Made by a program: the position numbers and the translations under genes. The notes beneath the pieces were generated by a model. That model was not told the origin of the DNA and searched no databases. It worked only from the letters and a program-made list of their open reading frames with translations. From contig NZ_FUYZ01000008.1 of assembly GCF_900167905.1 (NCBI RefSeq), positions 62,001 through 126,000 of the forward strand: 64,000 nt of DNA, written 5' to 3'. This document shows positions 1 through 64,000 of this stretch, piece after piece; within the stretch, counting starts at the first letter, position 1, and every line of letters begins with the position of its first letter. Source of the stretch: Soonwooa buanensis (GTDB lineage: Bacteria > Bacteroidota > Bacteroidia > Flavobacteriales > Weeksellaceae).

Positions 1-24
1 GGGAAAATCTATCATAAAATGAAG

Positions 25-50
25 ATAAAAAAAGCAGCCCGAAAGCTGCT
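25..50 (-). terminator. Rho-independent terminator of fabG
   Basis: Arms AGCAGC (33-38) and GCTGCT (45-50) form a short stem. On the minus strand it is followed by a run of seven T. It lies 22 bases past the fabG stop. Confidence 0.75.
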
Positions 51-71
51 AAATATTGTAAAAAATCTTGA

Positions 72-815
72 CTAAGTCAACATTCCGCCATCAACGTTAA
101 TCACTTGTCCAGTGATATAACCTGACATATCACTTCCCAAGAATACGCAAGCATTTGCCACATCTTCTGGCTGTCCGCCACGCTTCAAAGGGATTGCTTC
201 TCTCCAGCCCTTAACCGTATTTTCGTCAAGAACAGCAGTCATTTCAGTTTCAATGAAACCTGGCGCAATCACGTTGCAACGGATGTTACGAGAACCTAAC
301 TCCAAAGCCACAGATTTAGAAAAACCGATAACGCCAGCTTTAGAAGCTGCGTAGTTTGCTTGACCAGCATTTCCTTTAACACCAACCACCGAAGACATAT
401 TGATGATAGAACCCGACTTAGCTTTCATCATCGGTTTGATCACCGCTTTTGTAAGGTTAAATACAGAATCCAAATTCACTTTGATAATCGTATCCCAATC
501 GTCTTTTGACATTCTCAACATCAAATTATCTTTGGTAATTCCTGCGTTATTAATCAAGATATCAATTTGTCCAAACTCTGCCATAACATCGTCTACCAAC
601 TTTTGTGCAGCATCAAAATCAGATGCATCAGATTGGTAAGATTTAACTGTTGTAATTTTAGAAAGCTCCTCTTCCAAAGCTTTTGCCTTGTCAACAGATC
701 CTGCATAAGTGAAAGCCACCTTTGCGCCTTGCGCTGCAAAAACTTCGGCAATTCCTTTTCCGATTCCTCTTGTTGCACCTGTAATTAAGGCAACTTTTCC
801 TTCTAATAGTTTCAT
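72..815 (-). CDS. fabG: 3-oxoacyl-[ACP] reductase FabG
   Basis: NADPH-dependent short-chain dehydrogenase that reduces 3-oxoacyl-ACP in type II fatty-acid elongation, in the cytoplasm. The 247-residue length is standard. The Rossmann motif TGATRGIG is at residues 12-19, NNAG at 89-92, and the catalytic Ser142, Tyr155 and Lys159 (YAASK) are all present. The C-terminal GQVINVDGG is typical of FabG. It is monocistronic, with its own terminator downstream and a TACATTTG promoter element 25 bases upstream. FabG paralogues acting on other substrates exist, but the full motif set and housekeeping context favour FabG. Confidence 0.95.
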   Translation of the reverse strand: MKLLEGKVALITGATRGIGKGIAEVFAAQGAKVAFTYAGSVDKAKALEEELSKITTVKSYQSDASDFDAAQKLVDDVMAEFGQIDILINNAGITKDNLMLRMSKDDWDTIIKVNLDSVFNLTKAVIKPMMKAKSGSIINMSSVVGVKGNAGQANYAASKAGVIGFSKSVALELGSRNIRCNVIAPGFIETEMTAVLDENTVKGWREAIPLKRGGQPEDVANACVFLGSDMSGYITGQVINVDGGMLT

Positions 816-840
816 ATATAGTTTATTCTTTTTCTATTTT

Positions 841-848
841 CAAATGTA
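841..848 (-). promoter_or_regulatory. Bacteroidota -7 element for fabG
   Basis: TACATTTG on the minus strand matches the Bacteroidota -7 consensus TAnnTTTG, 25 bases before the fabG ATG. I see no well-spaced -33 TTG. Confidence 0.5.
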
Positions 849-896
849 GCGAATAATATTTTTATTGAATTTGAATCAATTTAAAAACACCAAATT

Positions 897-1571
897 TTAG
901 ACAACATTATTCACAATCAATACAATTTCTCCTTTTAAAGTTTTGCTTTTGGAGAATTCAATTAACTCGTTGATTGTACCACGTTTAGTTTCTTCAAACT
1001 TTTTGGAAATCTCGCGACTAAGACTTGCCTTAGTTTCTTCACCGAAAAATTCTTTTATCTGCTCCAAAGTTGTATTAATCTTATGCGGACTTTCATAAAG
1101 AATGATGGTTTTCTTCTCTTCAGCAAGTTGTTTTAATTTGGTTTGACGACCTTTTTTCTGTGGTAAAAATCCCGCAAAATAAAAATCATGATTCGGTAAA
1201 CCAGAAACAACCAAAGCCGGAACAAAGGCTGTTGCACCTGGCAAACAAATCATTTCGATATCGTTATCTGCGCCCGCTTTTGCCAACAAATAACCAGGAT
1301 CCGAAATTCCTGGCGTTCCCGCGTCGGTAATAATTGCAATATTTTGTCCATTTTGCAAATCCTGAATAACCTTTTCCGTAGCTTGATGCTCGTTGTGCAA
1401 ATGATAAGATTTCAAAGGTTTAGCTATTTCATAATGCTTGAGTAAAACGCCAGAAGTTCTGGTATCTTCACACAAAATATAATCGACTTCTTTTAGAACT
1501 TTAATCGATCGAAAAGTTATGTCCTCCAAATTCCCAACAGGCGTCGGAACAAAGTATAAAATGCCTGACAT
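897..1571 (-). CDS. rsmI: 16S rRNA (cytidine1402-2'-O)-methyltransferase RsmI
   Basis: SAM-dependent tetrapyrrole-methylase-fold enzyme that 2'-O-methylates C1402 in the 16S rRNA decoding centre. The N-terminal VPTPVGNLEDIT and the DAGTPGISDPG loop are RsmI signatures, and LPGATAFVPAL follows. At 224 residues it lacks the C-terminal extension of the E. coli protein, as is common in Bacteroidota. Its ATG overlaps the stop of the upstream acidic-protein gene (TAATG), so the two are probably co-transcribed and translationally coupled. Confidence 0.95.
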   Translation of the reverse strand: MSGILYFVPTPVGNLEDITFRSIKVLKEVDYILCEDTRTSGVLLKHYEIAKPLKSYHLHNEHQATEKVIQDLQNGQNIAIITDAGTPGISDPGYLLAKAGADNDIEMICLPGATAFVPALVVSGLPNHDFYFAGFLPQKKGRQTKLKQLAEEKKTIILYESPHKINTTLEQIKEFFGEETKASLSREISKKFEETKRGTINELIEFSKSKTLKGEIVLIVNNVV

Positions 1572-2800
1572 TACAAAAATCTATTTTCTACCAAAGTCCA
1601 AAGACGTTGTGCGTAACTATCAGCTTTTTCCCAATTTCTGTGGTAATACAAATCGCTCAAAAATTCTTTAGCATCGTCAATATTATCAAATTCATTCAAC
1701 TTATGAACAACTTGATTCAACTCAACTTGACTATTTTTAAACAAGTGTTGTGTAAAGGCAATTTTATCATTTAAATCCAAACGGAATTCTGGTTTTGGTT
1801 TTGGCGCCTCCATATAATCGGTCGGCATATTGCTCTTACCAAGACTTCCAATTTCCTTCGGCTCAGAAATAGGTTCGGAAGTTTGAACTCTTTCTAAAGG
1901 ATCATCATCAAACAAAGTTTTGTGAATACCTTTAATGTTAGATAATTTAATTTTTTTAGAATTTTGGTTGTCATCAGCATTTGATTTTTCAGTATCAAAC
2001 AATGATTCTTTTTCTTCTTCTACATCAGAAATTTCATCTTTCGACGCTTCAATTTCTGCTGAAGATTTACTTAATAATTTCTCTGGTTCAGAAGTAGTTT
2101 CACTCAAGTTTTCTTTAACTTCATTAGCATCTTCAGACACAGAGATTTCTGAAACCAAACTTGGTTCTTCAACAGTTTCAACCTTAGAATCTGCAACAGA
2201 ATCCATAGCAAAAGAGAAGGAACTTTCGTTATTTAAAAACGCTTCTTTTTCTCCAACAAGATTTTCTTCGTCTTTAGCAAGTTCTTCAACATCTTGTTCT
2301 GCATCATCATCTTTCAACATTTCGTTGTCTGACAAATCTAGGTGATCATTTTCAACTTCGTCATCATGATCCTCAGTTTTGATTTCTTCAGTTTTGTCAA
2401 AATCTTCGACGTTTTCAACCTCCACAAGTTCTTCTTGATGCGCTTCCGCAAGAATTTGGTTATCAATTAAATCCAAATCATCATCTTGAATATCATCTTC
2501 AGTAGATTCATTTTCAACGTTTTCAACTTGCGACGGCTCGCTAACTTTATCTTCTTCGATTACTTCGACAATTTCCTGTTCTTCTACAACAGCAACAACG
2601 GGAAGAACTTGAGGTTTATTTAAAATTTGATTTAAGCCGAAAGCTTCACTTAATTTTAGAAAATTGGTCTTTTCTGACAATTCTCGGATCAATTTTTCTT
2701 TCTGTAGTAAGTCGTTGATAGAAGAAATATCGTTTAATTCTTCAATAATATTTTGAATATCAAGAAACAACTCGTCTTGGATTTCTTGCAGCCCATTCAT
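1571..2800 (-). CDS. Conserved acidic protein with low-complexity centre
   Basis: No function recognised. The 409-residue product has a helical, probably coiled-coil N-terminus (about residues 1-60), a long Glu/Asp/Ser-rich and likely disordered middle (about 80-290), and a compact C-terminal segment (about 340-409, beginning RLDLNDKIAFTQHLF). That tail contains the only well-ordered sequence and probably carries the function. No signal peptide or membrane segment is visible. The gene ends in a TAATG overlap with rsmI, which suggests a link to ribosome maturation, but only by position. Confidence 0.75.
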   Translation of the reverse strand: MNGLQEIQDELFLDIQNIIEELNDISSINDLLQKEKLIRELSEKTNFLKLSEAFGLNQILNKPQVLPVVAVVEEQEIVEVIEEDKVSEPSQVENVENESTEDDIQDDDLDLIDNQILAEAHQEELVEVENVEDFDKTEEIKTEDHDDEVENDHLDLSDNEMLKDDDAEQDVEELAKDEENLVGEKEAFLNNESSFSFAMDSVADSKVETVEEPSLVSEISVSEDANEVKENLSETTSEPEKLLSKSSAEIEASKDEISDVEEEKESLFDTEKSNADDNQNSKKIKLSNIKGIHKTLFDDDPLERVQTSEPISEPKEIGSLGKSNMPTDYMEAPKPKPEFRLDLNDKIAFTQHLFKNSQVELNQVVHKLNEFDNIDDAKEFLSDLYYHRNWEKADSYAQRLWTLVENRFL

Positions 2801-2930
2801 AACAATCTAATTATCTTTTTCGTAATTTTGAAACTTAATTATAAGTCCACTTCAACCTGTCAAAACTTCAAAAAAGCGAAGCAAAAATTTGTTGAAAAAA
2901 AATGGCTTATATGAATTGCTAAATTAAAGA

Positions 2931-3530
2931 ATGTTTTTAGAAAATACAATAAATCATTCTAAACAGAGTGGTTGGATGGAAGTCATCTGTGGATCGATGT
3001 TTTCTGGTAAAACGGAAGAATTGATTCGCCGATTACGACGTGCCGAAATGGCCGGACAAAAGGTTGAAATTTTTAAACCGAAAATCGATACAAGATATTC
3101 GGATGAAGATGTTGTGTCGCATAATCATAACAAAATACCAAGTACAGCGGTAGATTCTTCTAACGAAATCTTGTTACTTGGATCAAATTGTGATGTAGTT
3201 GGTATCGATGAAGCGCAGTTTTTCGATGATGGTATTGTCGAAGTTGCTAATCAGCTTGCGAATGGTGGCACACGAGTGGTGATCGCTGGTCTTGACATGG
3301 ACTTTCTTGGACGTCCTTTTGGACCAATGCCTAATCTTATGGCAACTGCCGAATATGTAACAAAAGTACATGCTATCTGCAAAAGAACAGGAAATCTTGC
3401 GAATTATTCGATGAGAATTTCTCATGGCAAAGATATTGTAGAACTTGGCGAGACCGAAAGCTACGAGGCTGTTAGCCGAAGAGTTTTCATGGACGAAGTT
3501 CTGTCAAAAAATAATCCGGAGTCAAAATAA
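2931..3530 (+). CDS. tdk: Thymidine kinase
   Basis: Phosphorylates thymidine to dTMP in pyrimidine salvage. The P-loop GSMFSGKT lies at residues 21-28 and the DEAQFF motif at 93-98, with Glu94 as the presumed base. The substrate lasso region [15 protein letters not shown] follows. Many family members have zinc-binding CxxC pairs. Here the first pair is broken (Cys150-Lys-Arg-Thr153) and no C-terminal CxxC is present, so the structural zinc is probably lost. The gene starts a rightward run: murF/alr begins 15 bases after its stop. Confidence 0.95.
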
Positions 3531-3545
3531 TGATTCCACAAAACA

Positions 3546-5993
3546 ATGAAATATACAACTCAAGAGCTTGCTTTTTTTACCAATTCTGAATTGATTGGTA
3601 ACCCAAAACTGATTGTCAAAAATTTGGCTTTTGACAGTCGCAGTATCTATTCTTCCAAAAACACTGCTTTTATCGCCATTAATTCTTCTAAAAATTCTGG
3701 AGAAAAGTACATCGAATCTACAATCGAAAAAGGTATCGAAGTTATTATTGCAGAGAAAAAAACATCGGACAACCCGCAGATTACTTGGATTATTGTAAAA
3801 AATAGTTTGCAATTCTTGAGGCAACTCGCCAAATATCATTTCGAAAATTCGTACATAAAAAGTATTGGAATTACAGGCAGTAATGGTAAAACGATTCTTA
3901 AAGAATGGCTTTACCAAAGTCTTTGGAACGAATATCAAACGGTGAAAAGTCCTAAAAGTTTTAATTCTCAAATTGGTCTTCCGCTCTCTTTGTTACAAAT
4001 AAATGCAAAACATGAGCTTGGAATTTTTGAAGTAGGAATTTCTAAACCCAACGAAATGGAATTGCAGGAAGAAATCTTCCATCCCAACATTGGTGTTTTA
4101 ACTTATATTGGTTCTGCACATTCATCGAATTTTGAAAATGAAGCGGAACTGATTGATGAAAAAATTAAACTCTTCAAGCATTCAAAAACTATAATTTATA
4201 ACGGAGATAAAGAATTGGTTGTTAATAAAATAACTAACTTACATTCAAGTAAAAAATTAATTAGTTTTGGTTTTAAATCAAATAATGACATCCATATTAC
4301 TAATGATTATAAAAACCGTCAAGAACTTGTAAAAGTTAAAATTTTCGATGATGAAATCGAATTTGAAGCAAGTACGCGGGATGAAGCAACATTGTCAAAT
4401 GCTTTAGCTTTAATTTCTGTTTTAAAAGAGCTTGGTTTCTCCAATTCAAAAATTGTTGAAAAAATAAATGCTTTACGCGCCATCGAAATGCGTCTAGAAG
4501 CGGTAGAAGGCGTTCGTAATAATTTGATTATCAACGATTCGTATAACTTAGATCTAGATTCACTTAAAATCGCTTTTCAGTTTATACAAGAATATAACAA
4601 GCCAAAAAAAGCTTTGGTATTGACAGATTTTGTAGATTCAGATTCTCACAATCCTAGTTTCTACAAAGAAGTTATTGATCTTGTAAACGAACAAAATTTT
4701 AAACAAGTTTTCTTAATCGGAACTGAAATTTCAAATTTTGCAAAAGATATCAAAACAAATGTTTTTAGTTTTGATTCAACATCAAGTTTTATAGAAAGTA
4801 AATCATTTGAAGAGATTGATAATCAATTAATTCTATTAAAAGGCGCTCGCAAATTTGAAGTCGAACGCATCAAAGATATTCTAGAACTTCGTAAACACGA
4901 AACCCGACTAGAAGTTAATCTGAACGCGCTTTTACATAACATTAATGTTCATAAATCGCTTCTAAAACCAGAAACCAAAATGATGGCAATGGTTAAAGCC
5001 AATGCTTACGGATTAGGAAGTTTTGAAATTTCAGAATTTCTACAACATCATCATATTGATTATCTTGGTGTTGCAGTTGCTGATGAAGGTGCCGATTTAA
5101 GAAAAAAAGGAATCACCACTCCAATTATTGTGATGAATCCTGAGCAACATAGCTACAGAACGGTTATTGAATACAATCTAGAGCCAGAAATATACAGTTT
5201 CCGAGTTTTAGAATTGTTTTGTAACGAACTAAAAAAACTTGGTGTCACCGAAAAATATCCTATACATATCAAATTAGAAACAGGTATGCATCGTCTTGGT
5301 TTTAAAGATGATGAAATATCACAACTAGCTGATTTTGTAGCAAATAACAATATTAAAGTACAGAGTATTTTTAGTCATTTGGCAACAGCTGATATGCCCG
5401 ATGAGAAATCTTATGTTGAATTTCAATTAGAAAATTTTGAAAAGACTTCAAATAAATTAATAAATTTACTTGGTTATCAACCTATTCGACATATTTTGAA
5501 TTCGTCAGGTATATTAAATTACACTGATAATCAATACGATATGGTTAGAATAGGGATTGGTATGATGGGTATTGCGTATAATGATGAGATTCAGAAAAAG
5601 CTTCAAAATACTGTTAGTTTCAAAACTGTTATTTCTCAAATTTCTAATATAAATACCGGAGAAACAGTGGGTTACGGTAGACGTTTTAAAGCTGAAAAAG
5701 AATCCAAAATAGCTACAATCCCAGTCGGTTACGCTGATGGAATTCCGAGATTAATCGGTAATAAAATTGGGAAAGTTAATGTACAAAATCAATTAATATC
5801 AATTGTTGGTACTGTTTGTATGGATATGTTGATGGTCGATGTTTCGGATGTAACGGCTAAAGAAGGTGATGATGTCATTATTTTTTCTGAAAAACCAAGC
5901 TTAATAGATTTTGCTAATTACTGTAATACAATACCTTACGAAGTTTTAACCTCAATATCACCTCGAGTAAAAAGAGTTTATATAAAAGATTAA
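3546..5993 (+). CDS. murF-alr: Bifunctional MurF ligase / alanine racemase
   Basis: A fusion of two peptidoglycan precursor enzymes. The N-terminal half (about residues 1-445) is UDP-MurNAc-tripeptide:D-Ala-D-Ala ligase, with the Mur ATP-binding loop GITGSNGKT at 108-116. The C-terminal half (about 450-815) is a PLP-dependent alanine racemase: Lys484 in MVKANAYG should form the Schiff base, and VGYGRRF and VGYADG follow. The racemase makes D-Ala, the raw material for the dipeptide that MurF adds. The 815-residue length equals the two enzymes end to end. Such fusions are known from Bacteroidota. The next gene begins two bases after the stop. Confidence 0.96.
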   Translation: MKYTTQELAFFTNSELIGNPKLIVKNLAFDSRSIYSSKNTAFIAINSSKNSGEKYIESTIEKGIEVIIAEKKTSDNPQITWIIVKNSLQFLRQLAKYHFENSYIKSIGITGSNGKTILKEWLYQSLWNEYQTVKSPKSFNSQIGLPLSLLQINAKHELGIFEVGISKPNEMELQEEIFHPNIGVLTYIGSAHSSNFENEAELIDEKIKLFKHSKTIIYNGDKELVVNKITNLHSSKKLISFGFKSNNDIHITNDYKNRQELVKVKIFDDEIEFEASTRDEATLSNALALISVLKELGFSNSKIVEKINALRAIEMRLEAVEGVRNNLIINDSYNLDLDSLKIAFQFIQEYNKPKKALVLTDFVDSDSHNPSFYKEVIDLVNEQNFKQVFLIGTEISNFAKDIKTNVFSFDSTSSFIESKSFEEIDNQLILLKGARKFEVERIKDILELRKHETRLEVNLNALLHNINVHKSLLKPETKMMAMVKANAYGLGSFEISEFLQHHHIDYLGVAVADEGADLRKKGITTPIIVMNPEQHSYRTVIEYNLEPEIYSFRVLELFCNELKKLGVTEKYPIHIKLETGMHRLGFKDDEISQLADFVANNNIKVQSIFSHLATADMPDEKSYVEFQLENFEKTSNKLINLLGYQPIRHILNSSGILNYTDNQYDMVRIGIGMMGIAYNDEIQKKLQNTVSFKTVISQISNINTGETVGYGRRFKAEKESKIATIPVGYADGIPRLIGNKIGKVNVQNQLISIVGTVCMDMLMVDVSDVTAKEGDDVIIFSEKPSLIDFANYCNTIPYEVLTSISPRVKRVYIKD

Positions 5994-5995
5994 AC

Positions 5996-8152
5996 ATGAA
6001 GAATTTTTGGATATTAATAGTGTTTTTGTGTTTTAATTTGTTTCAATCACAAGTTAAAGAGCCACTAGTCATACCCAAAAATGCAAAAATTGGTCTTTCG
6101 TTAAGTGGTGGAGGCGCAAAAGGCTTCTCACATGTAGGCGTTTTGAAAGTTATCGATTCGTTAGGAATTAAAATTGATTACATCTCAGGAACTAGTATGG
6201 GCGCCATAATTGGAGGAATGTATGCGGCTGGTTATACAGGAAAGGACATCGAAAAAATTGTAATGGATACCGATTTTTATTCATTAATTACGGATCCTAC
6301 TTCACGAAAAGATGCTACTTTTTTTAATAAATCTGTTGACAAATATCTTCTAAATATTCCATTGCAAAACGGTAAAGCCAGCTTTCCATCGTCTATTTCG
6401 ACTGGTCAACGTAATGTTTATATGTTGAAAGAGCTCTTGAAAAACGTATCAACAGTAACAGATTTTTCGAAGCTTCCGATTCCGTTTTTATGCGTTGCAA
6501 CCAACCTAGAAAGCGGAAATATGCAAATTTTTGAAAAGGGTGATTTGGTACAATCTATTATGGCAAGTTCCGCATTTCCATCCTTGTTAGAGCCTGTTAA
6601 GATTAATGATAGTTTGTATGTTGATGGCGCGATGACTGTCAATTATCCTTCAAAACCTTTAAAAGAAAAAGGAATGGATATTGTCATTGGTGTTGACCTT
6701 AATCAAGGTCTAGCAAAGCGTGATGATCTTAAAAGTATGATTTCGATTTTAAATCAAATTATAGATTTTGGAATTCAACGCGATACCAAAAGACAATATA
6801 AATACACAGATATCAACATAAAACCTGATTTAACAGGAATGACGGCTACAAGTTATGATAACAAAAAATCTATTCTTGATAGTGGCTATGTTGCTGCTCA
6901 CCGTTACGAAACAGTCCTTGATCAGCTTCCTAAGCGCGAATACGAGCGGCTTAGAGTGCCAATTAATCCAATATATAGCAATGTCTATAAGATTGATAGT
7001 CTCGTGCTAGAAAATGGCAAAATCTACGGGAAAAACTATGTTTTAGGAAAAATGGGATTGCGTACGCCGTCCATGCAAACTTATGGAAGCGTTAACAAAA
7101 TGATCGATAAGCTTTATGCAACCAACAATTATCGAATTATCAACTACGATATCGTTCAGAATGCTGAAACGAATTATTTAAAAATACAAGTAACAGAAGA
7201 CGATACAAGACATTTTATCAAGTTTGGATTGCATTATGATGAGATTTTTAAAACTGGATTATTATTAAATTATTCTGCAAAACGACTGTTATTTAAAAAC
7301 ACAGATTTGTCTTTAGATTTAGTTGTTGGTGATAAACCGCGATATTATTTCAATTATTTTATTGACAATGGCTATATTCCTGGCTTTGGACTTTATGCTT
7401 CTGGGATGAGTTTTGAACTATTAAATAAGAGCAAAAACGTTATCGAAGACTGGAAATGGTTTCGAAATGAAGCCTATCTACAATCTATCTGGAAAGACAG
7501 GTATGCTTTGGGCGGTGGGATAAGTTTTGATTATTTCGACACTGAAGATGCGGCTGGACAAAATTACAATTCGGACAGATATCTCAACCTTTACGCATTT
7601 GTAAAAAGTGATACGCAAGATGACAAGGACTTCCCTACTCGAGGATTTTATCTAAATGGCGAAGTAAAGGTTCTTGACGTATTTTCTAACGAACTTGAGA
7701 AAAAACCTGTCCAAGCAAAGGCAGATATTAGAATGAGTTTTAGACTGTCAAAAAAGTTTACTTACAGACTTAATCTTTTTGGAGGATTTAGCTTTGGAGA
7801 AGTGATCCCACACTTCTATCAATACAGATTGGGGGGAATTTTCGAACAAAATTTTAATAATATAAAAGCCATGTCAGGTTATCAGTTTGGGCAAATTAAT
7901 GATAATAACTTGATTTATGCTTCCAACGATCTACAGTTTAGGTTTAACAAAAACTATTACATCATCGGTAATTTTAGCATTGCAAATATGTTCAATGATT
8001 TTGGATTGGAAGATACAGCAAAAATTAGTTTTAGTTCTGTTGGTATAACTGTAGGATACAAATCGCCATTTGGTCAGATTAAACTCAATTTTAGTCAATC
8101 TATTAATAAACAAAAAGGAATTTTCAGTGTGATATTAGGACACTGGTTTTAA
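5996..8152 (+). CDS. Patatin-like phospholipase with outer-membrane barrel
   Basis: An N-terminal signal peptide (about residues 1-18, ending FQSQ) precedes a patatin domain. The oxyanion loop is SGGGAKG (37-43), the nucleophile is Ser67 in GTSMG, and the dyad Asp is 210 in VDGA. A POTRA-like segment follows (about 330-410), and the last 300 residues look like a BamA/TamA-type 16-strand barrel, ending in aromatic LGHWF. This matches the PlpD-type (type Vd) secreted lipases. The likely role is lipid hydrolysis at or beyond the outer membrane. It sits in an operon between murF/alr and ybeY. Confidence 0.9.
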   Translation: MKNFWILIVFLCFNLFQSQVKEPLVIPKNAKIGLSLSGGGAKGFSHVGVLKVIDSLGIKIDYISGTSMGAIIGGMYAAGYTGKDIEKIVMDTDFYSLITDPTSRKDATFFNKSVDKYLLNIPLQNGKASFPSSISTGQRNVYMLKELLKNVSTVTDFSKLPIPFLCVATNLESGNMQIFEKGDLVQSIMASSAFPSLLEPVKINDSLYVDGAMTVNYPSKPLKEKGMDIVIGVDLNQGLAKRDDLKSMISILNQIIDFGIQRDTKRQYKYTDINIKPDLTGMTATSYDNKKSILDSGYVAAHRYETVLDQLPKREYERLRVPINPIYSNVYKIDSLVLENGKIYGKNYVLGKMGLRTPSMQTYGSVNKMIDKLYATNNYRIINYDIVQNAETNYLKIQVTEDDTRHFIKFGLHYDEIFKTGLLLNYSAKRLLFKNTDLSLDLVVGDKPRYYFNYFIDNGYIPGFGLYASGMSFELLNKSKNVIEDWKWFRNEAYLQSIWKDRYALGGGISFDYFDTEDAAGQNYNSDRYLNLYAFVKSDTQDDKDFPTRGFYLNGEVKVLDVFSNELEKKPVQAKADIRMSFRLSKKFTYRLNLFGGFSFGEVIPHFYQYRLGGIFEQNFNNIKAMSGYQFGQINDNNLIYASNDLQFRFNKNYYIIGNFSIANMFNDFGLEDTAKISFSSVGITVGYKSPFGQIKLNFSQSINKQKGIFSVILGHWF

Positions 8153-8156
8153 AATT

Positions 8157-8576
8157 ATGATACAATTTTTCTTTGAAGATGTAGAGAATACAATTCAGCC
8201 GAACTATACAAATTGGCTTGAAAATTTAATATTAACTGAAGGTAAAAAACTTGGTGACATCAATTATATCCTTTGTGATGACGAATATCTTTTAAAAATA
8301 AATCAAGACTTTCTTCAACATGATTATTATACCGACATCATCACTTTTGACAAAGTAAAGGGCAAAACAATAAACGCTGACATTTTTGTATCTTTGCAGC
8401 GCGTAATAGATAATGCGGGACAAATAGGAAAATCTAACGACGAAGAATTGAGACGCGTCCTTGCACATGGCCTACTCCACCTCGTTGGATACAAAGATAA
8501 ATCCGAAGCAGAACAAACCGAAATGCGTTCTAAAGAAGATTTTTATCTCGCATTATTTAACGAAAAGTATCTTTAA
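8157..8576 (+). CDS. ybeY: Endoribonuclease YbeY (rRNA maturation)
   Basis: Metal-dependent RNase acting in 16S rRNA 3'-end maturation and ribosome quality control. At 139 residues it is typical. The zinc motif is HGLLHLVGYKDK (from residue 104): His104 and His108 are kept, but the usual third ligand, the His of GYDH, is replaced by Asp114 in GYKDK. Asp can bind zinc, and I recall Bacteroidota YbeY proteins lacking this His. It starts four bases after the patatin gene and ends nine bases before a parS site. Confidence 0.92.
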   Translation: MIQFFFEDVENTIQPNYTNWLENLILTEGKKLGDINYILCDDEYLLKINQDFLQHDYYTDIITFDKVKGKTINADIFVSLQRVIDNAGQIGKSNDEELRRVLAHGLLHLVGYKDKSEAEQTEMRSKEDFYLALFNEKYL

Positions 8577-8584
8577 ATTAAAAA

Positions 8585-8600
8585 TGTTTCACGTGAAACA
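8585..8600. other. parS: parS centromere site 1
   Basis: TGTTTCACGTGAAACA is a perfect 16-bp palindrome identical to the canonical chromosomal ParB-binding site. It lies in the ybeY-mnmG gap, 32 bases before the mnmG start. Established knowledge: ParB loads at such sites, which cluster near oriC, and spreads along the DNA to organise segregation. Confidence 0.95.
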
Positions 8601-8632
8601 TTTTGTTTTTTTATTATTAAACTGAATATAAA

Positions 8633-10495
8633 ATGATATCAGAAATATATGACGTTATCGTCGTTGGTGCAGGTCATGCAGGTTGCGAAGCTGCTGCTGC
8701 TGCCGCCAATCTCGGTTCAAAAACATTAATGGTTACCATGAATATGCAAACCATTGGTCAAATGAGCTGTAATCCTGCAATGGGAGGTATTGCAAAAGGA
8801 CAAATTGTTAGAGAAATTGACGCTATGGGCGGTTATTCAGGGGTAATTTCTGATAAATCTGCGATACAATTCAAGATGTTGAATCTCTCTAAAGGTCCAG
8901 CAATGTGGTCGCCAAGAACACAAAATGACCGAATGTTATTCGCACAAGAATGGCGTATAGCATTAGAAAACACACCTAACCTTGACTTCTTCCAAGATAT
9001 GGTTAAAAACCTTATTATCGAAGATAATAAAGTCGTTGGTGTTATAACATCATTAGGTATAGAAATTCGTGGAAAATCGGTTGTATTAACTAATGGAACA
9101 TTCTTAAATGGTTTAATCCACGTTGGTGACAAACAACTTGGTGGCGGTAGAATGGGCGAACCTAGAGCTTATGGAATAACAGAACAATTGGTTTCTTTAG
9201 GTTTTGAATCTGGTAGAATGAAAACTGGTACACCTCCACGTGTTGACGGTCGTAGCCTAGATTATTCGAAAATGGAAGAGCAATCTGGTGATGAAAATCC
9301 GCAAAAATTCTCTTATTTAGAAACACCAAAACTAAAAGAACAGAGAAGTTGTTATATTGTCTATACCAACGAAGAAGTACATGAAGTTTTACGTTCAGGA
9401 TTCGATAGAAGTCCAATGTTTAACGGCACTATTCAAAGTTTAGGACCACGTTATTGTCCAAGTATTGAAGATAAAATCAATCGTTTTGCAGAACGTACAA
9501 GACATCAACTTTTTGTTGAACCAGAAGGTTGGAACACTGTAGAAATCTATGTTAACGGATTCAGTTCTTCACTTCCAGAAGATGTACAAATCAAAGCTAT
9601 GAAGCTTATTCCTGGTTTTGAAAATGTAAAAGTTTTCCGTCCGGGTTACGCTATTGAATATGATTACTTCCCTCCTACTCAACTTTATCATACTTTAGAA
9701 ACAAAATTAATTCAGAATCTATATTTTGCTGGTCAAATTAATGGTACAACAGGATACGAAGAAGCAGCTGGACAAGGTTTAATAGCGGGTATTAATGCTG
9801 CTCTTAAAGTTCAAGACATGCCTGAATTTACACTTAGTAGAGATGAAGCTTATATCGGCGTTCTTATCGATGATCTCATCACAAAAGGTACTGAAGAACC
9901 TTACAGAATGTTCACGTCAAGAGCTGAATATCGTCTACTTTTAAGACAAGATAATGCTGATATTAGATTAACTGAAAAGTCTTATAACCTAGGTTTAGCG
10001 ACACAAGAAAGACTTGATCGTGTTACGGAAAAAATAGCTAAGAGTCAGCAACTTGAAGACTTCTTACGAGAAACTTCTTTAAAACCAGGTATTATAAATC
10101 CTATTCTTGAAAGTATAGAGTCAAGTCCTGTAGATCAAGCTTATAGAGCTGCTCAGATTCTTACTAGACCTAACATGACACTTGAAAAACTTGAAGAAAT
10201 ACCAGCCGTTAAAGAATTTGCTAGTCAATTCAATGATGAAGTTAGAGAACAAGCTGAGATTAATATTAAGTACAGAGGTTATATTGAAAAGGAAAAAGAG
10301 AATGTATCTAAACTTAATCGTTTAGAAAACATCAAAATTCCAGAAGATTTTGACTTTACTAAAATCTCTAGTTTATCATCTGAAGCTAAACAAAAACTTA
10401 GCAAAGTAATGCCAAAAACCATTGCTCAAGCTGGTAGAATTAGCGGTGTTTCTCCTGCAGATATTAATGTTTTATTGGTATTTCTTGGTAGATAA
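8633..10495 (+). CDS. mnmG: tRNA uridine-5-carboxymethylaminomethyl modification enzyme MnmG
   Basis: The FAD-dependent partner of MnmE, it installs the cmnm5 group on U34 of certain tRNAs. The dinucleotide-binding motif VVGAGHAGCEAA is at residues 10-21, SCNPAMGGIAKG follows, and TGTPPR and GQINGTTGYEEAA are family signatures. The 620-residue length is standard. Many bacteria carry mnmG (gidA) next to oriC. Here parS sites lie 32 bases upstream and 20 bases downstream, and DnaA boxes start three bases after the stop. Confidence 0.97.
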   Translation: MISEIYDVIVVGAGHAGCEAAAAAANLGSKTLMVTMNMQTIGQMSCNPAMGGIAKGQIVREIDAMGGYSGVISDKSAIQFKMLNLSKGPAMWSPRTQNDRMLFAQEWRIALENTPNLDFFQDMVKNLIIEDNKVVGVITSLGIEIRGKSVVLTNGTFLNGLIHVGDKQLGGGRMGEPRAYGITEQLVSLGFESGRMKTGTPPRVDGRSLDYSKMEEQSGDENPQKFSYLETPKLKEQRSCYIVYTNEEVHEVLRSGFDRSPMFNGTIQSLGPRYCPSIEDKINRFAERTRHQLFVEPEGWNTVEIYVNGFSSSLPEDVQIKAMKLIPGFENVKVFRPGYAIEYDYFPPTQLYHTLETKLIQNLYFAGQINGTTGYEEAAGQGLIAGINAALKVQDMPEFTLSRDEAYIGVLIDDLITKGTEEPYRMFTSRAEYRLLLRQDNADIRLTEKSYNLGLATQERLDRVTEKIAKSQQLEDFLRETSLKPGIINPILESIESSPVDQAYRAAQILTRPNMTLEKLEEIPAVKEFASQFNDEVREQAEINIKYRGYIEKEKENVSKLNRLENIKIPEDFDFTKISSLSSEAKQKLSKVMPKTIAQAGRISGVSPADINVLLVFLGR

Positions 10496-10497
10496 AA

Positions 10498-10506
10498 TGT
10501 GGATAA
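10498..10506 (-). other. Perfect DnaA box (TTATCCACA)
   Basis: TGTGGATAA on the plus strand is the complement of the consensus DnaA box TTATCCACA. It sits three bases past the mnmG stop codon. Confidence 0.75.
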
Positions 10507-10515
10507 CTTGTTAAA

Positions 10516-10531
10516 TGTTCCACGTGAAACA
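10516..10531. other. parS: parS centromere site 2
   Basis: TGTTCCACGTGAAACA matches the ParB consensus TGTTNCACGTGAAACA, with one position off perfect symmetry. It lies 20 bases beyond the mnmG stop and about 1.9 kb from parS site 1. Confidence 0.93.
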
Positions 10532-10568
10532 TTTATATAAGCTTAAAACATAGCATAAGTATTAGATT

Positions 10569-10600
10569 GTGGAATTGTGGATAACTACAATTCCACTTTT
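10569..10600 (+). terminator. Hairpin with embedded DnaA box, possible mnmG terminator
   Basis: Arms GTGGAATTGT (10569-10578) and ACAATTCCAC (10587-10596) form a perfect 10-bp stem with an 8-base loop, followed by TTTT. The T run is short for a terminator. A second perfect DnaA box, TGTGGATAA (10576-10584), spans the left arm and loop, so the palindrome may be part of a replication or DnaA-binding element instead. Confidence 0.5.
10576..10584 (-). other. Perfect DnaA box (TTATCCACA), second copy
   Basis: TGTGGATAA in the same orientation as the box at 10498, 78 bases away, inside an inverted repeat. Confidence 0.72.
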
Positions 10601-10632
10601 AGAAAAGAATAAAAACTATTCATCAAATTTTA

Positions 10633-11457
10633 ATGAAAATAAAAGATCATTTTCTTAGTCAAGAAATTTTTGAATTAAAAGAAACCGAAACTAAAGGCGT
10701 TTGGAAAACCTCCCCTATTCCATCGAATCTTTCTAAATATTACGAAAGCGAAGATTACATTTCGCACCATCAAGATAGCGGAAGTACAAAAGAAAAATTA
10801 TATAAATTCTTACAAGGTTTCAATCTTTCTTACAAGAAAAGTATACTTTCAAAAAGCATAAATTCTGGTCAAAATAAAAAAGTTTTAGACTATGGTTGTG
10901 GCGCTGGAGAATTTGTAAAATACATAGAAAATGATTTTATAACTTTTGGTTTTGAACCAAATGATGATGCTAGAAATGCTGCAAAACAAAAAACTAGTAA
11001 GACCACTTTAGTATCAAATCTTGATGAAATTGAAGATCATTCTTTAGATGCGATTACGCTTTGGCATGTTTTCGAGCATGTGGAAAATCAGGAAGAAATG
11101 CTTTCAATCTTTTATAAAAAAATAAAAGCTGACGGAAAATTAATTATTGCTGTTCCGAATCCAACTTCGCATGATGCAATTTATTATAAAGAATTTTGGG
11201 CAGCCTACGACGTACCTCGACACGTTTATCATTTCTCAAGAAACGGAATGTTGAAACTTATGAACAACAATCCTTGGAAAGTTGAAAAAGTTAAACCTCT
11301 CCTACTCGACTCGTTTTATATTTCGATGTTGAGTGAAAAATATAAAAAATCAAGCCTTTTTTGGCTTAAAGCAAGTCTTCGCGGAGCGATTTCTAACATA
11401 AAAGCATCTTTTTCGGGCGAATTTTCGAGTTTGATATATATTATCGGAAAAAAGTAG
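10633..11457 (+). CDS. Class I SAM-dependent methyltransferase
   Basis: A cytosolic methyltransferase of the Methyltransf_23 / UbiG-like type. The SAM-binding motif VLDYGCGAGEF lies at about residues 84-94, an acidic post-motif (FGFEPND) follows, and LWHVFEHVENQEEML matches the later core strands. The first 40 residues (WKTSPIPSNLSKYYESEDYISH) resemble the N-terminal module of methyltransferases linked to glycan or lipid modification, but the substrate cannot be told. No signal peptide. It stands alone between mnmG and convergent pgk. Confidence 0.85.
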   Translation: MKIKDHFLSQEIFELKETETKGVWKTSPIPSNLSKYYESEDYISHHQDSGSTKEKLYKFLQGFNLSYKKSILSKSINSGQNKKVLDYGCGAGEFVKYIENDFITFGFEPNDDARNAAKQKTSKTTLVSNLDEIEDHSLDAITLWHVFEHVENQEEMLSIFYKKIKADGKLIIAVPNPTSHDAIYYKEFWAAYDVPRHVYHFSRNGMLKLMNNNPWKVEKVKPLLLDSFYISMLSEKYKKSSLFWLKASLRGAISNIKASFSGEFSSLIYIIGKK

Positions 11458-11514
11458 AAAATCGATTTTTGACTATATTCTGAAAGCCAATTTTTGAACA
11501 TTTTGTGACTTTTT

Positions 11515-11523
11515 TGTGGAAAA
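11515..11523 (-). other. DnaA-box-like TTTTCCACA
   Basis: TGTGGAAAA on the plus strand complements TTTTCCACA, which fits the degenerate DnaA box TTWTNCACA. It lies in the 219-bp convergent gap between the methyltransferase and pgk. The same nonamer recurs four times in the pgk-rpiB gap. Confidence 0.45.
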
Positions 11524-11623
11524 CTTCAAAATTTTAGAAAAATAATTTGAATTTCAAAAATCTGACTACCAACTTGAGAATCGTTTAAAAAAAATAATCA
11601 AGACCTTGGTAAAATCTAAGCCA

Positions 11624-11660
11624 TAAAAAAACCGACAAAAATTTGTCGGTTTTCTTTTTT
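11624..11660. terminator. Bidirectional terminator between methyltransferase and pgk
   Basis: ACCGACAAA (11631-11639) pairs with TTTGTCGGT (11642-11650), flanked by A-rich sequence on the left and T-rich on the right. It can therefore stop transcription of both convergent genes. Confidence 0.88.
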
Positions 11661-11676
11661 TATAATTTAAAAAAAA

Positions 11677-12870
11677 TTAATCTTTATTAATTGCAGCAAC
11701 TCCTGGAAGTTCTAGACCTTCCAAACTTTCCAACATTGCCCCTCCTCCAGTTGAAACATAACTAACTTTGTCAGCATAACCGAATTGCTTAACGAAAGCA
11801 ACACTATCGCCACCTCCAACTAACGAGAATGCTCCAAGTTTAGTTGCTTCTTCGATGCTATCACCTAAAGCAATTGTACCATCAGCAAATTTTGACATTT
11901 CGAAAACACCGATCGGTCCGTTCCAAAGAATTGTTTTAGAATTTAGGATCACATCATTAATTTTTGATCTCGATTGACGACCAGCATCCAATCCCATCCA
12001 ACCTTCGGGAATTTCGTAAACGCTCACTTCTTCAGTATTCGCATCATTACTGAATTGATCAGCAATAATCACATCACTTGGCAAATACACTTCAACTTTA
12101 TGTTGTTTCGCTTTTTCTAAAATTTCTAAAGCCAATTGCAACTTATCATCTTCTACTAAAGAATTTCCGATTTTTCCTCCTAAAGCTTTAATAAACGTAA
12201 ATGCCATACCACCACCAATAATTAAATTATCAATTGCTGGTAAAATATTTTCAATAATAGTAATTTTAGTAGAAACTTTAGATCCACCAAGTATTGCAGT
12301 TACAGGTTTTTGACCAGATTTAAGAACTTTATCAATTGCTTCTAATTCTTTAGCCATCAACAAACCGAAAAATTTAGTTGAAGGGAAAAACTTAGCAATA
12401 ACTGCTGTTGAAGCATGCGCTCTATGCGCTGTACCAAAGGCATCGTTAACGTAAGCATCACCTAACTTAGAAAGTTGCTCTGCAAATACTTCATCACCTT
12501 TCTCCTCTTCTGCATGGAATCTAAGATTCTCTAACAATAAAATTTCACCAGCTTGTAAAGCTGCAGCAGCTTCTTCTGCTTTTTCACCAATCGATTCTTC
12601 AACAAACTTAACTTCTTTTCCTAAAACTTTAGAAACTTCAGAAACAATGTTCTTAAGCGAATATTTATCATTAACTTCACCTTTTGGACGACCAAGATGC
12701 GTCATCAAGATTACCGAACCGCCATCAGCCAAAATCTTATCAACTGTAGGTTTAACAGCAACAATTCTTGTATTGTCACTTACGTTAAGATTGTCATCTT
12801 GCGGAACATTGAAGTCAACGCGTACCAAAGCTTTTTTGCCAGAAAAATTGAAATCCTTAATTGTTTTCAT
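11677..12870 (-). CDS. pgk: Phosphoglycerate kinase
   Basis: Glycolytic kinase that transfers phosphate from 1,3-bisphosphoglycerate to ADP. The N-terminal [13 protein letters not shown] is the family signature, THLGRPKG carries the substrate-binding arginine, and the C-terminal [16 protein letters not shown] and [13 protein letters not shown] form the nucleotide site. The 397-residue length is normal. It is transcribed leftward away from the 635-bp pgk-rpiB gap, with a TACATTTG element 61 bases upstream. Confidence 0.98.
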
Positions 12871-12931
12871 TCGTATTTATTAAATTTATTTCAGATTGGT
12901 TTGATATTTGAAATACTAGTTTCAACGATTA

Positions 12932-12939
12932 CAAATGTA
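12932..12939 (-). promoter_or_regulatory. -7 element for pgk
   Basis: TACATTTG on the minus strand fits TAnnTTTG. A TTG lies 14 bases further upstream, which is short of the usual spacing. Confidence 0.45.
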
Positions 12940-13462
12940 AGATTTCTCTTTATCAAAAGACGAACTTTTCACACAAAAGATTCCACACCGCTACAACAAT
13001 CATTATCTAACAATTTTATTTATTTAAAAAAGAAAGAATATTGTTATTGTATATTGTAGTTGTGAGTTTTGTGGAAAAGTATTTTTGAAATTTTTGATAA
13101 CATTTAATTTAAAGTCTATTCATATTCTATTAACATTTAAGACGTTTGATTTTCAATAATTTAACTGAGTTTTCCACAAATGCTGATAAATATTAATAAG
13201 TCTGTATTATGGATATTTTAAGTGGGGAAAATATTCGGATTGGCACACTAAAAGTTTTTCAAGTTTGGGAATTGTTTTTCCATTTAGAAAGTGCAATATG
13301 AATTTTAATTCAAACTAAAAAGAACAATCTCAACATAGTTTTCCACATTTGTTTTCGTAGTTTTCCACAGGTTTTGATAGGTAATATTAACAAAGTATTA
13401 ATTATCGAGATTTTATTTAGTTATTCTTCTCTTCCAAAGATTATCAATCAACAGAATAATAT

Positions 13463-13470
13463 TAAATTTG
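13463..13470 (+). promoter_or_regulatory. -7 element for rpiB
   Basis: TAAATTTG fits the Bacteroidota consensus TAnnTTTG, 35 bases before the rpiB ATG. No clear -33 TTG. Confidence 0.4.
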
Positions 13471-13505
13471 TAGAAAATCTATCTAATATTATATAAAAGT
13501 AAATT

Positions 13506-13937
13506 ATGAAAAAAATAGCTATTGCCGCTGACCATGCAGGTTTTGAGTACAAAGAATATCTTAAAGAACAATTAAAAGATAAATACGAGATTCAGGATTT
13601 TGGGACACATTCTTTGGATTCTGTTGATTATCCAGATTTTGTACATCCTACGGCTTCTTCTGTGGAAAACGGTGATAACGAACTTGGGATTTTGATTTGT
13701 GGTAGTGGTCAAGGTGTACAGATTACAGCCAACAAACATCAACAGATCCGTTGTGCGCTAGCGTGGATGCCAGAGATTGCAACATTGTCTAGACAACATA
13801 ATAATGCTAATATGGTCGCTCTTCCTGCAAGATTTATTGCAAAAGAGCTTGCCTTAGAAATCGTTGAGAAATTCCTCACTACAGATTTCGAAGGAGGCCG
13901 ACATCAGAACAGAGTCAACAAGATTGCTTGTTCTTAA
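13506..13937 (+). CDS. rpiB: Ribose-5-phosphate isomerase B
   Basis: Interconverts ribulose-5-phosphate and ribose-5-phosphate in the pentose phosphate pathway. The 143-residue product starts with the phosphate-binding AADHAGFEYK (Asp9, His10), and Cys65 in ICGSGQG is the catalytic cysteine position of the RpiB/LacAB family. The HNNANMVALPARF stretch is also typical. LacA/LacB-like sugar isomerases are alternatives, but a single RpiB-length gene in this context favours RpiB. Confidence 0.95.
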   Translation: MKKIAIAADHAGFEYKEYLKEQLKDKYEIQDFGTHSLDSVDYPDFVHPTASSVENGDNELGILICGSGQGVQITANKHQQIRCALAWMPEIATLSRQHNNANMVALPARFIAKELALEIVEKFLTTDFEGGRHQNRVNKIACS

Positions 13938-13943
13938 TTGTAA

Positions 13944-13980
13944 AAACCTTAGTATTTCTTAAAATATTAAGGTTTATTAA
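13944..13980 (+). terminator. Probable rpiB terminator
   Basis: AAACCTTA (13944-13951) pairs with TAAGGTTT (13968-13975), with an inner TATTT/AAATA continuation and one mismatch. The T run after it is weak. Confidence 0.5.
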
Positions 13981-13991
13981 TTTTTAAACCT

Positions 13992-16136
13992 ATGAAAAGA
14001 AATAGAAGTCTAAAAAACGATCAGAAACTCATCGAATTAGGGAGAATTATTCTGCGTTTTATGAACCAAAATACCAACAAAATCTATAATTATAAACAGA
14101 TTGCGAATGGTATAGATTACAAAAATCCAAGACAACGAGAATTGGTTATACAAGCCTTACATCGTCTGCTTGCGAGTGAAAAAATTAAAGAAACTGAAAA
14201 AGGTAAATACATCATCAACTTAAAAATCGAAGGTACTTTAACAGGTATTATCGATTTTAACCAATCTGGTAACGCTTATGTAAGTGTCGAAGGTATGGAA
14301 GATGATATTTTTATCCATCAAAAAAATGTAAAAGATGCCTTGCAAGGTGATAAAGTCCTTATTGTGACTTATCATTTTAAAGGTAAAAAACTAGAAGGTT
14401 CTGTTGTTAACGTTCTCGAACGTGCAAAAGATACTTTTGTTGGGACTTTCCAAGATATACCACATAAGGATTTTGGATTCGTAGTTTTTGATAAAAAGAA
14501 TATGCATTCGGATATGTTTATCCCGAAAGATAAAGTCCATGATGCGACAGATGGCGATAAAGTCATTGTTAAAATGATTAAATGGGATGCAGGAAGCAAA
14601 AATCCAGAAGGCGAAATTATTCAAGTTTTAGGAAAACCTGGCGAGCACGAAACCGAAATTCATGCAATTTTGGCTGAATATGGTTTGCCTTACAATTTCC
14701 CACCAGAAGTTGAAAAAGAAGCTGACGAAATCGATACTGAAATTCGTCCAGAGGAAGTTGCAAAACGTTGGGATATGCGAAATATTTGCACGTTTACCAT
14801 CGATCCAAAAGATGCAAAAGACTTTGACGACGCACTTTCTATTCAAAAATTAGAAAACGGAAATTGGCAAATTGGTGTTCACATTGCGGACGTTTCACAT
14901 TATGTTCGCCCTGGGACTTTGCTGGATGACGAAGCTTATGATCGCGCAACTTCAGTTTATTTGGTGGATCGCGTGGTGCCGATGTTACCTGAGGTTCTTA
15001 GTAACGGCGTTTGTTCGCTTCGTCCTAATGAAGATAAATACACGTTTTCAGCAGTTTTCGAAATGGATGAAGAAGCTAAAGTTAAAAAACAATGGTTTGG
15101 TCGCACAGTAACGCATTCTGACAGAAGATTTACTTACGAAGAAGCGCAAGAACGTATCGAAACTAAAGAAGGCGATTATCAAGAAGAAATTAATAAATTG
15201 GATGATCTTGCAAAGATTCTCCGCGATGAACGTATCAAAAACGGTGCGATTACTTTTGATAGAAGCGAAGTAAGATTTAATCTAGATGCAGACGGTAATC
15301 CGATTGGTGTTTATTTTAAAATTAGTAAAGATTCGAATCATTTGATTGAAGAATTTATGCTTTTGGCGAACAGAAAAGTGTCAGAATTTGTTTCATTAAA
15401 TAAAAGAAATGAGCCTTCTCACAACACTTTTATTTATCGTGTTCACGAAGATCCAGATCCTACCAAATTAAATGCTCTACGCGATTTTGTTGGTAATTTT
15501 GGTTACAAAATGAATTTAGCCAATGCTAAAACCACAACCGAATCGATGAACAAACTTTTACAAGAAGTAAAAGGTAAAGCGGAAGAAAATATGATCGAAA
15601 CGCTTGCTATGCGAAGCATGAGTAAAGCTAAATATACCACCGAAAGTCTTGGTCATTACGGCCTAGGATTCGAGTATTATTCGCACTTTACATCGCCTAT
15701 TCGTCGTTATCCAGATGTTATTGCGCATCGATTATTACAACATTATTTAGATGGTGGCAAGTCGGTTGATGTGCACGAAGTTGAAGAAAAAGCTAAACAT
15801 TGTAGCTCGATGGAGCGTCTTGCAGCCGATGCTGAAAGAGATTCTATCAAATACATGCAGGTCAAATTTATGGAGAAACATGTTGGCGAATATTTCAACG
15901 GTGTTATCTCTGGAGTTTCGGACTTTGGTTTCTGGGTAGAAATCCCTGAAAACGGCGCTGAAGGTATGATAAAACTTCGCGATTTAATAGACGATTCTTA
16001 TAGTTTTGATGCTAAGAATTATGCGATCGTTGGTAGCAGAACTGGTAATACTTACCAATTGGGTGACCAAGTCAAGATAAAAGTTATGAAAGCTAATTTG
16101 TTGGCTAAACAATTGGATTTCAAGATTATCAATTAA
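13992..16136 (+). CDS. rnr: Ribonuclease R
   Basis: A processive 3'-5' exoribonuclease that degrades structured RNA and takes part in RNA quality control. At 714 residues it has an N-terminal winged-helix region (about 10-75), two cold-shock (OB) domains (about 80-215), the RNB catalytic domain with the acidic motif DPKDAKDFDDALS starting at residue 271, and a C-terminal S1 domain (GVISGVSDFGFWVEI, from about residue 636). It follows rpiB by 54 bases, but a probable terminator lies between them. Confidence 0.96.
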   Translation: MKRNRSLKNDQKLIELGRIILRFMNQNTNKIYNYKQIANGIDYKNPRQRELVIQALHRLLASEKIKETEKGKYIINLKIEGTLTGIIDFNQSGNAYVSVEGMEDDIFIHQKNVKDALQGDKVLIVTYHFKGKKLEGSVVNVLERAKDTFVGTFQDIPHKDFGFVVFDKKNMHSDMFIPKDKVHDATDGDKVIVKMIKWDAGSKNPEGEIIQVLGKPGEHETEIHAILAEYGLPYNFPPEVEKEADEIDTEIRPEEVAKRWDMRNICTFTIDPKDAKDFDDALSIQKLENGNWQIGVHIADVSHYVRPGTLLDDEAYDRATSVYLVDRVVPMLPEVLSNGVCSLRPNEDKYTFSAVFEMDEEAKVKKQWFGRTVTHSDRRFTYEEAQERIETKEGDYQEEINKLDDLAKILRDERIKNGAITFDRSEVRFNLDADGNPIGVYFKISKDSNHLIEEFMLLANRKVSEFVSLNKRNEPSHNTFIYRVHEDPDPTKLNALRDFVGNFGYKMNLANAKTTTESMNKLLQEVKGKAEENMIETLAMRSMSKAKYTTESLGHYGLGFEYYSHFTSPIRRYPDVIAHRLLQHYLDGGKSVDVHEVEEKAKHCSSMERLAADAERDSIKYMQVKFMEKHVGEYFNGVISGVSDFGFWVEIPENGAEGMIKLRDLIDDSYSFDAKNYAIVGSRTGNTYQLGDQVKIKVMKANLLAKQLDFKIIN

Positions 16137-16147
16137 TTATAATCATT

Positions 16148-16202
16148 AAGAATTTTTAGTAAAGCTTAATTTAATCTAAGGTTTATTAAAAATTCTTTTT
16201 CT
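16148..16202 (+). terminator. Possible rnr terminator
   Basis: AAGAATTTTTA (16148-16158) pairs perfectly with TAAAAATTCTT (16187-16197) and a T run follows. The loop is long (28 bases), which lowers confidence. Confidence 0.4.
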
Positions 16203-16221
16203 TTGCAAGATACTATAAGCT

Positions 16222-16908
16222 ATGTTAGAACTTATTTTATATGCAATTGTACTAGGAATCATGCTGAGTTTGGTGTTCATCGGGCCCATCTTTTTCCTCC
16301 TTATAGAGACAAGTTTTTCGCGTGGTCCCAAGCATGCTTTAGCATTGGACTTTGGGGTGATAACTGCCGATATACTCTGTATTGTTGCATCGTATTACGC
16401 CAGTGCCGACCTCGTCGAACTTATTGACAAACATCCCTCCTTTTATCGGATTTCGGCGCTCCTCATTTTTATTTATGGCTGTATCATGATGGTTTCTAAA
16501 ACCAAAATGCACATGAAGGGAGAAGAAAAACTTATCAGTCGTAATTATTTCAAAACCTTTGCTAACGGCTTTTTATTAAATTTATTAAATGTCGGGGTTA
16601 TCTTATTTTGGTTGGTGACGGTGGTTTCCGTTCGTAATCAATATCCAGACACTAATGATTTTATACTTTACATTGGGATTGTAATTTGTACTTATTTAGT
16701 GATAGATTTAGCCAAGATTTTCCTTGCAAAACAATTCCATGATAAGTTAACTCAAAAGGTTGCAAATGCCATCAGAAATGGCGTTGGCATTATCTTGATT
16801 GTATTTAGTTTCTTTATATTTTTACAAAGTTTCAAAAAATTCAATCAGTTTGATAAAAAACTAGAAGAAGCCGAAAAAACTGAAGTTAAATACAAACGTT
16901 CGAAATAA
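16222..16908 (+). CDS. LysE-family amino-acid exporter
   Basis: An inner-membrane transporter of the LysE/RhtB superfamily. Hydrophobic segments can be seen at about residues 4-24, 42-62, 72-92, 114-134, 148-168 and 188-208, the six-segment pattern of the family. The first segment carries GPIFFLLIETSFSRGPKHAL, matching the conserved GP...G turn. The substrate cannot be inferred. The tail is charged (KKLEEAEKTEVKYKRSK). The LD-carboxypeptidase gene begins one base after the stop, so the two are probably one operon. Confidence 0.85.
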   Translation: MLELILYAIVLGIMLSLVFIGPIFFLLIETSFSRGPKHALALDFGVITADILCIVASYYASADLVELIDKHPSFYRISALLIFIYGCIMMVSKTKMHMKGEEKLISRNYFKTFANGFLLNLLNVGVILFWLVTVVSVRNQYPDTNDFILYIGIVICTYLVIDLAKIFLAKQFHDKLTQKVANAIRNGVGIILIVFSFFIFLQSFKKFNQFDKKLEEAEKTEVKYKRSK

Positions 16909-16909
16909 A

Positions 16910-17845
16910 ATGAAGTCTATTATTTTTCCTAAAAGTCTTAAAAAAGCTGATAAAATTGCGATTATTTCGCCAGCTGGTTCTGTTGAAGAAGCACAATTAC
17001 AAAACACTTTAGATTTAATTATTTCTAAAGGTTACGAACCTATTTTGGGACAACATACTTTAGAGAAATTTCAAGATGGTTATAGTTACGCTGGTAACGA
17101 AGAACAACGTATTTCGGATATTAATTGGGCGCTCAACGATCCCGAAATTAAAGCAATTTGGGCAACTCGAGGCGGTTACGGATGTCAACATTTATTAGAG
17201 CATATAAAACTAACGGACTTTAATAAAAATCCAAAATGGTATATTGGTTATTCGGATAATACGGCTGTACAAAGTTTACTTTTAAAGAAAGGTTTTGCGA
17301 GTATCCATGGGCAAACTTTGAAGACTTCTTCTTTTGGCGTTAGCGAAGAAAGTTATGATTTGGTTTTTGATATTTTAAAAGGGAAAAAACTTAATTATAC
17401 TTTTAAATCAAACGATTTTAATAAAAAAGGAAATACCGATGGACAAATTGTTGGCGGTAATTTAGCTTTGATTTATGCACTTTTAGGTACCAAATATTCT
17501 TTCGATTTTAAAGATAAAATTTTATTTATCGAAGATATAGGCGAGAATTTTTATGCCTTGGATAGAATGTTGATGAGCCTCGAATTGGCTGGTGTTTTCA
17601 GTAAAATTAATGGATTAATTGTTGGCGGAATGACCAATATGGGAAAAGAAGGCGAAAACAAAGCTTTTGAGGAGTCTTTTGATCCTTTCGCTTATCATTT
17701 GATAGAACATCGTCTAAAAGGCTATAATTTCCCTGTTTTGTACGAATTCCCGAACGGACATATTTTCGACAATCGACCAATTATTTTGGGTGCTGAAATT
17801 GAATTAAACATTGGTAAAAAATCGGAAGTTATTTTTAAATCTTAA
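16910..17845 (+). CDS. LD-carboxypeptidase (peptidase S66, LdcA/MccF type)
   Basis: A serine carboxypeptidase that removes the terminal D-Ala from murein tetrapeptides in LdcA, or inactivates microcin C-like conjugates in MccF. The nucleophile is Ser115 in GYSDNT. The Glu of FIEDIGE and the His of NGHIFDNRP complete the Ser-Glu-His triad. IISPAGSV near residue 19 and WATRGGYG near 84 are S66 signatures. No signal peptide is visible, in line with cytoplasmic muropeptide recycling. It lies between the LysE gene (one-base gap) and the YraN gene (two-base gap). Confidence 0.92.
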   Translation: MKSIIFPKSLKKADKIAIISPAGSVEEAQLQNTLDLIISKGYEPILGQHTLEKFQDGYSYAGNEEQRISDINWALNDPEIKAIWATRGGYGCQHLLEHIKLTDFNKNPKWYIGYSDNTAVQSLLLKKGFASIHGQTLKTSSFGVSEESYDLVFDILKGKKLNYTFKSNDFNKKGNTDGQIVGGNLALIYALLGTKYSFDFKDKILFIEDIGENFYALDRMLMSLELAGVFSKINGLIVGGMTNMGKEGENKAFEESFDPFAYHLIEHRLKGYNFPVLYEFPNGHIFDNRPIILGAEIELNIGKKSEVIFKS

Positions 17846-17847
17846 AA

Positions 17848-18216
17848 ATGTCAGAGCATTATGATTTCGGAAAACGCGCTGAAGATGCAGCTTGCGAATT
17901 TCTAGAGTCTAAAAAGTATCGGATTCTAGAACGCAATTTTCGATTTCTGAAAGCTGAAGTTGACATCATTGCAAAGCAAGATCAAAAACTAGTTATTATT
18001 GAAGTGAAAGCACGAAGCGATAATCACTTCATCAATCCCGAAGATGCTGTTAACAAAAAGAAAATGAAACTTCTCATAATGGCTGCTGATGCGTATTGTC
18101 AAGAATTAAATGAAGAATTGGAAGTAAGATTTGATATTATTTCTGTTCTGAAAACAAATACCAACGACTTAGAAATTCATCATATTGAAGACGCTTTCCA
18201 AAGTCATGAAATATAA
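17848..18216 (+). CDS. YraN/UPF0102 family nuclease-fold protein
   Basis: A 122-residue member of UPF0102, a small PD-(D/E)XK-fold family of uncertain function. The nuclease-like core is visible: GKRAEDAACEFL near residue 8, then EVDIIAKQDQKLVIIEVKAR (about 37-56) with the Asp and Glu-x-Lys of the fold. It is last in the LysE-S66-YraN operon and is closed by a strong hairpin terminator. Confidence 0.93.
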   Translation: MSEHYDFGKRAEDAACEFLESKKYRILERNFRFLKAEVDIIAKQDQKLVIIEVKARSDNHFINPEDAVNKKKMKLLIMAADAYCQELNEELEVRFDIISVLKTNTNDLEIHHIEDAFQSHEI

Positions 18217-18244
18217 AAAGCTCCGAAAATTTTCGGAGCTTTTT
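18215..18244 (+). terminator. Terminator after YraN
   Basis: A perfect 30-bp palindrome with core GCTCCGAAAATTTTCGGAGC, flanked by A5 on the left and T5 on the right. The left arm touches the YraN stop. Confidence 0.9.
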
Positions 18245-18276
18245 GTTATAATTGGCTAAATCTAGTAAGTTAAGAA

Positions 18277-18522
18277 TTGTTTCAATTTAAAATGTTGTTA
18301 TTAATTTTGGTGAAAACTTATATCGAGAAAAGAATGTTATCTTCAAAAACGCAAAATAAAAAAGGAAATTGGGTGGTAACAATTAATGTCAATGACCAGT
18401 CGAATACACCAACATTTATTTTAGAAGTTTTCAAAAACGGAAGCGCATTTTTATCCATCAACGCTAACGACAGACAACCAATTAGTTACGATGGATACAT
18501 TTCGAATTTAAATGCAAAATAG
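18277..18522 (+). pseudogene. 3' fragment of a DUF4251 lipoprotein gene
   Basis: From 18343 to 18519 this is a near-copy of the last 177 coding bases of the complete gene at 45736-46263. I count five substitutions and no gaps, and only one changes the protein (final NLNAK against NLNTK). The signal peptide and N-terminal two thirds are missing. In place of them is an unrelated stretch with possible starts TTG 18277 or ATG 18292, reading MLLLILVKTYIEKRM. The fragment stays open to a TAG stop. It is most likely a duplicated remnant, though a short translated product cannot be excluded. Confidence 0.8.
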
Positions 18523-18545
18523 AATTTAATTTGTTTTAAATCTTA

Positions 18546-19532
18546 TTAAGACTTCAACAATTTATTAACAAACTCACGTGCTTCAGAACTTGGATTAGCC
18601 AACAATTCTGAAGCATTTTTTTTATGTTCATTAAAAGCGTCGTCCAACTGTTGATTCTTTTTTGTTTGTTCTAAAATATAAGCTTGCACCCAATATTGAA
18701 AACGTTTTTCCCCTTGTAATTGTCGAACTTCTTCAAAGCGTCCAGACTCTTTTTTTAAAGAAATAAAATCATCAATTTTTTCATAAACATTCTCTAAACC
18801 TTGATGATTAAGCGCTGAACCAAGCAAAACTGGGACTTTCCAATCCTTTTCTTTTGGAGGCATAAATTGAAGCGCACGCGTTAATTCCAGCTTTGTATTT
18901 TTGGCTTGTTGAAGATTATCTTCCGAAACTTTATTAATGAAAATAAGATCTACCATTTCCATAATGCCGCGTTTGATGCCTTGTAACTCATCACCACCAC
19001 CGATAATTTTTAAAAACAAAAAAACATCAGAAATATCGGCAACCAAAACTTCGCTCTGCCCCACTCCAACGGTTTCTATCAAGATATAATCATATCCAGC
19101 AGCTTCACAAATTAACATGGTTTCAAAAGTTGCATTGGCAACGCCACCCAGAAATCCAGAACTCGGGCTTGGACGGATAAAAGCATTCGGATCTTTGGCA
19201 AGATCTTCCATTCTGGTTTTATCACCGAGAATACTCCCTTTGTTAATCGCCGAACTTGGGTCAATTGCAAGCACCGCAACTTTTTTTCCGTTCTTGATGG
19301 CGAGTTGTCCAAAACTCTCAATAAAGGTCGATTTTCCCGCTCCAGGAACGCCTGTAATCCCAACTCGAATTGATTTCCCAGTTAATGGCATAATCGCTTT
19401 AAGAAGTTGCTCGGCTTTTTCGCGATGCTCCAACTTCTTACTTTCAACCAAAGTTATCGCCTTAGCAATCAATCTTTTATCACCAGATTTTATACCTTCA
19501 ACTAAAGTTTCTAAGGATATTTCAACGCTCAT
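18546..19532 (-). CDS. meaB: Methylmalonyl-CoA mutase-associated GTPase MeaB
   Basis: A G3E-family P-loop GTPase that gates cofactor loading and protects the B12-dependent mutase from inactivation. The Walker A motif GVPGAGKST is at residues 61-69, AIDPSSAINKGSILGDKTRM is the MeaB signature, and the switch region ETVGVGQSE and the NKVSEDN guanine motif follow. The 328-residue length is normal. Its client, methylmalonyl-CoA mutase, lies 3 kb away on the same strand, with the rightward cytochrome gene and the FG-GAP gene between, so the two are not one operon. Confidence 0.95.
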   Translation of the reverse strand: MSVEISLETLVEGIKSGDKRLIAKAITLVESKKLEHREKAEQLLKAIMPLTGKSIRVGITGVPGAGKSTFIESFGQLAIKNGKKVAVLAIDPSSAINKGSILGDKTRMEDLAKDPNAFIRPSPSSGFLGGVANATFETMLICEAAGYDYILIETVGVGQSEVLVADISDVFLFLKIIGGGDELQGIKRGIMEMVDLIFINKVSEDNLQQAKNTKLELTRALQFMPPKEKDWKVPVLLGSALNHQGLENVYEKIDDFISLKKESGRFEEVRQLQGEKRFQYWVQAYILEQTKKNQQLDDAFNEHKKNASELLANPSSEAREFVNKLLKS

Positions 19533-19593
19533 CTTGAGAATTTGGAATGTTTATAAATTGTTTTTAAATCTGAGTAGTTTCAGTTTTAATTTA

Positions 19594-19601
19594 TAAATTT
19601 G
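19594..19601 (+). promoter_or_regulatory. -7 element for the cytochrome c gene
   Basis: TAAATTTG matches TAnnTTTG, 23 bases before the ATG at 19625. Confidence 0.45.
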
Positions 19602-19624
19602 AAATAACTCAAAGATCAAAAATA

Positions 19625-19918
19625 ATGAAAAAATACCTATATACCGCTGTTTTTGCTTTGACTTTGGTTTATTCTTGTACCTCAAGAAATACTGCAAATA
19701 GCGAAGGAAGTTCTTATGGCATTACTAAAGGACAAATGGCAACGGCGAAAACTTTGTATGACGCAAGATGTGGAAAATGCCATGATTTGCCAGCAACAAC
19801 AGATCATACTGCCAGCGAATGGAAACCGATTATCGAAAGAATGGCGCCTAAAGCAAAACTAAGCGCAGAAGAAGGAACTTGGTTATTGGCTTATGTAAGT
19901 GCCAACGCAAAAAACTAA
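19625..19918 (+). CDS. Small c-type cytochrome lipoprotein
   Basis: A 97-residue exported haem protein. The lipobox ends at Cys18 (TLVYSC), so the mature form should be lipid-anchored. The haem-binding motif CGKCH is at residues 49-53, and Met73 in ERMAP is the likely distal ligand. Mature length fits a single-haem domain, probably an electron carrier in the periplasm. The redox partner is unknown. It is monocistronic, with its own promoter element and a strong terminator. Confidence 0.88.
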   Translation: MKKYLYTAVFALTLVYSCTSRNTANSEGSSYGITKGQMATAKTLYDARCGKCHDLPATTDHTASEWKPIIERMAPKAKLSAEEGTWLLAYVSANAKN

Positions 19919-19947
19919 ACCCAATCACATTTTTATATTAAACAAGG

Positions 19948-19978
19948 CGCGCTTTTCGTTTCTGAAAAGCGCGTTTTT
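19948..19978 (+). terminator. Terminator after the cytochrome gene
   Basis: CGCGCTTTTC (19948-19957) and GAAAAGCGCG (19964-19973) form a 10-bp stem with a 6-base loop, followed by T5. Confidence 0.92.
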
Positions 19979-20012
19979 ATCTTAAAACAATAAAGAAGTT
20001 TGTTTACGATGT

Positions 20013-22496
20013 TTATTTTTTAATAAATTTTGATATATAATCTTTACCAGATTTAGATTTTAAAATGAAATAATATATACCTGTACTAAGATTAATAGTG
20101 TCAAAATGTGATTCATTTGTTTTTTTAGTAACTAAGAGATTAGCGTTCATATCATAAATACTTAACTGAACAATATCTAAAGATGCAGCCCAATTAACAA
20201 TAGAAGCACTAGGATTCGGAAATAATTCTAACTTAAATAATTTGTTTTGTACATTCTCAATGGTAGAAAGCTGAGAAGTATTAAAAAATATATGAACACT
20301 TGTTAAATAATCTTCATAAGTAGATACAATGTCTACCTTATTGTCATTATTAATATCTGCAATGTCTAATCTAAGAGGATATGTCTGTTTATATGCTTCA
20401 TAAATTTCCTTTTTGTCATGAAATCCATTTCCGTTATTATTCAGATAGGTTAGTATTTTTTCTTTTTGATTTCTATTATCATCAACAATAACAACACTAG
20501 CAATAAGGTCTAAATAACCATCATTATTAATATCAGCAAGCTTTATCCTATCACAGGTGTAATAATCGATAATCTTTGGAGAATTGAAGCCTCCGTTAGT
20601 ATTATTTAAAAAATAATAAAAAGGGTTATTTCCAACAGATCCGCTGTATTTATCTCCGACTATAATGTCGGGATATCCATCATTATTAATGTCTCCTATT
20701 ACAAAAGGAAAATTATAGCTTCCTACTGGATTTGGAAATTTTCCTCCAGAGCTAAAATTGCCACTACCATCATTCTTCAACCAAACAAAATCTCCTCCAA
20801 ATGTTCCAAAAAGATCATTACTGCCATCGTTGTCTATATCTGCCGTCAAAAAAACGCCAGAAAGACTTAAATTCGGCTTAGTCATCACAAAGCCCAAATT
20901 CTCAGTTTGCAAAAATAAATGAAAGGAAGGATTAGAATCTGTTAACTTTTTTGTCATAATCGCAAAATCTAATTTTCCATCATTATTAAAGTCGGCAATA
21001 CTAGGTAGATCAAAAGGAGAATTTGACATTTTATTTAGATAAACAGAGGAAAAATTAAAATTTCCATCATTTTTTAATAACTCTATTTGATAAGCTGATA
21101 TAATGAGTAAATCTAATAATCCATCATTATTAAAATCAAAAAGCCAAACACTACTATTAACAGTCACATTACTAATATCCTTAATGTAAATAGGAGCTGA
21201 ATACTGATTGTTGCCCAAGTTTTTACTAATAGTAATCGCATAAGGGTATAGCACAATAATGTCATTTTTCCCGTCACTATCAAGATCGGCAGAGCGAACA
21301 TCACTTATTGACAACGAACGATGGCTTAATGTTTTTTCTTGATAAAGCTTTGTAATATTATCATACTTATACGACGTTAATTTTCTCCCAAAGTCAGTAT
21401 CAATTTTTACCGTTCCTATTACATCAAATTTGCCGTCTTTATCTAAGTCTTCTATTAAAATATTTTCGGGATACATTAAGCCATCCAAAACTGGTGCAAA
21501 ATTAGAAAATGTTAGATTATTGTTATTCTTTATCCATCCAATAGTATTATTACCATTAACAGATTTTGACATTATAAAATCATTAATACCATCCTTATCA
21601 ACATCATATAATGATAAACTTGTTATATCAATATCAGAAATAATCGCCTTTTGTATGAAAAAATCGAGCCCTTTATTATTTAATTTATAACTTAAACGCT
21701 TAGAAGAATTTTCACTATAAACGAGATCAAGGTAATTATCTCCATTAATATCAATAAACTCAAATTCGCCTCCACTACTTCCAGCAACTAATTTCGGTGT
21801 ATCCCAATTATCTCCATTTTTATTATTTAAAAAATATATGTTTCCGTCTGCTTCACAGGTTACAATATCTAAATAACCATTATTATTTATGTCTACCAGT
21901 TTTATTTTTGTAATGTCACGAGCAGATAGTGCCAACACAACATCTTTTGCAAAATTCCCATTCCCGTTGTTTATAATCAATCTTAGAGAATTTGGATCAT
22001 TAAATGTTCCTGAATTTGTTATTATATCTAAATTACCATCATTATTAATATCTCCAATAGCTATAGATGTAGGTTTTGTTAAGCTAGTTTCAATTACTTT
22101 ACGTTCCGAAAACTTTAAACCACCAAGATTCTTATACCAATATATTTTACTTTCTTCTCGATTACATATAACAATATCTTTTAATCCATCATTATCAAGA
22201 TCACCAGATTGCACAGCAAAAATAGCAGAATTAAAAGGAAAATTATCAATTACAATAGGTTGATGTGCTTGCAAATCACCTCCAATATTTGTATAGATAA
22301 GTAAAGATCGATTGTTGTCAGATGTTGTTAAAATCTCTTTAAAAGAATCGCCATCTAAATCAGCCGAAATAATAACATTTGGGTCATCGGAATAATATGT
22401 TTTATTGATAAATATACTGGGATTCGAAAATGAAACTTGTCCAAAATTTAAAATACAAGAAAACAATACTAAAAAACTGAATAAATTTCTCTTCAT
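20013..22496 (-). CDS. FG-GAP/VCBS repeat protein with type IX secretion signal
   Basis: A large exported protein (827 residues). An N-terminal signal peptide (MKRNLFSFLVLFSCILNFGQ) is followed by a chain of FG-GAP/VCBS repeats. I count about 14 calcium-loop motifs of the form D-x-[DN]-x-[DN]-[GN], for example DLDNDGLKDIV and DINNDGYLDLI, giving a likely beta-propeller arrangement. The final 75 residues are a Por-type sorting domain (LELFPNPS ... STGIYYFILKSKSGKDYISKFIKK), which directs export through the type IX system and anchoring or release. I chose ATG 22496 over an in-frame TTG two codons upstream. The ligand is unknown. Confidence 0.9.
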   Translation of the reverse strand: MKRNLFSFLVLFSCILNFGQVSFSNPSIFINKTYYSDDPNVIISADLDGDSFKEILTTSDNNRSLLIYTNIGGDLQAHQPIVIDNFPFNSAIFAVQSGDLDNDGLKDIVICNREESKIYWYKNLGGLKFSERKVIETSLTKPTSIAIGDINNDGNLDIITNSGTFNDPNSLRLIINNGNGNFAKDVVLALSARDITKIKLVDINNNGYLDIVTCEADGNIYFLNNKNGDNWDTPKLVAGSSGGEFEFIDINGDNYLDLVYSENSSKRLSYKLNNKGLDFFIQKAIISDIDITSLSLYDVDKDGINDFIMSKSVNGNNTIGWIKNNNNLTFSNFAPVLDGLMYPENILIEDLDKDGKFDVIGTVKIDTDFGRKLTSYKYDNITKLYQEKTLSHRSLSISDVRSADLDSDGKNDIIVLYPYAITISKNLGNNQYSAPIYIKDISNVTVNSSVWLFDFNNDGLLDLLIISAYQIELLKNDGNFNFSSVYLNKMSNSPFDLPSIADFNNDGKLDFAIMTKKLTDSNPSFHLFLQTENLGFVMTKPNLSLSGVFLTADIDNDGSNDLFGTFGGDFVWLKNDGSGNFSSGGKFPNPVGSYNFPFVIGDINNDGYPDIIVGDKYSGSVGNNPFYYFLNNTNGGFNSPKIIDYYTCDRIKLADINNDGYLDLIASVVIVDDNRNQKEKILTYLNNNGNGFHDKKEIYEAYKQTYPLRLDIADINNDNKVDIVSTYEDYLTSVHIFFNTSQLSTIENVQNKLFKLELFPNPSASIVNWAASLDIVQLSIYDMNANLLVTKKTNESHFDTINLSTGIYYFILKSKSGKDYISKFIKK

Positions 22497-22553
22497 ACAC
22501 AAAAATATTATAATTAGTAAATCAAAAATATGTAATTAAATAAATAAACGTAA

Positions 22554-24674
22554 TTATTTAACCAACATTTTTTCTAAAATTTCTACGGCACATTTTGGAA
22601 GATTAGTTCCGGGACCAAAAATATGGTCAGCGCCGTTGGCATACAAAAATTCGTAATCTTGCTGCGGAATAACACCGCCAACAACCACTGTAATATCTTC
22701 TGCGCCTAGCTTTTTTAATTCTTCAACAACTTGTGGCACAAGGGTTTTGTGCCCTGCTGCCAAAGATGAAACACCTAAAATATGAATATCATTTTCGATG
22801 GCTTGTTTTGCAACCTCTTCTGGCGTTTGGAACAATGGCGCAACATCCACGTCAAATCCCATATCAGCAAAGGCTGTCGCAACAACTTTGGCACCACGGT
22901 CGTGTCCGTCCTGCCCCATTTTTGCGACCATAATTCTTGGACGACGTCCTTCCTCTTCCTCGAATTTTTCGGTTAGTTTTACCGCTTTATCGAAGTATTC
23001 ATTTTTACCAGCATTCATAGCATATACACCAGAAATAGTTTTGATATTGGCTTTATAACGACCAAAGCTTTCTTCCATCGCATCCGACATTTCACCCAAA
23101 GTAACACGACGCCGCGCCGCTTCGATACATAAAGCTAAAAGATTGCCTTCCGTGGTTTTTGCAGATTGACGAATTTGATTCAAGATATCTTCTACAGCAG
23201 CATTATCACGCGTTGCTTTGATGTTGTTAAGTCTTTCAATTTGCTTTTGACGAACCACAGAATTATCGATATCCAGAATCTCAATATCTTCTTGTTTTAA
23301 CTGAGATTTAAACGAGTTAACACCAATGATAAATTCTTCTCCACTGTCGATTTTAGCTTGTTTAATGGCCGCAGCCTCCTCGATTCTCATCTTTGGAATA
23401 CCTGCTTCAATCGCTTTTGTCATCCCACCTTCTTTCTCAACCTCATCGATGTACTTCATCGCTTCTTCAATCATCTGTTGCGTCAAAGCTTCCACCAAAT
23501 CTGAGCCACCCATTGGGTCAACAACATTGCAAATGCCGCTTTCTTGCTGAAGAATAATCTGTGTATTTCTCGCAATTTTTGCCGAATAATCTGTAGGTAA
23601 CGCAATTGCCTCATCCAAGGCGTTTGTGTGCAAAGATTGCGTTCCGCCCAAAGCCGATGACAAAGCTTCAATCGCAGTTCTTGTGATATTATTAAATGGC
23701 TCCTGCTCTGTCAAACTCCATCCAGAAGTCTGCGAGTGCGTTCTTAGCGCCAAAGATTTTTGATTTTGAGGATTGAACTGTGTTAAAAGATTTGCCCAAA
23801 TATAACGAGCTGCACGCATTTTGGCGATTTCCATAAAGTGATTCATCCCGATTGCCCAGAAAAATGATAAACGTGGTGCAAAATCATCAACATTCATCCC
23901 AGCTTTTATCCCTGTTCTAACATATTCTAGACCATCAGCAAGTGTATAAGCCATCTCTAAAACTGGCGTTGCACCAGCTTCCTGCATGTGATAACCCGAA
24001 ATTGAAATCGAATTAAACTTAGGGATATTTTTAGAAGTGTATTCAAAAATATCAGCGATAATCTTCATGGACGGCGTTGGTGGATAAATGTAAGTATTAC
24101 GCACCATAAACTCCTTAAGAATATCATTTTGGATAGTCCCAGAAAGCAAATCTTGAGAAACGCCTTGCTCTTCCGCAGCAACAATATAGAATGATAAAAT
24201 CGGCAAAACCGCACCATTCATTGTCATAGAAACCGAAATTTGATCCAAAGGAATTTCGTTAAACAAAATTTTCATGTCTTCCACAGAGTCAATTGCAACA
24301 CCCGCTTTACCAACATCGCCAACCACTCTTGGATGGTCAGAATCATAACCTCTATGCGTCGCCAAATCAAATGCTACCGACAATCCTTTTTGTCCAGCTG
24401 CCAAGTTTCTTCTGTAGAACGCATTAGATTCTTCCGCTGTTGAGAAGCCTGCATATTGACGAATGGTCCAAGGTTTTTGAACATACATCGTGGAGTAAGG
24501 TCCACGCAAGTAAGGCGCAATCCCTGCAGAATATGATTTTTCGGTTAAATTTTGAGAATCAGCAGCTGTGTACGAAGACTTTAGTTGAAGTCCATCTTTC
24601 TCGAAATAGTAGATTTCTGGCTCGGTATATTGAATATTAAAATCAGGCTTTGTCGCCTTTATGGCTTGTCGCAT
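22554..24674 (-). CDS. scpA: Methylmalonyl-CoA mutase, catalytic (large) subunit
   Basis: An adenosylcobalamin-dependent enzyme that interconverts (R)-methylmalonyl-CoA and succinyl-CoA. The 706-residue product has the TIM-barrel substrate domain ([20 protein letters not shown] near residue 57, [17 protein letters not shown] near 224) and a C-terminal B12-binding domain. The cobalt-ligand motif DGHDRG is near residue 590. The small subunit usual in heterodimeric enzymes is not adjacent. Either it lies elsewhere or the enzyme is a homodimer. MeaB is encoded nearby. Confidence 0.96.
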
Positions 24675-24759
24675 AATGGGATTTTTATCTCTGTAAATTT
24701 ACAACTTTTAGGGGACTTTATCTTAGAATAAAGCCTTAATATAGAATTTTGAACTAAAA

Positions 24760-24990
24760 TTATTCGTTATTATCTTGCTTATAAAAACTTTCCAAAAGCT
24801 GTTTTGCAGTTTCTAGGTTTTCTTCTGCAACTTTCAGCTGAACACCGCCAGAAGTCAAATTGAAAACATTATAAGTATTTGCCAACACATTTCCGAACAC
24901 AAAACATTCGACATCATTGGCTTCCAAAAAAGCCTTAATCATTTGGGCCTCAGGTTCTGTATTAAAAACTTTTAGCGTTACAAGTTCCAT
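24760..24990 (-). CDS. DUF2007 domain protein
   Basis: A 76-residue soluble protein. The pattern LVTLKVFNTEPEAQMIKAFLE followed by GGVQLKVAEENLETAKQLL matches the ferredoxin-like DUF2007 (putative signal-transducing) family. The function is not established. It lies 33 bases upstream of the pyrD stop on the same strand, so it may be co-transcribed downstream of pyrD. Confidence 0.8.
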   Translation of the reverse strand: MELVTLKVFNTEPEAQMIKAFLEANDVECFVFGNVLANTYNVFNLTSGGVQLKVAEENLETAKQLLESFYKQDNNE

Positions 24991-25023
24991 ATTTTTTAAA
25001 TTTAAATAAAAAACTCAATTAAG

Positions 25024-26061
25024 TTATCTTGGAAGACGACTTGCTCTTTTCAGAAGTTCAGCATTAATATCATTGATTAATTGTGGACCTTCGTAAATGA
25101 AACCAGTGTATAATTGTACCAAACTTGCTCCTGCATCCAATTTTTCCATCGCATCTTTTGCAGAATGAATCCCGCCTACACCAATAATTGGGAACGCTCG
25201 ATTACTTTTATCCGCTAGATATTTAATCATTTTTGTACTACGCTCACGAATTGGTTTTCCACTTAAACCACCATTTCCGATTTCAGCTAAAATTTCGGGA
25301 GAAGTTTTTAAACCTTCGCGATTAACAGAGGTGTTAGAGACGATTACACCGTCAATTTTAGTTTCAGCAATCAAGTCGATAATTTCATCCAATTGATTGT
25401 TATTAAGATCTGGTGCTATCTTTAGTAAAATAGGTTTTGGGCTTGCTTTAGAAACATTGATTTTTTTCACTTCTGTGATCAACTCTCGAAGATATTCTAC
25501 ATCTTCCAATTTGGCGTGACTTCCCACATTGGGACAACTTACATTCAAAACAAAATAATCCACATGAGGATGAAGACCTTCGAAACAATCCAAATAATCT
25601 TGGGTATAATTTTCGGGCGTCGTGTTGGTGTTTTTTCCAATATTTCCGCCGATGATGATTTTCCCTTTGTTGCCTTTCAATTTTTCAATTGCAGCTTCTA
25701 AACCATCATTATTAAAGCCCATTCGGTTGATAATTCCACCGTCTTCAATCAATCGGAATAGGCGTTTTTTTGGATTTCCCGCTTGTGCTTTTGGCGTTAC
25801 GGTTCCAATTTCAACAAAGCCAAAACCTAAATCCGCTAATTCATTAAAAAGAACTGCATTTTTATCAAATCCTGCTGCTAAGCCTACTGGATTTTTAAAT
25901 TTCAAACCAAAAACTTCTCGTTCCAAACGCTTATCTACAATAGGTTTTGGAAGAAATAATTTGGTCAAAAAACCAAAATTCTTAAGCATTGAAAATGTAA
26001 AGTGATGGACTTCTTCAGGATCGAATTTGAAGAGAATTGGACGTATGATACTTTTGTACAT
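25024..26061 (-). CDS. pyrD: Dihydroorotate dehydrogenase (quinone), class 2
   Basis: A membrane-associated FMN enzyme that oxidises dihydroorotate to orotate with quinone in pyrimidine synthesis. [10 protein letters not shown] near residue 61, [26 protein letters not shown] and LNVSCPN are class 2 signatures. The N-terminal helices that contact the membrane ([13 protein letters not shown]) are present, separating it from class 1. Length with ATG 26061 is 345 residues; an in-frame TTG lies one codon upstream. Two TAnnTTTG elements lie just upstream. Confidence 0.96.
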
Positions 26062-26076
26062 CAAAGAAAAGTTTTA

Positions 26077-26094
26077 CAAATTTAGTCAAATCTA
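26077..26094 (-). promoter_or_regulatory. Two -7 elements upstream of pyrD
   Basis: On the minus strand TAGATTTG (26094-26087) and TAAATTTG (26084-26077) both fit TAnnTTTG. They lie 15-33 bases before the start. Confidence 0.45.
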
Positions 26095-26311
26095 AATTGA
26101 TATTAACTTATTTGGTTAAAATTAACATATAATATCTTTCCTCAATTATGAAGTATTCATTTAAATAATCAACTATTGCATCCTTTCTAAAATCCCATAT
26201 TTAAATAAAAAATCTTTGATTAAAAACAAATACAGGGTTAATTTTTAATCAAAAACATATTTTGCAATAATTTTTTTCTATATTGCGACCTCCAAAACAA
26301 TAATTATTAAT

Positions 26312-29065
26312 ATGAAAAAAAGCCTACTAATTCTTGGAAGTATAACAATATTTGCAACAAATATGCTTTATGCTCAAGATTTTGTAAAGTCTAAGACAAT
26401 TAATGAAAAGGGGAATATTAATCTTATTACCTTTTCTGAAGGGTCAAATTTATCGAAAAGTAATACTCAAAATATCCTAAAAGATGTTCTGAAGCTTTCC
26501 GATGAATCGAGTATGAAAAAAGTTAATGAAGTTAGATATAATTCTGATTTCGTGACTGAAAAATTTGCACATTATATTAACGGTATTCGTGTTGAAGGAA
26601 GCACATACAATGTTAATTATAAAGGTGATAAGCTTATAAGCATGAGTGGAGAGGTTTTTACAACAAATGATATTATATCGAAACCTCAAATTTCGGAAAG
26701 TAATGCTTTTGCAAGTGCATTAAAAAAAGTAAATGCTCAAAGATACATGTGGGAGAATGCTGCATATTCTGCAAAAACAGGCTACACAAAGCCAAAAGCA
26801 GAGCTAGTCTATCTTCCTGTCGAGACTCTAGGTCAAATGTCCAAGCTAATCTTAGCTTACAAATTTGACATCTATGCTGCTAAACCTATGAGTAGAGGTT
26901 ACGTATACATTGACGCAACATCTGGCGACTTTGTATCATACAATGCGATCATGAAACATGCACACAGTAAAAGCGAGTCAAATGATCTAATTGCTACTAA
27001 TAGAAATCAAGCAACAACGTCTAAAATTGAAATTCCAGAATCTTACAAAGCAACAAGCCTTGAACTAGGAAATGCTGCAACACGTTACAGTGGCGCTCGC
27101 CAAATTGAAACCAAACTAGTTAATGGGCAGTATATTTTAGCATCAGAAAGTCGTAAAGTTTATACAAAAAATTCTAATAAAACAGATGATATAGAATCTG
27201 CTACTGAGTTTGTTGATAACGATAACAACTGGACTGCGGCAGAATTTGACAATTCTAATTTTGATAATGCTGCGTTAGATGCACATTGGGGCGTTTCTAA
27301 TACGTATGACTATTTCAAATCAACTTTTAATAGAGATAGTTTTGACAATGCAGGAGCAGAAATAAATAGTTATGTACATTTCTACGAAAAATTGGAAAAT
27401 GCAGCTTGGTCAGGCGCAGAAATGGTATATGGCGATGGTGATGTTTATTTTAAACCTTTGACTGCTTTTGATGTTACAGCGCACGAACTAGGACACGCAG
27501 TATGTCAGTATACAGCAAATCTAGCTTACGAGAGAGAACATGGCGCTATTAATGAAGGACTTTCTGATATTTGGGCTGCTATTATTGAGCATAAGTATGC
27601 GCCAGAAAAACAGCCTTTTTTAATTGGTGAAGATATCACGAACGTGGCACCTGGATTCATCAGATCGATGAGTAACCCAAAATCTGCAACACTTTCTAAA
27701 CAACCAGACACTTATAAAGGTCAATATTGGCAACCTGCAACTAAAGCTGAGGGTTGTACAATACCAAGCGAAGAAGCTAATGATTATTGTGGTGTACATA
27801 CTAACAGTGGCGTTCTTAACCATTGGTTTTATATCCTAGTTTCAGGAAAAACAGGAACTAATGATGTCGGAAGTAGCTATAATGTTACAGGAATCGGATG
27901 GGAAAAAGCTGCCAATATTGTTTATAGATTAGAGTCTTCTTTCTTAACAGAGTTTTCGACTTATAAAAACACAAGAGACTTTGCAATACAAGCTGCTAAA
28001 GAGTTGTATGGTGACACTTCAGCAGAAGCAATAGCTGTACAAGATGCTTTTTATGCTGTTGGTGTTGGGACAAAACATTTAACAACTCCTGATACGCAAG
28101 CGCCTACAACACCTACTAATCTAGTAGCAAGTAATGTAAAAGCAACAACTGCGACGTTAACATGGGCAGGATCCACAGATAACGAAAAAGTCGAAGGTTA
28201 TATCGTATACGGTAATAACGAAGAACTTGCGCGTACAACCGAATTAACAGTTGATCTTTTTGGGTTAACAGTTAATACCGATTATAATATGACGGTAAAA
28301 GCATACGACGATGCAAATAATCTGTCAGCAGCTAGTAATATTGTAAGTTTCAAAACAGCAGCTTCATTGCAATATTGTACTGCTAAATCACTTAATGCAA
28401 CAGAAGAAAACATCGGTCGTGTCGTTCTTAATACCTTGGATAAATCGAGTACAGGGACTGCTGGATACGAAGATTTTTCAAACTTATCTACCGATCTAGT
28501 TGTTGGCGAGACCTATCAGCTAGAAATCCATCCTTTATTCCCACAAGGAGGAAGTTCTGCTGAGACTTATGGCGCTTATATCGACTGGAACAACGATGGT
28601 AGCTTCTCTGGAGCTAATGAAATGATTGGAGGTTCTGGCTTGCCAACATTTAACAAACCATTCAAAATACCATTTACTGTACCAAGCAGTGCTATTAAAA
28701 ACCAAAAATTAAGAATGAGATTGGTTTTACAGTATGCTGGTTTCGGGACAGATCCTTGTAGAACTTTTGACTATGGACAAGTGGAAGATTACTCTGTGAA
28801 AGTTACTAGTAATTTAGGAACAATCGATACCACAGCTTCTACAACCACAATCTATCCAAACCCTACGAAAGATAGTATTAACATCCAAACAGGACAAAGT
28901 ACAACTTACGATCAATTCGAAATCGTAAATGCTGCTGGTCAAATCATTAAAACTGGAAAACTTTCTGGTTCTATTATCGATGTTAAAGCTTTACCTGTCG
29001 GCCAATACATTTTGAAACTTACTGGTAAAGATGCATCTTCTGTACACAAGTTTATTAAAAACTAA
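26312..29065 (+). CDS. Thermolysin-like M4 metalloprotease exported by type IX secretion
   Basis: A secreted zinc protease of 917 residues. A signal peptide (about 1-21) is followed by an FTP/PepSY-type propeptide (about 40-200), then the M4 catalytic domain with HELGH near residue 390 and the third ligand in EGLSDIWA. After that come a fibronectin type III domain (about 595-685, starting APTTPTNLVAS), a GEVED domain (YGAYIDWNNDGSF ... GQVEDYSVKV) and a Por sorting domain (YPNPTKDSINIQ ... YILKLTG). Likely role: extracellular protein degradation for nutrition. The 247 bases upstream contain no ORF and no clear promoter match. Confidence 0.94.
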   Translation: MKKSLLILGSITIFATNMLYAQDFVKSKTINEKGNINLITFSEGSNLSKSNTQNILKDVLKLSDESSMKKVNEVRYNSDFVTEKFAHYINGIRVEGSTYNVNYKGDKLISMSGEVFTTNDIISKPQISESNAFASALKKVNAQRYMWENAAYSAKTGYTKPKAELVYLPVETLGQMSKLILAYKFDIYAAKPMSRGYVYIDATSGDFVSYNAIMKHAHSKSESNDLIATNRNQATTSKIEIPESYKATSLELGNAATRYSGARQIETKLVNGQYILASESRKVYTKNSNKTDDIESATEFVDNDNNWTAAEFDNSNFDNAALDAHWGVSNTYDYFKSTFNRDSFDNAGAEINSYVHFYEKLENAAWSGAEMVYGDGDVYFKPLTAFDVTAHELGHAVCQYTANLAYEREHGAINEGLSDIWAAIIEHKYAPEKQPFLIGEDITNVAPGFIRSMSNPKSATLSKQPDTYKGQYWQPATKAEGCTIPSEEANDYCGVHTNSGVLNHWFYILVSGKTGTNDVGSSYNVTGIGWEKAANIVYRLESSFLTEFSTYKNTRDFAIQAAKELYGDTSAEAIAVQDAFYAVGVGTKHLTTPDTQAPTTPTNLVASNVKATTATLTWAGSTDNEKVEGYIVYGNNEELARTTELTVDLFGLTVNTDYNMTVKAYDDANNLSAASNIVSFKTAASLQYCTAKSLNATEENIGRVVLNTLDKSSTGTAGYEDFSNLSTDLVVGETYQLEIHPLFPQGGSSAETYGAYIDWNNDGSFSGANEMIGGSGLPTFNKPFKIPFTVPSSAIKNQKLRMRLVLQYAGFGTDPCRTFDYGQVEDYSVKVTSNLGTIDTTASTTTIYPNPTKDSINIQTGQSTTYDQFEIVNAAGQIIKTGKLSGSIIDVKALPVGQYILKLTGKDASSVHKFIKN

Positions 29066-29100
29066 TAGGCAGTTACATAAATCGTAAAAGTGAAAGGAAA

Positions 29101-29131
29101 TGCGGGCAATTTTGTCCGCATTTTTATTTTT
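29101..29131 (+). terminator. Terminator after the M4 protease
   Basis: TGCGGGCAA (29101-29109) pairs with TTGTCCGCA (29112-29120) with one G-T wobble, followed by T5ATTTTTT. It abuts the convergent gene. Confidence 0.85.
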
Positions 29132-29544
29132 TAAAACCTAATTTCAACACCAATGTTTGTAGTTTTTGGACTAAAATTATTGACTTGTTGATAAGTTAAA
29201 CTTGGTTTAAGTTGAATACTTTTCCCTTTGTGATGGCTTGCAATAATGTAAAATGGCACCGATCCAATCATCGACATTCCTCCCAATGTCAAAAACAGAT
29301 AACCAAAAGTTTCCCCAGTGGTAAAAAATGAATTTGCACTCCCAGAGCCATCATCTATCAATAACAAAATACCACCCAAAGCACTTGCAGTAGCTCCTGC
29401 AATCAACATTATTTTTGCTGTCTTTTTATTTGCTAAATAGCGTTCAAAATGGTAATTTGAAGCTATTGTACTGTCCACTTTTTTAACTTGAGTTTTTCCA
29501 AATCCACAAATTAAAACCGAAACAATAAAGAATAAATTTTTCAT
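29131..29544 (-). CDS. Small membrane protein, tandem paralogue 1
   Basis: No family recognised. The 137-residue product has a signal-like N-terminus (about 1-18), two hydrophobic segments (about 44-63 and 78-104, the second containing GGMSMIGSVPFYIIAS), and a C-terminal segment reading KGKSIQLKPSLTY. It is paralogous to the next gene, with the same layout and shared GGxxxxIxSxPFYII and KSxxxxPS motifs. The two are separated by 10 bases and are surely one operon. The C-termini resemble the last strands of small outer-membrane or surface proteins, but this is weak. Confidence 0.72.
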   Translation of the reverse strand: MKNLFFIVSVLICGFGKTQVKKVDSTIASNYHFERYLANKKTAKIMLIAGATASALGGILLLIDDGSGSANSFFTTGETFGYLFLTLGGMSMIGSVPFYIIASHHKGKSIQLKPSLTYQQVNNFSPKTTNIGVEIRF

Positions 29545-29554
29545 TTCTCTGTTT

Positions 29555-29965
29555 TTAAAATTGAATTAAAACCCCAGCTTGTGCAAAATTTTCTTGAACT
29601 AAAATCGGTTTCTGAAAAGAAATACTCGGACTAATTTTTAAAGATTTTCTTTTGTTAATGTACGAAATAATATAAAATGGGATAGAGGCGATAGCGGCTA
29701 AAGCTCCTCCCGTAATCATATTGATTCCAATTATTTGCGATTCCGAAAAAAATAATCCTGAAGGATGTCCCGAAACCAACAAAAATGTCCCTACAGTCGC
29801 CAATCCAGCTCCAGAAAGCGCAATAATATTGGCCATTTTCTTTTTTCTTATCGATTTTGTTAGATAAGTATTTGAGGCTTGCGAAAGAGAATCTTGTTTC
29901 CCCTCTTGCGCTTGAAAATTAGTGTTACATAAAAACAATAAAAGACATAAAATAAAAGTTTTCAT
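29555..29965 (-). CDS. Small membrane protein, tandem paralogue 2
   Basis: No family recognised. Starting at ATG 29965 (a TTG lies two codons upstream) it is 136 residues: a signal peptide ending in NFQAQ, two hydrophobic segments (about 46-64 and 80-104), and the tail KRKSLKISPSISFQKP. Layout and key residues match the gene at 29131-29544, so this is a tandem duplication now well diverged. It is transcribed first. A Crp/Fnr gene lies 55 bases upstream on the same strand. Confidence 0.72.
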   Translation of the reverse strand: MKTFILCLLLFLCNTNFQAQEGKQDSLSQASNTYLTKSIRKKKMANIIALSGAGLATVGTFLLVSGHPSGLFFSESQIIGINMITGGALAAIASIPFYIISYINKRKSLKISPSISFQKPILVQENFAQAGVLIQF

Positions 29966-30019
29966 AATCAATTTTTATTCGAAATAAGTCAATTATTCCG
30001 CCTAAAAAAATGATTGAAA

Positions 30020-30601
30020 TCAAGAGTTTGATTTTTTCTTACATCGCGAAAAGGTCTCAGGTGTTATTTGTAAATAAGTTGCAATCACTTTATCTGTGAG
30101 TCTTTGTGATAATGCTGTTTGTTCTTTTAAAAAAATATCAACCTTTTCTTGTGGCGAATATGAGGTCAAAAATTCGATTCTTTTGATCTGAAAATTCTGA
30201 AATTTTTCCAATATCTGTAAATAGACTTTCTCAAATTTTGAATTTTCAGAAATCAACTTTCGAAAGTTTTCGTTAAAAATTCTCAATAAACTTCCGTGTT
30301 CCAAAGCTTGGATAAAAGCTGGCGAAGCCACTTTTTCCTGAAAACTGATCAAAATTGTACAAAACTCGCCTTCCGAAACGATTAATCGTGTAAACTCTGA
30401 AGCGTTGGCATTAAGGTGAAACGTCCGCAAAATACCTTTGTTAACGAAGTATAAATAGTGACAAACTTCATCGGAATTGAGCAAAAATTCATTCTTTTTA
30501 AAACTTTGAATTTCAAAATGAGCTTGTATTTCGTTAAGTTCTTCTTGCGAAAAATTAGAAATTTCTTGAAGTTTTGTCTTTAATAAATCAAATTCGGACA
30601 T
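30020..30601 (-). CDS. Crp/Fnr-family transcription regulator
   Basis: A 193-residue regulator with an N-terminal cyclic-nucleotide-binding-type beta barrel (about residues 20-120, including LLNSDEVCHYLYFVNKGILR) and a C-terminal helix-turn-helix (about 150-190, QRLTDKVIATYLQITPETFSR). No cysteine cluster for an Fe-S centre is visible, and the barrel lacks a clear phosphate-binding RSxxA-type cAMP motif, so the ligand is unknown. Such short Crp-like regulators are common in Flavobacteriia. It may control the two downstream paralogues. Confidence 0.87.
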   Translation of the reverse strand: MSEFDLLKTKLQEISNFSQEELNEIQAHFEIQSFKKNEFLLNSDEVCHYLYFVNKGILRTFHLNANASEFTRLIVSEGEFCTILISFQEKVASPAFIQALEHGSLLRIFNENFRKLISENSKFEKVYLQILEKFQNFQIKRIEFLTSYSPQEKVDIFLKEQTALSQRLTDKVIATYLQITPETFSRCKKKSNS

Positions 30602-30640
30602 ATAAATTCTTATAGAACTAATTTAAATTTTTTTCTAAAA

Positions 30641-31342
30641 CTAAATAAACTTACTAACATCAAAACTCAAAATTTTTGCAATTTCTAAAAATTCTGGATT
30701 GACGTCTAGGCTTGCATTTATAGAAATATTTTCCTTCGTTATTGGATGCATAAAATTGAGCTGATGCGAATGCAGAGGCATCGCCGTAATATTGAAAGTT
30801 TGCAGCCACAACTTATTTTGCTTGTTGCAACCATGTTTTCGGCAACCCAAAATGGGATGCAAAATATGTTTAAAATGCTTCCTCAGTTGATGAAATCTTC
30901 CCGTTTCAGGAATCGCTTCAACTAATGAATATCGAGAAGTTTGATGTTTTCTAAAAGGTAAATCGATTTCTGAGGTTTGCAAACGACGATAATACGTAAT
31001 TGCATTTTGGATCACTTCATTTTCGTTTGCCAAGTCATAATCGATGGTTTCCTCTTCTTTTGTCCATCCTCGTAAAATCGCAATATATTTTTTTTCAACA
31101 TCTCGACTCATGAACTGGTCGCTGATGAGTTTTAAGGTTTCTTTATCTAATGCAAATAATAAAACGCCCGAAGTTTTTCTGTCTAATCGATGGACGAGAT
31201 GCACTTTCTGACCAATTTGGTTTGTTAGTTTTTCTACCGCATATTCATCTGCGGGTCCTGCGTAATAGGATTTGTGCACCAACAATCCGCTTGGTTTATT
31301 GATGGCGATAAGATATTCGTCGCGATACAGAATTTCTAACAT
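30641..31342 (-). CDS. RluA-family pseudouridine synthase (TruC-like)
   Basis: Isomerises a specific uridine in tRNA or rRNA. The catalytic motif HRLDRKTSGVLLFA has the nucleophilic Asp. LYRDEYLIAINKPSGLLVH opens the domain and VEAIPETGRFHQLRKHFKH is the second family signature. There is no S4 domain, and the 233-residue length fits TruC (tRNA U65). I chose ATG 31342, since MLEILYRDEY is the family start. A longer reading to 31393 would run over the promoter. Confidence 0.9.
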   Translation of the reverse strand: MLEILYRDEYLIAINKPSGLLVHKSYYAGPADEYAVEKLTNQIGQKVHLVHRLDRKTSGVLLFALDKETLKLISDQFMSRDVEKKYIAILRGWTKEEETIDYDLANENEVIQNAITYYRRLQTSEIDLPFRKHQTSRYSLVEAIPETGRFHQLRKHFKHILHPILGCRKHGCNKQNKLWLQTFNITAMPLHSHQLNFMHPITKENISINASLDVNPEFLEIAKILSFDVSKFI

Positions 31343-31346
31343 TTTG

Positions 31347-31354
31347 CAAAAATA
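31347..31354 (-). promoter_or_regulatory. -7 element four bases before the pseudouridine synthase ATG
   Basis: TATTTTTG on the minus strand fits TAnnTTTG and ends four bases before the start codon. If used, the transcript would have almost no leader. Confidence 0.4.
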
Positions 31355-31435
31355 GAGATTTCTTGTAGAAATTTTTAATGCGTGTTTAAACAAAAAATTT
31401 ATAAAATGATGAAAAACAAAAGTCCAATTTTTACA

Positions 31436-31443
31436 TACTTTTG
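31436..31443 (+). promoter_or_regulatory. -7 element for the DUF389 gene
   Basis: TACTTTTG fits TAnnTTTG, 16 bases before ATG 31460 and inside the longer possible reading frame. It therefore supports the shorter start. Confidence 0.45.
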
Positions 31444-31459
31444 TTATAAAATCAATTTG

Positions 31460-32509
31460 ATGAGTTTATTCAACATTATAAACCTGTTTCGGCTTTCCAA
31501 GGAAGAAGAAGAAAAAGACACCTACAACGAGATTGAAGAAGGCATTCATTTTCGGGGTCACAATCTTTGGTTATTGGTTTGTGCGATGGCGATTGCATGC
31601 ATTGGTTTGAATGTTAACAGTCAAGCTGCGGTGATTGGAGCGATGCTGATTTCACCTTTGATGGGACCTGTTGTTGGGCTTTCGTTTGGACTTTCGATTC
31701 ATGATAAAAATTTGATTCGCCTTTCGGTTTGGAATTGGCTTATCATGATTGTTACTAGTCTTTTGGCGTCCACAATTTATTTTATGATTACGCCTTTTCA
31801 TTCGGAAACGAGTCAGTTGGAGGCTTTTAAAGAAGCCACAGTTTTCGATTGTATGATTGCGCTTTTCGGAGGTTTGGCTTGGTTTATTGGGATTACTCGA
31901 AAAGAAGCAATTAAAACTATTGCGGGAGTTGCGGTTGCGACGGCGTGTATTCCACCGCTTTGTACGGCTGGTTTTGGTTTAGCGAACGGAAATTGGGACT
32001 ATTTTTTCGGTGGTTTGTATTATTATTTGGTGAATTGTGTGTTTATCGGGATTGGAACGTGGATTTTGAGTATTGTTTTGGGTTATCAACGTTATTATTT
32101 ATTAAATTCTCAAGGGAAAAGTAAGCAGACCACTTTGATTATTACTGTTCTTTCGATTTTGGTTTTAACGCCAAGTATTTTTTTAACCGTTAAAAAATGG
32201 AATAAGGAGAATTTTAAAATCGAAGCCGATCAATACATCAATAAAATTGAAGACAGGACACCCGAAATAGCAATTGTAAATTATAAAGCCTTCAAAAAAG
32301 GTGATAAAAAATATTTGGATATTACAGTTCTGAACGACTCCACTTTTTTATCGAAAAACGAATTGTACGAACACGATATGTTGAATAAAGACATTGAGTT
32401 GGTTTGGCATTATTCTAAGCAAACAACATCTACAAGCAGCGAAATAAAATTTCTACAATCACAAATCAACGATTTGAAGCAAAAATTAAAAGAAACGGAA
32501 CAGAAATAA
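31460..32509 (+). CDS. DUF389 / TIGR00341 family membrane protein
   Basis: A polytopic inner-membrane protein of unknown function. HFRGHNLWLLVCAMAIACIG followed by AAVIGAMLISPLMGPVVGL is the conserved family core. Further hydrophobic segments lie at about residues 92-112, 130-145, 155-180 and 190-215, and a last one near 235-255. After these comes a soluble C-terminal domain ending in a short coiled coil (EIKFLQSQINDLKQKLKETEQK). I prefer ATG 31460 (349 residues). An in-frame ATG at 31382 would add 26 residues and overlap the promoter. Confidence 0.85.
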   Translation: MSLFNIINLFRLSKEEEEKDTYNEIEEGIHFRGHNLWLLVCAMAIACIGLNVNSQAAVIGAMLISPLMGPVVGLSFGLSIHDKNLIRLSVWNWLIMIVTSLLASTIYFMITPFHSETSQLEAFKEATVFDCMIALFGGLAWFIGITRKEAIKTIAGVAVATACIPPLCTAGFGLANGNWDYFFGGLYYYLVNCVFIGIGTWILSIVLGYQRYYLLNSQGKSKQTTLIITVLSILVLTPSIFLTVKKWNKENFKIEADQYINKIEDRTPEIAIVNYKAFKKGDKKYLDITVLNDSTFLSKNELYEHDMLNKDIELVWHYSKQTTSTSSEIKFLQSQINDLKQKLKETEQK

Positions 32510-32540
32510 AAAAGAGAATCGGTTACAATTCTCTTTTGAA
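32508..32540. terminator. Bidirectional terminator, DUF389 / DUF4177
   Basis: AAAAGAGAAT (32510-32519) pairs with ATTCTCTTTT (32528-32537), directly after the DUF389 stop. It overlaps the 3' end of the convergent gene. Confidence 0.72.
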
Positions 32541-32717
32541 AGTGTACATGCTTGAAAGGGATGTTCCCATTGAGCTAATTACTTTTACAGCTACAAGCTC
32601 CCAACCGTCTTGACCTAACTGGTTTAGTACTTCGTCGATTTCTTTTGTGGGAACTTCTGTACTCCAAACACTTTTAGATTTAACTTCAACAGTTTTGTAT
32701 TCGAAACGTTTTCTCAT
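32523..32717 (-). CDS. DUF4177 small protein
   Basis: A 64-residue soluble protein. The pattern FEYKTVEV ... LNQLGQDGWELVAVK ... YTFKREL matches DUF4177, a small alpha/beta family without assigned function. No signal peptide. It stands alone. Confidence 0.82.
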   Translation of the reverse strand: MRKRFEYKTVEVKSKSVWSTEVPTKEIDEVLNQLGQDGWELVAVKVISSMGTSLSSMYTFKREL

Positions 32718-33018
32718 ATCAAGTAAATTTTTCTAAAGATATTTAATTATTCTTTGTGTTGGGTTAATCGCAAGGAGAAACAAAGTTTTATGAAAGTGTA
32801 GCGCTTTATTTAAGGAAAACAAAGGCACTTCGTTTACTGAAGTAAAACAAAGAGTTCACTAAAAAAATCTCTTTTAAAAAATAGTATTGACAGAAGCCTT
32901 TCAGGGTTTCAAACCCTGAAAGGCTTTTTTATTCGATGAGACAAATCCAGATTTTTGAGGATTTGGGTGGTTCTTTATTGGACGACTTTCTCAACTGCGA
33001 CCAATTGCGGCCGCGATA
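32718..33018. other. Non-coding stretch with orphan hairpin
   Basis: No supportable gene. The motif AACAAAG occurs three times at about 32790-32865. A 15-bp perfect stem, AGCCTTTCAGGGTTT (32895-32909) against AAACCCTGAAAGGCT (32911-32925), is followed by T6. It looks like a strong rightward terminator, yet the nearest rightward gene ends 385 bases upstream and already has its own terminator. It may close a small RNA, or be a dispersed palindrome. Confidence 0.55.
32895..32931 (+). terminator. Orphan strong terminator-like hairpin
   Basis: 15-bp stem with TTTTTTA directly after the right arm. No rightward gene lies directly upstream. Function unassigned. Confidence 0.65.
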
Positions 33019-33103
33019 GAAGCGGCATCCTTTTGTCTGAGTGAGGCGGCGGAGCGCAGCGGAGCCGACCGACCGAAGACAAAAGATATAGCGGATAGCA
33101 CGA
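33019..33103 (+). repeat. GC-rich intergenic repeat, copy A
   Basis: A GC-rich island in AT-rich DNA. It shares GAAGCGGCATCCTTTT, a long GAGTGAGG-GGCGGAGCG-AGCGGAGCC block and AAAAGATATAGCG with the inverted copy at 52923-53011. CTTTTGTC (33030-33037) can pair with GACAAAAG (33078-33085). In copy B the same stem positions differ but still pair. It lies 85 bases upstream of glyS. No ORF or insertion-sequence features. Confidence 0.8.
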
Positions 33104-33136
33104 ATTGTCCGCCCAAATAATTTTGCAGTTCGACCG

Positions 33137-33167
33137 TTGACTAGGACAAAAGAAAAGCCTATTTTTG
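33137..33167 (+). promoter_or_regulatory. Promoter of glyS (-33 TTG and -7 TATTTTTG)
   Basis: TTG at 33137-33139 and TATTTTTG at 33160-33167, 20 bases apart, fit the Bacteroidota promoter TTG-N17-23-TAnnTTTG. The ATG follows 20 bases later. Confidence 0.7.
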
Positions 33168-33187
33168 CATAATAACTCATTGGAACT

Positions 33188-34729
33188 ATGGCAAAACAGG
33201 AAGACGTTTTTAAGAAAGTCGTGTCACACGCAAAAGAATATGGTTTTATTTTCCCTTCTAGCGAGGTGTACGACGGGCTTTCGGCAATATACGATTATGG
33301 ACAAAATGGTGCTGAACTAAAGAATAACATCAAGCAATATTGGTGGAAAGCAATGGTGCAGTTGAACGAAAATATCGTGGGAATTGATTCGGCGATTTTT
33401 ATGCATCCTACGATTTGGAAGGCTTCGGGACACGTTGATGCTTTCAATGATCCGTTAATTGATAATAAAGATTCTAAAAAACGTTTCCGCGCCGATGTTT
33501 TGGTTGAAGATTGGGCGGCGAAGCAGGAAGATAAAGCTGAAAAAGAAATAGAAAAAGCAGCGAAAAGATTCGGCGATGCTTTTAATAAAGCGGAATTTGA
33601 ATCGACCAATCCAAGAGTTTTGGAATACCGTGCAAAGCAAGATGCAGCGCTGAAAAGATTGGCTCGTTCATTAGAAAATAATGATTTGGCTGATGTGAAA
33701 GCTCTAATCGAAGAGTTGGAAATTGCTGATCCTGACACCGGTTCTAAAAACTGGACGGAAGTAAGACAATTCAACTTGATGTTCGGGACGAAATTGGGAG
33801 CTTCGGCGGATTCTGCAATGGATTTGTATCTGCGTCCAGAAACGGCCCAAGGGATTTTCGTAAACTATCTAAACGTACAAAAAACGTCAAGACATAAATT
33901 GCCTTTCGGGATTGCACAAATCGGAAAAGCTTTTAGAAATGAGATTGTTGCGAGACAATTTATTTTCAGAATGCGTGAATTCGAGCAAATGGAAATGCAA
34001 TTTTTCGTTCCACCAGGAACAGAATTGGAATTCTACGAGCAATGGAAAACAAAGCGTCTTAACTGGCATTTGGCTTTAGGTTTGGGACAAGAAAATTATA
34101 AATTCCACGACCACGAAAAGTTGGCGCATTACGCGAATGCTGCCGCTGATATTGAGTTTAAATTCCCTTTCGGATTTAAAGAATTGGAAGGTATCCACTC
34201 GAGAACGGATTTTGACCTTACAGCTCACGAAAAACATTCGGGTAAGAAATTACAATATTTCGATCCAGAAAGAAACGAAAGTTATGTTCCTTATGTTGTT
34301 GAAACATCTGTTGGTCTTGACAGATTGTTCTTAGCTATCTTCTCACATTGTCTAAAAGACGAAGTTTTGGAAGATGGATCTGAAAGAACAGTTCTATCTC
34401 TGCCACCAGCTTTGGCTCCAGTAAAAGCTGCGATTCTTCCGCTAATGAAGAAAGATGGTTTAGGCGAATACGCAGAAAAAATATTCAATGATTTGAAATA
34501 TGATTTCAATTTGATTTATGAAGAAAAAGATAGCATCGGTAAGCGTTACAGAAGAAATGATGCTTTGGGTACGCCTTTCTGTATTACGGTTGACCACGAT
34601 TCGTTAACAGACAACACGGTTACATTACGTGATCGTGACACGATGCAACAAGAGCGTGTTCCGGTTTCTGAACTGAGAAGAATTATCGACGAAAAAGTGA
34701 ATTTCAGAACGCTTTTGAGTAAAATTTAA
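33188..34729 (+). CDS. glyS: Glycyl-tRNA synthetase, single-chain type
   Basis: Class II synthetase charging tRNA-Gly, a cytosolic alpha2 enzyme of 513 residues. Motif 2 is in the stretch GIAQIGKAFRNEI, YLRPETAQGIFVNY is the glycine-site signature, and VVETSVGLDRLFLAIFSH is motif 3. The C-terminal anticodon-binding domain (about 410-513, LAPVKAAILPLMKK) is intact. A lysine/glutamate-rich insertion (about 115-190) is present, as in other bacterial members. Own promoter and terminator. Confidence 0.97.
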   Translation: MAKQEDVFKKVVSHAKEYGFIFPSSEVYDGLSAIYDYGQNGAELKNNIKQYWWKAMVQLNENIVGIDSAIFMHPTIWKASGHVDAFNDPLIDNKDSKKRFRADVLVEDWAAKQEDKAEKEIEKAAKRFGDAFNKAEFESTNPRVLEYRAKQDAALKRLARSLENNDLADVKALIEELEIADPDTGSKNWTEVRQFNLMFGTKLGASADSAMDLYLRPETAQGIFVNYLNVQKTSRHKLPFGIAQIGKAFRNEIVARQFIFRMREFEQMEMQFFVPPGTELEFYEQWKTKRLNWHLALGLGQENYKFHDHEKLAHYANAAADIEFKFPFGFKELEGIHSRTDFDLTAHEKHSGKKLQYFDPERNESYVPYVVETSVGLDRLFLAIFSHCLKDEVLEDGSERTVLSLPPALAPVKAAILPLMKKDGLGEYAEKIFNDLKYDFNLIYEEKDSIGKRYRRNDALGTPFCITVDHDSLTDNTVTLRDRDTMQQERVPVSELRRIIDEKVNFRTLLSKI

Positions 34730-34748
34730 GAGATAAAAATATTTAAAA

Positions 34749-34778
34749 ACAAAAACCTTTCTTCGGAGAGGTTTTTTG
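34749..34778 (+). terminator. Terminator after glyS
   Basis: AAAACCTTTC-TTCG-GAGAGGTTTT stem with a UUCG tetraloop and T6. The whole 30-base string is repeated exactly at 35660-35689. Confidence 0.9.
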
Positions 34779-34842
34779 CTTTTTTAAAACTAAAAATGAT
34801 TAGAATACGTTTTAAATAAAAACCTTATACTTTTTAAAATAA

Positions 34843-34850
34843 TATATTTG
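34843..34850 (+). promoter_or_regulatory. -7 element for the lipoprotein gene at 34865
   Basis: TATATTTG fits TAnnTTTG, 14 bases before the ATG. No -33 TTG at normal spacing. Confidence 0.45.
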
Positions 34851-34864
34851 TCAAAAATTTAAAA

Positions 34865-35638
34865 ATGAAAAAAATAATTAGCGCTTTTATAATTTCTGGA
34901 TTTATTTTATCATGTTCTAGCAGCAATGATGACAATCCGAATAATGAAAATGTAACTCCGATTTTACCAACCAAAATTGTTACAGATAATAACACAACTG
35001 AAAATTTTACTTATAAAAACACCACAGAAATTTCTGAAATTAATTTTCTAACTGGTAAAAAAATCTACACTTATGATGGTGAAAATATCTCGAAAGTCAG
35101 TATATACGATAAAGATAAATTAGTCCAAACTATCGATTACAAATATGCTGGTTCGCGAGTATCTACGATGACTACAACATTGGCTGACAATAGTAAAATT
35201 ATCCTGCTTTTGGATTGGATAGACGATACGCATCTAAAATATACTAAAGTAGATGTTGCAAACCCAGTTCCGGTATCTGGCGAATGTTTTTATACAAATG
35301 GTAACCTGTCAAAAACCGTTAACATTATTAAAGATGGCGATGTGACGTCAACATTTGAAAATACCTACGAGTATGATAATAAACAAAATCCATATTATAA
35401 CGTCAAAGGTTTTTACCAAATCAATGTTCTAACACCAGAATTTGGAAAAAATAATGTTACAAAATCTACGATGAAAACGACCTTTACAAGCAGTGCAGGT
35501 ACGACATCTAGTACAGCAACCAGTACATCAACTTATACTTTTAGTTCAAAAAATGTGCCTGATCAACAGACAACAAAGGGATTAAGCGCTAACGGACAAG
35601 CGACGACAAGCATTAAAAACTATTTTTACAACAGATAA
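34865..35638 (+). CDS. Lipoprotein of unknown function
   Basis: A 257-residue lipoprotein. The signal MKKIISAFIISGFILSC ends at Cys17, and SSSNDDNPNNE follows as a typical surface-exposed linker. The rest is Thr/Ser-rich beta-type sequence with YTYDGENISKVSIYD-like repeats, resembling the RHS/DUF4595-type strands seen in Bacteroidota lipoproteins. The C-terminal part has a threonine/serine-rich run (about 215-235). Two identical 30-base terminators flank the gene, which is otherwise a single transcription unit. Confidence 0.78.
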   Translation: MKKIISAFIISGFILSCSSSNDDNPNNENVTPILPTKIVTDNNTTENFTYKNTTEISEINFLTGKKIYTYDGENISKVSIYDKDKLVQTIDYKYAGSRVSTMTTTLADNSKIILLLDWIDDTHLKYTKVDVANPVPVSGECFYTNGNLSKTVNIIKDGDVTSTFENTYEYDNKQNPYYNVKGFYQINVLTPEFGKNNVTKSTMKTTFTSSAGTTSSTATSTSTYTFSSKNVPDQQTTKGLSANGQATTSIKNYFYNR

Positions 35639-35659
35639 TAGTCTCAAACAATATTTTAG

Positions 35660-35689
35660 ACAAAAACCTTTCTTCGGAGAGGTTTTTTG
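35660..35689 (+). terminator. Terminator after the lipoprotein gene
   Basis: Identical over 30 bases to the glyS terminator at 34749-34778: UUCG tetraloop stem followed by T6. Confidence 0.9.
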
Positions 35690-35718
35690 TTATTTTAGCG
35701 AAAATTTTTAAGCATATT

Positions 35719-37299
35719 ATGAAGAAAATATATCCATTACTATTTCTAGGTTTTTCGAGTTTTTATTTTGGGCAATCTCAAGATTTAGAGAACCTTGCAA
35801 ATGGCGAAAATGTCCGCTTTAATGCAATTTACGATAAAGCAGGCGAACAAATTGAAGGTTACTTTACACTTTATGATCAAGGAAAAACCGATGACGATAA
35901 AAAGAAATTCGAATACTTTTTTTTGGATAAAAATCTAAATGTTGTCGCTAACAAGCAATTTGTTGCGGACAAAACTATTTCGTCTTATGTAGCCTACACC
36001 AACGTTAGAGGTAAGTTAACGCTGTCGCCCCGATTGGTTTACAATTATCTAGCGATGAGTGGCGGTGCAAAAGCCTTTGTCCCACCAAGTGATAAAGAAG
36101 TCGACCTTGCAACCAACGAAATGAAGGACCGCAACGAAAAATGTTTTGAACAAGGAAAACTTGTAGATTGCCCTTCTGATAAGACTTTGAAAGAATCTCG
36201 AAAGGAAGTAAAAGAAGAACGCAAAAAGAATGGTTTTGTAGAGCGCTCCGAGGTTTGGGAAACTAAATACGACAACTATCTTGTCATGAAGCTTGATGAT
36301 TACGAATCTTATTCTAAAAATGATAAGCTTATCTTATACACGCCCGATGCTAAAGAAATCTGGAGCTTCGAGTACAATAAAGATGGTGCTAAAAAAGTAG
36401 ACGAAGCGCTTAGAATATTGGCATTAGATGAAGACAAAATTATCTCGATCCTTTCTAGAACCGAAAATAAGAAGAGTGTATTCAGTTTGTTAGTCTTAGA
36501 CATAAAAACGGGAAATGTTCTTAAAAAAGAAAGTTTGGAGCCTCTAATGGACAAGTTACCAAGCAATGTTAATAAAGAAACAACATTAAAATATTTGTCG
36601 GTTATGTACACCCAAACTGGCGATATTGCGAACAGTAAAAATTTTGATGATAAATTGATGCTAGTTGGTCGCGCGTACGAAGACGCTAGTATTACCTATT
36701 ACAACCTCAATGGCAACGGTTATGTGCGTATGTTGTTGGACAAAAAAACACTGGATGTTTCTTTTGACATGTTCGATTATACCAACGATTTAATAAAATA
36801 TATTCCAAGCGTTAAAGATGGCGGGAAACTACAAGGTAGCTACTATTTGGCACCGCGAGCAATCTACATGATGAAAGATGGTGGCGTTGGGATTTTAACG
36901 GAAATGTACAAAGATGAAGGCTATTATAGTGCTAGCAAAAACAAGGACTTTTACTACATCTATACCGATGAAAAATTCAAAGTTATTGGAGCAAAAATGA
37001 TCCCGAAAGAAGTTTCAAAATTCTCGTCAACCGACTATCTTTTTGCACAAAACATCAAAGGTGGCGACGATGTAGTTTTCTTTTATAAAGATCTTGTAAA
37101 AAATGCGGACAATAAAAAAGTCGTTAATCTTTACATTAACACTTTGATCAAAAACCAGTTCAAACAAGAGATAATCCCGATTAGCACAGAAGAAAATACG
37201 ATAGTGCCTTATGTTGCGAAAGAAGGTTATATTCTTCTAAATGAGTTTAACAAAAAGGCAAAATACAATCAGGTACGACTAGAAAAACTAAATTACTAA
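35719..37299 (+). CDS. Secreted protein of unknown function
   Basis: A 526-residue exported protein with a signal peptide (MKKIYPLLFLGFSSFYFGQ). No domain recognised. The sequence is rich in beta-strand patterns with alternating charged loops, perhaps a propeller-like periplasmic protein (LILYTPDAKEIWSFEYNKDG, IISILSRTENKKSVFSLLVLD). A charged stretch at about 150-180 contains ESRKEVKEERKKNG. No Por sorting domain is present at the C-terminus. Own terminator shared with the convergent M48 gene. Confidence 0.72.
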   Translation: MKKIYPLLFLGFSSFYFGQSQDLENLANGENVRFNAIYDKAGEQIEGYFTLYDQGKTDDDKKKFEYFFLDKNLNVVANKQFVADKTISSYVAYTNVRGKLTLSPRLVYNYLAMSGGAKAFVPPSDKEVDLATNEMKDRNEKCFEQGKLVDCPSDKTLKESRKEVKEERKKNGFVERSEVWETKYDNYLVMKLDDYESYSKNDKLILYTPDAKEIWSFEYNKDGAKKVDEALRILALDEDKIISILSRTENKKSVFSLLVLDIKTGNVLKKESLEPLMDKLPSNVNKETTLKYLSVMYTQTGDIANSKNFDDKLMLVGRAYEDASITYYNLNGNGYVRMLLDKKTLDVSFDMFDYTNDLIKYIPSVKDGGKLQGSYYLAPRAIYMMKDGGVGILTEMYKDEGYYSASKNKDFYYIYTDEKFKVIGAKMIPKEVSKFSSTDYLFAQNIKGGDDVVFFYKDLVKNADNKKVVNLYINTLIKNQFKQEIIPISTEENTIVPYVAKEGYILLNEFNKKAKYNQVRLEKLNY

Positions 37300-37304
37300 A
37301 AACG

Positions 37305-37330
37305 AAAAGCGAGAATTAATTCTCGCTTTT
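37305..37330. terminator. Bidirectional terminator
   Basis: A perfect 26-bp palindrome with core GCGAGAATTAATTCTCGC, with A4 before and T6 after. It serves the gene ending at 37299 and overlaps the last codons of the leftward M48 gene. Confidence 0.88.
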
Positions 37331-38608
37331 TTCATAATACTGTCCAATATTTTTTATTTCATCAACACCCAAATTCCACATAAAGGATAAGAATTGTTGA
37401 TAACTTCGACTTTGTTTGGTCGGTTCGATTTTATCGAGATAACGGTTAAGCGTGTAGGTTTTTCGGGCATCATAAATTTTGTTAAACAACAAGCCTAGAT
37501 AATATTTTGTAGCTTTATGATCCGGATTATCTTCAAGAATAGCCAAACAATTGTATATGCCTTGTCCGTATTTTTCCGATTCGATAAAGTTTGGAATCAA
37601 ACGTTCTTTCGCGAGATTTGACAACAAACTAAACTGTGGCGAAGCTTGAGAATTAAGATTAGAAGTTGCCAATTCTGGATAATTTTTTTTCAATAAATTT
37701 ATTCTAAACTCCAAGTCAGGATGGGTTTTTAAAGAATCCTGAGATACTTTTTCTTGATAATGTTTGTAATTGTATTTAGAAAAATCTTCCATCTTTAGCC
37801 AATCTTCTTTGAAGCTTTGCGTCGGAATATTAAAGACTTTTTTATAAATAGAAACATCGATGCTGTCTTCTTTTTTATCGTCAAAATCTTTTAAAAGTTG
37901 CAACGACTGCACATAATTAGCAATCGGCAAACCTGTCGTTTTATAATAACTAAAACCTAAAGAATCTGCAGAAATTTCGTTTTTTCGACGTTGTTTCATG
38001 TTAGAATATAACAAACTTTTATAAAGCTCAAAAGCTTTGTCATAACGGTTTCCAGAGCGTTTTAGGTTGCTGACTTCTAGTTTTTTGTCTTTATCATTAT
38101 TAAGTTTAGCAATCAATTTTTTAATTGTGTGCTCCAAAGTCTGATGTGCCAACTCATGACTAATAATTGCATCGAATTCAAATTCATTATTTAAAAAAGC
38201 AAAAAGTCCCAGGTTGACAACCAAAGTTTTATCTCCAAAATTGTAAGCATTTGGCTCGTTATCTTTCGCAATTAAAATGCTAAAATCTGTCGGAATAGTC
38301 GGATTTTTGGAGGCAATATAATTAACACGATCTTTTGTATAACTCACAAAACGATCGTCAAAACTATACATTTTATCTTTGATGTCTTCGGTCACACTTT
38401 TCTGAAAATTAGTAAAAACATTAACCAATTCTCGCGCTTCTTGACCGCTATATTTCTTTTTTAAAGCTTTATTAAATTGCTCACCTCGTGTTTTATAAAG
38501 TTCCAAAAATGCTTTTCTTTTGGCATAATCGGCAGTATCAATTTTAAAATTTTGAGCGGAAAAAAGTTTTAATAAAAGTAAAAAAACAATGATGTAGAGT
38601 TTCTTCAT
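37316..38608 (-). CDS. M48-family zinc metalloprotease, secreted
   Basis: A signal peptide (about 1-18, ending FSAQ) precedes an M48 domain with HELAH at residues 151-155 and a downstream EISADSLGF that supplies the third zinc ligand. The C-terminal part (about 270-430) is helical and contains repeated short motifs, perhaps TPR-like. No transmembrane segments follow, so it is probably a periplasmic, BepA-like protease in envelope quality control. Substrates are unknown. Confidence 0.85.
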   Translation of the reverse strand: MKKLYIIVFLLLLKLFSAQNFKIDTADYAKRKAFLELYKTRGEQFNKALKKKYSGQEARELVNVFTNFQKSVTEDIKDKMYSFDDRFVSYTKDRVNYIASKNPTIPTDFSILIAKDNEPNAYNFGDKTLVVNLGLFAFLNNEFEFDAIISHELAHQTLEHTIKKLIAKLNNDKDKKLEVSNLKRSGNRYDKAFELYKSLLYSNMKQRRKNEISADSLGFSYYKTTGLPIANYVQSLQLLKDFDDKKEDSIDVSIYKKVFNIPTQSFKEDWLKMEDFSKYNYKHYQEKVSQDSLKTHPDLEFRINLLKKNYPELATSNLNSQASPQFSLLSNLAKERLIPNFIESEKYGQGIYNCLAILEDNPDHKATKYYLGLLFNKIYDARKTYTLNRYLDKIEPTKQSRSYQQFLSFMWNLGVDEIKNIGQYYEKSEN

Positions 38609-38686
38609 TCGGTGTTTTAATTTTTACAAATATAATGTCAAATTATACAATTTAGAAAATATTATCTTCGTATTAATTTCAATCTA

Positions 38687-39163
38687 ATGATGTCAAACGA
38701 AATCATCACTTTTTCTGCTAAAATTGTACAACACGAAGATATAAATGCCGCTTATGTTGCTTTTCCTTTTGATGTTCAAAAATTGTTTGGGACTAAAGGA
38801 CAAGTCAAAATAAAAGTCATTTTTGATGATCGAGTAGAATACCGCGGAAGTCTTGCTAACATGGGTTTTGGACATTGTGTAGGCTTAACACAAGCCGTTA
38901 GAAAACAACTTGGAAAAAGCTTTGGAGATCAAGTTGATGTTAAACTTTGGAAAGATGAGGAAGAAAGAGTAGTGGTGGTTCCTGATGATATTAAAATTCT
39001 GCTGGATGAGAACCAAAAAGCCAAAGAACTTTACGAAAAAATGTCCTACACGCACCGTAAAGAATACATCCGTTGGATAGAGGAAGCCAAAAAAGAAGAG
39101 ACACGCGAACGTCGAAAAATAAAAATGATCGAGATGATCTTGGACGGAAAAAAAGGGATTTGA
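38687..39163 (+). CDS. DUF1905 / YdeI-like protein
   Basis: A 158-residue soluble protein. The N-terminal half (about 1-95, including FPFDVQKLFGTKGQVKIKV) matches DUF1905, a small beta-barrel domain. The C-terminal half (about 100-155, SYTHRKEYIRWIEEAKKEETR) matches the YdeI/OmpD-associated helical domain. Family members have been linked to bacteriocin or stress protection, but the function is not settled. ATG 38690 is an equally good start. Confidence 0.85.
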   Translation: MMSNEIITFSAKIVQHEDINAAYVAFPFDVQKLFGTKGQVKIKVIFDDRVEYRGSLANMGFGHCVGLTQAVRKQLGKSFGDQVDVKLWKDEEERVVVVPDDIKILLDENQKAKELYEKMSYTHRKEYIRWIEEAKKEETRERRKIKMIEMILDGKKGI

Positions 39164-39184
39164 AACTGCTTCAAATCCCTTTTT
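39151..39184 (+). terminator. Terminator overlapping the YdeI-like stop codon
   Basis: GGGATTTGAA (39155-39164) pairs with TTCAAATCCC (39070 offset: 39170-39179) with A-rich and T-rich flanks. The stop codon TGA lies in the left arm. The A/T flanks would allow use from both strands. Confidence 0.85.
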
Positions 39185-39206
39185 ATTTAATCCTAGTTTT
39201 GGTAAG

Positions 39207-39641
39207 TTATTTAACTTTAACCAATGGTATTTCGGTGTCACCTTGCGAAATAATCAAAGAATCACCTTTGGTATTTGCAGAAACACCATTTCTTTCATAA
39301 TGTTCGCCATCTGCAGTTTTGGATTTAAAATCCAACTGATATTTTTGACTATTTGCTGATTCGATGACAAGTGTTTTTCCACTTTTACCAGAAGAAAAAG
39401 TCGCCTTCGCACGTGTCCCATCTAATCCTTTGTAAGCAACCGAAGTCTCCATGGTTTGGTTATCATTGCTTGTTTGTTCGGTTGATGTTGTTAATGTATC
39501 AACTGTTCCGTTATTATCGACAACGGTCGTTTCTGATGATGAAGATTCAGAAATAACGCCTTTGTTTCCGCCTTCATTTTTTTTGCAAGAAACACTTATT
39601 AAACTTAGCAAAATTGTTGCTAAAAGAAGATTTGTTTTCAT
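39207..39641 (-). CDS. Lipoprotein, possibly MliC-like
   Basis: The 144-residue product has a lipobox ending at Cys19 (LLSLISVSC), a low-complexity Ser/Thr/Asn/Glu linker (about 25-65), and a C-terminal beta domain (about 68-144). This domain reads YKGLDGTRAKATFSSGKSGK, then KYQLDFKS and KGDSLIISQ, resembling the MliC/DUF333-type inhibitor of c-type lysozyme by strand order. It lacks the cysteine pair of classical MliC, so this is only a suggestion. Confidence 0.72.
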   Translation of the reverse strand: MKTNLLLATILLSLISVSCKKNEGGNKGVISESSSSETTVVDNNGTVDTLTTSTEQTSNDNQTMETSVAYKGLDGTRAKATFSSGKSGKTLVIESANSQKYQLDFKSKTADGEHYERNGVSANTKGDSLIISQGDTEIPLVKVK

Positions 39642-39695
39642 AGAATTTGGTTGATTTTTAAGTTGTTAAAAGCATGCAAATAACTTTCCAAAAGC

Positions 39696-39728
39696 AAAAT
39701 TCCCCGACAAAAATTATCGAGGAATTTT
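39696..39728 (-). terminator. Terminator after the prolyl oligopeptidase gene
   Basis: AAAATTCC (39696-39703) and GGAATTTT (39721-39728) with an inner CGA/TCG pair and one mismatch. On the minus strand it lies just past the gene's stop. Confidence 0.6.
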
Positions 39729-39738
39729 ATTTAATAAT

Positions 39739-41859
39739 TTATTTTTTTAAAGATTTAATACCCATTTCAAAAAGTGCAAATGATAACAAATCACCATTTT
39801 CACCAATGACTTGGTCTGTAGAACGACCTGCGCCGTGACCTGCATTTTTTTCAATTCTTAATAAAATTGGATTTTTACAAGATTGTTTTTCCTGTAATTC
39901 TGCGCCAAATTTAAACGAATGTGCTGGCACAACTCTGTCGTCATGATCACTTGTAATGATCATCGTAGAAGGGTAGCACACGCCTTTTTTAACATTGTGA
40001 ACCGGCGAATAAGATTTTAGATAATCGAACATTTCTTTAGAATCTTCAGCCGTTCCGTAATCGTAAGACCAACCGGCTCCCGCAGTGAATTTGTTATAAC
40101 GCAACATATCCAAAACACCAACACCAGGGAAGGCTACTTTTGCAAGATCTGGACGCATTGTCATCGTTGCACCAACTAACAAACCACCGTTAGATCGCCC
40201 AGAAAGCGCCATATAATCCTTTGATGTATAAGCTTTGGATTGTAGATATTCTCCTGCTGCGATAAAATCTTCAAACACGTTTTTCTTTTGTTGTTTGGTT
40301 CCTGCATCATGCCATTTTTTACCATATTCGCCGCCGCCACGGATATTTGGTACTGCATAAATACCGCCGTTTTCCATCCAGATGGCATTAACCACAGAAA
40401 ATGCTGGTTGCAAACTAATATTAAATCCACCATAAGAATAAAGGATTGTAGGATTTTTGCCATCCATTTTCAAACCTTTTTTATAGTTGATCATCATCGG
40501 GATTTTGGTTCCATCTTTTGATGTGAAGAAAACCTGCTCTGACACAAAATTCTCTGACTGAAAATCCACAATTGGACGTTGCGTTTGACGAGAAGTCCCC
40601 GCAGCGATGTTATAACGATACACGCTAGATGGCGTTACATAATTTGTAAACGTGAAATAAACATCTTGATCACTAGATTTTCCGCCAAAACCAGCAATAT
40701 TTCCTTTACCTGGAAGTTCGATATTTCTAACTAATTTCCCAGTTTTATCATATTGTTTAACCTGATCAATCGCATCAATCATGTAGGTTGCAAAGAAGTA
40801 ACCACCGCCAGAAGTTATTCCTAAAACATTTTCGGTTTCTGGGATAACATTAGTCCATTTATCAGGTGTTGGATTTGCCATATTTGCCTTTACCAAACGA
40901 CCATTAGGCGCATCTTTATCTGTGTATATAAATAGATTTTCGCCATCGTTATCAATAACACTTGCATTGATGTCAAAACCTTTTACAAGTTGTACAAAAT
41001 CACCAGTTTTCTGTAGATCTTTTACGTACAACTCATTGCCGTTGGTAGCATTAGCAGCTGTAATAACTAAGAATCTTTCATCTTCTGTTAGGCTAGCTCC
41101 TAGATATCTTCTTGGCATTTTTTCGCCACCAAAAATCAATTTGTCTTCAGATTGTTTTGTTCCTAATTTGTGGAAATAAACCTTGTGTTTATCAGTCATA
41201 CCAGAAAGTACAGTGCCTTCTTTTGGCTTGTCATAACTAGAGTAGTAGAAGCCTTCATCACCTTGCCATGCAATACCGCTGAACTTAACATCGACCAAAG
41301 TATCATCGATTTGTTTTTTGGTTTCTGTGTCGATAATGATAATTTTGTTCCAGTCGCTACCACCTTCGGAGATAGAATATGCCGCTAAATTTCCTTTTTT
41401 ATTAAAAGAAATATTTGACATTGACGTCGTTCCTTTCTCTGAAAATTTATTAGGGTCAAGAAAAACTTCTGCCGTTTTTAATCTTCTGCTATTGCGATAA
41501 AGAACAGACTGCGCTTGTAATCCATCATTCTTATAAAAATAAGTATAAGCTCCTTCTTTGAAGGGCGCAGAGATTTTTTCGTAGTTCCAAAGCTTCTTTA
41601 ATTGATCTTTAATCTCTTGTCTATAAGGGATTTTCGAAAGATAATCTTGAGAATAAGCAACCTCTTCGTCAACCCATTTTTTAGTCGCTGGAGAATCATT
41701 TTCTAGATCGCGATAAGGATCAGCTACTTGCGTCCCAAAATAATTATCAACTTGGCTTCCTTTTTCTGCTTTTGGGTAAGAACCTGATTTCATTTTCTGA
41801 GCATAAGTATTGGTAAAAAACATCAAACTGATACTAAGTACAGTATATCTTAACTTCAT
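39739..41859 (-). CDS. Prolyl oligopeptidase (S9A), exported
   Basis: A serine peptidase that cuts after proline in short peptides. A signal peptide (about 1-20) leads into the N-terminal helix and seven-bladed propeller (about 30-440), then the alpha/beta hydrolase domain. The nucleophile is in SGRSNGGLL near residue 553, Asp in SDHDDRVVP near 638, and His in KNAGHGAGR near 673. The family consensus is GGSNGG; here the second Gly is Arg. The 706-residue length is standard. Periplasmic peptide use is likely. Confidence 0.95.
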   Translation of the reverse strand: MKLRYTVLSISLMFFTNTYAQKMKSGSYPKAEKGSQVDNYFGTQVADPYRDLENDSPATKKWVDEEVAYSQDYLSKIPYRQEIKDQLKKLWNYEKISAPFKEGAYTYFYKNDGLQAQSVLYRNSRRLKTAEVFLDPNKFSEKGTTSMSNISFNKKGNLAAYSISEGGSDWNKIIIIDTETKKQIDDTLVDVKFSGIAWQGDEGFYYSSYDKPKEGTVLSGMTDKHKVYFHKLGTKQSEDKLIFGGEKMPRRYLGASLTEDERFLVITAANATNGNELYVKDLQKTGDFVQLVKGFDINASVIDNDGENLFIYTDKDAPNGRLVKANMANPTPDKWTNVIPETENVLGITSGGGYFFATYMIDAIDQVKQYDKTGKLVRNIELPGKGNIAGFGGKSSDQDVYFTFTNYVTPSSVYRYNIAAGTSRQTQRPIVDFQSENFVSEQVFFTSKDGTKIPMMINYKKGLKMDGKNPTILYSYGGFNISLQPAFSVVNAIWMENGGIYAVPNIRGGGEYGKKWHDAGTKQQKKNVFEDFIAAGEYLQSKAYTSKDYMALSGRSNGGLLVGATMTMRPDLAKVAFPGVGVLDMLRYNKFTAGAGWSYDYGTAEDSKEMFDYLKSYSPVHNVKKGVCYPSTMIITSDHDDRVVPAHSFKFGAELQEKQSCKNPILLRIEKNAGHGAGRSTDQVIGENGDLLSFALFEMGIKSLKK

Positions 41860-41899
41860 ATAATATTTATTTCTATCAAAAATACAGAAAGTTTCAAAA

Positions 41900-41931
41900 T
41901 AAAAAAATCTTTCAGCTTAACCGAAAGATTT
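41900..41931 (-). terminator. Terminator after the TPR-like protein gene
   Basis: AAATCTTTC (41905-41913) pairs with GAAAGATTT (41923-41931), followed on the minus strand by T7. Confidence 0.75.
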
Positions 41932-41955
41932 AGTTTTAGAAATATTTAATATTTT

Positions 41956-42603
41956 TTATTTAGCAGATTGACTTAAAAAATATTCAGCTTCCATTTTTCC
42001 CCAGTTAGGATCTAGAGGTGTTTTGATTTTGTAAGTCCCGAATTGTGAAATTGCTTGTTTGAAAAGTTCAATTCCTTTCGTTTTACTACCTCCAAATTGC
42101 TCAGGTGTGAAGTAAGTATCTTCTGCCTCTAGCACGGTAATTCTTGGGTTATTAGCATCCAACTCTTTAGCTTTTGCCAAATGTTGTTGCGCTTCTTGTC
42201 CATAAGTCATAAATCTTGACATAGGATCAACCATCATTTTTAAACTTGCAGACATTTTTTTAAGAACATAAATTTCAGAATTATTTGGGCTAAGTTCGTC
42301 CGCTTTCGCAATATATTTATCAGCTTCCGCAGCAACTGCATCCAACTCTGACAATTTGTTTGCGCGCATTAATAATCTACCTTTTTGGATGGTCGAAAAT
42401 GCTGCGTAGTAATAAGGTAGCCATTGTTTTGATTCTTTAGTTCCGATTCTGTCAAAGTCGTTAGCCAAAGCTGTGAAATCGTCAGGATTCATTGTTGTTT
42501 CAACTTTAGATATTTTGTCTGTCATTATTTTATCATAAGCTGATTGCGCAAAAGATTTAACTCCGATAAAAATAAATGCTGCGATTAAGATTAAGTTTTT
42601 CAT
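41956..42603 (-). CDS. Exported TPR-like protein
   Basis: A 215-residue protein with a signal peptide (about 1-19, ending KSFAQ). The rest is almost entirely helical, with repeats of the type AEADKYIAKADELSPNNSEIYVLKK and AQQHLAKAKELDANNPRITVLEA, a degenerate TPR pattern. Probably a periplasmic scaffold. It is downstream of the TonB receptor gene on the same strand (105-base gap), so co-transcription is possible but not shown. Confidence 0.75.
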   Translation of the reverse strand: MKNLILIAAFIFIGVKSFAQSAYDKIMTDKISKVETTMNPDDFTALANDFDRIGTKESKQWLPYYYAAFSTIQKGRLLMRANKLSELDAVAAEADKYIAKADELSPNNSEIYVLKKMSASLKMMVDPMSRFMTYGQEAQQHLAKAKELDANNPRITVLEAEDTYFTPEQFGGSKTKGIELFKQAISQFGTYKIKTPLDPNWGKMEAEYFLSQSAK

Positions 42604-42708
42604 AATATAAATTGTTTGTTGTTTTAATTTCTTGGATCAAATTTAAGTTCAAAAAGTATTTGATTTAAAATAAATTCTACCGAAAGGTCAATTTCTGATG
42701 CCGAACCG

Positions 42709-44919
42709 TTATAGGTTATTGTTAATAGCATCATTGGTTTTGTCAACACCAAAACTTATAAATGCCCCAATAAAAACAAAAGTGTCATAAGCTGGCAAAA
42801 CTGGACTACGACGCATTCCGTCTTGTGAATAATTATAACCAAACACATTTTTCGTTCCTAAAATATTATTAACACCCAATACAATAACGGTATTTGCTTT
42901 GTTGTCGGTACGCCCGATGCTTGGCACATAATTAACACTAAAATTAAGTGCATTGTAATCTTTAAGATAACCTTGATGTCTTATACTACTGTTAAAATCC
43001 TGCGTCAAATCATAATAAGGTCGACCAGAAGCGTATGTGTAAGAAAGGTTAAATCCTGTTTTCCAGTTTAAGACAAATTTTTTAGCGACTGCCGAAAGTG
43101 TATGTTTTGCAGCAAAAGTTGGTGTTAAACTCGTTGGAAAATTCATGAAATTACGTTCAGTATCTAGATAAGAATAAGTCAACCAATAGTCAATACCTTT
43201 GATGGATTTACGATCTCTCCAGAATATCTCCATTCCTTTTGCAAAGCCATTTCCTGAGTTGTCAATCGCTGTTTGGAAATTTGTACTTCCCGCAGTTTTT
43301 ATCAAATAAGAATAATCTTTGTAGAAAGCTTCCAATCGAAGACTTCGCCCATCTGTATTATGTTGAAGTTGGAAAATGTAGTGATCGGCTTTTTGAAAAC
43401 CTAATCGCGCATTTGAGTTTATAAATTTACTTTCTGGATTTTGATAATATATACCATAAGCCAACGACGATACCCAAGTATCAGAGATTTTATAAGCCAT
43501 AGAAACTCTTGGTGCGAGGTTCCATCTATCAAGATAGCTAGAATGTTCAGCTCTTGCGCCAAGGCTCAACGAAAAATTTCGGTTAAAGGCTAAATTGGTT
43601 TCTGCAAAGCCAGAAGAAATAAGATCGGTAATATGTTTTTTGTAACTCCCAAACTGAGAATCTTCTATTGAATTATTAAATTCTATACCTGTTCTTAAAA
43701 CACTTATTTTGCTAATTTTTCGTTCTACAACGGCTTTTGCGTTAACATAATTTCCTTTTGTATAGATTGCAAATGGATCCGAAGCAATGCCATTTTCAAC
43801 ATTTGTAAAATCTAAATTATTTTGATTAAAACTGTAAGAAGCGCTTAAATTAAGTTTATACTTTCCAAATTTTTCTTTGTAGGAAAGAGTTTGGAAGGTG
43901 TAATTAGATTTTAGATCAACTTCACTTTTATCAATATTTGGTTCTAAACTAAGATTATTAACGCCCATACTTCCTGTCTGAAAATTGCCATAATATTTGA
44001 TAAAACCACCTTTTTTAGTTTTAATTCTAAAATTAGCATCCGATCCAAAACCATTAGGACTTTTACTAAAATCTGTGTTGGTATTAAACACGCCATTTAT
44101 TAATGCAAGGTTGCTGTAATTGGCAGAAACACCCCAAGAAGCGGTTTTAGCTTCATTTAATTTTTGATAATTTGCGCCAGCAAACAAAGGCGACAACGAG
44201 AAATCATAAGAAGTTGTGCTCGGCAAATCCACACTTTCTAACAACAAAACCGAAGATAAAGCTTGTCCATATTGCGCAGAATAACCACCGCTAGAAAAAA
44301 TATTCCCTTTGAATAATGACGTGTTAAAGCGGTCTCGCCCCGATAATCCTGGCGTCGATTGCGAGAAATAATTATTCACCAAAGTCCCATCTATAAAGAT
44401 TTTAGTTTCGCCAGATGTACCACCGCGAACAAAAAGTCCTTCGGATTCACCGACTTTTTGCACACCTGGTAGATAGCCCAAAGCTGCAGTAACTTGTCCA
44501 TCGGCTCCTGCAGTTGTATAGATGTCAAGCGGCGTCAGTAGAGCAGTAGCACGCTTTTTATCACTCGCTTCGATGCTTCCTGCAGTAATCACCACCGCAT
44601 CTATTTCGCTAAGACTTTCTTTTAGATTTGTATTAATTGTAATATCATTTGATTCTACATTAATACTTTGTTCAGAATTTTCATATTTCGGATGTGTAAA
44701 AACCAAAATTTTAGCACCTTTTTCATCGGTCTGAAATTTGTAATTACCTTCGGAATCAGTTGTTGCGCCATCATAAGAATCTTTTAAGCTAACATTAACA
44801 TCTTTAACGGGTTTGTTTTTGTAAAGCACTTTTCCAGATATGTTAACCTGAGCAAACGAAAACGCTGCAACGCTTGTACAAGCTAAAATCATTGTTCTTA
44901 ATGCAAAATTGGAAGTCAT
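42709..44919 (-). CDS. TonB-dependent receptor with carboxypeptidase-like N-domain
   Basis: An outer-membrane transporter driven by TonB. A signal peptide (about 1-23) is followed by a CarboxypepD_reg-like domain (about 24-100, ISGKVLYKNKPVKDVNVSLKD). A plug follows (about 115-230, ALLTPLDIYTTAGADGQVTAAL, then VRGGTSGETKIFIDG), then a 22-strand barrel. No SusD-type partner lies beside it, so the substrate is unlikely to be a glycan. The final Phe is followed by a short extra tail (GVDKTNDAINNNL), which is unusual. A TAATTTTG element lies 22 bases upstream. Confidence 0.9.
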   Translation of the reverse strand: MTSNFALRTMILACTSVAAFSFAQVNISGKVLYKNKPVKDVNVSLKDSYDGATTDSEGNYKFQTDEKGAKILVFTHPKYENSEQSINVESNDITINTNLKESLSEIDAVVITAGSIEASDKKRATALLTPLDIYTTAGADGQVTAALGYLPGVQKVGESEGLFVRGGTSGETKIFIDGTLVNNYFSQSTPGLSGRDRFNTSLFKGNIFSSGGYSAQYGQALSSVLLLESVDLPSTTSYDFSLSPLFAGANYQKLNEAKTASWGVSANYSNLALINGVFNTNTDFSKSPNGFGSDANFRIKTKKGGFIKYYGNFQTGSMGVNNLSLEPNIDKSEVDLKSNYTFQTLSYKEKFGKYKLNLSASYSFNQNNLDFTNVENGIASDPFAIYTKGNYVNAKAVVERKISKISVLRTGIEFNNSIEDSQFGSYKKHITDLISSGFAETNLAFNRNFSLSLGARAEHSSYLDRWNLAPRVSMAYKISDTWVSSLAYGIYYQNPESKFINSNARLGFQKADHYIFQLQHNTDGRSLRLEAFYKDYSYLIKTAGSTNFQTAIDNSGNGFAKGMEIFWRDRKSIKGIDYWLTYSYLDTERNFMNFPTSLTPTFAAKHTLSAVAKKFVLNWKTGFNLSYTYASGRPYYDLTQDFNSSIRHQGYLKDYNALNFSVNYVPSIGRTDNKANTVIVLGVNNILGTKNVFGYNYSQDGMRRSPVLPAYDTFVFIGAFISFGVDKTNDAINNNL

Positions 44920-44941
44920 AGTTTGTTGTTTATTTCTGGCT

Positions 44942-44949
44942 CAAAATTA
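44942..44949 (-). promoter_or_regulatory. -7 element for the TonB receptor
   Basis: TAATTTTG on the minus strand matches TAnnTTTG, 22 bases before the ATG. Confidence 0.45.
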
Positions 44950-45021
44950 AATACCAAAATCGTTTATTAAAATTAATTTTTTCTGAACGGTAAAATAACA
45001 AGAGTGAATGGTAAATTGTAG

Positions 45022-45029
45022 TAATTTTG
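45022..45029 (+). promoter_or_regulatory. -7 element for sodC
   Basis: TAATTTTG fits TAnnTTTG, 81 bases before the sodC start chosen at 45111. It falls at the start of the longer possible frame, supporting the shorter one. Confidence 0.4.
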
Positions 45030-45110
45030 TTGTTATCACAAGCCTTAATCGTAAACAAACTGATTGGCTTATATTTTGTAAAATCAAAAAATAATATAAA
45101 TCTTAAGATT

Positions 45111-45617
45111 ATGAAACCTATATTTTTACTCGGTGTTTTGGGCGCTGCTGTTGCAGTAACGTCTTGTTCTACGCAAAATAAACACTACACAATCTATCCA
45201 AAAAGTGGTACTAATACGCAAGGATATGTAGACTTTTCACAAAAAGGGAAGGAAGTCACCATGAAGCTTAATGTCTATAATTTAAAACCTGGAGAACACG
45301 CTATCCATCTTCACGAGAAGGCTGATTGCTCTGCGACTGATGGGACTTCGACTGGTGGACACTGGAATCCTGCTGGCGCACAACATGGAAAATGGGAAAC
45401 TGAACACTTCCACATGGGTGATATCGGAAACCTAAAAGCTGATGCCAACGGAACGGCACAATTGGAGTTTAAAACTGATAAATGGTGTATAGGATGTAGC
45501 GATGAAAGTAAAAATATCATCGGTAAAGCGATCATTATTCATGCTGATAAAGATGATTTCCATACGCAACCAACAGGCAATGCAGGCGGAAGAGTGGCTT
45601 GTGTTGAGATAAAATAG
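45111..45617 (+). CDS. sodC: Cu,Zn superoxide dismutase lipoprotein
   Basis: Converts superoxide to peroxide in the periplasm or at the surface. With ATG 45111 the product has 168 residues and a lipobox ending at Cys19 (AVAVTSC). Copper ligands are in HAIHLHEK (His66, His68). The zinc loop spans GGHWNPAGAQHG to HMGDIGNL, and the last ligand is in HTQPTGNAGGRVACVEI. The disulfide cysteines (Cys73, and Cys in VAC) are present. A possible start at 45027 would spoil the signal peptide. Confidence 0.94.
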   Translation: MKPIFLLGVLGAAVAVTSCSTQNKHYTIYPKSGTNTQGYVDFSQKGKEVTMKLNVYNLKPGEHAIHLHEKADCSATDGTSTGGHWNPAGAQHGKWETEHFHMGDIGNLKADANGTAQLEFKTDKWCIGCSDESKNIIGKAIIIHADKDDFHTQPTGNAGGRVACVEIK

Positions 45618-45660
45618 ATTTGGTCAAAGTAATAATGTTGATTGACCTTACTTATTCTAT

Positions 45661-45712
45661 TAAAATTCTGTATCAAAAAATATTATTAAATAATTTTTGA
45701 TACAGAATTTTA
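45661..45712. terminator. Bidirectional terminator, sodC / DUF4251
   Basis: A 19-bp perfect stem (45661-45679 with 45694-45712, core ATTCTGTATCAAAAA) and a 14-base loop, lying between convergent genes. Confidence 0.8.
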
Positions 45713-45735
45713 TTTCTAGTTGATTTGATTAGAAC

Positions 45736-46263
45736 TTATTTTGTATTTAAATTAGAAATGTATCCATCGTAACTAATTGGTTGTCTGTCGTTAGCGTTGA
45801 TGGATAAAAATGCGCTTCCGTTTTTGAATACTTCTAAAATAAATGTTGGTGTATTCGATTGGTCGTTGACATTAATTGTTACCACCCAATTTCCTTTTTT
45901 ATTTTGCGTTTTTGAAACTCGGAAATCTTTAGATTCGAATCTGAAAGAATTCTTATTAAGATCGCCATAACTTGCGTTGTATAATCTTCCAAAATAGGGA
46001 AGTGTCACTTCTAGTTTGTCCGATTTTAAATCAAATCCATAACCACTGTCCAAATTTGTAACTCTTGATGAAGTCGCGCCAGGAATAGAATTCATAACAT
46101 TAATGACATCCAAATTGGTAGGCAAAGCTGATTTAGCATTAAATGTAAATTCTGCTTTTTCGACGGCTGAATTTACCGCTGTGGTTTCCATATAGTTTTG
46201 CGTAGAACACGAACTTAATGATAATAAAGCGAGACAAAATATAATTAAATTAAACTTTTTCAT
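45736..46263 (-). CDS. DUF4251 lipoprotein (complete copy)
   Basis: A 175-residue lipoprotein from ATG 46263: signal MKKFNLIIFCLALLSLSSC, then a beta-rich domain matching DUF4251 (FTFNAKSALPTNLDVINVMN, YGFDLKSDKLEVTLPYFG, RQPISYDGYIS). The function is unknown. The last 59 codons are present again, nearly unchanged, at 18343-18519. It is transcribed toward sodC, sharing a terminator. Confidence 0.86.
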   Translation of the reverse strand: MKKFNLIIFCLALLSLSSCSTQNYMETTAVNSAVEKAEFTFNAKSALPTNLDVINVMNSIPGATSSRVTNLDSGYGFDLKSDKLEVTLPYFGRLYNASYGDLNKNSFRFESKDFRVSKTQNKKGNWVVTINVNDQSNTPTFILEVFKNGSAFLSINANDRQPISYDGYISNLNTK

Positions 46264-46370
46264 AATTAACTTTTGTTGAGAATACAGCAAAATTAATGCT
46301 AATTAGGATTTGATTTCAGATATTTGGAATAATAATTGTTAATTGGAAAATATTTATAAAATCCTAAACT

Positions 46371-47174
46371 ATGAAAGTAACAAAAATATTAGGACTAGGC
46401 GCAATATCAATGTCATTGATGGCCTGTGTAACGAATCCCGTAACAGGACGTTCTTCGTTACAAATAGCAAACAATTCTGAGATCGCTACAATGGCCTCTC
46501 AAGAATACAAAACGACTTTGTCAAAAGCAAAAGTTATTACTGGTACAGCGGATGCTAACCGTGTAAAAAATGTAGGAAACCGTATAAAACAAGCAGCAGA
46601 AAAATACTATACAAGCATTGGTCGACAATCTGACTTGGCAAATTATAATTGGGAGTTTAACCTTTTGCAAGATTCTCAACTTAATGCTTGGTGTATGCCA
46701 GGTGGTAAAGTTGCAGTCTATACTGGGATTCTTCCTGTTACTAAGGATGATAATGGTTTAGCTGTTGTTATGGGACACGAAATCTCTCATGCTTTGGCTG
46801 GACATGGTAACGAACGTATTTCTCAAGCTATGCTAGCACAATATGGTGGTTCTATTTTGGGAAGTTCTATCAACAACGCACAGTGGGCGAGTATTTTCCA
46901 GCAAGTTTATCCAATTGGGGCACAAGTAGGATTATTAGCTTATGGTAGAAAACAAGAGCTAGAAGCTGATAAAATGGGATTATATCTTATGGGGATGGCT
47001 GGTTACGATCCAAGAACAGCACCAGCTTTCTGGGAAAGAATGGAAGCTTCTTCTAAAGGAAGTGCAGTACCTCAATTCTTGTCAACTCACCCAAATCCAT
47101 CGAGTAGAATTGCGGATATTAATGAAGCAATGCCTCAAGCTTTAGAATATTACAAAGCTGCAGGCGGAAAATAA
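46371..47174 (+). CDS. M48-family metalloprotease lipoprotein (LoiP/BepA-like)
   Basis: A 267-residue lipoprotein (signal ending MSLMAC, Cys19) with a zinc-protease domain. HEISH is at residues 136-140 and ELEADKMGLYLM gives the third ligand. The N-terminal CVTNPVTGRSSLQ and the C-terminal STHPNPSSRIADI are typical of the YggG/LoiP branch. These work on outer-membrane quality control in other bacteria. It is a shorter relative of the M48 gene at 37316-38608. Confidence 0.92.
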   Translation: MKVTKILGLGAISMSLMACVTNPVTGRSSLQIANNSEIATMASQEYKTTLSKAKVITGTADANRVKNVGNRIKQAAEKYYTSIGRQSDLANYNWEFNLLQDSQLNAWCMPGGKVAVYTGILPVTKDDNGLAVVMGHEISHALAGHGNERISQAMLAQYGGSILGSSINNAQWASIFQQVYPIGAQVGLLAYGRKQELEADKMGLYLMGMAGYDPRTAPAFWERMEASSKGSAVPQFLSTHPNPSSRIADINEAMPQALEYYKAAGGK

Positions 47175-47193
47175 ATTTTAAAATTTAAAATAA

Positions 47194-47225
47194 AAAACGG
47201 GCACTCAAATTTGAGTGCCCGTTTT
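47194..47225. terminator. Bidirectional terminator, M48 gene / clpC
   Basis: A 32-bp perfect palindrome, with CGGGCACTCAAATTTGAGTGCCCG as core, A4 before and T4 after. It separates the convergent genes. Confidence 0.93.
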
Positions 47226-47244
47226 CATTTGATATGAAATAATA

Positions 47245-49773
47245 TTATTCAGCGCTTTCTTTTTTACGCTCCTTTTTTGGTGCTTCACTTTCCAATGCAT
47301 CTTTAGCATCATTAAGTTTAAGCGTTACCAATTGTCCTTCTTTCATTTGTTTGTTAACTAACATTTCAGCTAAAAGATCTTCGATGTACTTTTGGATTGC
47401 ACGTTTTAATGGACGTGCTCCAAAGTCTTTATCCCAACCTTTTTCGGCAATAAAGTCACGCGCTTCATCTGTTAATTGTACTTTGTAACCTAATTTTTCG
47501 ATTCTAGAATACAATTTGTTAAGTTCAAGATCGATAATTTTCTTGATGTCATCTTTCTCAAGCGAGTTGAAGATAATAATGTCATCAATACGGTTCAAGA
47601 ATTCTGGTGCAAAGGCTTTCTTCAAAGCATTTTCGATGGTTCCTCTTGCACGAGCATCGCTGGTTGTTTTCTTTGCAGAAGTACCAAATCCTACACCATC
47701 ACCAAAGTCTTTAAGATCTCTAGTACCAATGTTAGATGTTAAAATGATAATCGTGTTTCGGAAATCAATTTTTCTGCCCAAACTATCGGTAACATGACCT
47801 TCATCCAAGATTTGTAATAAAATATTGAACACATCAGGATGCGCTTTTTCGATTTCATCTAAAAGAACGACTGCATAAGGCTTACGTCTAACAGCTTCCG
47901 TCAATTGTCCACCTTCTTCGTAACCAACATATCCTGGAGGCGCACCAACCAATCTAGAGACCGCGAATTTCTCCATATATTCACTCATATCGATGCGGAT
48001 CAAAGCATCATCAGAGTCGAATAATTCGCGCGCCATAACTTTGGCCAATTCGGTTTTACCAACACCTGTTGTTCCTAAGAAAATAAAGGTTCCGATTGGT
48101 CTATTAGGATCTTTAAGTCCAGCTCTGTTACGTTGGATGGCTTTAACCACTTTTTTAACAGCTTCTTCTTGACCGATAACTTTACCATTAAGTTTGTCAT
48201 CCATCGCAGAAAGTTTGTCCAGTTCGTTTTTGCCAACTTTGGTAACAGGAACGCCGCTCATCATCGATACAACTTCGGCAACATTTTCCTCAGTAACTTC
48301 TTCTTTTTTCTCTTTTACATCTTTGTCCCAGCTTTCTTGAGCAAGATTAAGTTCGATTTGTAAACGTTCTTCTTCATCTTTCAGTTTTCGAGCTTCAAGA
48401 TAGTCTTGCTTTTTAACCGCTTGTTGCTTGTGCTCTTTAACTTCCTCAATTTTATTTTCGAAATCGATTATCTCAGTCGGAACTTTCATGTTTTTAATAT
48501 AAACACGAGATCCTGCTTCGTCCATCGCGTCAATCGCTTTATCTGGTAAAAAACGGTCTGTAATATAACGCGCCGTCAAATTAACACAAGCATTAATCGC
48601 TTCGTCACTATAATGTACATTGTGATGCTCTTCGTATTTATCTTTAATTTGATGCAAAATTTGGATTGTTTCCTCGATAGAAGTTGGCTCTACCATAACT
48701 TTTTGGAAACGTCTTTCTAAAGCACCATCTTTCTCGATATATTGTCGATATTCGTCCAAAGTCGTCGCCCCAATTACTTGGATTTCGCCACGCGCCAATG
48801 CTGGTTTGAACATATTAGAAGCATCCAAACTTCCTGTAGAACTTCCCGCACCAACAATAGTATGCAATTCGTCGATGAATAAGATAACGTCGCGGTTTTT
48901 CTCCAGCTCTGTCATTATCGCTTTCATACGTTCTTCGAACTGTCCACGATATTTAGTCCCAGCAACCAAACTCGCCAAATCTAAAGTAATAACACGTTTT
49001 CCAAAAAGGACACGCGATACTTTTTTCTGATGAATTCTAAGTGCTAGACCTTCTGCAATTGCAGATTTACCAACACCAGGCTCACCGATAAGAAGTGGGT
49101 TGTTTTTCTTTCTACGAGAAAGAATTTGCGATACTCTTTCGATTTCTTTTTCTCTACCGATAACAGGATCAAGCTTATCATCTTTAGCCAAAGCCGTCAA
49201 ATCTCTACCAAAATTGTCTAATGTTGGCGTTTTGCTTTTGCCAGTTCCTAGATTACCAGTTGGTTTTTTCATTTGAGAAAAATCTTCTCTCTCGTCATCG
49301 TCGTCGTAAGCACTATTTTGAGGTAACTGATCTGTGTTTTTCAACATTTTTTGATACTCAGATTGCACACGCTCATAGTCAATATCGTAAGCCTGCAAAA
49401 TATGTGAAGTCGGATCTTCTTGTTTATAAAGAATACCCAATAACAAATGCACCGTATTAATTTCCGAAGACTGATATTGTCTACACTCAAGCTCAGAGCG
49501 CTTCACCGATTGATCAGCCATTTTGGTCAGCGAGATACTTCCCATATTGCTAACAAACGGATTGCTATTTGCTGTGCTCAGTGTTTCGATTTTTCTTCGG
49601 ATTTGTGTTAGGTCTGCGTTAAGACCTTCAAGGATTTCTTTAGCAGAGTTTTCTGTTTTAATAATACCTAACAAAAAATGTTCGGTGTTTAGAAACTCGC
49701 TTTGGAGACGCCTTGCTTCGTTTTTACTCTGTTTGAACACGCGGTTCAAACCATCTGAAAATTTATAATCCAT
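47245..49773 (-). CDS. clpC: ATP-dependent Clp protease ATPase subunit ClpC
   Basis: A double-ring AAA+ unfoldase that feeds proteins to ClpP. The N-domain with two Clp_N repeats (about 5-145) is followed by D1 with Walker A GEPGVGKSA and Walker B VILFIDELHT. A UVR-type middle region follows (about 425-460, QDYLEARKLKDEEERLQ), then D2 with GTTGVGKTE and the C-terminal D2-small domain. It is 842 residues, with an acidic tail. The 162-bp gap to the divergent membrane gene has a GGAG-like site eight bases before the ATG. Confidence 0.96.
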   Translation of the reverse strand: MDYKFSDGLNRVFKQSKNEARRLQSEFLNTEHFLLGIIKTENSAKEILEGLNADLTQIRRKIETLSTANSNPFVSNMGSISLTKMADQSVKRSELECRQYQSSEINTVHLLLGILYKQEDPTSHILQAYDIDYERVQSEYQKMLKNTDQLPQNSAYDDDDEREDFSQMKKPTGNLGTGKSKTPTLDNFGRDLTALAKDDKLDPVIGREKEIERVSQILSRRKKNNPLLIGEPGVGKSAIAEGLALRIHQKKVSRVLFGKRVITLDLASLVAGTKYRGQFEERMKAIMTELEKNRDVILFIDELHTIVGAGSSTGSLDASNMFKPALARGEIQVIGATTLDEYRQYIEKDGALERRFQKVMVEPTSIEETIQILHQIKDKYEEHHNVHYSDEAINACVNLTARYITDRFLPDKAIDAMDEAGSRVYIKNMKVPTEIIDFENKIEEVKEHKQQAVKKQDYLEARKLKDEEERLQIELNLAQESWDKDVKEKKEEVTEENVAEVVSMMSGVPVTKVGKNELDKLSAMDDKLNGKVIGQEEAVKKVVKAIQRNRAGLKDPNRPIGTFIFLGTTGVGKTELAKVMARELFDSDDALIRIDMSEYMEKFAVSRLVGAPPGYVGYEEGGQLTEAVRRKPYAVVLLDEIEKAHPDVFNILLQILDEGHVTDSLGRKIDFRNTIIILTSNIGTRDLKDFGDGVGFGTSAKKTTSDARARGTIENALKKAFAPEFLNRIDDIIIFNSLEKDDIKKIIDLELNKLYSRIEKLGYKVQLTDEARDFIAEKGWDKDFGARPLKRAIQKYIEDLLAEMLVNKQMKEGQLVTLKLNDAKDALESEAPKKERKKESAE

Positions 49774-49935
49774 TTTTTATCTCCGTGTTAATAGTTATAA
49801 TAAAATTACAACAAAAAATATTGAATTTTACACTTTTTGTTTTGCAAATTTGCTACCATTCTAAAAAAATGGACTTTCTGACATTATTTTTTCTAGAATT
49901 TTTAAATTTCAGTAAGTTTGTTGAAACTAAAAATC

Positions 49936-50160
49936 ATGAACAATAATTGGGTAGAATACGTTGGCTATTTAGCTTCTGTATTTATCATTGGGAGCTTTTT
50001 GACGAGCAAAGTAAGAAGCATCAGGATCATTAATTTTTTCGGTTGCGTTTGTTTCGTTATTTATGGGATTTACAATGGACTTTTGTGGCCAGTTATCATT
50101 CCAAATGGGATTTTGGCTTTGGTCCAAGTCTATCATATTTTTATTAAAAAATCAAATTAA
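49936..50160 (+). CDS. Small four-helix membrane protein (YgjV / SemiSWEET-like)
   Basis: A 74-residue integral membrane protein. Three hydrophobic segments (about 5-22, 32-48 and 50-70) with YGIYNGLLWPVIIPNGILALVQVYHI resemble the PQ-loop half-transporters and YgjV. The exact family is uncertain. The likely start is ATG 49936; a TTG six codons earlier also reads in frame. The stop overlaps the glycosyltransferase start by one base (TAATG), so the pair is translationally coupled. Confidence 0.72.
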   Translation: MNNNWVEYVGYLASVFIIGSFLTSKVRSIRIINFFGCVCFVIYGIYNGLLWPVIIPNGILALVQVYHIFIKKSN

Positions 50161-51269
50161 TGCGAATTATAATAAGTGTTTTCAGTAATCTTTACACCGA
50201 CCAACGTGTCGAAAAAACTTGTCAAACACTTATTGATCATGGTTACGATGTTGAGCTAATAGGCAACGATTGGGGAGGCGCGCCAGATATGCAACGTAGT
50301 TATCCTGTAATGCGCATTCCGTTGAAATCCAAGACTTTGAAGTTGGCTTATCCGGAATTTATGTTCAAACTTTATAAAGAGCTAAAGAAAAGAACTGACA
50401 AAAATTCCGTTTTATACTCCAATGATTTGGAAACGATTCTTCCAAATTTTAAACTTTCAAGAAAATTAAATATTCCTTTGATTTTTGATAGCCACGAAAT
50501 GTTTAGTGAAATGCCTTCTGTACAAGGTAAAGCATCGCAGAAATTTTGGAAATGGATCGAAAAAAATTATTTTCACAAACTGGAAAATATGATAACAGCT
50601 AGCGATTCTTATGCAGATTGGTTTGTAAAAGAATATCGCATCAAACGACCAACAGTTGTTAGGAATCTTCCACGAAAACAAGATGTTCAGCAAGTTGATT
50701 CTGAGCTAAAAAAGATGATTCTTTATCAAGGTTGGCTTAATTATTCGAGGGGAATTGACAAAGCGATTATGGCCATGCAATATGTTGATAACGCCGTTTT
50801 AAAAATTGCTGGTGGCGGACCAATGGAAGCCGAATTTCGTGCTATTGCAGAAGAATATAAAGTCCTAGATAAAGTGGAATTTCTAGGGAAACTTTATCCT
50901 GCGGATTTGCGAAAAATAACACCAACTGCTGATGTAGGACTTAGTATCGAAGAAAATAAAGGACTCAGTTATTATTACTCTTTACCCAACAAAATTTCAG
51001 ATTATGTCCAAGCAAAAGTGCCTGTTGTTGTTTCGGATTTCCCTGAATTAAAAAGGATTGCAACAGGATTTGGAGTCGGGGAGACCATTACTTCACATGA
51101 TCCAAAACATCTTGCTGAAAAAATTAATATTGTCCTCAACAACGGAAAAGTTTTCTACAAAGACAATCTTGATAAAGCTGCCGAAGAACTTTGTTGGGAA
51201 AATGAAGAATTAAAAATAATTGACGTTGTAAAAAACGCCATCGAAAAACATAAAAAAGACCTCAATTGA
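50160..51269 (+). CDS. GT4-type glycosyltransferase
   Basis: A 369-residue GT-B enzyme with an N-terminal acceptor domain (MRIIISVFSNLYTDQRVEKT) and a C-terminal nucleotide-sugar domain: ILYQGWLNYSRGIDKAI, KIAGGGPMEAEF, and GLSYYYSLPNKISDYVQAKVPVV carrying the GT4 E/D-rich region. Substrates are unknown; it could work on surface glycans or protein glycosylation. No membrane segment. The stop codon lies in a terminator stem. Confidence 0.87.
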   Translation: MRIIISVFSNLYTDQRVEKTCQTLIDHGYDVELIGNDWGGAPDMQRSYPVMRIPLKSKTLKLAYPEFMFKLYKELKKRTDKNSVLYSNDLETILPNFKLSRKLNIPLIFDSHEMFSEMPSVQGKASQKFWKWIEKNYFHKLENMITASDSYADWFVKEYRIKRPTVVRNLPRKQDVQQVDSELKKMILYQGWLNYSRGIDKAIMAMQYVDNAVLKIAGGGPMEAEFRAIAEEYKVLDKVEFLGKLYPADLRKITPTADVGLSIEENKGLSYYYSLPNKISDYVQAKVPVVVSDFPELKRIATGFGVGETITSHDPKHLAEKINIVLNNGKVFYKDNLDKAAEELCWENEELKIIDVVKNAIEKHKKDLN

Positions 51270-51278
51270 GATCTTTTT
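51253..51278 (+). terminator. Terminator overlapping the glycosyltransferase stop
   Basis: AAAAAGA and TCTTTTT arms with a central CTCAATTGAG and one C-A mismatch, followed by GCTTTTTT. The stop TGA (51267-51269) is inside the stem. Confidence 0.7.
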
Positions 51279-51311
51279 GCTTTTTTATATTTCAAATTTT
51301 CGAGAAGAAAA

Positions 51312-52367
51312 CTACTCTTTATTCAGGAAAGCATCCCAACCTTGCGCTGTAAGCGGAATCATTTGGTTAGAACCTCGTGCGATAAGGTGATTGCCATCAT
51401 TTAATTCAGTAGCGTGACCGATAATGCTAAAATCTGGATGTCCAACAATTTTATCAAAATCTTCTGGTGCGATCGTGAATAACAATTCGTAATCTTCACC
51501 ACCGTTAAGCGCTGCCATTGCAGGATTTAAATTCAATTCTTCGGCTGTGCTCATCGTTAAATTATCCAAAGGAATCTTCTCTTCATAAACGCGGAAACCA
51601 ACTTTGGACTGGTCCGAAAGATGAAGAACTTCTGACGCCAAACCGTCCGAAATATCAATCATAGACGTAGGTTTGATGCCTAACTCCTTCAAAGTGTTTT
51701 TAACATCAGTTCTTGCTTCAGGTTTTAGTTGACGTTCGAGGATGTAGTCGTAACCTTCCATTTCTGGTTGCATATTTGGGTTTGACAAGAAAACCGAATG
51801 CTCTCTTTCCAAGATCTGAAGTCCCAAATAAGCGCCACCCAAATCACCAGAAACTACCAAAAGATCATTGGGTTTTGCACCGCTTCTTTTAACAATTTCG
51901 TCTTCATTTTCGAGTCCAATTGCCGTGATGCTCATCACCAAACCAGCGTTGGAACTCGTTGTGTCTCCGCCAATTAAGTCTACTTTGTAATGCTTGCAAG
52001 CCAACTGAATTCCGGCATACAATTCTTCCAAAGCTTCCACAGGAAAACGGTTAGAAACTGCCAACGAAACTAAAATCTGTGTTGGTACAGCATTCATCGC
52101 AGCAACGTCGCTAAGGTTAACCACAACCGCTTTATAACCCAAATGTTTTAGCGGAACATAGCCCAAGTTGAAATGCACACCTTCTGCCAAAACATCCGTT
52201 GTAACCACCACTTTTTTTCCATCAGGATTTATGATGGCAGCATCGTCGCCAACACCCAATTCCGACGTCGAATTCTCTAACGGAAAATGCTCCGTAAGAT
52301 GCTTTATCAAACCAAATTCTCCAAGTTTGGAGATGGGTGTCAATTCTTGTGATTTATCTTCAAACAT
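51312..52367 (-). CDS. thiL: Thiamine-monophosphate kinase
   Basis: Phosphorylates thiamine monophosphate to thiamine pyrophosphate, the final step of cofactor synthesis. LGEFGLIKHLTEHF and GVGDDAAIINPDGKKVVVTTDVLAEGVHF form the N-terminal signature, LIGGDTTSS and SMIDISDGLASEV bind metal and ADP, and NGGEDYELLFT marks the C-terminus. 351 residues. The thioesterase gene starts upstream and ends four bases before the thiL ATG, so they form one operon. Confidence 0.95.
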   Translation of the reverse strand: MFEDKSQELTPISKLGEFGLIKHLTEHFPLENSTSELGVGDDAAIINPDGKKVVVTTDVLAEGVHFNLGYVPLKHLGYKAVVVNLSDVAAMNAVPTQILVSLAVSNRFPVEALEELYAGIQLACKHYKVDLIGGDTTSSNAGLVMSITAIGLENEDEIVKRSGAKPNDLLVVSGDLGGAYLGLQILEREHSVFLSNPNMQPEMEGYDYILERQLKPEARTDVKNTLKELGIKPTSMIDISDGLASEVLHLSDQSKVGFRVYEEKIPLDNLTMSTAEELNLNPAMAALNGGEDYELLFTIAPEDFDKIVGHPDFSIIGHATELNDGNHLIARGSNQMIPLTAQGWDAFLNKE

Positions 52368-52371
52368 AATC

Positions 52372-52869
52372 TTAAATGCTAAAAATTTCGGGATCGATAT
52401 TCGCTGGACGGAAAGGCAGATTCTTAATGTCTTCTCTCGTCATAATCTTTGTGTCAGGCGTTTTATATTTATCCAAAGCCAAAATAATATCATCTGGAGG
52501 CGTTGTCGTTTTTCTCAACATCATATCTATCCAAACGCCCGTTGCTTCGGCAATCGCGCAATGCGTACCATCTGGCAAATAGAAGTTATGTACAAATTGA
52601 TAGATCGACGCATCCTCCGAGTTTCCAGCAATTTCAACACTAACATATACCACTTGATCGGCATAGATTTCTTTAAAAAACGAAAATCTTTCGTGCAAAA
52701 TTACAGGACCAATTCCCCAACGATTAAGCTGCGCCAATCCCATTTTTTCCTTATTCATAAAAGCCATTCTCGCTTGCGCACAATACGCCATGTACGACGA
52801 GTTGGCAAGGTGACGGTTCGCATCGATGTCGCTCCATCTTACATCGAATTTATAAAAATATTTTTCCAT
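52372..52869 (-). CDS. Acyl-CoA thioesterase, hotdog fold (4HBT)
   Basis: A 165-residue hotdog-fold protein starting at ATG 52869. FDVRWSDIDANRHLANSSYM carries the catalytic Asp region of the 4HBT thioesterases, and ERFSFFKEIYADQVVYVSVEI is the second strand block. Likely a FadM/YbgC-type acyl-CoA thioesterase. Reading further upstream to 53013 adds 48 residues that merely translate the GC-rich repeat, so the shorter start is right. It is co-transcribed with thiL. Confidence 0.88.
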   Translation of the reverse strand: MEKYFYKFDVRWSDIDANRHLANSSYMAYCAQARMAFMNKEKMGLAQLNRWGIGPVILHERFSFFKEIYADQVVYVSVEIAGNSEDASIYQFVHNFYLPDGTHCAIAEATGVWIDMMLRKTTTPPDDIILALDKYKTPDTKIMTREDIKNLPFRPANIDPEIFSI

Positions 52870-52922
52870 GTTTTGTTTATTATTTTGGGCAATACCCTCG
52901 CCAAAGCTTTTGGCAGCCGCTC

Positions 52923-53011
52923 GGGTCGGGCTGTTCGCTATATCTTTTCCCTCCGCTCGGTTGGCTCCGCTACGCTCCGCCACCTCACTCCGGAAAAAGG
53001 ATGCCGCTTCC
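52923..53011 (-). repeat. GC-rich intergenic repeat, copy B
   Basis: The inverted copy of the element at 33019-33103. It keeps the GAAGCGGCATCCTTTT start, the GGCGGAGCG-AGCGGAGCC block and AAAAGATATAGCG. The outer stem is formed here by GGAAAAAG (52992-52999) and CTTTTCCC (52944-52951) in plus-strand coordinates, differing from copy A at paired positions. It lies between the divergent thioesterase and oxidoreductase genes. Confidence 0.78.
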
Positions 53012-53072
53012 ATCCCTATTGCAAAAATTCAAAGATTCAAAATTAGTCAATAAAGATGGTTTATAAAAATCG

Positions 53073-53080
53073 TACTTTTG
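53073..53080 (+). promoter_or_regulatory. -7 element for the FAD oxidoreductase
   Basis: TACTTTTG fits TAnnTTTG, 26 bases before ATG 53107. It falls inside the longer reading frame from 53056 and so supports the shorter start. Confidence 0.45.
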
Positions 53081-53106
53081 AAACTAAAATCTATAGCATA
53101 AGGTTG

Positions 53107-54309
53107 ATGAAGCAAGTTGTAATCATCGGAGGCGGCGCTGCAGGCTTTTTCTGCGCTGCCAATCTGGACGAAAATAAATATCAAATCAAAATTTTAGAAC
53201 AAAACAAAGACGTTCTCCAAAAAGTAAAAATTTCTGGAGGAGGACGTTGTAACGTGACGCACGCTTGTTTTGATCCGCAAGATTTGGTGAAGTTCTATCC
53301 ACGCGGCGAAAAAGAATTGCGCAGTGTTTTTAGCAAATTTCAGCCAGGCGACACAATGGAGTGGTTTGAGAGCCGAGGCGTATCTTTAAAAATCGAAAAT
53401 GACAATCGTATTTTTCCCGAGAGCAACCAATCGCAAAGCATCATCAATGCTTTACAAACCGAAACCAAAAACAAAAATGTTGAGGTCATTACCCAAGCAA
53501 CAGTAAGCCAAATTTCTAAAACCGAAGACCAGTTTTTAATCGAAACAAAGTCTGGGAATTTCATGGCAGATTATGTTGTTTTCACAACCGGAAGTGCACC
53601 AAAATCTCTAAAGTTGGCCGAAAGTCTAGGTCACAAAATCGTGAGTTTGGTGCCATCCTTATTTACGTTTAATATTAAAAATCCTTTGCTGGCCGAACAT
53701 CCAGGCACCAGCTTCGAATGGGCAGAAGTCAGCATCCCAAAATTAAAACTAGAAGAAAGCGGTCCTTTGTTAATAACACATTGGGGACTTAGTGGACCTG
53801 CGGTTCTCAAATTGTCAGCTTGGGGAGCAAGATTGTTGGCGGGCGAAAATTATAAATTTGAGATTTTGGTTAATTTTATTTCTAAATCGATACAAGAAGC
53901 GGAGGAGGATTTTATTAATTTTAAAGAAAATAATCCGAAAAAGACCATTGGACAAAGTAAAATCTATAATGTTACCAATCGATTTTGGAACAGCCTGTTA
54001 GCTTATTCAAAAATAGATTCTGAAAAGCAGATTTCGAATATCAGCAAAAAAGAAATGCAAATTTTAGCTGGAAATCTTTGCGAAATGAAATTGCAGGTGG
54101 ACGGCAAAAGTACCTTCAAAGATGAGTTTGTAACCGCTGGTGGCGTTGACCTCAAAGAAATTAATTTCAAAACCATGGCAAGCAAAGTGGTCCCGAATTT
54201 ATTTTTGGCTGGCGAAGTTCTGAATATCGATGCGATAACAGGCGGATTTAACTTCCAAGCTTGTTGGAGCGAAGCTTGGCTCATCGCGCAAGAACTTAAT
54301 ATGAGATAA
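53107..54309 (+). CDS. NAD(P)/FAD-dependent oxidoreductase, HI0933/BaiN family
   Basis: A 400-residue flavoprotein starting MKQVVIIGGGAAGFFCAAN. The dinucleotide loop GGGAAG is at residues 8-13. KISGGGRCNVTH and TTGSAPKS are family signatures, and the C-terminal FLAGEVLNIDAITGGFNFQACWSEAW closes the FAD site. The substrate is unknown; BaiN-like members reduce bile-acid intermediates in gut bacteria, but most are unassigned. Start ATG 53107; an ATG at 53056 overlaps the promoter. Confidence 0.88.
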   Translation: MKQVVIIGGGAAGFFCAANLDENKYQIKILEQNKDVLQKVKISGGGRCNVTHACFDPQDLVKFYPRGEKELRSVFSKFQPGDTMEWFESRGVSLKIENDNRIFPESNQSQSIINALQTETKNKNVEVITQATVSQISKTEDQFLIETKSGNFMADYVVFTTGSAPKSLKLAESLGHKIVSLVPSLFTFNIKNPLLAEHPGTSFEWAEVSIPKLKLEESGPLLITHWGLSGPAVLKLSAWGARLLAGENYKFEILVNFISKSIQEAEEDFINFKENNPKKTIGQSKIYNVTNRFWNSLLAYSKIDSEKQISNISKKEMQILAGNLCEMKLQVDGKSTFKDEFVTAGGVDLKEINFKTMASKVVPNLFLAGEVLNIDAITGGFNFQACWSEAWLIAQELNMR

Positions 54310-54310
54310 T

Positions 54311-54955
54311 ATGTTAATCAAGCAAAACATTCAGCACAAGATTTTTAAGGCCGCAATTTTGCTCGGTTTTATCTATTTTTTTGTGTTGATGTTGCGGATA
54401 ACATTATTGTACATTCCTTACAATTCGATGGCTAATTTTTTAGCAATTAAACAAACCGAAGTTGAGACGCGACCAGAATATTTAACGATTTTTCATACCC
54501 ATGTCTACACTAGTATTTTTGTGTTGATTGCTGGATTTGTGGCTTTATTTTTTAATAAAAGTTTAAAAATACTGCATCGTTTTTCGGGCAGAATCTATGT
54601 GATTTTAACTTTGGTATTTTCATCAACATCAGGTATCTACATGGGCTTTTTTGCGAATGGTGGAATCTTCTCGAAAATTTCGTTTATCATCCTCGGAATT
54701 CTTTGGTTTTATACAACTTACAAAGCTTATCAAGAAATAAGAAATCGAAATATCCAAGCGCACCGACATTGGATGTGGCGAAGTTATGCCTTGTGTTTTT
54801 CGGCAGTAACTTTACGATTGTGGAAAGTAATTTTAGTATATTTATTCCATCCCAATCCAATGGACGTTTACCAAATCATTGCTTGGTTAGGATGGATTCC
54901 TAATGTCTTATTGGTAGAATATTTAATAAAAAGAAAGAAAAAAATAAAACTATGA
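54311..54955 (+). CDS. DUF2306 membrane protein
   Basis: A 214-residue integral membrane protein with about six hydrophobic segments. It has the DUF2306 layout: HTHVYTSIFVLIAGF, LHRFSGRIYV, and QAHRHWMWRSYALCFSAVTLRLW, where conserved His and Arg residues suggest a cofactor or heme site by analogy with other small cytochrome-like families. That role is unproven. It begins one base after the oxidoreductase stop and overlaps the YARHG gene by four bases. Confidence 0.85.
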   Translation: MLIKQNIQHKIFKAAILLGFIYFFVLMLRITLLYIPYNSMANFLAIKQTEVETRPEYLTIFHTHVYTSIFVLIAGFVALFFNKSLKILHRFSGRIYVILTLVFSSTSGIYMGFFANGGIFSKISFIILGILWFYTTYKAYQEIRNRNIQAHRHWMWRSYALCFSAVTLRLWKVILVYLFHPNPMDVYQIIAWLGWIPNVLLVEYLIKRKKKIKL

Positions 54956-55857
54956 AAACTAATTTAATTATCGGTTTAGCTGTGCTTTCCTTTGGATTAA
55001 GTTCTTGTAAAAAAGACACTGAAGTTAAAAAAGACGAAGCCAAAAAAGATTCTGTTGTTGCTGTTGTAGAACCGGAGTTTCATAAAGAGTTGTATGGGGT
55101 TTACACAGGAGATTTCGAGACTGTATATAATCCTAATGCTGATAATGTGGAGGACAATTACATGATCAAAAAACTATCGGTTAAGATTAACAGAATTACA
55201 AAAGATAGCGTATATGGTTACAGTGTTGTTAATGGCAACCAACGTCCTTTTCGTGGAATTTATAATGAAAATACGCAAAAATTTATCCTAGACGAACCTG
55301 GTGATGATAAAACAGATGGACGTTTTACAATAGGTCTCAGAAAAGATAGTTTGGTTGGCGATTGGAAAGTTTTTAATAGAGAAAAAGTTAAGTTCCCTGA
55401 AAAAATTGTTCGATTGTTGAAAAAGGATTTTGCTTATAATCCTAATTTTATGTTGGATCGTGACCACTCGGATATTGTGGATTGGACAACAACTAAAAAA
55501 GGAAAAGGCAGCTATGAAGACGAAAATGGAAAAACACAAACTTATGATGTTGAACAACAACGTTATGCGTCTGATGCGATTTTCAAAATAAATGCGTCTA
55601 AGCAAAAACTAGAAGAAAAAGATCTTAAAAACATGAAAAAACTTGACATGGAAATTATCAAAAATGCAGTGTTTGCACGTCATGGTTATTCATTTAAAAA
55701 AGAAACGTATAGACAATTTTTCGATTATCAAGATTGGTATATTCCTGTTTCTAATAACGTGGATAACGATCTATCGCCGATGGAGAAAGAAAATGTTGCG
55801 CTTCTTAGTCGCATGATAAAATATGCGGAAGATAATTATGACAGCTTTGGTCGATAA
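54952..55857 (+). CDS. YARHG-domain lipoprotein
   Basis: A 301-residue lipoprotein (signal ending GLSSC, Cys19). The linker is Lys/Asp/Glu-rich (DTEVKKDEAKKDSV), a beta-rich middle region (YGVYTGDFETVY) follows, and the C-terminus has the YARHG domain: NAVFARHGYSFKKETYRQFF followed by the W-Y-P motif (DWYIPVSNNVDNDLSPME). YARHG domains are thought to act on cell-wall or surface targets, but no activity is proven. It overlaps the DUF2306 gene (ATGA). Confidence 0.88.
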   Translation: MKTNLIIGLAVLSFGLSSCKKDTEVKKDEAKKDSVVAVVEPEFHKELYGVYTGDFETVYNPNADNVEDNYMIKKLSVKINRITKDSVYGYSVVNGNQRPFRGIYNENTQKFILDEPGDDKTDGRFTIGLRKDSLVGDWKVFNREKVKFPEKIVRLLKKDFAYNPNFMLDRDHSDIVDWTTTKKGKGSYEDENGKTQTYDVEQQRYASDAIFKINASKQKLEEKDLKNMKKLDMEIIKNAVFARHGYSFKKETYRQFFDYQDWYIPVSNNVDNDLSPMEKENVALLSRMIKYAEDNYDSFGR

Positions 55858-55893
55858 GTAAGACTATTTTATTATTTTTGAAAAAAATTTAAA

Positions 55894-56226
55894 ATGAAGT
55901 TATTCTCAAAATATTTAGGAATCCTTGGGATTTTCTCTTTGCTATTGTTAGCATCGTGTCAAACGAGAGTTGTAGATGTGCAAAAACCATTGCATGACAA
56001 CACTTTGGAATTGTATAAAAAATACACGATTAGAACTAACGATGCACAAACGATAAAAATGGAAGTTCTAAAAGTTGATGCCGATAAAATCTACGGAAAA
56101 CTTAATAACGGCGAACAAAAAGAAGTCTTAAGAAGCGAAGTTAGAGAAATCAAAAAGACAGATTATTTGATGAGCGTGATTATCGCAGTTGCAGCGGTTG
56201 CAGCGGTAATTTTTATTCCGATTTAA
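55894..56226 (+). CDS. Small lipoprotein
   Basis: A 110-residue lipoprotein (signal ending LLLASC, Cys22), then a short beta-rich domain (YKKYTIRTNDAQTIKMEV, KIYGKLNNGEQKEVLRSEV), and a C-terminal hydrophobic segment (about 91-109). The extra C-terminal anchor is unusual for a lipoprotein. Similar small proteins are common in Flavobacteriia, with no function known. A terminator follows. Confidence 0.72.
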   Translation: MKLFSKYLGILGIFSLLLLASCQTRVVDVQKPLHDNTLELYKKYTIRTNDAQTIKMEVLKVDADKIYGKLNNGEQKEVLRSEVREIKKTDYLMSVIIAVAAVAAVIFIPI

Positions 56227-56253
56227 TAGTTGCTATATCTTTTTAAAAATATT

Positions 56254-56283
56254 AAAACTCCCGAAATTTTGGGAGTTTTTTGT
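56254..56283 (+). terminator. Terminator after the small lipoprotein
   Basis: AAAACTCCC (56254-56262) pairs with GGGAGTTTT (56271-56279), with an 8-base loop and a T run. It also fits the leftward gene that ends at 56285. Confidence 0.88.
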
Positions 56284-56284
56284 T

Positions 56285-56785
56285 TTATATATCAAGTTCT
56301 TTTTTGTTGGTGATGAGTTTGTATTTTCGTTGGAGAAATAAGATTATTTTGTGTGAAGCTTTGTACATCAAAAATCCGATAAACCACCCAAATCCAATCC
56401 CACAAAGGATTCCTGCGACAATAGAGATGTCTTTTTGTCCCCATTTGTAAACCATATTAATGAACAAAAATGCAATTACTGAAACGATTGTACTGCCGAA
56501 TATGGATGAAACTATGAAAAATGTTTTAAATCCTTTGCTGACAGATCGTTGCTGAAATCCCACCAAAACCGATGTCGAAATAATACCAGCGCTCACCAAA
56601 CCAATGACAATGACGATAAACAAAAGTCCAATAACAACACCTAAAATTAACAATAGTAAAAACACAAATGCGCCGAATAAAATAAGTGTAATTATAAAAT
56701 CTTCTTCATTGCGCCAAGAGTCGTTGACTAAAGGTTTTAAACCAAAAATAATGTCAGAAAAAGTATGTAAAATATCAATCGTCAT
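56285..56785 (-). CDS. Membrane protein, last gene of leftward operon
   Basis: No family recognised. A 166-residue integral membrane protein with four hydrophobic segments (about 30-50, 52-72, 88-112 and 118-140). The tail is basic and soluble (LQRKYKLITNKKELDI). Its start lies 11 bases inside the upstream gene, so translation is coupled. It belongs to the seven-gene leftward cluster 56285-60223. Confidence 0.7.
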   Translation of the reverse strand: MTIDILHTFSDIIFGLKPLVNDSWRNEEDFIITLILFGAFVFLLLLILGVVIGLLFIVIVIGLVSAGIISTSVLVGFQQRSVSKGFKTFFIVSSIFGSTIVSVIAFLFINMVYKWGQKDISIVAGILCGIGFGWFIGFLMYKASHKIILFLQRKYKLITNKKELDI

Positions 56786-57239
56786 TGGTAGTTAATTTTG
56801 AAGTTTCCATATTTTTAAATCGTTTTCTAAAAATAATAAAGCTTATAAAAGTCAAAACAAATTGCGTTGCAAGCATGATTAAATAAGGTTTTGTCGCTTT
56901 AATAAAGTCACTTATATTAGAAAAAGCATCACTAAGATTGTCACAAAAAAGATAGACTAAATAGCCTAAGGAAATTCCGCAAAAACTTACAAAAGATAAT
57001 ATCCAATTTTTTCGAACCGCAGGAATTAAATTTAGAAAAATACTTATACTCGAAAGACTCAAAAAGATACTTGCGTGCATTGATAAAACGGCAACAATAA
57101 ACATTAAAAATTGCACGAATTTTCCTTCCGAATTGTCTGCGTCGTCCATGTATAAACGTATTAATACCTGTGAGATTAGCAAGCTAAGAATAACAAGCAC
57201 AAAAAAATTGGACAATAGATAAAGATAAAGTCGTTTCAA
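56775..57239 (-). CDS. Membrane protein with TTG start
   Basis: A 154-residue membrane protein with four hydrophobic segments (about 6-26, 44-64, 72-96 and 118-142). No ATG exists near the start of the hydrophobic N-terminus; the frame opens with TTG at 57239, followed by KRLYLYLLSNFFVLV. The next in-frame ATG (at MDDADNSE) would remove the first segment. No family recognised. Overlaps the next gene by 11 bases. Confidence 0.68.
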   Translation of the reverse strand: MKRLYLYLLSNFFVLVILSLLISQVLIRLYMDDADNSEGKFVQFLMFIVAVLSMHASIFLSLSSISIFLNLIPAVRKNWILSFVSFCGISLGYLVYLFCDNLSDAFSNISDFIKATKPYLIMLATQFVLTFISFIIFRKRFKNMETSKLTTNDD

Positions 57240-57257
57240 AATTTTATTCTTTAAGTT

Positions 57258-57995
57258 TTATTTATATGCTTCTCCATTATATTTTAATACCACATTTTCT
57301 TTAGTGTCAACAATTTTTGTTTTGCAATCGCCTTTTATCAAAGTGCTGATTTCTTTTTTAATGCTAGTTTTCACTTTTAGATTATTCAAACCATTACTTT
57401 TATTTTTGTTGTCAATTTCGATACTCGTAACTTCTGTCGAAAATTCGCCGTTACATTTCGTATCCCAATCGCCAGAATTTCGATAGACTGTAATGTTGTC
57501 TGTTATTCTGTTAAGTTTTTTATTATCAACGAGATATAGTTTTAGTTCTTCTAACGCAAAAGGATTGGGTCCGCTCGTATTATGTGTACTAACACGAACA
57601 CCAAAAGCTCTTTTTTGATCCGCAAGAATATACAATCCAGTGTCGATAACGAGGCCTTCCATAATCATCGCATCAGAAACCCAAGCTTCTGGTTCTATGT
57701 TTCGATAAAGAATTTTTCCAGAGGCGTTGTCAACAACCAGGACGATGGCATCCATCACTAAAAAATAATTTCCGTATTCGTCTTGCTCGTTGGTTTTATA
57801 TTTTGGAATCAGAAGAACACTTTGCGCTTTATTGTTGGGCAAAACTTTTTCGGTGAAAAGATTCAGGTTAATTTGAGATTCTTTTAGATTAAGTTGCTGC
57901 AAAGCTTTTGTTAGCAAAACAGATTTTTTTTCTTGCCCAAAAACAGTTTGAGTTAAGGTAAATAAAACAAAAAGTAAGATTAATTTTTTCATCAT
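57258..57995 (-). CDS. Secreted protein of unknown function
   Basis: A 245-residue exported protein with a signal peptide (MMKKLILLFVLFTLTQTVFGQ). The rest is a soluble beta-rich domain without recognised family. Features are VLLTKALQQLNLKESQ near the start, a Cys pair (in DTKCNGEF and KGDCKTK) that may form a disulfide, and no Por sorting domain. It sits mid-operon between membrane genes. Confidence 0.7.
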   Translation of the reverse strand: MMKKLILLFVLFTLTQTVFGQEKKSVLLTKALQQLNLKESQINLNLFTEKVLPNNKAQSVLLIPKYKTNEQDEYGNYFLVMDAIVLVVDNASGKILYRNIEPEAWVSDAMIMEGLVIDTGLYILADQKRAFGVRVSTHNTSGPNPFALEELKLYLVDNKKLNRITDNITVYRNSGDWDTKCNGEFSTEVTSIEIDNKNKSNGLNNLKVKTSIKKEISTLIKGDCKTKIVDTKENVVLKYNGEAYK

Positions 57996-58004
57996 TTTTA
58001 AATT

Positions 58005-58355
58005 TTAAAATAGCGTATCTCCGATTTTAATAATACTTGTACAAAAGCAATTTCGGCTTGTGATTTGACAAATGAGATACGCGATTGGTGTTGATAAAAT
58101 CAAAAGAAAAACGGCATCAATTTTTACAATTTTATAGTTTTTGATTCGGATTTTTTTAATGATATCAACAAGAAAGACCAGAAACAAAACCAGCAAAAGT
58201 CCAGTCGCAAGAAATGCAATTCCGAGTCCAGCATCGGTACGATGTTCGCGACGGCTATTAGCTTCAAAATCCATCTGTGCATAGAAATATAAAGCAACCA
58301 TCGGGAAGACAATTAGCAATAATCGTTTCAGGAAAGATTTTAATAATGGACTCAT
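58005..58355 (-). CDS. Small membrane protein
   Basis: A 116-residue membrane protein with three hydrophobic segments (about 9-27, 43-66 and 78-98). The last 20 residues contain two Cys (RNCFCTS). No family recognised. It overlaps the upstream gene by four bases. Confidence 0.65.
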   Translation of the reverse strand: MSPLLKSFLKRLLLIVFPMVALYFYAQMDFEANSRREHRTDAGLGIAFLATGLLLVLFLVFLVDIIKKIRIKNYKIVKIDAVFLLILSTPIAYLICQITSRNCFCTSIIKIGDTLF

Positions 58356-59434
58356 CGGTATTGTTTAGAAATTTTTTGTTCAGGTTTCGTTTCCAAAAGA
58401 TATAAAGAAATTAGGAATATAAGTTCCAAAGGTTTCATCAAAATATAAGTAAGGTTAGAACCCAATTCGGAGTTGATTTTTTGGGATAAATTATAACCAT
58501 ATTTGTCATAATTTCCTCGGATAAATCGAAGAGTTTTTGGCGAGAAATCCTGCAACATTTCTTCGAAAGCATTAGCAATTTGCAACTGACGATTGACAAT
58601 AATTGGTCGAGAATGACGCTTGCCGATGTATAAAGGTTTCACCAGATTTGGATTTCCTTTTGCCGCAACCGTGCACAGATAATGTCCTGTGTGATCCAAA
58701 ATTGGAGGATGCGTTTGTTGCGAAAACGTCCAAGTTGTGGTGTCTGTAAAAACTTTAATTAGCGAGTTATAATCTTGTCCAAACAACATCAAAATTAATG
58801 TAAGTACGATAAATACTGGAAGCAGGAAAATCCAAGCCCAAATTGTAACGTCATATTTTTGAGATAAAAACCGATTGCAATTGTTGAGAAATTTGTTTTT
58901 GTAAGTTCGGTTTTGCGATATGTTTTTTTCTTCATTTAGAATTTTAATCCATAAATAAATCGCTATAAACAAGCTAAATAATGGCGTCCAAAGGAAAAAA
59001 AAGTTAGCATTATCTCCTTTATAAGAACCAAGGCTTTCCGTATTGTGTGATCCGATTTGTATTAAAACAGCAAAGCTAATCATCGCACCAATTATTAAAA
59101 TTATTAAGCTTAAAACTAAAGTTAAAGGTGGAAGATTTCGTCCCTTTTTCCAAATAAGAAATGCGGAAATATTAAAAATGATAAAGTAAAAAAGCATACT
59201 AAAAATATGTTTTCCTCCGAACGGAATGTAGCAAGAATCAATAGGATCAATCGCAATATTATAATCTTCAGCATGCGTCATCAAACCAAAAGCGAAGACA
59301 ACTAACGACAGAAAGTAGCCCGATAAAAATGTGATGCTGCCAACCGAAATTCTTTTCCCTTTTATTTCAATTGTTGAAAAAAAGAAAATAACAACGGCCA
59401 GAATAATTATTGCTAAAACTAAAATTCCTGCCAT
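58352..59434 (-). CDS. Large membrane protein, DUF6688-like
   Basis: A 360-residue membrane protein with about seven hydrophobic segments before residue 220, then a soluble C-terminal domain. That domain has GHYLCTVAAKGNPNLVKPLY and IIVNRQLQIANAFEEML, a pattern I associate from memory with the DUF6688 family. No enzymatic motif is clear. It is the largest gene of the leftward cluster. The four-base overlap with the next gene and the one-base gap behind it show tight coupling. Confidence 0.7.
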   Translation of the reverse strand: MAGILVLAIIILAVVIFFFSTIEIKGKRISVGSITFLSGYFLSLVVFAFGLMTHAEDYNIAIDPIDSCYIPFGGKHIFSMLFYFIIFNISAFLIWKKGRNLPPLTLVLSLIILIIGAMISFAVLIQIGSHNTESLGSYKGDNANFFFLWTPLFSLFIAIYLWIKILNEEKNISQNRTYKNKFLNNCNRFLSQKYDVTIWAWIFLLPVFIVLTLILMLFGQDYNSLIKVFTDTTTWTFSQQTHPPILDHTGHYLCTVAAKGNPNLVKPLYIGKRHSRPIIVNRQLQIANAFEEMLQDFSPKTLRFIRGNYDKYGYNLSQKINSELGSNLTYILMKPLELIFLISLYLLETKPEQKISKQYR

Positions 59435-59435
59435 A

Positions 59436-59819
59436 CTAACGGGATTTTGATTTTGCTAAAACTTCAATTAAATACAGAATTAACCCACCAGCCAAATAAC
59501 ACAGAATATCGATCCAACTAAAGGAGTTGCCGAGGACAATCATCGCTATTTTATTGTCTTTAAAACCGATAACTTCTGCAAAATGAAAGTATTGCAAAAA
59601 CTCAATAACGCAAGAAAAAATTACCAACGCAATAATCAATTTGGTATTTTCAACTTCTACAAAAGCTTTCACAAAATAATACATCAACATCACGACAAGA
59701 ACATCGCCTAGATAAGATCTTACGAAGACGATATCTTTAAAAGTGGTGGCAATTAAAAACTCGATAACGAAAATAATAGCCGCAATAATGAGGTTTTTAA
59801 AATTGAATGTTAATTTCAT
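59436..59819 (-). CDS. DUF2809 membrane protein
   Basis: A 127-residue membrane protein with four hydrophobic segments. VRSYLGDVLVVMLMYYFVKAF and GNSFSWIDILCYLAGGLILYL match DUF2809, a small VanZ-like family without known function. It starts 53 bases after the preceding secreted gene and ends one base before the DUF6688-like gene. Confidence 0.82.
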   Translation of the reverse strand: MKLTFNFKNLIIAAIIFVIEFLIATTFKDIVFVRSYLGDVLVVMLMYYFVKAFVEVENTKLIIALVIFSCVIEFLQYFHFAEVIGFKDNKIAMIVLGNSFSWIDILCYLAGGLILYLIEVLAKSKSR

Positions 59820-59872
59820 ACTAGTTTTTCTTCATTTTTAATTTTCTCAGTTTCATGTTTTCATCATTTGGA

Positions 59873-60223
59873 TCAACTTGCAAACTGTAAATAATTCCAA
59901 TGATACATAGACTTGTTACTTAGCTGATAGAGCTTAATGTCTTTATTTTCAGAAATATATGAAGTTAATTTGTAGTTTAATGTGTCAACATTTTGTTTGA
60001 AGTTATCGTATTTTTTTATCTCGCCAGTTGTGATGGCTTTTTCCAAAATAGAAGTGAAAATTTGTAGCGCTTTTTTTTCTTCCTTATCGTTGTTACTATA
60101 ATTTTTTTTACTGTGTTCATAATTTAAAAGGCTCGAAATCAAAGATGATTCTAAGTCTTTCTGACCAAAAATCGATATTGGAATTACACACAAGAAAAAT
60201 AGAATCCGCATTTTTTTCATCAT
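59873..60223 (-). CDS. Secreted small protein
   Basis: A 116-residue exported protein starting at ATG 60223, with a signal peptide ending PISIFGQ. The mature part is helical and charged (SKKNYSNNDKEEKKALQIF). No domain recognised. It is the first gene of the leftward cluster and faces the rightward cluster across a 113-bp gap. Confidence 0.68.
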   Translation of the reverse strand: MMKKMRILFFLCVIPISIFGQKDLESSLISSLLNYEHSKKNYSNNDKEEKKALQIFTSILEKAITTGEIKKYDNFKQNVDTLNYKLTSYISENKDIKLYQLSNKSMYHWNYLQFAS

Positions 60224-60336
60224 CAAAAATATTGGTGTTTTGTAGAAAAGGAAATTACAAATTTTAGAATTATGATTAATAATTATTCGAATTCAAGAAA
60301 ATTCTTAACTTTATTAAACGCCGAAACAACAATCAA
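60224..60336. promoter_or_regulatory. Shared intergenic region of two divergent operons
   Basis: An AT-rich 113-bp gap between the leftward cluster (first start 60223) and the rightward cluster (first start 60337). It must hold both promoters, but no perfect TAnnTTTG element with good spacing is visible. The region could bind a regulator that coordinates both operons. Confidence 0.4.
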
Positions 60337-60750
60337 ATGAAAAATTTATTATTTCTTAGCCTTTTCATCGTTATAATTAGTTGTACATCAACAGCACAAA
60401 ATATGGAAATAAAATCTATTTCTGTTAGTACTTACGGTGGTGATATGGGCTATGTCGACTCGATTAAAGTTACTAAAGACTCTATTTTTTTTGCGACAAA
60501 TGTAGCGACAGATTCTTTAAGAAATACATCTTCTAAAATCTTAAATTCAAAAATTAAAATTTCGGATTTAATGAATGATTCTGATTTTCAAAAAGTTATA
60601 AGCCTTAAAAACGGGAAAAGCAATTTGCCTGTTGATGGGACAGATACGGCGTTAAAAATTGAAACTGCGGACAAGGTGTATAAAATTGTAAATGCAGATA
60701 ATTTGATTTGGAAGAACATTGTTAATAAAATGTATTCGATCCAAGAATAA
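60337..60750 (+). CDS. Lipoprotein, first gene of rightward cluster
   Basis: A 137-residue lipoprotein (signal ending FIVIISC, Cys16). Mature part: KSISVSTYGGDMGYVDSIKV, then TADKVYKIVNADN, beta-rich. No family recognised. It ends 31 bases before the next gene. Confidence 0.7.
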   Translation: MKNLLFLSLFIVIISCTSTAQNMEIKSISVSTYGGDMGYVDSIKVTKDSIFFATNVATDSLRNTSSKILNSKIKISDLMNDSDFQKVISLKNGKSNLPVDGTDTALKIETADKVYKIVNADNLIWKNIVNKMYSIQE

Positions 60751-60781
60751 ACCCAAACTCACATTTGTAATATTATTCAAA

Positions 60782-61579
60782 ATGAATTTCATCCGCAAAA
60801 GCTTTTACTTTTTTCTTTTATCATTGATTTTAAGTTCGTGTATAAAAAGATTAGGTCGACCCGAAATTACAGGTCGACTCCTAGATTACAACGGAAAACC
60901 TATTGAAAATTGCATCGTTGGAGAAACCAAAACTGATGCAAATGGCCAATTTCATTTATCCACAAAAACATATAATGCTTTCTTTTTAACCGAAATTTTT
61001 GCGATGGAAGCGCCACCAATGATGGTTAGCTTTGAAATCAAAAAAAGTGGCTACGATGAGGATTGTTTTGAGGCTTTTCATAAATATGGAGGTGGATTGC
61101 AAAAAGATACAAAATGGAATTTGGGCGATATTTTTCTAAGAAAAAAAGGAGAAACAGTGGATGTCAACCAGATTTTTAAAGACAATTGGAAACTGAGTTT
61201 CACCAAATCAAAAGACACGATGTATTTGGTTAGCCAAAAGCTTGAAAATAGAAATTTGACAGTGAGAAGTAGTGAATTATACAGTTTGTATGACCAATTC
61301 ACAAGCGATTATGCTAAAACAGATTCTTTAAAAAAAGTGTTTCCAAAAGATGTTGGTTCTCGAGAAATAAAACTGCAAATTCAGGATAAAAATCTAAAAA
61401 TCGATGTTCTTACCAAATATATGATTCGAGACAAGGAAGACGATTCGTTGCGCTATTTCGGAACTTGGAATTTAGCAAAAGATTCGGTGATGACTTTCAA
61501 CACGTCTTACAAAGATCTTAACGGAAATTTTAAAGTTCTAAAATCCGATTTGTTTTTTTTACAATTGAAAAAACTTTGA
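60782..61579 (+). CDS. Lipoprotein with carboxypeptidase-regulatory-like domain
   Basis: With ATG 60782 it has 265 residues and a lipobox ending at Cys20 (LILSSC). About residues 24-110 resemble a CarboxypepD_reg-like beta-sandwich (ITGRLLDYNGKPIENCIVGETKTDANGQFHLS). The rest is an unknown beta-rich domain. Such domains often sit in surface proteins. The longer frame from 60719 has no signal peptide. Confidence 0.72.
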   Translation: MNFIRKSFYFFLLSLILSSCIKRLGRPEITGRLLDYNGKPIENCIVGETKTDANGQFHLSTKTYNAFFLTEIFAMEAPPMMVSFEIKKSGYDEDCFEAFHKYGGGLQKDTKWNLGDIFLRKKGETVDVNQIFKDNWKLSFTKSKDTMYLVSQKLENRNLTVRSSELYSLYDQFTSDYAKTDSLKKVFPKDVGSREIKLQIQDKNLKIDVLTKYMIRDKEDDSLRYFGTWNLAKDSVMTFNTSYKDLNGNFKVLKSDLFFLQLKKL

Positions 61580-61618
61580 TAAGATAAAATTTATGATAAA
61601 AACATTTTAAACAATTAG

Positions 61619-62053
61619 ATGAAAAAAAGAATTCACAAGTTTTTAAATTATTTTTTACCATTATTCATTTGCAGTTTTATCCAGTTTTATTGGTCGATGC
61701 CAAGTTTGATTGACCGAATGTCTAGTGCTTGTATGACGTGTTCTTTTTTTGAAGATACACTTTTAATGTCGTTGGTGATTAGTCTTTTTTGCACAGTCTT
61801 GTTTCTTTTGATTTTTAAGCTGAATAATATTTATCTTAAAAATTGTATTGCTGGACTGTTTTTAATGGCGCTCTGGTATTATTTCGACTACACGATGTTT
61901 GTGGAGCGAGAATCCTCGTGGAGCACTTATCTCTTCCTTGAAGAAATTAATATTACCACAAGTTTGGCCTTTGTTCCGATTGTGATAATGACCTTTGTTT
62001 GTCTTTTAAGTATTCATTTTAGAAATAAAAAATCGATTAAAAAAGTTGAATGA
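61619..62053 (+). CDS. Four-helix membrane protein
   Basis: A 144-residue membrane protein with four hydrophobic segments (about 12-30, 46-66, 74-92 and 112-132). A loop cysteine pair lies in SACMTCSFF. No family recognised. It overlaps the next gene by four bases (ATGA). Confidence 0.7.
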   Translation: MKKRIHKFLNYFLPLFICSFIQFYWSMPSLIDRMSSACMTCSFFEDTLLMSLVISLFCTVLFLLIFKLNNIYLKNCIAGLFLMALWYYFDYTMFVERESSWSTYLFLEEINITTSLAFVPIVIMTFVCLLSIHFRNKKSIKKVE

Positions 62054-62739
62054 TGAAAACTTTCGTAAAAGTTATTTTAGTCTTTATCATTTCTTTATTC
62101 TTTTATTCTTGTGAAAAAAAGAAAGGTTTTCCCAGTATCATCGAAGAACAAACTTTTGATAAAAAAAATTATTATGAATATGAGTTTCCTTATTATTTAC
62201 GAGATAATCAGCTCGCAAAACAAGATTCATTTAGGCCAATAATTTATACCAATGTTCCTCCGATGAAGCGAGAAGATTCATTAGTTGCGCCAATACCAAT
62301 TTTTGGGTTTCGGTTTAGACATTCCGAAAGCAGAGAGGACTTTTATAAAAAACTTAATCAAAAATCAATCGTTTATTTTGAAAAGAATAAAGAAATTATT
62401 TATAGAAACTACTTTCAGAGTTTTTATGGTCCAAACTATTCCAAAAAAGACCTTAATAAACCACGAAATCTTCAGGATTTAGAAACTTATTTTAAAAGCA
62501 AAAATATCATTTATAAATATTTGGGATCATTTAGTTATTTAAAATCAAAACTTTTAACACAAGACGAAAAAGAGCTTGACAAGCTTTCGCCAAGGACATC
62601 TAAAACCTATCACTTTCTGATCAATAAAAATTTTTATAGAATAACTGTTGATTCTGCTTTTGTTGAAAGTCAATTGTTTTATCACCAAAAAGATACACTT
62701 TCCGATTTTAGAACCAGTTCTACGATGTTATTTAAATAA
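62050..62739 (+). CDS. Lipoprotein with charged mature domain
   Basis: A 229-residue lipoprotein (signal MMKTFVKVILVFIISLFFYSC). Mature part rich in Lys, Tyr and Asp, with YEYEFPYYLRDNQLAKQDSF near the start. No family recognised. The ATGA overlap with the membrane gene and the six-base gap to the next gene show tight organisation. Confidence 0.7.
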   Translation: MMKTFVKVILVFIISLFFYSCEKKKGFPSIIEEQTFDKKNYYEYEFPYYLRDNQLAKQDSFRPIIYTNVPPMKREDSLVAPIPIFGFRFRHSESREDFYKKLNQKSIVYFEKNKEIIYRNYFQSFYGPNYSKKDLNKPRNLQDLETYFKSKNIIYKYLGSFSYLKSKLLTQDEKELDKLSPRTSKTYHFLINKNFYRITVDSAFVESQLFYHQKDTLSDFRTSSTMLFK

Positions 62740-62745
62740 ATAAAA

Positions 62746-63153
62746 ATGAAAAAAATTATAACGTTTCTGCCTATAGCAGCCGTACTTTTTCCGATGCTTA
62801 TTTACCTAAATCCTTTTATTTGGGGAATGAAACGTATGCCTATATACAGACCTTCGGTAAAAACAAGTAATCTAATTTCTGATCTGAATGCAAAATATTC
62901 ATTAGAAATGCAAACAGGAAATGTCGTGGATACGCTTTGGTATTTTCGTGACTTAAAATCAGGAAAAATCACTAAAAAACAAAATTTCGACCTCGAATTA
63001 TTTGCCGAAGATCATTCAAAAGATAGTTTAGAACTGATAAAAAAATATGTAGTGGATTTCGATAAAAACTTTGAGCATCGCCAATATTTCGACTCTTTGA
63101 AAGTGAAAACGTCTAATCGCGATTCTGTAATCTATAAAACAAAGATCCAATGA
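62746..63153 (+). CDS. Membrane-anchored small protein
   Basis: A 135-residue protein with an N-terminal hydrophobic segment (about 5-24, FLPIAAVLFPMLIYL) and a soluble remainder (NLISDLNAKYSLEMQTGN and FAEDHSKDSLELIKKYV). It may stay anchored, since there is no clear cleavage site. No family recognised. It overlaps the next gene by four bases. Confidence 0.68.
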   Translation: MKKIITFLPIAAVLFPMLIYLNPFIWGMKRMPIYRPSVKTSNLISDLNAKYSLEMQTGNVVDTLWYFRDLKSGKITKKQNFDLELFAEDHSKDSLELIKKYVVDFDKNFEHRQYFDSLKVKTSNRDSVIYKTKIQ

Positions 63154-63461
63154 ATCTAGCGAAAATATTTAAAATACAACTTTCGGTGTACGCATTTATT
63201 ATTCTTTTTGCGATTCAACATTCTTTTTTCAAAAACTATTTTTATCTGTGGATGTATTATGAAAACATCATTTTAGGTGTTTTTATTGTTTCAGTAATTG
63301 CCGTTTTAGGATCAATAATTTTACTTATTTCCGAAAGTATTGTTTCCATAAACCGAGAAAAGCAAATATCAGCGGAAATTGCTTGGCTATTGGTTTCTAT
63401 TTTGGCATATTATGGTGTTATAGCGTCTAGCTTGTACCTTTCCACACAATGTCGACTTTAA
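63150..63461 (+). CDS. Three-helix membrane protein
   Basis: A 103-residue membrane protein with three hydrophobic segments (about 10-26, 36-58 and 76-95). No family recognised. Starts at an ATGA overlap and is followed 13 bases later by the zinc-ribbon gene. Confidence 0.68.
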   Translation: MNLAKIFKIQLSVYAFIILFAIQHSFFKNYFYLWMYYENIILGVFIVSVIAVLGSIILLISESIVSINREKQISAEIAWLLVSILAYYGVIASSLYLSTQCRL

Positions 63462-63474
63462 TTTTTTCATCAAA

Positions 63475-63873
63475 ATGAGTGCTATTTTATCCAACTTGCA
63501 AGATTTTACAGACAGAGAATTGGCGTTTTTCTACAAGTACAGATTAGTTCAATATACACCACAAACTAAGGAAGAAATAACAAGTTTTATTTTTGAAAAA
63601 AGACAGATTCCTTTGGGTAAAATCGAAACACTTCTAAAAACACCAACCCCCCAAAATGCTTTCTGTAAAAGATGTGGGTCAGACAAAATTTTCGATTATG
63701 ATGTTGTGTATTCGAAGCCAGCATTCAAAAAATTATCCTATTATCAATGGGAAGATTTGAAGGCAAATTTTAACAAAAAGAATCAAATTGAATGTTTCGT
63801 GTGCGGGAATATTATCGAAAACCCAAACGAAACTTATCTTGACAAAATTTTAAAATTCATAAAAGGGAATTAA
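63475..63873 (+). CDS. Zinc-ribbon-like protein
   Basis: A 132-residue soluble protein. CKRCGSDKIF (about 63-72) and CFVCGNII (about 108-115) are two CxxC pairs that would make a zinc ribbon. The N-terminal 50 residues are helical (LSNLQDFTDRELAFFYKYRL). No family recognised. It is the last gene of the rightward cluster in the window. Confidence 0.74.
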   Translation: MSAILSNLQDFTDRELAFFYKYRLVQYTPQTKEEITSFIFEKRQIPLGKIETLLKTPTPQNAFCKRCGSDKIFDYDVVYSKPAFKKLSYYQWEDLKANFNKKNQIECFVCGNIIENPNETYLDKILKFIKGN

Positions 63874-63881
63874 TTTAAATT

Positions 63882-64000
63882 TTAGCCTTTATTTTTTAAT
63901 AAATTTACAATATCACGATCCTCAAGAAGCCTCGCATAATCCAAAGCTGAACTCCCAAATCTATCCTTAAGAAGCGGATTTGCTTTATATTTTAGAAAAA
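63882..64000 (-). CDS. Ankyrin-repeat protein, 3' end only
   Basis: The frame is open to the window edge and ends at TAA (63884-63882). The last 38 residues read ANPLLKDRFGSSALDYAR, then LLEDRDIVNLLKNKG, matching a final ankyrin repeat (ANPxxxDxxGxSALDxAxxxxxxxIVxLL). Only the C-terminus is visible. Too short to name further. Confidence 0.78.
   Translation of the reverse strand, partial: FLKYKANPLLKDRFGSSALDYARLLEDRDIVNLLKNKG

Follow-up and report, generated by a model that had tools for sequence, protein, structure and literature searches.

The window, that is, the whole stretch of 64,000 nucleotides that was analysed, contains a gene-free gap of 635 bp (12871–13505) with a GC content of 23.6%, placed between two divergent genes: pgk on the minus strand (11677–12870; Pfam PGK, 1.5e-152) and rpiB on the plus strand (13506–13937; Pfam LacAB_rpiB, 3.3e-57). 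Four exact copies of the DnaA box TTTTCCACA are found in the gap, namely box A (13070–13078, minus strand), box B (13170–13178, plus strand), box D (13339–13347, plus strand) and box E (13361–13369, plus strand). A fifth one, box C (13223–13231, minus strand), reads TTTTCCCCA and has one mismatch. A previous reading of the sequence only had proposed a candidate oriC between pgk and rpiB from the four exact boxes in AT-rich, gene-free DNA, and its description of the gap is confirmed. It had also described the gap as longer than its neighbours, which is true of the adjoining intergenic gaps (137, 219, and 54 bp, taking ORFs of at least 90 aa) but does not make it the sole long gap, as the one at 32510–33187 is longer. 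An Rfam scan gave no family match in the gap, its sole hit (E = 0.54) falling inside pgk, and a known structured RNA at this position was rejected. The motif TAnnTTTG, which we take to be the Bacteroidota −7 promoter consensus, is present at both ends of the gap: at 12932–12939 on the minus strand, within a block conserved across the 44 aligned sequences, as the probable −7 element of pgk, and at 13463–13470 on the plus strand as that of rpiB. Hence, both genes are probably transcribed from the gap, which suggests that they would be transcribed outward from the putative origin.

On the other side of pgk lies mnmG (gidA; 8633–10495, plus strand; Pfam GIDA, 2e-165), flanked by two parS sites that match TGTTNCACGTGNAACA exactly, at 8585–8600 and 10516–10531. 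These are 4.3 and 2.3 kb from the gap and are the only exact matches to this word in the draft genome. Only the nearer site had been noticed previously, correctly placed at 2.3 kb; the second completes the picture. A search of 40 genomes found at least one parS match in 29 of them, with 0 to 3 sites per genome.

The abundance of boxes in the gap is far above the expectation. The consensus TTWTCCACA has four exact occurrences there, against a mean of 0.025 in dinucleotide shuffles, and at least four were reached in none of 2000 shuffles. Over the whole window there are eight copies of TTTTCCACA for 1.63 expected (eight were reached in 0/100 shuffles), including three outside the gap, at 11079, 11515, and 13661, which the sequence-only reading had left out, as it had box C and two copies of TTATCCACA at 10498 and 10576. 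The draft genome (3.33 Mb) has 67 copies, of which eight lie within 8.7 kb at this locus. Because the reversed control word is more common (115 copies genome-wide), TTTTCCACA is not generally over-represented in the genome.

The boxes are widely conserved at this position. Among 48 relatives having the pgk-rpiB pair, there are 60 exact boxes in the 31,580 bp upstream of pgk, and 23 in the 903,279 bp that make up the remainder of the same loci. At least one exact box is present in the gap of 39 relatives and none in the other nine, so the persistence in related genomes on which the sequence-only reading had made the candidate depend is indeed observed. When the window is included, the 49 gaps contain 64 exact boxes for 1.10 expected. 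Six loci identical to other genomes (L150, L151, L162, L163, L170, and L178) were left out of these counts and of the 44-sequence alignment; near-duplicates were kept in the counts for 48 relatives and 49 gaps, as well as in the 56-sequence layout and the 59-sequence triplet counts given below, so that independence is overstated in all of these. The gene neighbourhood is also conserved. Among 20 relatives compared over about 20 kb, the divergent pgk-rpiB pair is found in 18 and mnmG in the same stretch in 16. In a set of named loci from the genome collection, 55 of the 67 were examined (L204–L212 and L214–L216 being left out), and the pair occurs within 2.5 kb in 36 of these; the 19 others correspond to 17 distant lineages plus Riemerella and Bergeyella cardium. 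The named relatives include Chryseobacterium, Kaistella, Cloacibacterium, Planobacterium, and Amniculibacterium, which suggests the family Weeksellaceae.

Six of 30 pgk loci have rpiB elsewhere (G002, G003, G004, G017, G033, and G034), and these indicate to which gene the boxes are attached. In each of the six, the 640 bp upstream of pgk contain one or more exact boxes; G002, G004, G033, and G034 have an exact D-like box at 424–632 bp from pgk. Six deeper relatives, among them a member of another family of the order (G038), have a minus-strand box within one mismatch at 147–171 bp from pgk. In four Chryseobacterium loci (L154, L158, L164, and L176), pgk and rpiB are about 2.2 kb apart; the boxes remain at the pgk end, which places the additional DNA between them and rpiB. 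To judge from these sequences, the boxes are linked to pgk and not to rpiB, which refines the reading of a pgk-rpiB origin.

The spacing between boxes also recurs. For this comparison, box D was taken as the anchor and defined as the sole exact plus-strand box at 380–660 bp from pgk, the first of the two plus-strand boxes being used for the window. This left 35 of 56 sequences, after removal of 7 near-duplicates and of 14 without exactly one exact plus-strand box. A minus-strand box A with at most one mismatch is found at −268 from box D in 19 of the 35, when the 26 slid controls have a mean of 0.04 and a maximum of 1. Box B, under the same tolerance, is at −168 in 11 of 35 (32 slid controls, mean 0.62, maximum 5), and box C is at −116 in 14 of 35 (32 slid controls, mean 0.78, maximum 13). 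Box C is the least secure of boxes A to D because one of its slid controls reached 13, against the 14 observed. In L179, L180, L181, and L185, an additional minus-strand TTATTCACA recurs at a fixed distance from box D, about −157, and may explain this high control. Box E is weakly conserved, with a counterpart within one mismatch at +22 in 3 of 56 sequences, in a layout count that is partly circular, the anchor having been chosen partly by its support from other boxes.

The DNA to the left of box A is arranged in this order: an A/T tract, a triplet repeat, a weak box, and then box A itself. The tract (13001–13053) is a probable DNA unwinding element; by calculated stability, it is among the least stable 40-mers of 12001–14500, the single least stable 40-mer in the window being at 13456–13495, by the rpiB promoter and away from box A. 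When stability is averaged over 52 sequences, its minimum for 30-mers falls on the one that begins 57 bp to the left of box A. The triplets TTG-TAG-TTG follow on the plus strand at 13054–13062 (3′-GTT-5′ and 3′-GAT-5′ when read on the opposite polarity, a run of three GNT). The weak box (13061–13069, minus strand) has four mismatches to TTWTCCACA and abuts box A; a similar TGTGAATTT is found in many relatives. In 40 of 59 sequences, though not in the window itself, the word TGTTGTT is present at most 45 bp to the left of box A, while elsewhere in the first 600 bp it is found on the same strand in two sequences and on the opposite strand in none. Runs of at least three consecutive 3′-GNT-5′ triplets are present at box A in 33 of 59 sequences, when 0.1% of the 3141 gap positions taken at random have them, under a rule that was chosen only after viewing the box A alignment, itself made with 12 of 56 sequences left out.

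This module resembles the basal unwinding system (BUS) of the Bacillus subtilis oriC, where a triplet repeat, a weak box, and a strong box are also found in succession, more boxes lying on the opposite side (PMC6669920, PMC8287927, PMC10721633). In the excerpts of one of these, the weaker box of the BUS is allowed up to four mismatches (PMC8287927), and box A with its abutting partner conforms to this. The similarity does not extend to the triplets, which here are mainly 3′-GTT-5′ and not 3′-GAT-5′, nor to the genetic context, as the module is linked to pgk and not to dnaA. Triplets following the published trio rule (three 3′-NAN-5′ within 16 bp; PMC8287927) are found in only 3 of 59 sequences (G006, G017, and G022), when a run of three such triplets occurs at 34% of the 3141 random gap positions; in the window, the run at box A is of one. 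Canonical DnaA-trio membership was therefore rejected. In terms of sequence, the box A module has the place and the order of a BUS without the strict trio. Of 118 genomes in the order that were searched with a strict tandem-box pattern, four gave a match, and one of these matches (L268) lies in surroundings that look like sugar-nucleotide genes. The word "Bacteroid" is absent from the main texts of the three BUS papers (PMC6669920, PMC8287927, PMC10721633).

Strand asymmetry turns close to the gap. Contiguous skew was computed on four stretches of 140–180 kb chosen around the locus, so that turns outside them are invisible; the window's own contig, at 165 kb, is one of them. After correction for gene strand, the minimum falls within the gap for G028 and G009, 7 kb from it in G001, and 16 kb to its right in the window's contig. 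The sequence-only reading would have been undermined by a minimum far from the locus, and these distances are in its favour. Uncorrected minima lie 10–74 kb from the gap across the four stretches, showing that the strand correction matters. At the scale of the chromosome, 20 samples of 20 kb (10–15% of each genome) were taken in G028, G009, and G001, that is, in three of the six single-contig genomes of the family. The cumulative raw GC skew of these samples reaches its minimum at the locus or next to it in each of the three: in G028 the lowest bin precedes the locus by 114 kb and the next one, 24 kb after the locus, is already rising; in G009 the lowest value is common to the bin at the locus and the preceding bin; and in G001 the curve hardly rises or falls between the locus and a point 635 kb past it. 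When gene strand is included as a covariate, the fit allows the locus in the three genomes at the resolution of the sampling, the best position in G009 being −208 kb from it. The sequence-only reading had also remarked that dnaA is often not beside the origin in this phylum. This is borne out by three complete relatives in which dnaA starts at base 1 and the gap is found at 1.70, 2.20, and 2.87 Mb, so that some 1.05 Mb separates it from dnaA along the shorter arc if the three records are circular.

Several explanations must be weighed against these observations. The strongest competitor is that the true origin is the gap between mnmG and the methyltransferase gene (10496–10632), the pgk gap then being an accessory DnaA-binding region. 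Two exact TTATCCACA boxes (10498–10506 and 10576–10584) surround the parS site that follows mnmG, and the same pair recurs in the same-genus relative G001 (locus L070). Moreover, in the excerpted text of two reports, oriC is predicted beside mnmG, with support from GC skew, in the Flavobacteriaceae Mariniflexile and Algorimicrobium (PMC11278836, PMC12843772). In the part of PMC11278836 available, the oriC and ter labels of the Figure 3 legend look swapped relative to the text. These predictions concern the same region of the map, as mnmG here ends 2.4 kb from the pgk gap, and the skew, which cannot resolve sites 2.4 kb apart, does not decide between the two gaps. They differ from the present case, as far as the excerpts go, in that the conserved box array here is upstream of pgk and not beside mnmG. 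The distribution of boxes is what separates the two sites: the mnmG-methyltransferase gap has an exact box in 2 of 44 relatives (3 boxes in 6,772 bp), when the pgk gap has one in 39 of 48. As a family-wide origin, the mnmG gap was rejected on this basis, and we regard it as improbable for the window as well.

A more distant alternative takes the boxes as DnaA-controlled operators for the transcription of pgk and rpiB, with no origin involved. In its favour, promoter-like TAnnTTTG motifs occur at both gap ends. Yet operators would leave unexplained the turn of the skew, the proximity of parS, and the melting-prone module by box A, and the boxes persist where rpiB sits elsewhere; this explanation is very improbable. 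The remaining one is that A/T-rich nonamers have clustered by accident in a long, AT-rich gap; the GC content of 23.6% speaks for this, as it promotes A/T-rich words. It is contradicted by the shuffles, none of which yielded four boxes, by the excess of boxes over the 49 gaps, and by the recurrence of their spacing in relatives; such an accident was rejected, its likelihood being negligible.

The pgk gap is thus very probably oriC, because DnaA boxes recur in it at set distances in many related species, and we assign to this prediction a probability of roughly 0.92. Its basis in the sequence consists of the enrichment in boxes, their recurring spacing, the linkage to pgk, the skew turn, the placement of parS, and the melting-prone DNA by box A. 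From these we infer DnaA binding, melting, and the start of replication at the gap. The process might be as follows. DnaA would bind box A together with the adjoining weak box, and boxes B to E would supply more DnaA through looping. The DnaA oligomer would then extend from box A onto one strand of the triplet repeat on its left and melt the A/T tract at about 13001–13053, where the replicative helicase would be loaded. The two parS sites around mnmG would constitute a centromere close by, onto which ParB would load and by which the new origins would be segregated.

Elizabethkingia is a genus that we presume to be related to the organism of the window. For Elizabethkingia meningoseptica G4076, Ori-Finder predicted, according to the excerpted text of PMC8994065, a 649-bp oriC (bases 740720–741368) that has three DnaA boxes and is far from dnaA; this is similar to the pgk gap in size, in having DnaA boxes, and in its distance from dnaA. 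The excerpts do not name its flanking genes, and the two may be the same locus. The literature searched, part of it in excerpt and with DoriC outside the search, gave no pgk- or rpiB-linked origin in this family.

The unusual triplets raise the question of the protein that would read them. In B. subtilis, according to the excerpts of PMC10721633, strand separation is slowed when the middle base of the trio is thymine, and base capture by DnaA involves N187, R202, and E228, among others, none of the base-capture residues being universally conserved. Aligned to B. subtilis, the window's DnaA lacks these three, having Q for N187, Q for R202, and S for E228; it also has A for I193. Its gene is at L271:994-2445. 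A set of 25 related DnaAs shares 64–97% identity with the window's. Residues 187 and 193 are Q and A, respectively, in each of the 24 whose sequence spans the sites; at 202, Q or A is found in 17 of 24, and at 228, S is found in 22 of 25. Five deeper DnaAs, 44–49% identical, have Q or M at 187, V or T at 193, I or V at 202, and V or A at 228, and the deeper relatives are without the GTT repeat at the same pgk site. The DnaA genes of G006, G024, and G034 dropped out of the comparison because the reading frame was selected by a motif. The PGK of the five deeper relatives is 69–74% identical. The DnaA of the window's genome and of 23 of the 25 nearer relatives has K in place of R in the GGRDH motif, which belongs to the DNA-binding domain.

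A change in the unwinding code of this clade, in which DnaA would read a 3′-GTT-5′ repeat instead of 3′-GAT-5′ with an altered base-capture pocket, is conceivable, though we consider it doubtful. Residues 193, 202, and 228 divide along a single deep branching of the tree, a pattern that is correlative and does not prove a joint change. The position of N187, which in B. subtilis reads the middle base, already carries Q in most of the deeper relatives, and this is an argument against an altered code; since Q187 is found in the nearer relatives and in most of the deeper ones, the change at this position is shared and does not track the type of triplet.

Several complete genomes of this group are numbered from dnaA, which would not be their origin, the pgk gap being about 1 Mb away from it in three complete relatives if the records are circular. 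A family-wide, pgk-linked origin would provide a fixed point for coverage-based estimates of growth rate, chromosome maps, and replicating plasmids. With the recurrence of a noncanonical triplet repeat beside it, the universality proposed for the DnaA-trio code could be put to the test in Bacteroidota.
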